The notes under the pieces were generated by a model, which was given only the letters and a program-made list of their open reading frames with translations, was not told the origin of the DNA and did not search any database. 13,805 bases of DNA, taken from JBMFOH01 sp049969715 [NCBI: bacterium]. Lineage in GTDB: Bacteria; DUMJ01. How positions within the stretch are numbered: the stretch's first letter is position 1; each line of letters starts with the position of its first letter. The translations under genes were made by a program, and so were the position numbers. Location of the stretch: NCBI GenBank assembly GCA_049969715.1, contig JBMFOH010000038.1:1-13805 (forward strand), written 5' to 3'. This document shows, piece after piece, positions 1 through 13,805 of this stretch.

Positions 1-87
1 TAATTTATTTTTGAGTAATACTTTAGCATAAGGGGGGAGGTTCTTAAAATTCCATCAACCAGTTTTGCAACAGTTACGACGGTTGTT

Positions 88-100
88 CTGTCAATGACAG
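88..100. promoter_or_regulatory. Palindrome upstream of the tRNA promoter
   Basis: CTGTCA-A-TGACAG is a perfect 6+1+6 inverted repeat, centred about 19 bases before the -35 hexamer of the tRNA-Leu promoter. A related half, CTGTTGACA, overlaps the -35 itself. The position would suit a transcription-factor site, but nothing identifies the factor and a chance palindrome of this length is possible. The rest of positions 1-110 holds no gene that I can support. Confidence 0.25.
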
Positions 101-112
101 CCTGGATGACTG

Positions 113-142
113 TTGACAATGGCATAACATTTGTCTTATAAT
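113..142 (+). promoter_or_regulatory. Sigma70 promoter P1 of the tRNA/RNA polymerase unit
   Basis: The -35 box TTGACA (113-118) and the -10 box TATAAT (137-142) are both perfect consensus, with an 18-base spacer. The predicted transcription start is about 149, only one or two bases before the 5' end of tRNA-Leu at 151, so the leader is almost absent. No terminator is visible downstream until 8589-8616, so P1 may drive the tRNAs and the following protein genes. Confidence 0.9.
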
Positions 143-150
143 AGTATCGC

Positions 151-234
151 GCCGAGGTGGCGGAATTGGCAGACGCGTACGTTTGAGGGGCGTATGGGCT
201 TCCCGTGAGGGTTCGAGCCCCTCCCTCGGCACCA
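151..234 (+). tRNA. tRNA-Leu (anticodon GAG)
   Basis: A full class II cloverleaf can be folded. The acceptor strand GCCGAGG (151-157) pairs with CCTCGGC (224-230). The anticodon stem TACGT/GCGTA encloses loop TTGAGGG with anticodon GAG at 185-187, which reads CUC and CUU. A long variable arm follows. The T arm is GAGGG-TTCGAGC-CCCTC (207-223). The discriminator A231 and CCA (232-234) are encoded. The long variable arm and the anticodon both specify leucine. Confidence 0.97.
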
Positions 235-263
235 TTGACAAGTTTTGCATTTTTTGGTAGAAT
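235..263 (+). promoter_or_regulatory. Sigma70 promoter P2 between tRNA-Leu and tRNA-Asp
   Basis: The consensus -35 box TTGACA (235-240) begins directly after the CCA of tRNA-Leu. The -10 box TAGAAT (258-263, 5 of 6 consensus) follows after a 17-base spacer. The predicted start near 270 lies about 8 bases before tRNA-Asp. This gives tRNA-Asp, tRNA-Phe and the downstream mRNA a second entry point independent of P1. Confidence 0.85.
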
Positions 264-277
264 GGATGATAGAAAGC

Positions 278-355
278 GGGGCCGTGGTGTAGCCGGTTTA
301 GCACACCTGCCTGTCACGCAGGAGATCGCGAGTTCGAATCTCGTCGGTCCCGCCA
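278..355 (+). tRNA. tRNA-Asp (anticodon GTC)
   Basis: The acceptor strand GGGGCCG (278-284) pairs with CGGTCCC (345-351) through one G-T wobble. The anticodon stem CCTGC/GCAGG encloses loop CTGTCAC with anticodon GTC at 313-315. The T arm is GCGAG-TTCGAAT-CTCGT. The discriminator is G352, as expected for tRNA-Asp, and CCA (353-355) is encoded. Only 7 bases separate it from tRNA-Phe, so the two are probably cut from one precursor. Confidence 0.97.
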
Positions 356-362
356 TTTTGGA

Positions 363-438
363 GCCGAGATAGCTCAGTTGGTAGAGCAGTGGACTGAAAA
401 TCCACGTGTCCCCAGTTCAACTCTGGGTCTCGGCACCA
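363..438 (+). tRNA. tRNA-Phe (anticodon GAA)
   Basis: The acceptor strand GCCGAGA (363-369) pairs with TCTCGGC (428-434). The anticodon stem GTGGA/TCCAC encloses loop CTGAAAA with anticodon GAA at 396-398. The T loop is TTCAACT. The discriminator A435 and CCA (436-438) are encoded. Only 24 bases separate it from the start codon of yfcE and no hairpin terminator lies between, so processing of this tRNA probably creates the 5' end of the downstream mRNA. Confidence 0.97.
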
Positions 439-450
439 TTTAATTCTTCT

Positions 451-458
451 AAGAGGTG
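451..458 (+). promoter_or_regulatory. Ribosome binding site fixing the TTG start of yfcE
   Basis: AAGAGGTG matches the anti-Shine-Dalgarno sequence. GAGG ends 6 bases before the TTG at 463. The open frame extends upstream to an ATG inside tRNA-Phe (406), but that start has no binding site and would make the gene overlap the tRNA. Confidence 0.75.
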
Positions 459-462
459 CATA

Positions 463-1029
463 TTGAGTCTAATAGGAGTTACAAGTGACATCCACGGAGA
501 TTTGGAAGCGTGGAATGCCGTTTTTTGCTCTCAAGAGTTTGATGATATAGATTTGTGGCTTATTGCAGGAGATATTTTATATCATGGACCCAAGAATCCT
601 ATTCCTAAAGGATATTCCCCTAAGGAATTGTCTGTAAAGATAAATAACTACCATAAACCTATTATTATTGTCAAAGGGAATTGTGATAGTGAGGTAGATC
701 AGTCGCTAATAAATATTCCCATCTTATCTCCTTATGCTGTGATATGGATAGATGGGTTGAAGATTCTTCTTCATCATGGAGATAAGGACCTAAGTAGTTG
801 GATATTTTCTCTAGACCAGGAAGAGAGATTTCATATTGTCATTTCAGGACACACTCATATTCCCTCTATAAAACAAGATGGAGGCATCATCTTTTTGAAT
901 CCAGGAAGTCCGAGTATACCTCTTGGAGAAGAAAAGAGAAAGACTATAGCCAGGATAGATACTATTAAAAGGTCTATAGATGTTCTGGATTTGTATAATA
1001 AAGAAGTTATAAATTCTGTTTCTTTCTAA
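463..1029 (+). CDS. yfcE: YfcE-type metallophosphoesterase
   Basis: Predicted cytoplasmic phosphodiesterase of the calcineurin-like superfamily, 188 residues from the TTG start. The binuclear metal site is complete: D9 and H11 in SDIHGD, D37 in AGD, N73 in GNCD, H105 in HHGD, and H130/H132 in SGHTH. The stretches HGPKN-P-GY, KGNCDSEVDQ and NPGS-SIP closely follow Escherichia coli YfcE, and the length matches (about 184 residues). E. coli YfcE hydrolyses artificial phosphodiesters; its natural substrate is uncertain, so the role here is open. The gene sits 24 bases after tRNA-Phe and 37 bases before rpoB, with no terminator on either side. It probably belongs to the same transcript as the tRNAs and the polymerase genes. 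The start is chosen from the binding site at 451-458 and agreement with the family N-terminus. Confidence 0.92.
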   Translation: MSLIGVTSDIHGDLEAWNAVFCSQEFDDIDLWLIAGDILYHGPKNPIPKGYSPKELSVKINNYHKPIIIVKGNCDSEVDQSLINIPILSPYAVIWIDGLKILLHHGDKDLSSWIFSLDQEERFHIVISGHTHIPSIKQDGGIIFLNPGSPSIPLGEEKRKTIARIDTIKRSIDVLDLYNKEVINSVSF

Positions 1030-1066
1030 CTTTAATAAAAATTAATCTTATGAGGTGAATTGACAG

Positions 1067-4000
1067 GTGGAAACTGTTATATTGTCAAAAAAGGAAAAAG
1101 CAAGAAGAAACTTCTCAAGAATTCCTGAAAAGCTTGAGGTTCCTGACTTATTAGCTATTCAAAAGGAATCATTTGATTGGTTTCTAAAAGAAGGCTTAAT
1201 AGATGTGTTTAGAGAGGTCTCCCCAATATATGATTTTAATGAAAATTACTACATTGAATTTTTATCTTATTCTACAGGGGAGCCTAAGTATTCAGAGATA
1301 GATTGTAAGGAAAGGGGTATGACCTATAGCATCCCTCTTAGAGCCAGGGTCAGATTAGTGAGCAAGATAACAGGAGAGATGAAAGAACAGGAAGTGTATA
1401 TGGGAGAACTGCCCTGGATGACCGATAGAGGAACATTTATAATCAATGGAACAGAAAAGGTTATAGTAAACCAGCTTACAAGGTCTCCAGGAGTTTATTT
1501 CGAATCCCAAATAGATATAAGTGGTAGGCCTCTTTTTCACTCCACCCTTATACCTACTAGAGGGGTATGGTTAGAATACGAGACAGATGCTAATGGAGTA
1601 ATATTCTTTAGAATAGATAATGTGAAAAAGACCCCAGTTACTATCCTCCTTAAAGCTGTTTGTTTTGATACAGAGACTGACCTTCTAGAGAGATTTAAGC
1701 CTTATGAGGCTGTTATAGCTAGGACTTTAGATGCTGAAGGGAAGCATTATACCAAAGAGGAAGCCCTATTAGAGCTTCTTAAGAGAGCTAATCAGGGTGC
1801 ACCTCTTAATATAGACAATGCTATTAGGCTTCTAAATAACTATTTCTTTGATAACAAGAGATATGATCTGGGTAAGGTTGGAAGATATAAGTTAAATAAG
1901 AAATTGAAAGAAGATATTCCCCTAGATACTAGGGTGTTAACTGCAAAAGATATTGTTAATATAGCTATATATATGGCTATGCTGATAGACCTCTCTGAAA
2001 GAGGAGAGAATATTAGTGAATATATGGATGATATAGACCATCTAGGAAATAGGAGGGTAAAACGCATAGGGGAGATGCTTCATAACCAATTCCGTATAGG
2101 GTTCAGTAGGATGGAGAGAATGATAAGGGAAAGGATGAGCCTCCAGTCTGATATGGAAAAGGCAACTCCTCAGATGCTGATAAATATAAGACCTCTTACT
2201 GCCTCTATAAAGGAATTTTTTAATTCTAGTCAATTATGTCAATTTATGGATCAGACAAATCCTTTGGCAGAACTAACCAACAAGAGAAGGGTAAGTGCAT
2301 TAGGCCCAGGAGGTTTGAGTAGGGAAAGAGCAGGGTTTGAAGTAAGAGATGTACATCATACCCACTATGGACGTTTGTGCCCAATAGAGACCCCTGAAGG
2401 ACCTAATATAGGGCTTATAAATAGTTTAGCCACCTATGCTAGAGTAAATGAGTTAGGCTTTATAGAGACTCCATATTGGCGGGTAGAAAATGGGAGAGTT
2501 ACTAATGAGATAGTATATCTAGCTGCTGATGAAGAGAAGGAGTATAGAATAGCTCAGGCTAATATCGCTCTAGATGAAAATGGGTTTATTCTAGATGAAG
2601 AGGTCCCTTGTGCATATGGTGGGACATTTGTTATGTCTCCAAGAGATTCTGTTCAGTTTATGGATGTGTCCTCTAATCAGATTGTTGGGGTAAGTACTGC
2701 ACTTATTCCCTTCTTAGAGCATGATGATGCTAGTAGAGCTCTTATGGGAGCGAATATGCAGAGGCAGGCAGTTCCTCTTATTGCTCCTCAAGCTCCTATT
2801 GTGGCTACAGGCTTAGAAAAGATAGTAACAAGATATTCTGGATTTCTTGTAACAGCAAAAAGACCAGGTATAGTGAAGAGTGTAAGTGCAGATATGGTGG
2901 TGGTAGAGACAGATGAAGGGGAAGAGGATGTGTATAGATTGTTGAAGTTTGTAAGGTCCAATCAAAGTACCTGTATAAATAATAGGGTTATAGTAAATAA
3001 AGGAGACAGGGTAGAAGTTGGAGATATTATTGCAGATGGGATGGCTATGGAGCAGGGAGAACTTGCATTAGGGAGGAATGTACTCGTAGCTCTTATGCCT
3101 TGGGAAGGTTATAACTATGAAGATGCAGTGCTTATAAGTGAAAGGTTAGTAGCAGACGACGTATATACCTCTATTCATATAGAAGAATATGAGATAGAGG
3201 CAAGAGATACTAAGGTAGGTCCTGAAGAAATAACAAGAGAGGTTCCTAATGTAGGAGAGGAATCTCTGAGAAACCTAGATGAAAATGGTATTATAAAGAT
3301 AGGAAGTGAGGTACAGGCAGGCGATATATTGGTAGGTAAGGTCTCTCCTAAGGGAGAGACTGAGCTTACTCCGGAAGAAAAACTTTTAAGAGCGATACTT
3401 GGAGAAAAATCTCGAGAGGTAAGAGATACCTCTCTAAGACTTCCGCCAGGAGAGAGAGGAATTGTTGTGAAAACTCAGGTCTTTTCTAGAGAAAATGGAG
3501 ACGAACTCCCTCCTGGAGTTTTAAAGGCAGTAAAGGTTTATGTGGCGCAGAAGAGAAAGATATCTATAGGGGATAAATTATCAGGAAGGCATGGGAATAA
3601 AGGGGTTATAGCAAATATTCTTCCTATAGAAGATATGCCATTTCTTCCTGATGGAACCCCGGTAGATGTTGTATTGAACCCATTAGGGGTTCCATCAAGG
3701 ATGAACCTTGGGCAGATTTTTGAAGCTCATGTCGGCCTTATAGCTCATGAAAAAGGCTTTATCGCTGAGACCCCTATCTTTAATGGGGCTACAGAGGGTG
3801 AAATCTTTGAACTTTTAAGCGAGATAGCAAGGAATTTCCCTGGGCTTGACGATAGAGGAAAATGCCTCCTTTATGATGGAAGAACAGGAGAACCGTTTGA
3901 ATCTCCTGTAACAGTAGGTTATATGTATATAATGAAGCTTATCCATTTGGTGGACGACAAGATTCATGCTCGATCTACTGGCCCATATTCTTTAGTTACT

Positions 4001-4369
4001 CAACAGCCCCTAGGAGGGAAGGCTCAGTTTGGTGGACAGAGATTTGGAGAGATGGAGGTGTGGGCTTTAGAAGCCTATGGGGCAAGTCATACTCTCCAAG
4101 AAATGCTTACTATAAAGGCTGACGATATAGATGGTAGAAATGAGGCATATGAAGCTATTATAAAGGGAAGGAAGATTCAGACTCCTGGAATTCCAGAGTC
4201 TTTTAAGGTTTTAATAAGAGAGCTTAGAGGATTAGGATTAGATGTTATTATTTATGACAAGTCTGGCCAGGAGATACCGATTGATGAGGCGGATGAAAAG
4301 GGTCCCTACGAGATTTGGAATGAATTTAATATAAATCTGGAAGGGATGGAAAGAGATGGAGATGAATAA
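1067..4369 (+). CDS. rpoB: DNA-directed RNA polymerase subunit beta
   Basis: Beta subunit of the core polymerase, 1100 residues and complete. Recognisable landmarks in order are: the RSPGVYF motif in the beta lobe (about 139-145); the rifampicin-pocket segment (about 385-460) with Q392, D395, R407 and S410; [10 protein letters not shown] (561-570); the NYEDA active-centre motif (683-687); [12 protein letters not shown] (835-846); and the C-terminal clamp segment [24 protein letters not shown] (983-1006). The usual histidine equivalent to E. coli H526 is asparagine (N405). There are no large lineage-specific insertions, so the protein is near the minimal bacterial length (E. coli has 1342). 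The GTG start at 1067 follows a TGAGGTGA binding site (1051-1058). The 3' end overlaps the start of rpoC by 14 bases. The usual upstream neighbours rplJ and rplL are absent; yfcE takes their place. Confidence 0.99.
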
Positions 4370-7300
4370 AAAAGAGACAGCAAAATTGGATATGGGATCT
4401 TTTACTAAGATCCAGATAAAACTTGCTTCTCCAGAGAAGATAAAGGCATGGGGCACTAGAAAGGTTGGAGGGCAAGTAATATATGGGGAGGTAAAGAAGC
4501 CAGAGACCATAAACTATAGGACATTTAAACCAGAAATGGATGGGCTTTTCTCTGAAAGAATTTTTGGTCCTACAAAGGATTGGGAATGCTATTGCGGAAA
4601 GTATAGAAAATTTCGATATAAGGGTATAGTATGTGATAGATGTGGAGTTGAAGTTACTTCCTCTAAGGTAAGAAGGGAAAGAATGGGGTATATTGAGCTT
4701 GCGGCTCCTGTTGCTCATATCTGGTTTGTAAAAAGTGTACCATCTAGGATAGGATTGGTTTTAGATATGAATATGAGGAATTTAGAGAGGGTATTATATT
4801 TTGCTGCATATGTTGTGCTTGATCCAGGGGATACGCCTTTACAAAAATGTCAGGTAATAAGTGATGTAGAGTATGAAGATTATCTTCAAAAATATGGGAA
4901 CAAATTTAGGGTCGGTATGGGAGCAGAGGCTATTAAAGAGCTCCTGGCAGAGATAAACTTAGAGGAACTATCTAGAGAACTTAGGGAAGAACTAAAAGAG
5001 ACAAATGGACAAAAAAAGATTAAGATTTTAAAACGCTTAGATGTAATAGAAGGATTACTGAGGTCAGGTAATAGACCAGAATGGATGATTTTAGATGTTT
5101 TACCTGTTATTCCCCCTGAATTAAGACCGATGGTACCTCTTGATGGAGGAAGGTTTGCAGTAAGCGACCTAAATGACCTCTATAGGCGAGTCATAAATAG
5201 AAATAACAGGTTGAAAAAGCTTATAGAGCTCGAGGCTCCCGAGATAATTATCCGCAATGAGAAAAGAATGCTTCAAGAGGCAGTAGATGCACTGATAGAT
5301 AATGGAAGAAAGGGAGCGGTGGTAACAGGTTCTAACAAGAGGCCGTTAAAGTCTTTAAGTGATCTATTGAAAGGGAAACAGGGAAGATTTAGACAAAATC
5401 TTTTAGGTAAAAGGGTTGATTACTCCGGCCGTTCTGTTATAGTAGTTAATCCTGAGTTAAAACTGAATCAGTGCGGTTTACCTAAAGAGATGGCTTTGGA
5501 ATTATTTAAGCCTTTTGTAATGAGAAGATTAGTGGAGAGAAAGCTTGCTCATAATATAAAGAATGCTAAGCGTATGGTAGAACGTATGCGTCCTGAGGTT
5601 TGGGATATACTAGAAGAGGTAATAAGGGATTATCCGGTAATGCTTAATCGTGCACCTACCCTTCATAGATTAAGTATCCAGGCATTCCATCCAGTATTAG
5701 CGAAAGGAAGGGCTATCGAGATACATCCAATGGTTTGTCCTCCTTATAATGCAGACTTTGATGGTGATCAGATGGCTGTTCATGTTCCACTTTCGCTCCC
5801 TGCTAGGGCAGAGGCTGAAATAATAATGGCTTCTCCTTATAATATCTTCTCTCCTGCTCATGGGAAGCCACTTGTGGCTCCAACCCAGGATATGGTAATA
5901 GGAGTCTTCTATCTTACTATTGAAAATCCTGATGCCAAAGGGGCAGGGAGATATTTTGCCTCTTATGAGGAAGCTTTTATGTGCTATGAGAATAGAGAAC
6001 TCGATATCCATGCACCGATTACCGTAAGATATAAGGGGAAGTTATTAAAGACTACCTTAGGTAGACTTATATTCAACAGAATCCTGCCTGAAGACTGGGA
6101 ATATATAAATGAACCTCAAGATAAGAAGGCATTGGGAGAGCTTATAGAAACATGTTTTAAGAGAAAGGGTTATACAGCTACTATAGTCCTTCTTGATAAT
6201 ATAAAGGAACTGGGCTTTAAATGGGCCACTAAAGCAGGTATTACTATCTCGGTAAAGGATGTGGAAATCCCTGAAAGTAAAGATGAGCTCATAAGGATGG
6301 CAGAGAGAGAGGTCTCAGAGATAGAAAGGGATTATTCCTTAGGATTAATGACAGACTCTGAAAAGTATCAAGCCATAGTGGACCTATGGAATAAGGTAAC
6401 AGATACTATTACAGATCAGATAAAGTCAAATATGAGTCCTTTCAATCATATCTATATGATGACAATCTCTGGAGCCCGAGGGAACATTCAGCAGATAAGG
6501 CAGTTAGCTGGTATGAGAGGGCTTATGGCAGATCCGTCGGGACGTATCATAGAGTTTCCTATTACACATAATTTTAGAGAGGGGTTAAGCGTCATTGAGT
6601 ACTTCATCTCTACACATGGGGCAAGGAAGGGTTCTACTGATACCGCACTGAGAACTGCCGACTCTGGATATCTTACTAGGCGTCTTATAGACGTATCTCA
6701 AGAGGTAATTGTTGGAGAGGAAGATTGTGGAGATACTGAGGGGATACCTATTTATCCTTTAAAAGAGGGAGAGGAAATAATAGAGCCATTATCTAAGAGA
6801 TTATCTTATAGGATAGCAGCAGAGGATGTTATAGACCCTAGGACTGGGAAAGTGATTGTAAAGACTAACGAAGTAATTGATGATACAAAGGCTAAAGAGA
6901 TAGAAGATGCAGGGTTTGAAAAGGTAAGAGTCTTCTCTGTACTTAGTTGCAAATCTAAGAAAGGTGTATGTGCTAAATGTTATGGTGTGAATCTTGCTAC
7001 AAATAGATTGGTAGATGTAGGAGAGGCGGTTGGAGTAATTGCTGCCCAATCTATAGGGGAACCTGGAACTCAACTTACCTTGAGAACCTTCCATACAGGT
7101 GGGGTAGCTGTAGAGGATATTACTCAAGGCTTGCCTAGAGTAGAGGAACTTTTCGAGGCAAGAAAACCAAAAGGGCAGGCTATTATAAGTGAGGTCTCTG
7201 GCACAGTAAGGATTGAAGAATCTAAAGGGACTAATTGCATATATATTATTGGAGATGACGGTGTAGAAAAGGCTAAATATCAGGTTCCATTCAACTCTAG

Positions 7301-7871
7301 GATAAAGGTAAAAGAAGGAGAAGGAGTAACCCCTGGTATTCCTCTCACTGAAGGACCTCTGAATCCTCATGATATCCTTAGGATAAAGGGGGTAGAAGAA
7401 ACAGAGAGATATCTAGTAGATGAGGTGAAGAAGGTATACATCTCTCAAGGTGTAGAACTGCACGATAAGCATATAGAACTGATTGTGAAAAGGATGCTAC
7501 AGAAGGTAAGAGTAGATGACCCTGGAGATACTGAACTGATCATGGGAACTCTCATAGATATCTTTGAGTTTGAAAGACTACAGGAAGAGTGTAGAGAAAA
7601 AAAAGTAGAACCTCCCAAGGGGAAGAGGGTCCTTTTAGGAATTACAAGAGCATCTCTAGCTACTGATAGTTTTCTAGCTGCTGCATCCTTCCAGGAAACT
7701 ACTAGGGTCCTTACCGAGGCAGCAGTCAAAGGAAAGATAGATACTCTTTCTGGACTTAAGGAAAATGTCATTATAGGCAGTCTTATTCCAGCTGGTACTG
7801 GATTTCCTGAATATAAGAATATAGAATTAGAAAAAGAAGAGGTAGAAGAACCTCAATTTACAGAAGTTTAG
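4356..7871 (+). CDS. rpoC: DNA-directed RNA polymerase subunit beta'
   Basis: Beta' subunit, 1171 residues and complete. The N-terminal zinc site is C78, C80, C93 and C96. The catalytic loop NADFDGD lies at 465-471, with the Mg-binding aspartates D467, D469 and D471. The bridge helix and trigger loop cover roughly 740-790 ([21 protein letters not shown]). The second zinc site is C791, C865, C872 and C875. The [19 protein letters not shown] segment is at 898-916. E. coli beta' has 1407 residues; the difference suggests that the large insertions found in some lineages are missing. Two starts are possible, ATG at 4356 (used here) and ATG at 4362. Both lie inside the end of rpoB after purine-rich GGAAGGG (4339-4345), which implies translational coupling. 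The usual downstream rpsL/rpsG genes do not follow. Confidence 0.99.
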
Positions 7872-7892
7872 ACTTTGGAGGGATAGTAAATT

Positions 7893-8564
7893 ATGGCTTT
7901 GATAAGTGAGAAGGATAGAGATTATCTTAGGAACGTATTTGCTAAGGAGTTAAAGAATGATGTAAAGGTAGTTTTCTTTACTCAGAAGTCAGGACTATTT
8001 GTTCCTGGGATTGAATGCGAGTATTGTAAAGAAACCGGAGAGTTAGTAAAAGAGTTAGGGGAACTATCCGATAAGATTAAGGTAGAAGTCTATGATTTTA
8101 TCTCTGATGAAGATATGGTTAAGCAGTACAATATAAAAAGAATTCCAGCTATAGCTCTAATAGGAGAGAAGGATTATGGTATTAGATTCTACGGGATTCC
8201 GTCAGGCTATGAGTTTGGCTCTTTAATTGAGGACATAGTAGACGTGAGTAAAAGAGAAACTAAGCTTTCTAAAGCAACCAAAGAGAGACTTTCTAAGATA
8301 GACAAGGAGGTAAATATTCAGGTATTTGTTACTCCTACTTGTCCATATTGCCCAAGGATGGTTTATATGGCTCATCAGTTTGCCTTTGAAAATGATTATA
8401 TCACTGCTGACATGGTAGAGGTGATAGAGTTTCCTCAATTGGGTAACTATTATGAGGTCTCGGGTGTGCCAAAGACGGTAATAAACGATAAAGAAGAGAT
8501 AGTAGGGGCAGTGCCTGAGGCTAGTTTTCTAGAAAGTATAGAGAAAGCAATAGACAAAGGATAG
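7893..8564 (+). CDS. Glutaredoxin-like protein disulfide oxidoreductase (two thioredoxin folds)
   Basis: Cytoplasmic thiol-disulfide exchange enzyme of 223 residues made of two tandem thioredoxin folds. The first carries redox motif CEYC (C42/C45) and the cis-proline loop RIPAI (P95). The second carries CPYC (C150/C153) and loop GVPKT (P193). There is no signal peptide. Length and the paired motifs match the PDO family of thermophilic archaea and bacteria, which is linked to disulfide formation or isomerisation in intracellular proteins. The gene follows rpoC by 21 bases with a good GGAGGG site (7877-7882), and a terminator follows it, so it is the last gene of the polymerase transcript. The product call is firm. 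Why it is coupled to RNA polymerase is unknown; a general role in high-temperature protein folding is an inference. Confidence 0.93.
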   Translation: MALISEKDRDYLRNVFAKELKNDVKVVFFTQKSGLFVPGIECEYCKETGELVKELGELSDKIKVEVYDFISDEDMVKQYNIKRIPAIALIGEKDYGIRFYGIPSGYEFGSLIEDIVDVSKRETKLSKATKERLSKIDKEVNIQVFVTPTCPYCPRMVYMAHQFAFENDYITADMVEVIEFPQLGNYYEVSGVPKTVINDKEEIVGAVPEASFLESIEKAIDKG

Positions 8565-8588
8565 GTTTTCATTTTTATGAAGTTACTG

Positions 8589-8616
8589 ATGGGACAGGTT
8601 TTCCTGTCCCATTTTT
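8589..8616 (+). terminator. Intrinsic terminator of the tRNA-yfcE-rpoBC-PDO unit
   Basis: ATGGGACAGG (8589-8598) pairs perfectly with CCTGTCCCAT (8603-8612) around a TTTT loop, and a T run continues to 8616. The T tract is on the plus-strand side only. The minus-strand operon, whose last stop codon lies at 8620-8622, meets the same hairpin but without a U-rich tail on its side, so termination there would be weaker. Confidence 0.88.
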
Positions 8617-8619
8617 CTC

Positions 8620-11130
8620 TTAAGCTAAGCTTCTATTTCTAGCTTCTAAAAGAAGCGTCCAATCCTCTTGACTGATAGGACGATCGAAACTTCTAAGTTG
8701 GCTTATTTTGAATCCATGTTTTTGGGCTAACCTTCTAAAATGAAGTATATTCTCTACAGATAGGTCTGTCCCAAGACTTATATCTGTGTAGCTATGTTCT
8801 AATGCAAGCATCATTGTTTCAGCCATACAAGCATAAACTAGTCCTCTTTCTAATCCGAAATTCCACCCTAAAGATGGCCTTCCTGGTACCTCTATGATAC
8901 CACCATCGATTACTAAGATATCTTGCCTTACCTCTTTTATCTTTGGACTTACGTTTGGTGGCCTAGATATATCACAGATAATAGCTCCAGGACTAACTAA
9001 GGTAGGATTAATGATCTCTATAGGACTATTGGTAGCAGTAACTATTATCTGGGATTTGGAGATAGCCTCATCTAGATTGGTAGTTATCTCTATTAATCGA
9101 GATTCTTCTATCTCTTGGGAGGTAAAGATATGTTCCCCTATACTTCCTTGAGGTGGTGTCCATCCCTTTTCTATCTGACCCTTGAGGTGTCTATAGATTT
9201 CTAGTTCTACATTGGTTAATCGTCTCAAGCTAGATTTAGGATGCTTTGGATTACCTACTAAGATTATCTTGTAGGCTTCCTCTCCCATAAGTACTGCAAG
9301 CGCCTTTCCGATAGAACCTGTAGCTCCTATTATCGCTACTGTACTTTGATTTAATTTGACATTGAGTTTCTGAGCGGCTAATTTTATTGCCTCAATACTT
9401 GAAGCTACTGTATAGCTATTACCTGTAGTAAGGGGAAGAACCTTTCCTTTGAGGAGAAGTCCTCCTCTAGATACTACCGAAGTATAAGCTCCAAGCCCTG
9501 CTATACGTGCCCCATTTTTATATGCTAATTTGAGAGCCTCCTCAAGTTCATTTAGAATTTTCTCTTGAGGTAACTCTAGCATTTGCTTAGCAGTATAAGG
9601 TAATGTGATGAATTCACCATAGGCACTTTCTCCAGAAAGTGACATTACCCTTGTCTGTCCTATAACAAATGGTCTTATAGTTTTGCTGCCAATCTCAGAT
9701 AATTTTTGAAGCTCTTCTCTAGTGAGGACAGAGAGAGTAGGGTCAAATTCCTGATAGTTTACCAGGTCAAGAGGGTGTACTAAAAAGGCAAATCTTCCTT
9801 CTTGAGGATGTTGGGATGGGTTATAGATATTCCATTGCTCCCTTTCTCTCGTAGATACAGAAGGGAATTCATTTCTCTTCATACCTAAGATAGGGGTAAG
9901 TATTTTTACAGTATTTCCATCATTAAGGGTCTCTATCACCCTTTCTAATGCATCTGAAACCCTTCTACACTCTTCCCAGGATGTTATAAATGACGGTTCC
10001 AAACGAATAACCCTATTGTTACTTAGTGTTGGGGCTAAGCGTATCTTTTCTGTATTGAGTAAATAACTTACTATTAAAGGAACAAGGTTTCCTTGTTCAG
10101 AGAGGACACTTAAAAGACACTGAGGGAAGTTAACCCTATCCATTTTAATCTCTATTCCTAAAAGGTATCCTTCTCCTCGTACATCCTTTATAACGTTAGG
10201 AAACCTTTCCTTTAGATTAGATAATTCTTGAAGAAGTCTCTCCCCATTCTCTTTTATATACCTGATTATAGCATTGTTATCTCTAGTTAACATCTCTAAG
10301 ACCTTTATTCCTATCATACTTGCTATATTATTTCCTGCAAAGGTGGAAGAATAATTTTTAATAAACTCTTCAGTATATGTCTCTTCTTTTAGAAGACATG
10401 CACTTATGGGATATATCCCTCCTCCTAGAACCTTTCCAATAATGAGTATATCAGGTATGATGCCCTCCTTTTCACAGGCAAATAACCTTCCTGTCCGTCC
10501 AAGTCCAGTTTGAACCTCATCTATGATAAATAGAACCCCGTATTTATGGCATATCTCCATAGCCTGAGAGAGATAACCTTGGGGAGGAATTATAATCCCT
10601 CCCTCTCCTTGGATAGGTTCTACTATAAATCCTGCGTAACTATCTGGATTTTCTATTAACTTTTTCTCTAGAGAAGAGATATTTCCATAAGCAACAGTAT
10701 CAAAGTCACCCATTGATAGTCCATGAAAACATCCTTCAGCAGCAAGGATCCTTCTCCTCTTGGTAGATGTCTGAGAAATTTTGACTGCTACACTTACAGC
10801 TTCACTACCTGTGGTGGCAAAGATTACATATCTAAATCCTTTTGGCGCAACTTCGATTATTTTTTCTGCCAGTTTTCCTGAAGCTTCCGTTATTGAGGCT
10901 TGAACTAAACTAGGAAGTTCTCTCTCTTTAATATCGTATAAAACCTCCCAGATTTCTCTTGAATTAAAACCAAAAGGTGATGCCCCAAAAGAGGATATAA
11001 AATCTAAGTAACAGTTTCCTCTATTATCATAGAGGTAATTATCTTTGCCTCTAACAAAGATCTTGTCCATACCTAGGGTTCTCAGTAGGTCTCCTAAGTA
11101 CGGATTAATATATCTGGTGAAACTGTCCAA
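8620..11130 (-). CDS. Fusion of class-III PLP aminotransferase and acyl-ACP reductase (AAR)-like domain
   Basis: 836 residues in one intact frame. Residues 1 to about 403 are an acetylornithine/ornithine-type class-III aminotransferase: phosphate-binding TTGSE (106-110), FHG (135-137), IDEVQTGLGRTG (203-214) with cofactor aspartate D204, Schiff-base lysine K233 in GKVLGGG, and T263. Residues about 446-836 resemble the cyanobacterial long-chain acyl-ACP reductase: FAFLVHPLDL start, LGAYTSVVSRGG (546-557), TTGNSYT (568-574), NADPH loop GATGSIG (602-608), IDGG (741-744), and YACMAET (766-772). C768 aligns with catalytic Cys294 of the Synechococcus elongatus enzyme. Inferred chemistry: reduction of an acyl-thioester to an aldehyde, then transamination to an amine; the substrate is unknown. 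The TTG start at 11130 follows AAGGAGG. It is the last gene of the minus-strand operon, 24 bases after the permease. Domain calls are firm; the combined reaction is inference. Confidence 0.88.
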   Translation of the reverse strand: MDSFTRYINPYLGDLLRTLGMDKIFVRGKDNYLYDNRGNCYLDFISSFGASPFGFNSREIWEVLYDIKERELPSLVQASITEASGKLAEKIIEVAPKGFRYVIFATTGSEAVSVAVKISQTSTKRRRILAAEGCFHGLSMGDFDTVAYGNISSLEKKLIENPDSYAGFIVEPIQGEGGIIIPPQGYLSQAMEICHKYGVLFIIDEVQTGLGRTGRLFACEKEGIIPDILIIGKVLGGGIYPISACLLKEETYTEEFIKNYSSTFAGNNIASMIGIKVLEMLTRDNNAIIRYIKENGERLLQELSNLKERFPNVIKDVRGEGYLLGIEIKMDRVNFPQCLLSVLSEQGNLVPLIVSYLLNTEKIRLAPTLSNNRVIRLEPSFITSWEECRRVSDALERVIETLNDGNTVKILTPILGMKRNEFPSVSTREREQWNIYNPSQHPQEGRFAFLVHPLDLVNYQEFDPTLSVLTREELQKLSEIGSKTIRPFVIGQTRVMSLSGESAYGEFITLPYTAKQMLELPQEKILNELEEALKLAYKNGARIAGLGAYTSVVSRGGLLLKGKVLPLTTGNSYTVASSIEAIKLAAQKLNVKLNQSTVAIIGATGSIGKALAVLMGEEAYKIILVGNPKHPKSSLRRLTNVELEIYRHLKGQIEKGWTPPQGSIGEHIFTSQEIEESRLIEITTNLDEAISKSQIIVTATNSPIEIINPTLVSPGAIICDISRPPNVSPKIKEVRQDILVIDGGIIEVPGRPSLGWNFGLERGLVYACMAETMMLALEHSYTDISLGTDLSVENILHFRRLAQKHGFKISQLRSFDRPISQEDWTLLLEARNRSLA

Positions 11131-11136
11131 TACTCG

Positions 11137-11143
11137 CCTCCTT
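11137..11143 (-). promoter_or_regulatory. Strong ribosome binding site fixing the TTG start of the fusion gene
   Basis: On the minus strand AAGGAGG lies 6 bases before TTG at 11130. It occupies the 24-base gap after the permease stop codon. The first in-frame ATG is residue 21, inside the conserved part of the aminotransferase, so TTG is the better start. Confidence 0.85.
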
Positions 11144-11154
11144 GTATCTACACA

Positions 11155-12156
11155 TTATGATTTCTTTTTTAATAAGAAAAGAAAGAATGGAGCACCTATA
11201 AGTGATGTGACTATACCTACTGGTATCTCATTTGGGGATAGGGCAATTCTTGCTACTAAGTCTGAGAGTACCAGAAGAACCGCTCCACCAAATAGGCTTG
11301 CAGGGAAAAGGATTCGGTTGTCTGGTCCTATAATCCTCCTCAATATATGTGGAATTATAAGCCCTACAAAACCTATTACTCCACTTACCGAAACTGCACT
11401 TGCCGTTAGAAGGGAAGAAAATATTATTAGGACCCTTCTTACTTGATGGGTATTAACTCCAAGGTTCTGAGCTTGTTCCTCCCCAAGGAGCATAATATTT
11501 GCCTCTCTTGTATACATAGATAATACTATACTACAGATTATAAAATATGGGAGTATAATTTTTACATGCTGCCATCCCCTCCCAGAAAATCCTCCCATAA
11601 GCCAGTATATAGAGCCATGGAGGGTAGTATCACTTAACAGGAGAAGGAGTGACATCAAGCCAGAGAGGAATGCATTAATCGCAAGTCCAGCTAGGAGGAG
11701 ATTCAGCATAGAATTATGCTGACCTCTGTAGGAGATAGAGTATACTAATAATACTGTAACTATACCTCCTATAAAGGCAAATATAGGAATAGAACTTAAT
11801 CCTAAAAATTGAACCTCTAATCTAAAAACAATAGCACTAACTGCTCCTAGAGCAGCCCCCGAAGAGACCCCTATTATATATGCATCAGCCATAGGATTCA
11901 TAAATAGGGATTGGAAGATTGCACCTACTCCTCCTAAAGATGCTCCAACTAATAACGCCAGAAGTACTCTAGGTAATCTTATATCTATTATTATTGGGTT
12001 ATAGCTAGTATGATTCCCTAAGACTCTTCCTCCTATATTCTCCATTATCTCCTTGAAGGGGAAATAGACTGTACCTATAGAAATGCTCAATAAGAAAGAG
12101 AATACAAGAATTATAAGGAGTGATAGAAATATTACTGCCTTTCTTTTGAATCTCAT
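11155..12156 (-). CDS. FecCD/BtuC-family ABC transporter permease
   Basis: Inner-membrane permease of 333 residues from the family importing siderophores, haem or cobalamin. The N-terminus has a short positive stretch and then a hydrophobic helix (about 8-29); many further hydrophobic segments follow. Family landmarks are RLPRVLLALLVGASLGGVGA (60-79), NPMADAYIIGVSSGA (87-101), LGEEQAQNLGV (224-234, in the cytoplasmic loop that contacts the ATPase), VSGVIGFVGLIIPHILRRIIGPDNR (257-281) and IPVGIVTSLIGAPFFLFLL (311-329). The length is normal and it looks intact. The usual binding protein and ATPase genes are absent from the window, so the substrate cannot be named. It lies 10 bases after the isomerase-like gene and 24 before the fusion gene. 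Its Shine-Dalgarno is poor (GAGC about 7 bases upstream), so it may rely on translational coupling. Confidence 0.93.
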   Translation of the reverse strand: MRFKRKAVIFLSLLIILVFSFLLSISIGTVYFPFKEIMENIGGRVLGNHTSYNPIIIDIRLPRVLLALLVGASLGGVGAIFQSLFMNPMADAYIIGVSSGAALGAVSAIVFRLEVQFLGLSSIPIFAFIGGIVTVLLVYSISYRGQHNSMLNLLLAGLAINAFLSGLMSLLLLLSDTTLHGSIYWLMGGFSGRGWQHVKIILPYFIICSIVLSMYTREANIMLLGEEQAQNLGVNTHQVRRVLIIFSSLLTASAVSVSGVIGFVGLIIPHILRRIIGPDNRILFPASLFGGAVLLVLSDLVARIALSPNEIPVGIVTSLIGAPFFLFLLKKKS

Positions 12157-12166
12157 ATATTAAGCT

Positions 12167-12982
12167 CTAAAGTAGCGGAGTTAGAAATTCTTTAGCCCTT
12201 AATATGTCTTTAATCTGCTGGTCTCCAGAGATTTCTCTCTCTATAGTTAATGCCCCGTTATATCCACAATCTTTCAGTTTGGAGATAAAGAGAGGATAGT
12301 TTACTCTTCCTTCTCCTAAAGGCTTTTCTACCCCTAAACTTCTTCCTCCAGTTGGATACTCTCCGTCTTTAGCATGGATACCCCTTACGAATCTTCCAAG
12401 TATATCTAATGCATCTATTGGATTAGCCTTTCCATACATTATAAGATTGGCAGGGTCTAGATTTATCCCTATATTATCCATTCCTATATCTTCTATAGTC
12501 CTAAGAAGGGTTGTAGGGGTTTCCTGACCTGTTTCGAAACAAAAGTACTGTTCATTTGCCCTAGAATACCTAACTATCTCTCTTAATGCTACAATCATCC
12601 CTGGATAATTAGGGTCATTGGGATTTTCAGGGATAAAACCTACATGGGTTATTATGTTGGGTACTCTAATGAATCTAGCAAAGTCCGAGCCCTTTTTCAA
12701 TGTCTCCAGCCTTATATATCGATATTCGAGTGGAACAAGCCCTAACGTTAATGGCCCTTCTGTAAAATTCCATACCCTTGGACCAGGCCATCCTACCCAA
12801 AACCCAGTAACTTCTATGTTATATTTTTCAATAAGATATCTTAATCTTTCTCCATTTTCTCTAGTGAAAAGTTCTGACTCCCAACATGCTATCTGACAGG
12901 TAGGTAGGTCTAAATCTTTTACCCTTTTAATAGGTTCTTCTATCTTTTTTGTAAGAGGGACAATAACTCCTAGTTTTAACAT
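12167..12982 (-). CDS. Sugar phosphate isomerase/epimerase-like TIM-barrel protein
   Basis: 271 residues of the xylose-isomerase-like TIM-barrel superfamily, which includes IolE, tagatose 3-epimerase and related enzymes. Likely metal ligands are E150 (CFETGQ), D176 (INLDPANL), H203 (GIHAKDG) and E248 (TIERE), the usual strand-end positions. H113 (THVGF) and the K205-D206 pair are also typical. There is no signal peptide, so it is probably cytoplasmic. Members of this family act on sugars, inositols or hydroxypyruvate, and the sequence alone does not tell which. The ATG at 12982 follows AGGAGG (12992-12997, minus strand). It lies 17 bases after phoU and 10 before the permease, so it is in the same operon, although none of these neighbours is a sugar-catabolism gene. 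Confidence 0.88.
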   Translation of the reverse strand: MLKLGVIVPLTKKIEEPIKRVKDLDLPTCQIACWESELFTRENGERLRYLIEKYNIEVTGFWVGWPGPRVWNFTEGPLTLGLVPLEYRYIRLETLKKGSDFARFIRVPNIITHVGFIPENPNDPNYPGMIVALREIVRYSRANEQYFCFETGQETPTTLLRTIEDIGMDNIGINLDPANLIMYGKANPIDALDILGRFVRGIHAKDGEYPTGGRSLGVEKPLGEGRVNYPLFISKLKDCGYNGALTIEREISGDQQIKDILRAKEFLTPLL

Positions 12983-12983
12983 A

Positions 12984-12997
12984 GAGGAATTCCTCCT
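12984..12997 (-). promoter_or_regulatory. Ribosome binding site of the isomerase gene, overlapped by a palindrome
   Basis: On the minus strand AGGAGG (12992-12997) lies about 9 bases before the ATG. The 12-base palindrome GAGGAATTCCTC (12984-12995) shares most of it, so a small hairpin with a GAGG/CCTC stem could partly mask the ribosome site. The stem has only 4 pairs, so any regulatory effect is uncertain. Confidence 0.45.
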
Positions 12998-12999
12998 TT

Positions 13000-13665
13000 T
13001 TAAATATTAGATTCCAATCTACCACGTTTTATCTTTTTCCCAGTAATAATATAATAGATTCTCTCCCCTATATTTGTTACATGGTCTCCTGCCCTTTCTA
13101 AAAAACGTGCTACTTGGGTTAGATATATAGCGTTAGTAATTAATCTTGGTGTCTCTAGTATATAACTTAAGATCTCTCTAAAGACCTGGTCATATAAAGC
13201 ATCTATCTCAAGGTCCTTCTTCCATATCTGATCTAGATATGAGACATCTGAGCTCTTAAGAGAGTCTTCGCAGTTAGAGATCATATCTACTACATTCTCT
13301 GCCATAACAGGAATATCTATAAGTGGTTTAAGGAGAGGTTTATTAGAAAGTATCTTGGCTGATTCTGCTACATGGGTAGCATAGTCACCAATACGTTCTA
13401 CGTCTGTGATTATTTTCCATATTCCACTTACTAATCTTATATCCTCATCTCTCTCAATATTACGAAGAAGTCTTATACAGGTATCCTCTATATTTAGTTC
13501 TATAGAATCTACCAACTTGTCACTATCTATTACTGTCTGAGCGAGTGTTCCATCCCTATTGGCGAGTGCCTCTACCCCTTTCTTTATGTTTTCTTTTACT
13601 AGAGACATCATATCCAGAGTTAAACCTTTAATGGCATCAAGATGATTCTTTTCTTCCATAGGCAT
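13000..13665 (-). CDS. phoU: PhoU-family phosphate signalling regulator
   Basis: 221-residue cytoplasmic, all-helical protein with the two PhoU repeats. Each carries the metal-binding ExxxD signature: E90-R-I-G-D94 in repeat one (about 10-105) and E190-R-A-G-D194 in repeat two (about 115-210). PhoU proteins link the PstSCAB phosphate importer to the PhoR/PhoB two-component system and keep the Pho response off when phosphate is plentiful. No pst or phoBR genes are in the window. The gene has its own promoter (13695-13723) and is first in the minus-strand operon. The ATG at 13665 follows CGAGGAGG by about 5 bases; ATG at 13659 is a less likely alternative. Length is close to the family norm (about 215-240 residues). 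Confidence 0.94.
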   Translation of the reverse strand: MPMEEKNHLDAIKGLTLDMMSLVKENIKKGVEALANRDGTLAQTVIDSDKLVDSIELNIEDTCIRLLRNIERDEDIRLVSGIWKIITDVERIGDYATHVAESAKILSNKPLLKPLIDIPVMAENVVDMISNCEDSLKSSDVSYLDQIWKKDLEIDALYDQVFREILSYILETPRLITNAIYLTQVARFLERAGDHVTNIGERIYYIITGKKIKRGRLESNI

Positions 13666-13694
13666 TTCTACCTCCTCGAGTTTCTACTCTTAGT

Positions 13695-13723
13695 AGTATA
13701 TCAGAATAAGACACAATAGGCAA
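13695..13723 (-). promoter_or_regulatory. Sigma70 promoter of the phoU operon
   Basis: Reading the minus strand, -35 box TTGCCT (13718-13723, 4 of 6 consensus) and -10 box TATACT (13695-13700, 5 of 6) are separated by 17 bases. The predicted start is near 13688, giving a leader of about 23 bases that contains the phoU binding site. I saw no clear repeat that would serve as a Pho box. The remaining bases to 13805 hold no gene that I can support. Confidence 0.7.
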
Positions 13724-13805
13724 GCAATACTTTTACTGATCTGTAATCACTTTGCCCACCCCCTTTCCAAAGACCGTTTGAAACATTCTAATACGATGGG
13801 TAATC

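Follow-up and report, generated by a model that had tools for sequence, protein, structure and literature searches.

Whether one protein could take an acyl thioester all the way to an amine is the question raised by a frame on the minus strand of the window, by which we mean the whole 13,805-nucleotide stretch of DNA analyzed here. An earlier note on this DNA had placed the frame at 8620-11130 and read it as a class-III PLP aminotransferase (TA) joined to a domain of the acyl-ACP reductase (AAR) type, together forming a route from thioester to amine. Its coordinates, strand and length of 836 aa were as we found them, and the motifs TTGNSYT, GATGSIG and YACMAET (which begins at residue 766) and the residues K233, D204 and C768 that it named agree with the sequence. 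The features discussed below are as follows, A1 being an alignment of 33 fusion proteins.

8620..11130, minus strand: TA-AAR fusion gene, an intact 836-aa frame with a TTG start
11137..11143, minus strand: perfect Shine-Dalgarno sequence AAGGAGG, 6 nt 5' of the TTG start
9871..11130, minus strand: class-III PLP aminotransferase domain, residues 1-420 (Pfam PF00202; boundary from the model)
10519..10521, minus strand: D204, expected PLP pyridine-N aspartate (conservation among fusion loci)
10432..10434, minus strand: K233, expected PLP Schiff-base lysine (conservation among fusion loci)
8623..9795, minus strand: acyl-ACP reductase domain, residues 446-836 (matches 6jzq, 6jzu and 6jzz by sequence and 6jzy_A by fold)
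9409..9429, minus strand: TTGNSYT motif, residues 568-574 (T568, G570, N571 and T574 invariant in A1)
9307..9327, minus strand: GATGSIG nucleotide-binding loop, residues 602-608 (GxxGxxG conserved)
8827..8829, minus strand: C768, expected acyl-enzyme cysteine, opposite Cys294 of Synechococcus AAR as counted along the alignment
11155-13665: genes for PhoU, a xylose-isomerase-like TIM barrel and a FecCD/BtuC-type permease, in a run upstream of the fusion

Two Catalytic Domains in One Frame

The joining of a class-III aminotransferase to an AAR-type domain is borne out by Pfam, by the sequence matches of the reductase half and by the folds. A Pfam scan of the 836-aa protein matched Aminotran_3 (PF00202) with an E value of 4.1e-74, and the best fold match of the TA domain is the aminotransferase of PigE (4ppm; Z 51.3, rmsd 1.7 Å, 389 aligned). 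Three NCBIfam aminotransferase models scored below their cut-offs: putrescine aminotransferase (235.5 bits against 612), ornithine aminotransferase (208.9 against 378.4) and argD (208.5 against 410.05). Behind Aminotran_3, Pfam gave only a weak match to Shikimate_DH. When the last 412 residues were searched alone, they matched the Synechococcus AAR structures 6jzq and 6jzu with an E value of about 4e-16, 6jzz with 9.6e-15 and the N-terminal half of PigE with 3e-30.

An AlphaFold2 model of the full-length fusion, for which A1 was the input, gave a mean pLDDT of 90.3 and a pTM of 0.85. Together with homologues of equal order and length in many genomes, the quality of this model indicates that the 836-aa frame is real and did not arise by chance. 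Because the full-length fold search returned mainly aminotransferases, the reductase domain was modeled (pLDDT 90.6, pTM 0.90) and searched separately. It matched AAR 6jzy_A with a Z of 36.9 and an rmsd of 2.7 Å over 325 aligned residues and the carmabin TAD domain with a Z of up to 36.0; in the next family, other Rossmann enzymes, Z falls to 14.0. Judged from the model and the alignment, the window protein has both the AAR fold and a cysteine at the Cys294 position.

Conservation and Distribution of the Fusion

Of 112 relatives that turned up in a scan across 84,980 species genomes, 80 loci were kept, 59 with the fusion (L001-L059) and 21 with a stand-alone AAR-like gene only (L060-L080). Three fusion loci are cut by contig ends so that the TA domain is partly seen, L056 is split between frames, and the residues of L014, L039, L048, L050, L053 and L079 were checked by tblastn. 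C768 is a cysteine and G602, G605 and G608 are present in 59/59 fusion loci and in 21/21 stand-alone loci. K233 and D204 are each retained in 57 of the 59 fusion loci, the remaining two being lost at contig ends, and K233 is invariant across A1. Further sets keep C768, GxxGxxG, K233 and D204 at 20 of 20 loci, 4 of 4 plasmid loci and 6 of 6 others; these sets overlap partly with the first 59, and L095 and L028 appear to be one contig, so a few of them are not independent. The earlier note had staked its reading on a C-terminal half within the AAR family and on a C768 constant among homologues, and the half falls with AAR and the cysteine does not vary in the loci checked.

In the phylum of Sporotomaculum (Firmicutes), 55 of 398 genomes have a match at E ≤ 1e-100. 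The reported match ends between residues 644 and 692 in 22 of these 55, and in the seven short matches that we checked (L102-L106, L125 and L126) the alignment continues across the reductase domain and includes C768. At the same threshold, fusion matches were found in 2 of 400 genomes of the phylum of the Chloroflexota loci. All three genomes examined of the phylum of L003 (G001-G003) carry the fusion, and since the window RpoB is 83% identical to theirs, the window most likely comes from this group. The names of several hosts mark them as syntrophs or sulfate reducers.

In a phylogeny built on the AAR region of 74 sequences, L056 having been left out, all fusions fall on one side of a branch supported at 100/100 and the stand-alone genes on the other. 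The window sequence clusters with L001-L003 (100/98), beside the Peptococcaceae-type fusions (99/95); outside this part of the tree the program flagged several long branches. This grouping fits a gene that is old and, in the window's part of the tree, mostly inherited.

Two unusual frames were also seen. An apparently larger fusion in G214 (L121, a 1521-aa open frame) was rejected, as the query matches TA-AAR only and the rest resembles, by eye, an open high-GC frame. At L108:8404-10937, on a large contig, TA and AAR are encoded in two different frames, either a natural split or a sequence error.

Comparison with Characterized Enzymes

Only PigE was cited in the earlier note, which treated the domain order as unusual; TamH of Pseudoalteromonas tunicata, whose domains come in the same order, is a direct precedent. 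In excerpts of its published description (PMC9594044), TamH has an N-terminal class-III TA and a C-terminal AAR-like thioester reductase, with the GxxGxxG motif and an AAR-type cysteine numbered C887. It is longer than the window protein (941 against 836 aa) and is encoded in the tambjamine cluster with TamA, an ANL-ACP protein. The same excerpts report that TamH binds PLP and, given L-Glu, turns C7-C14 aldehydes into amines, and that with C12-ACP supplied by TamA it forms the C12 amine dodecylamine in vitro, NADH serving and NADPH not (PMC9594044). C12 aldehyde was detected when the amino donor was omitted, and C12-CoA was not accepted, the ACP coming from the partner TamA (PMC9594044). The idea of a thioester-to-amine route in TA-AAR enzymes is thus already published, for TamH. 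Set against this description, the window enzyme is of the TamH type in the order of its domains, their families and their residues, as far as sequence can tell. The 13.8-kb window holds no pyrrole genes and no TamA counterpart, and the clustering of a TamA-like ANL-ACP gene with bipyrrole genes that marks the tambjamine pathway is not found within it, although a partner may be encoded farther away in the genome.

PigE of the prodigiosin pathway shares both domain families with the window protein but has them in the opposite order, AAR first and TA second. The window protein scores 462.5 bits against the PigE equivalog NF053554, which has a curated cut-off of 850. For PigE itself, thioester reduction and transamination were proposed from feeding experiments, according to excerpts of PMC8341465. 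Cyanobacterial AAR (6jzq, 6jzu, 6jzy and 6jzz) shares with the window protein the fold over 325 residues and the position of the catalytic cysteine at about 21-24% identity over the reductase domain, but it has no TA fusion and is a partner in alkane synthesis; the reductase domain alone scores 84.9 bits against the cyanobacterial AAR equivalog TIGR04058 (cut-off 449.7). The carmabin-pathway TAD domain (9e50, 9e4u and 9e56) has an equal fold, tied with AAR at Z 35.4-36.0 over 345-354 residues. Unlike the window protein it is, by its entry title, a domain of a biosynthetic assembly line, and our search of the open-licence PMC literature found no paper on it.

Gene Neighborhoods of Fusion and Stand-alone Genes

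In the window the fusion closes a run of four genes that point the same way, after those for PhoU, the TIM barrel and the permease. We considered this operon-like run as a functional clue and rejected it, because G001 and G003 (L114 and L115) keep the first three genes with another gene next, so that the window arrangement is recent or accidental. The G002 contig (L116) ends within the TIM-barrel gene and is uninformative here. A Pfam scan of eight proteins of the 13.8-kb window found no AMP-binding or PP-binding family among them, and the window neighbors lend no support to any lipid role.

Across fusion loci, 23 of 74 (window included) have no co-directional neighbor within 200 bp. Directly upstream lies a small HTH protein in 12 of 74 and another family, an M16 peptidase in the scanned member, in 8; one family, prolyl-tRNA synthetase in the scanned member, lies directly downstream in 16. 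The recurring scanned neighbors of Firmicutes and window-type fusions are housekeeping genes or a regulator, and no recognizable biosynthetic cluster was found in the Firmicutes and window-group fusion loci examined. The HTH regulator was rejected as a general partner: a homologue occurs in 18 of 31 genomes, where by contig positions it adjoins the fusion in 9, adjoins a stand-alone AAR in 4 and lies elsewhere in 5. Its homologue is absent from G001-G003, and the regulator is therefore uninformative for the window's group.

The stand-alone AAR-like genes (L060-L080), found in Firmicutes and Actinomycetota, share the C768 and GxxGxxG positions with the fusions but lack a TA domain and form the separate clade noted above. 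They often lie in a run with genes for pantothenate kinase, dihydrouridine synthase, an HTH protein, a 301-aa protein, GreA and lysyl-tRNA synthetase. The HTH family seen near fusions is also upstream of several of them, and searches of Pfam, NCBIfam and PDB sequences matched nothing to the 301-aa protein, its L094 copy included. In L094 the HTH and 301-aa genes are followed by a fusion where other loci have their AAR, an arrangement that hints at related roles for the fusion and the stand-alone AAR.

Elsewhere in the window, three tRNA genes (Leu-GAG, Asp-GTC and Phe-GAA) lie at 151-438, and a 118-aa minus-strand frame at 3-356 that crosses two of them is probably no gene. A terminator-like hairpin is found at 8588-8613. 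Right after rpoB-rpoC, at 7893-8564, lies a gene for a protein disulfide oxidoreductase (TIGR02187, above cut-off). Genes of this kind are typical of thermophiles, and the organism may be one, this gene being the sole sign.

Fatty Acid-activating Partners in Relatives

Relatives in other phyla carry partners of a more telling kind. Two Chloroflexota loci encode FAAL, ACP, TA and AAR in single proteins (L033:7874-12490, 1538 aa; L035:706-5376, 1556 aa), with the phosphopantetheine site LDSL in the ACP part; each is possibly a complete machine from fatty acid to amine, to judge by its domains. Excerpts of the TamH and PigE papers (PMC9594044 and PMC8341465) hold no description of such proteins. 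In an Acidobacteriota locus a separate FAAL-ACP gene (L038:7947-9941, 664 aa) overlaps the TA-AAR gene, a pair that resembles TamA and TamH. In Leisingera and Lysobacterales the TA-AAR is extended by an AMP-binding, acyl-CoA-synthetase-like ligase to proteins of 1395 and 1433 aa (L117:8134-15542 and L057:6001-13509). A LolA-type gene (in Leisingera so named in the record itself) and an MMPL transporter gene flank the fusion gene; here a lipid is possibly made and exported. A Pseudomonas locus (L042) has an AMP-ligase, a fatty-acid desaturase and an ACP near the fusion, and Pseudomonas loci also have a LolA-like protein. An aldehyde dehydrogenase gene lies directly downstream of the fusion in Sporotomaculum (L006), with a homologue by clustering at the same place in L059. 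The fatty-acid-activating partners of these relatives support a fatty acyl chain on ACP as the substrate.

Proposed Reaction and Alternatives

We consider it probable that the window protein is a TamH-type bifunctional enzyme that turns acyl-ACP into an aldehyde and this into a primary alkylamine, a reading drawn from sequence, models and analogy. The AAR domain would load the acyl chain from acyl-ACP onto C768; as the neighborhood encodes no activating enzyme, fatty-acid synthesis is the probable direct source of this acyl-ACP. NAD(P)H held at GATGSIG would then give a hydride and the aldehyde would be freed, and the PLP domain, charged via K233 by glutamate or another amino donor, would convert it to the primary alkylamine. 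At the level of sequence the window protein has every feature that the TamH reactions are thought to need. The one-protein route of the earlier note is well supported by sequence, fold, conservation and the biochemistry of TamH, and its extension to the window protein is by analogy: we infer catalysis of the TamH reactions as well as the carrier, cofactor, chain length, amino donor and use of the amine.

The same two-step chemistry might instead act on a special thioester, for instance a ketoacyl, branched-chain or short-chain one, and yield a building block for a small molecule. PigE, whose substrate is given as a 3-acetyloctanoyl thioester in excerpts of PMC8341465, is the model for this, and proteobacterial relatives of the fusion do have exporters and further biosynthetic genes clustered around them. 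We nevertheless think it unlikely, as the Firmicutes and window loci examined contain no recognizable biosynthetic cluster and, in other phyla, the partners that were identified are enzymes that activate fatty acids.

Very improbable, in our estimate, is a role in breakdown, whereby an alkylamine would be deaminated and the aldehyde oxidized to a thioester for β-oxidation in an anaerobe. Both half-reactions are reversible in principle, the aldehyde dehydrogenase gene after the fusion in L006 would suit this direction, and so would the hosts named as syntrophs or sulfate reducers; against it, TamH, PigE and AAR were characterized in the reducing direction, FAAL-ACP fusions are sensible for synthesis only, and no gene for amine uptake is conserved near the fusion. 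We give the least credence to a plain aminotransferase for ornithine, acetylornithine or putrescine whose reductase tail has degenerated. The PLP domain does belong to one superfamily with these enzymes, as its putrescine and argD scores reflect, but the scores are far under the curated cut-offs, and two of the three genomes examined of the G001-G003 phylum have separate class-III paralogues in addition to the fusion. Moreover, the tail does not look degenerate, given that no fusion locus checked has lost the reductase cysteine or GxxGxxG.

Implications

Taking the TamH-type reaction as the preferred reading, we tentatively raise the possibility that many obligate anaerobes normally contain a dedicated long-chain amine, as part of a membrane lipid or as a signal, made from the acyl-ACP of fatty-acid synthesis by a single enzyme outside natural-product clusters, under HTH regulation in one lineage, and with the FAAL-ACP-TA-AAR proteins of Chloroflexota as complete one-protein machines. 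Among the matches listed in our search of the open-licence PMC literature, we found no description of TA-AAR fusions or fatty-amine enzymes in Firmicutes. What appears to be new, as far as that literature was searched, is the setting in anaerobes without a recognizable pathway, together with the fused relatives. Amine production from fatty acids has been proposed as a use of TamA with TamH (PMC9594044, in excerpts). If its activity were TamH-like, a thermostable single-chain TA-AAR or a Chloroflexota FAAL-ACP-TA-AAR protein could be a practical catalyst for the same conversion. For the biology of the hosts, a TamH-like activity would mean that a sizeable group of anaerobes produces fatty amines, and it would point to an unrecognized cationic lipid or signal.
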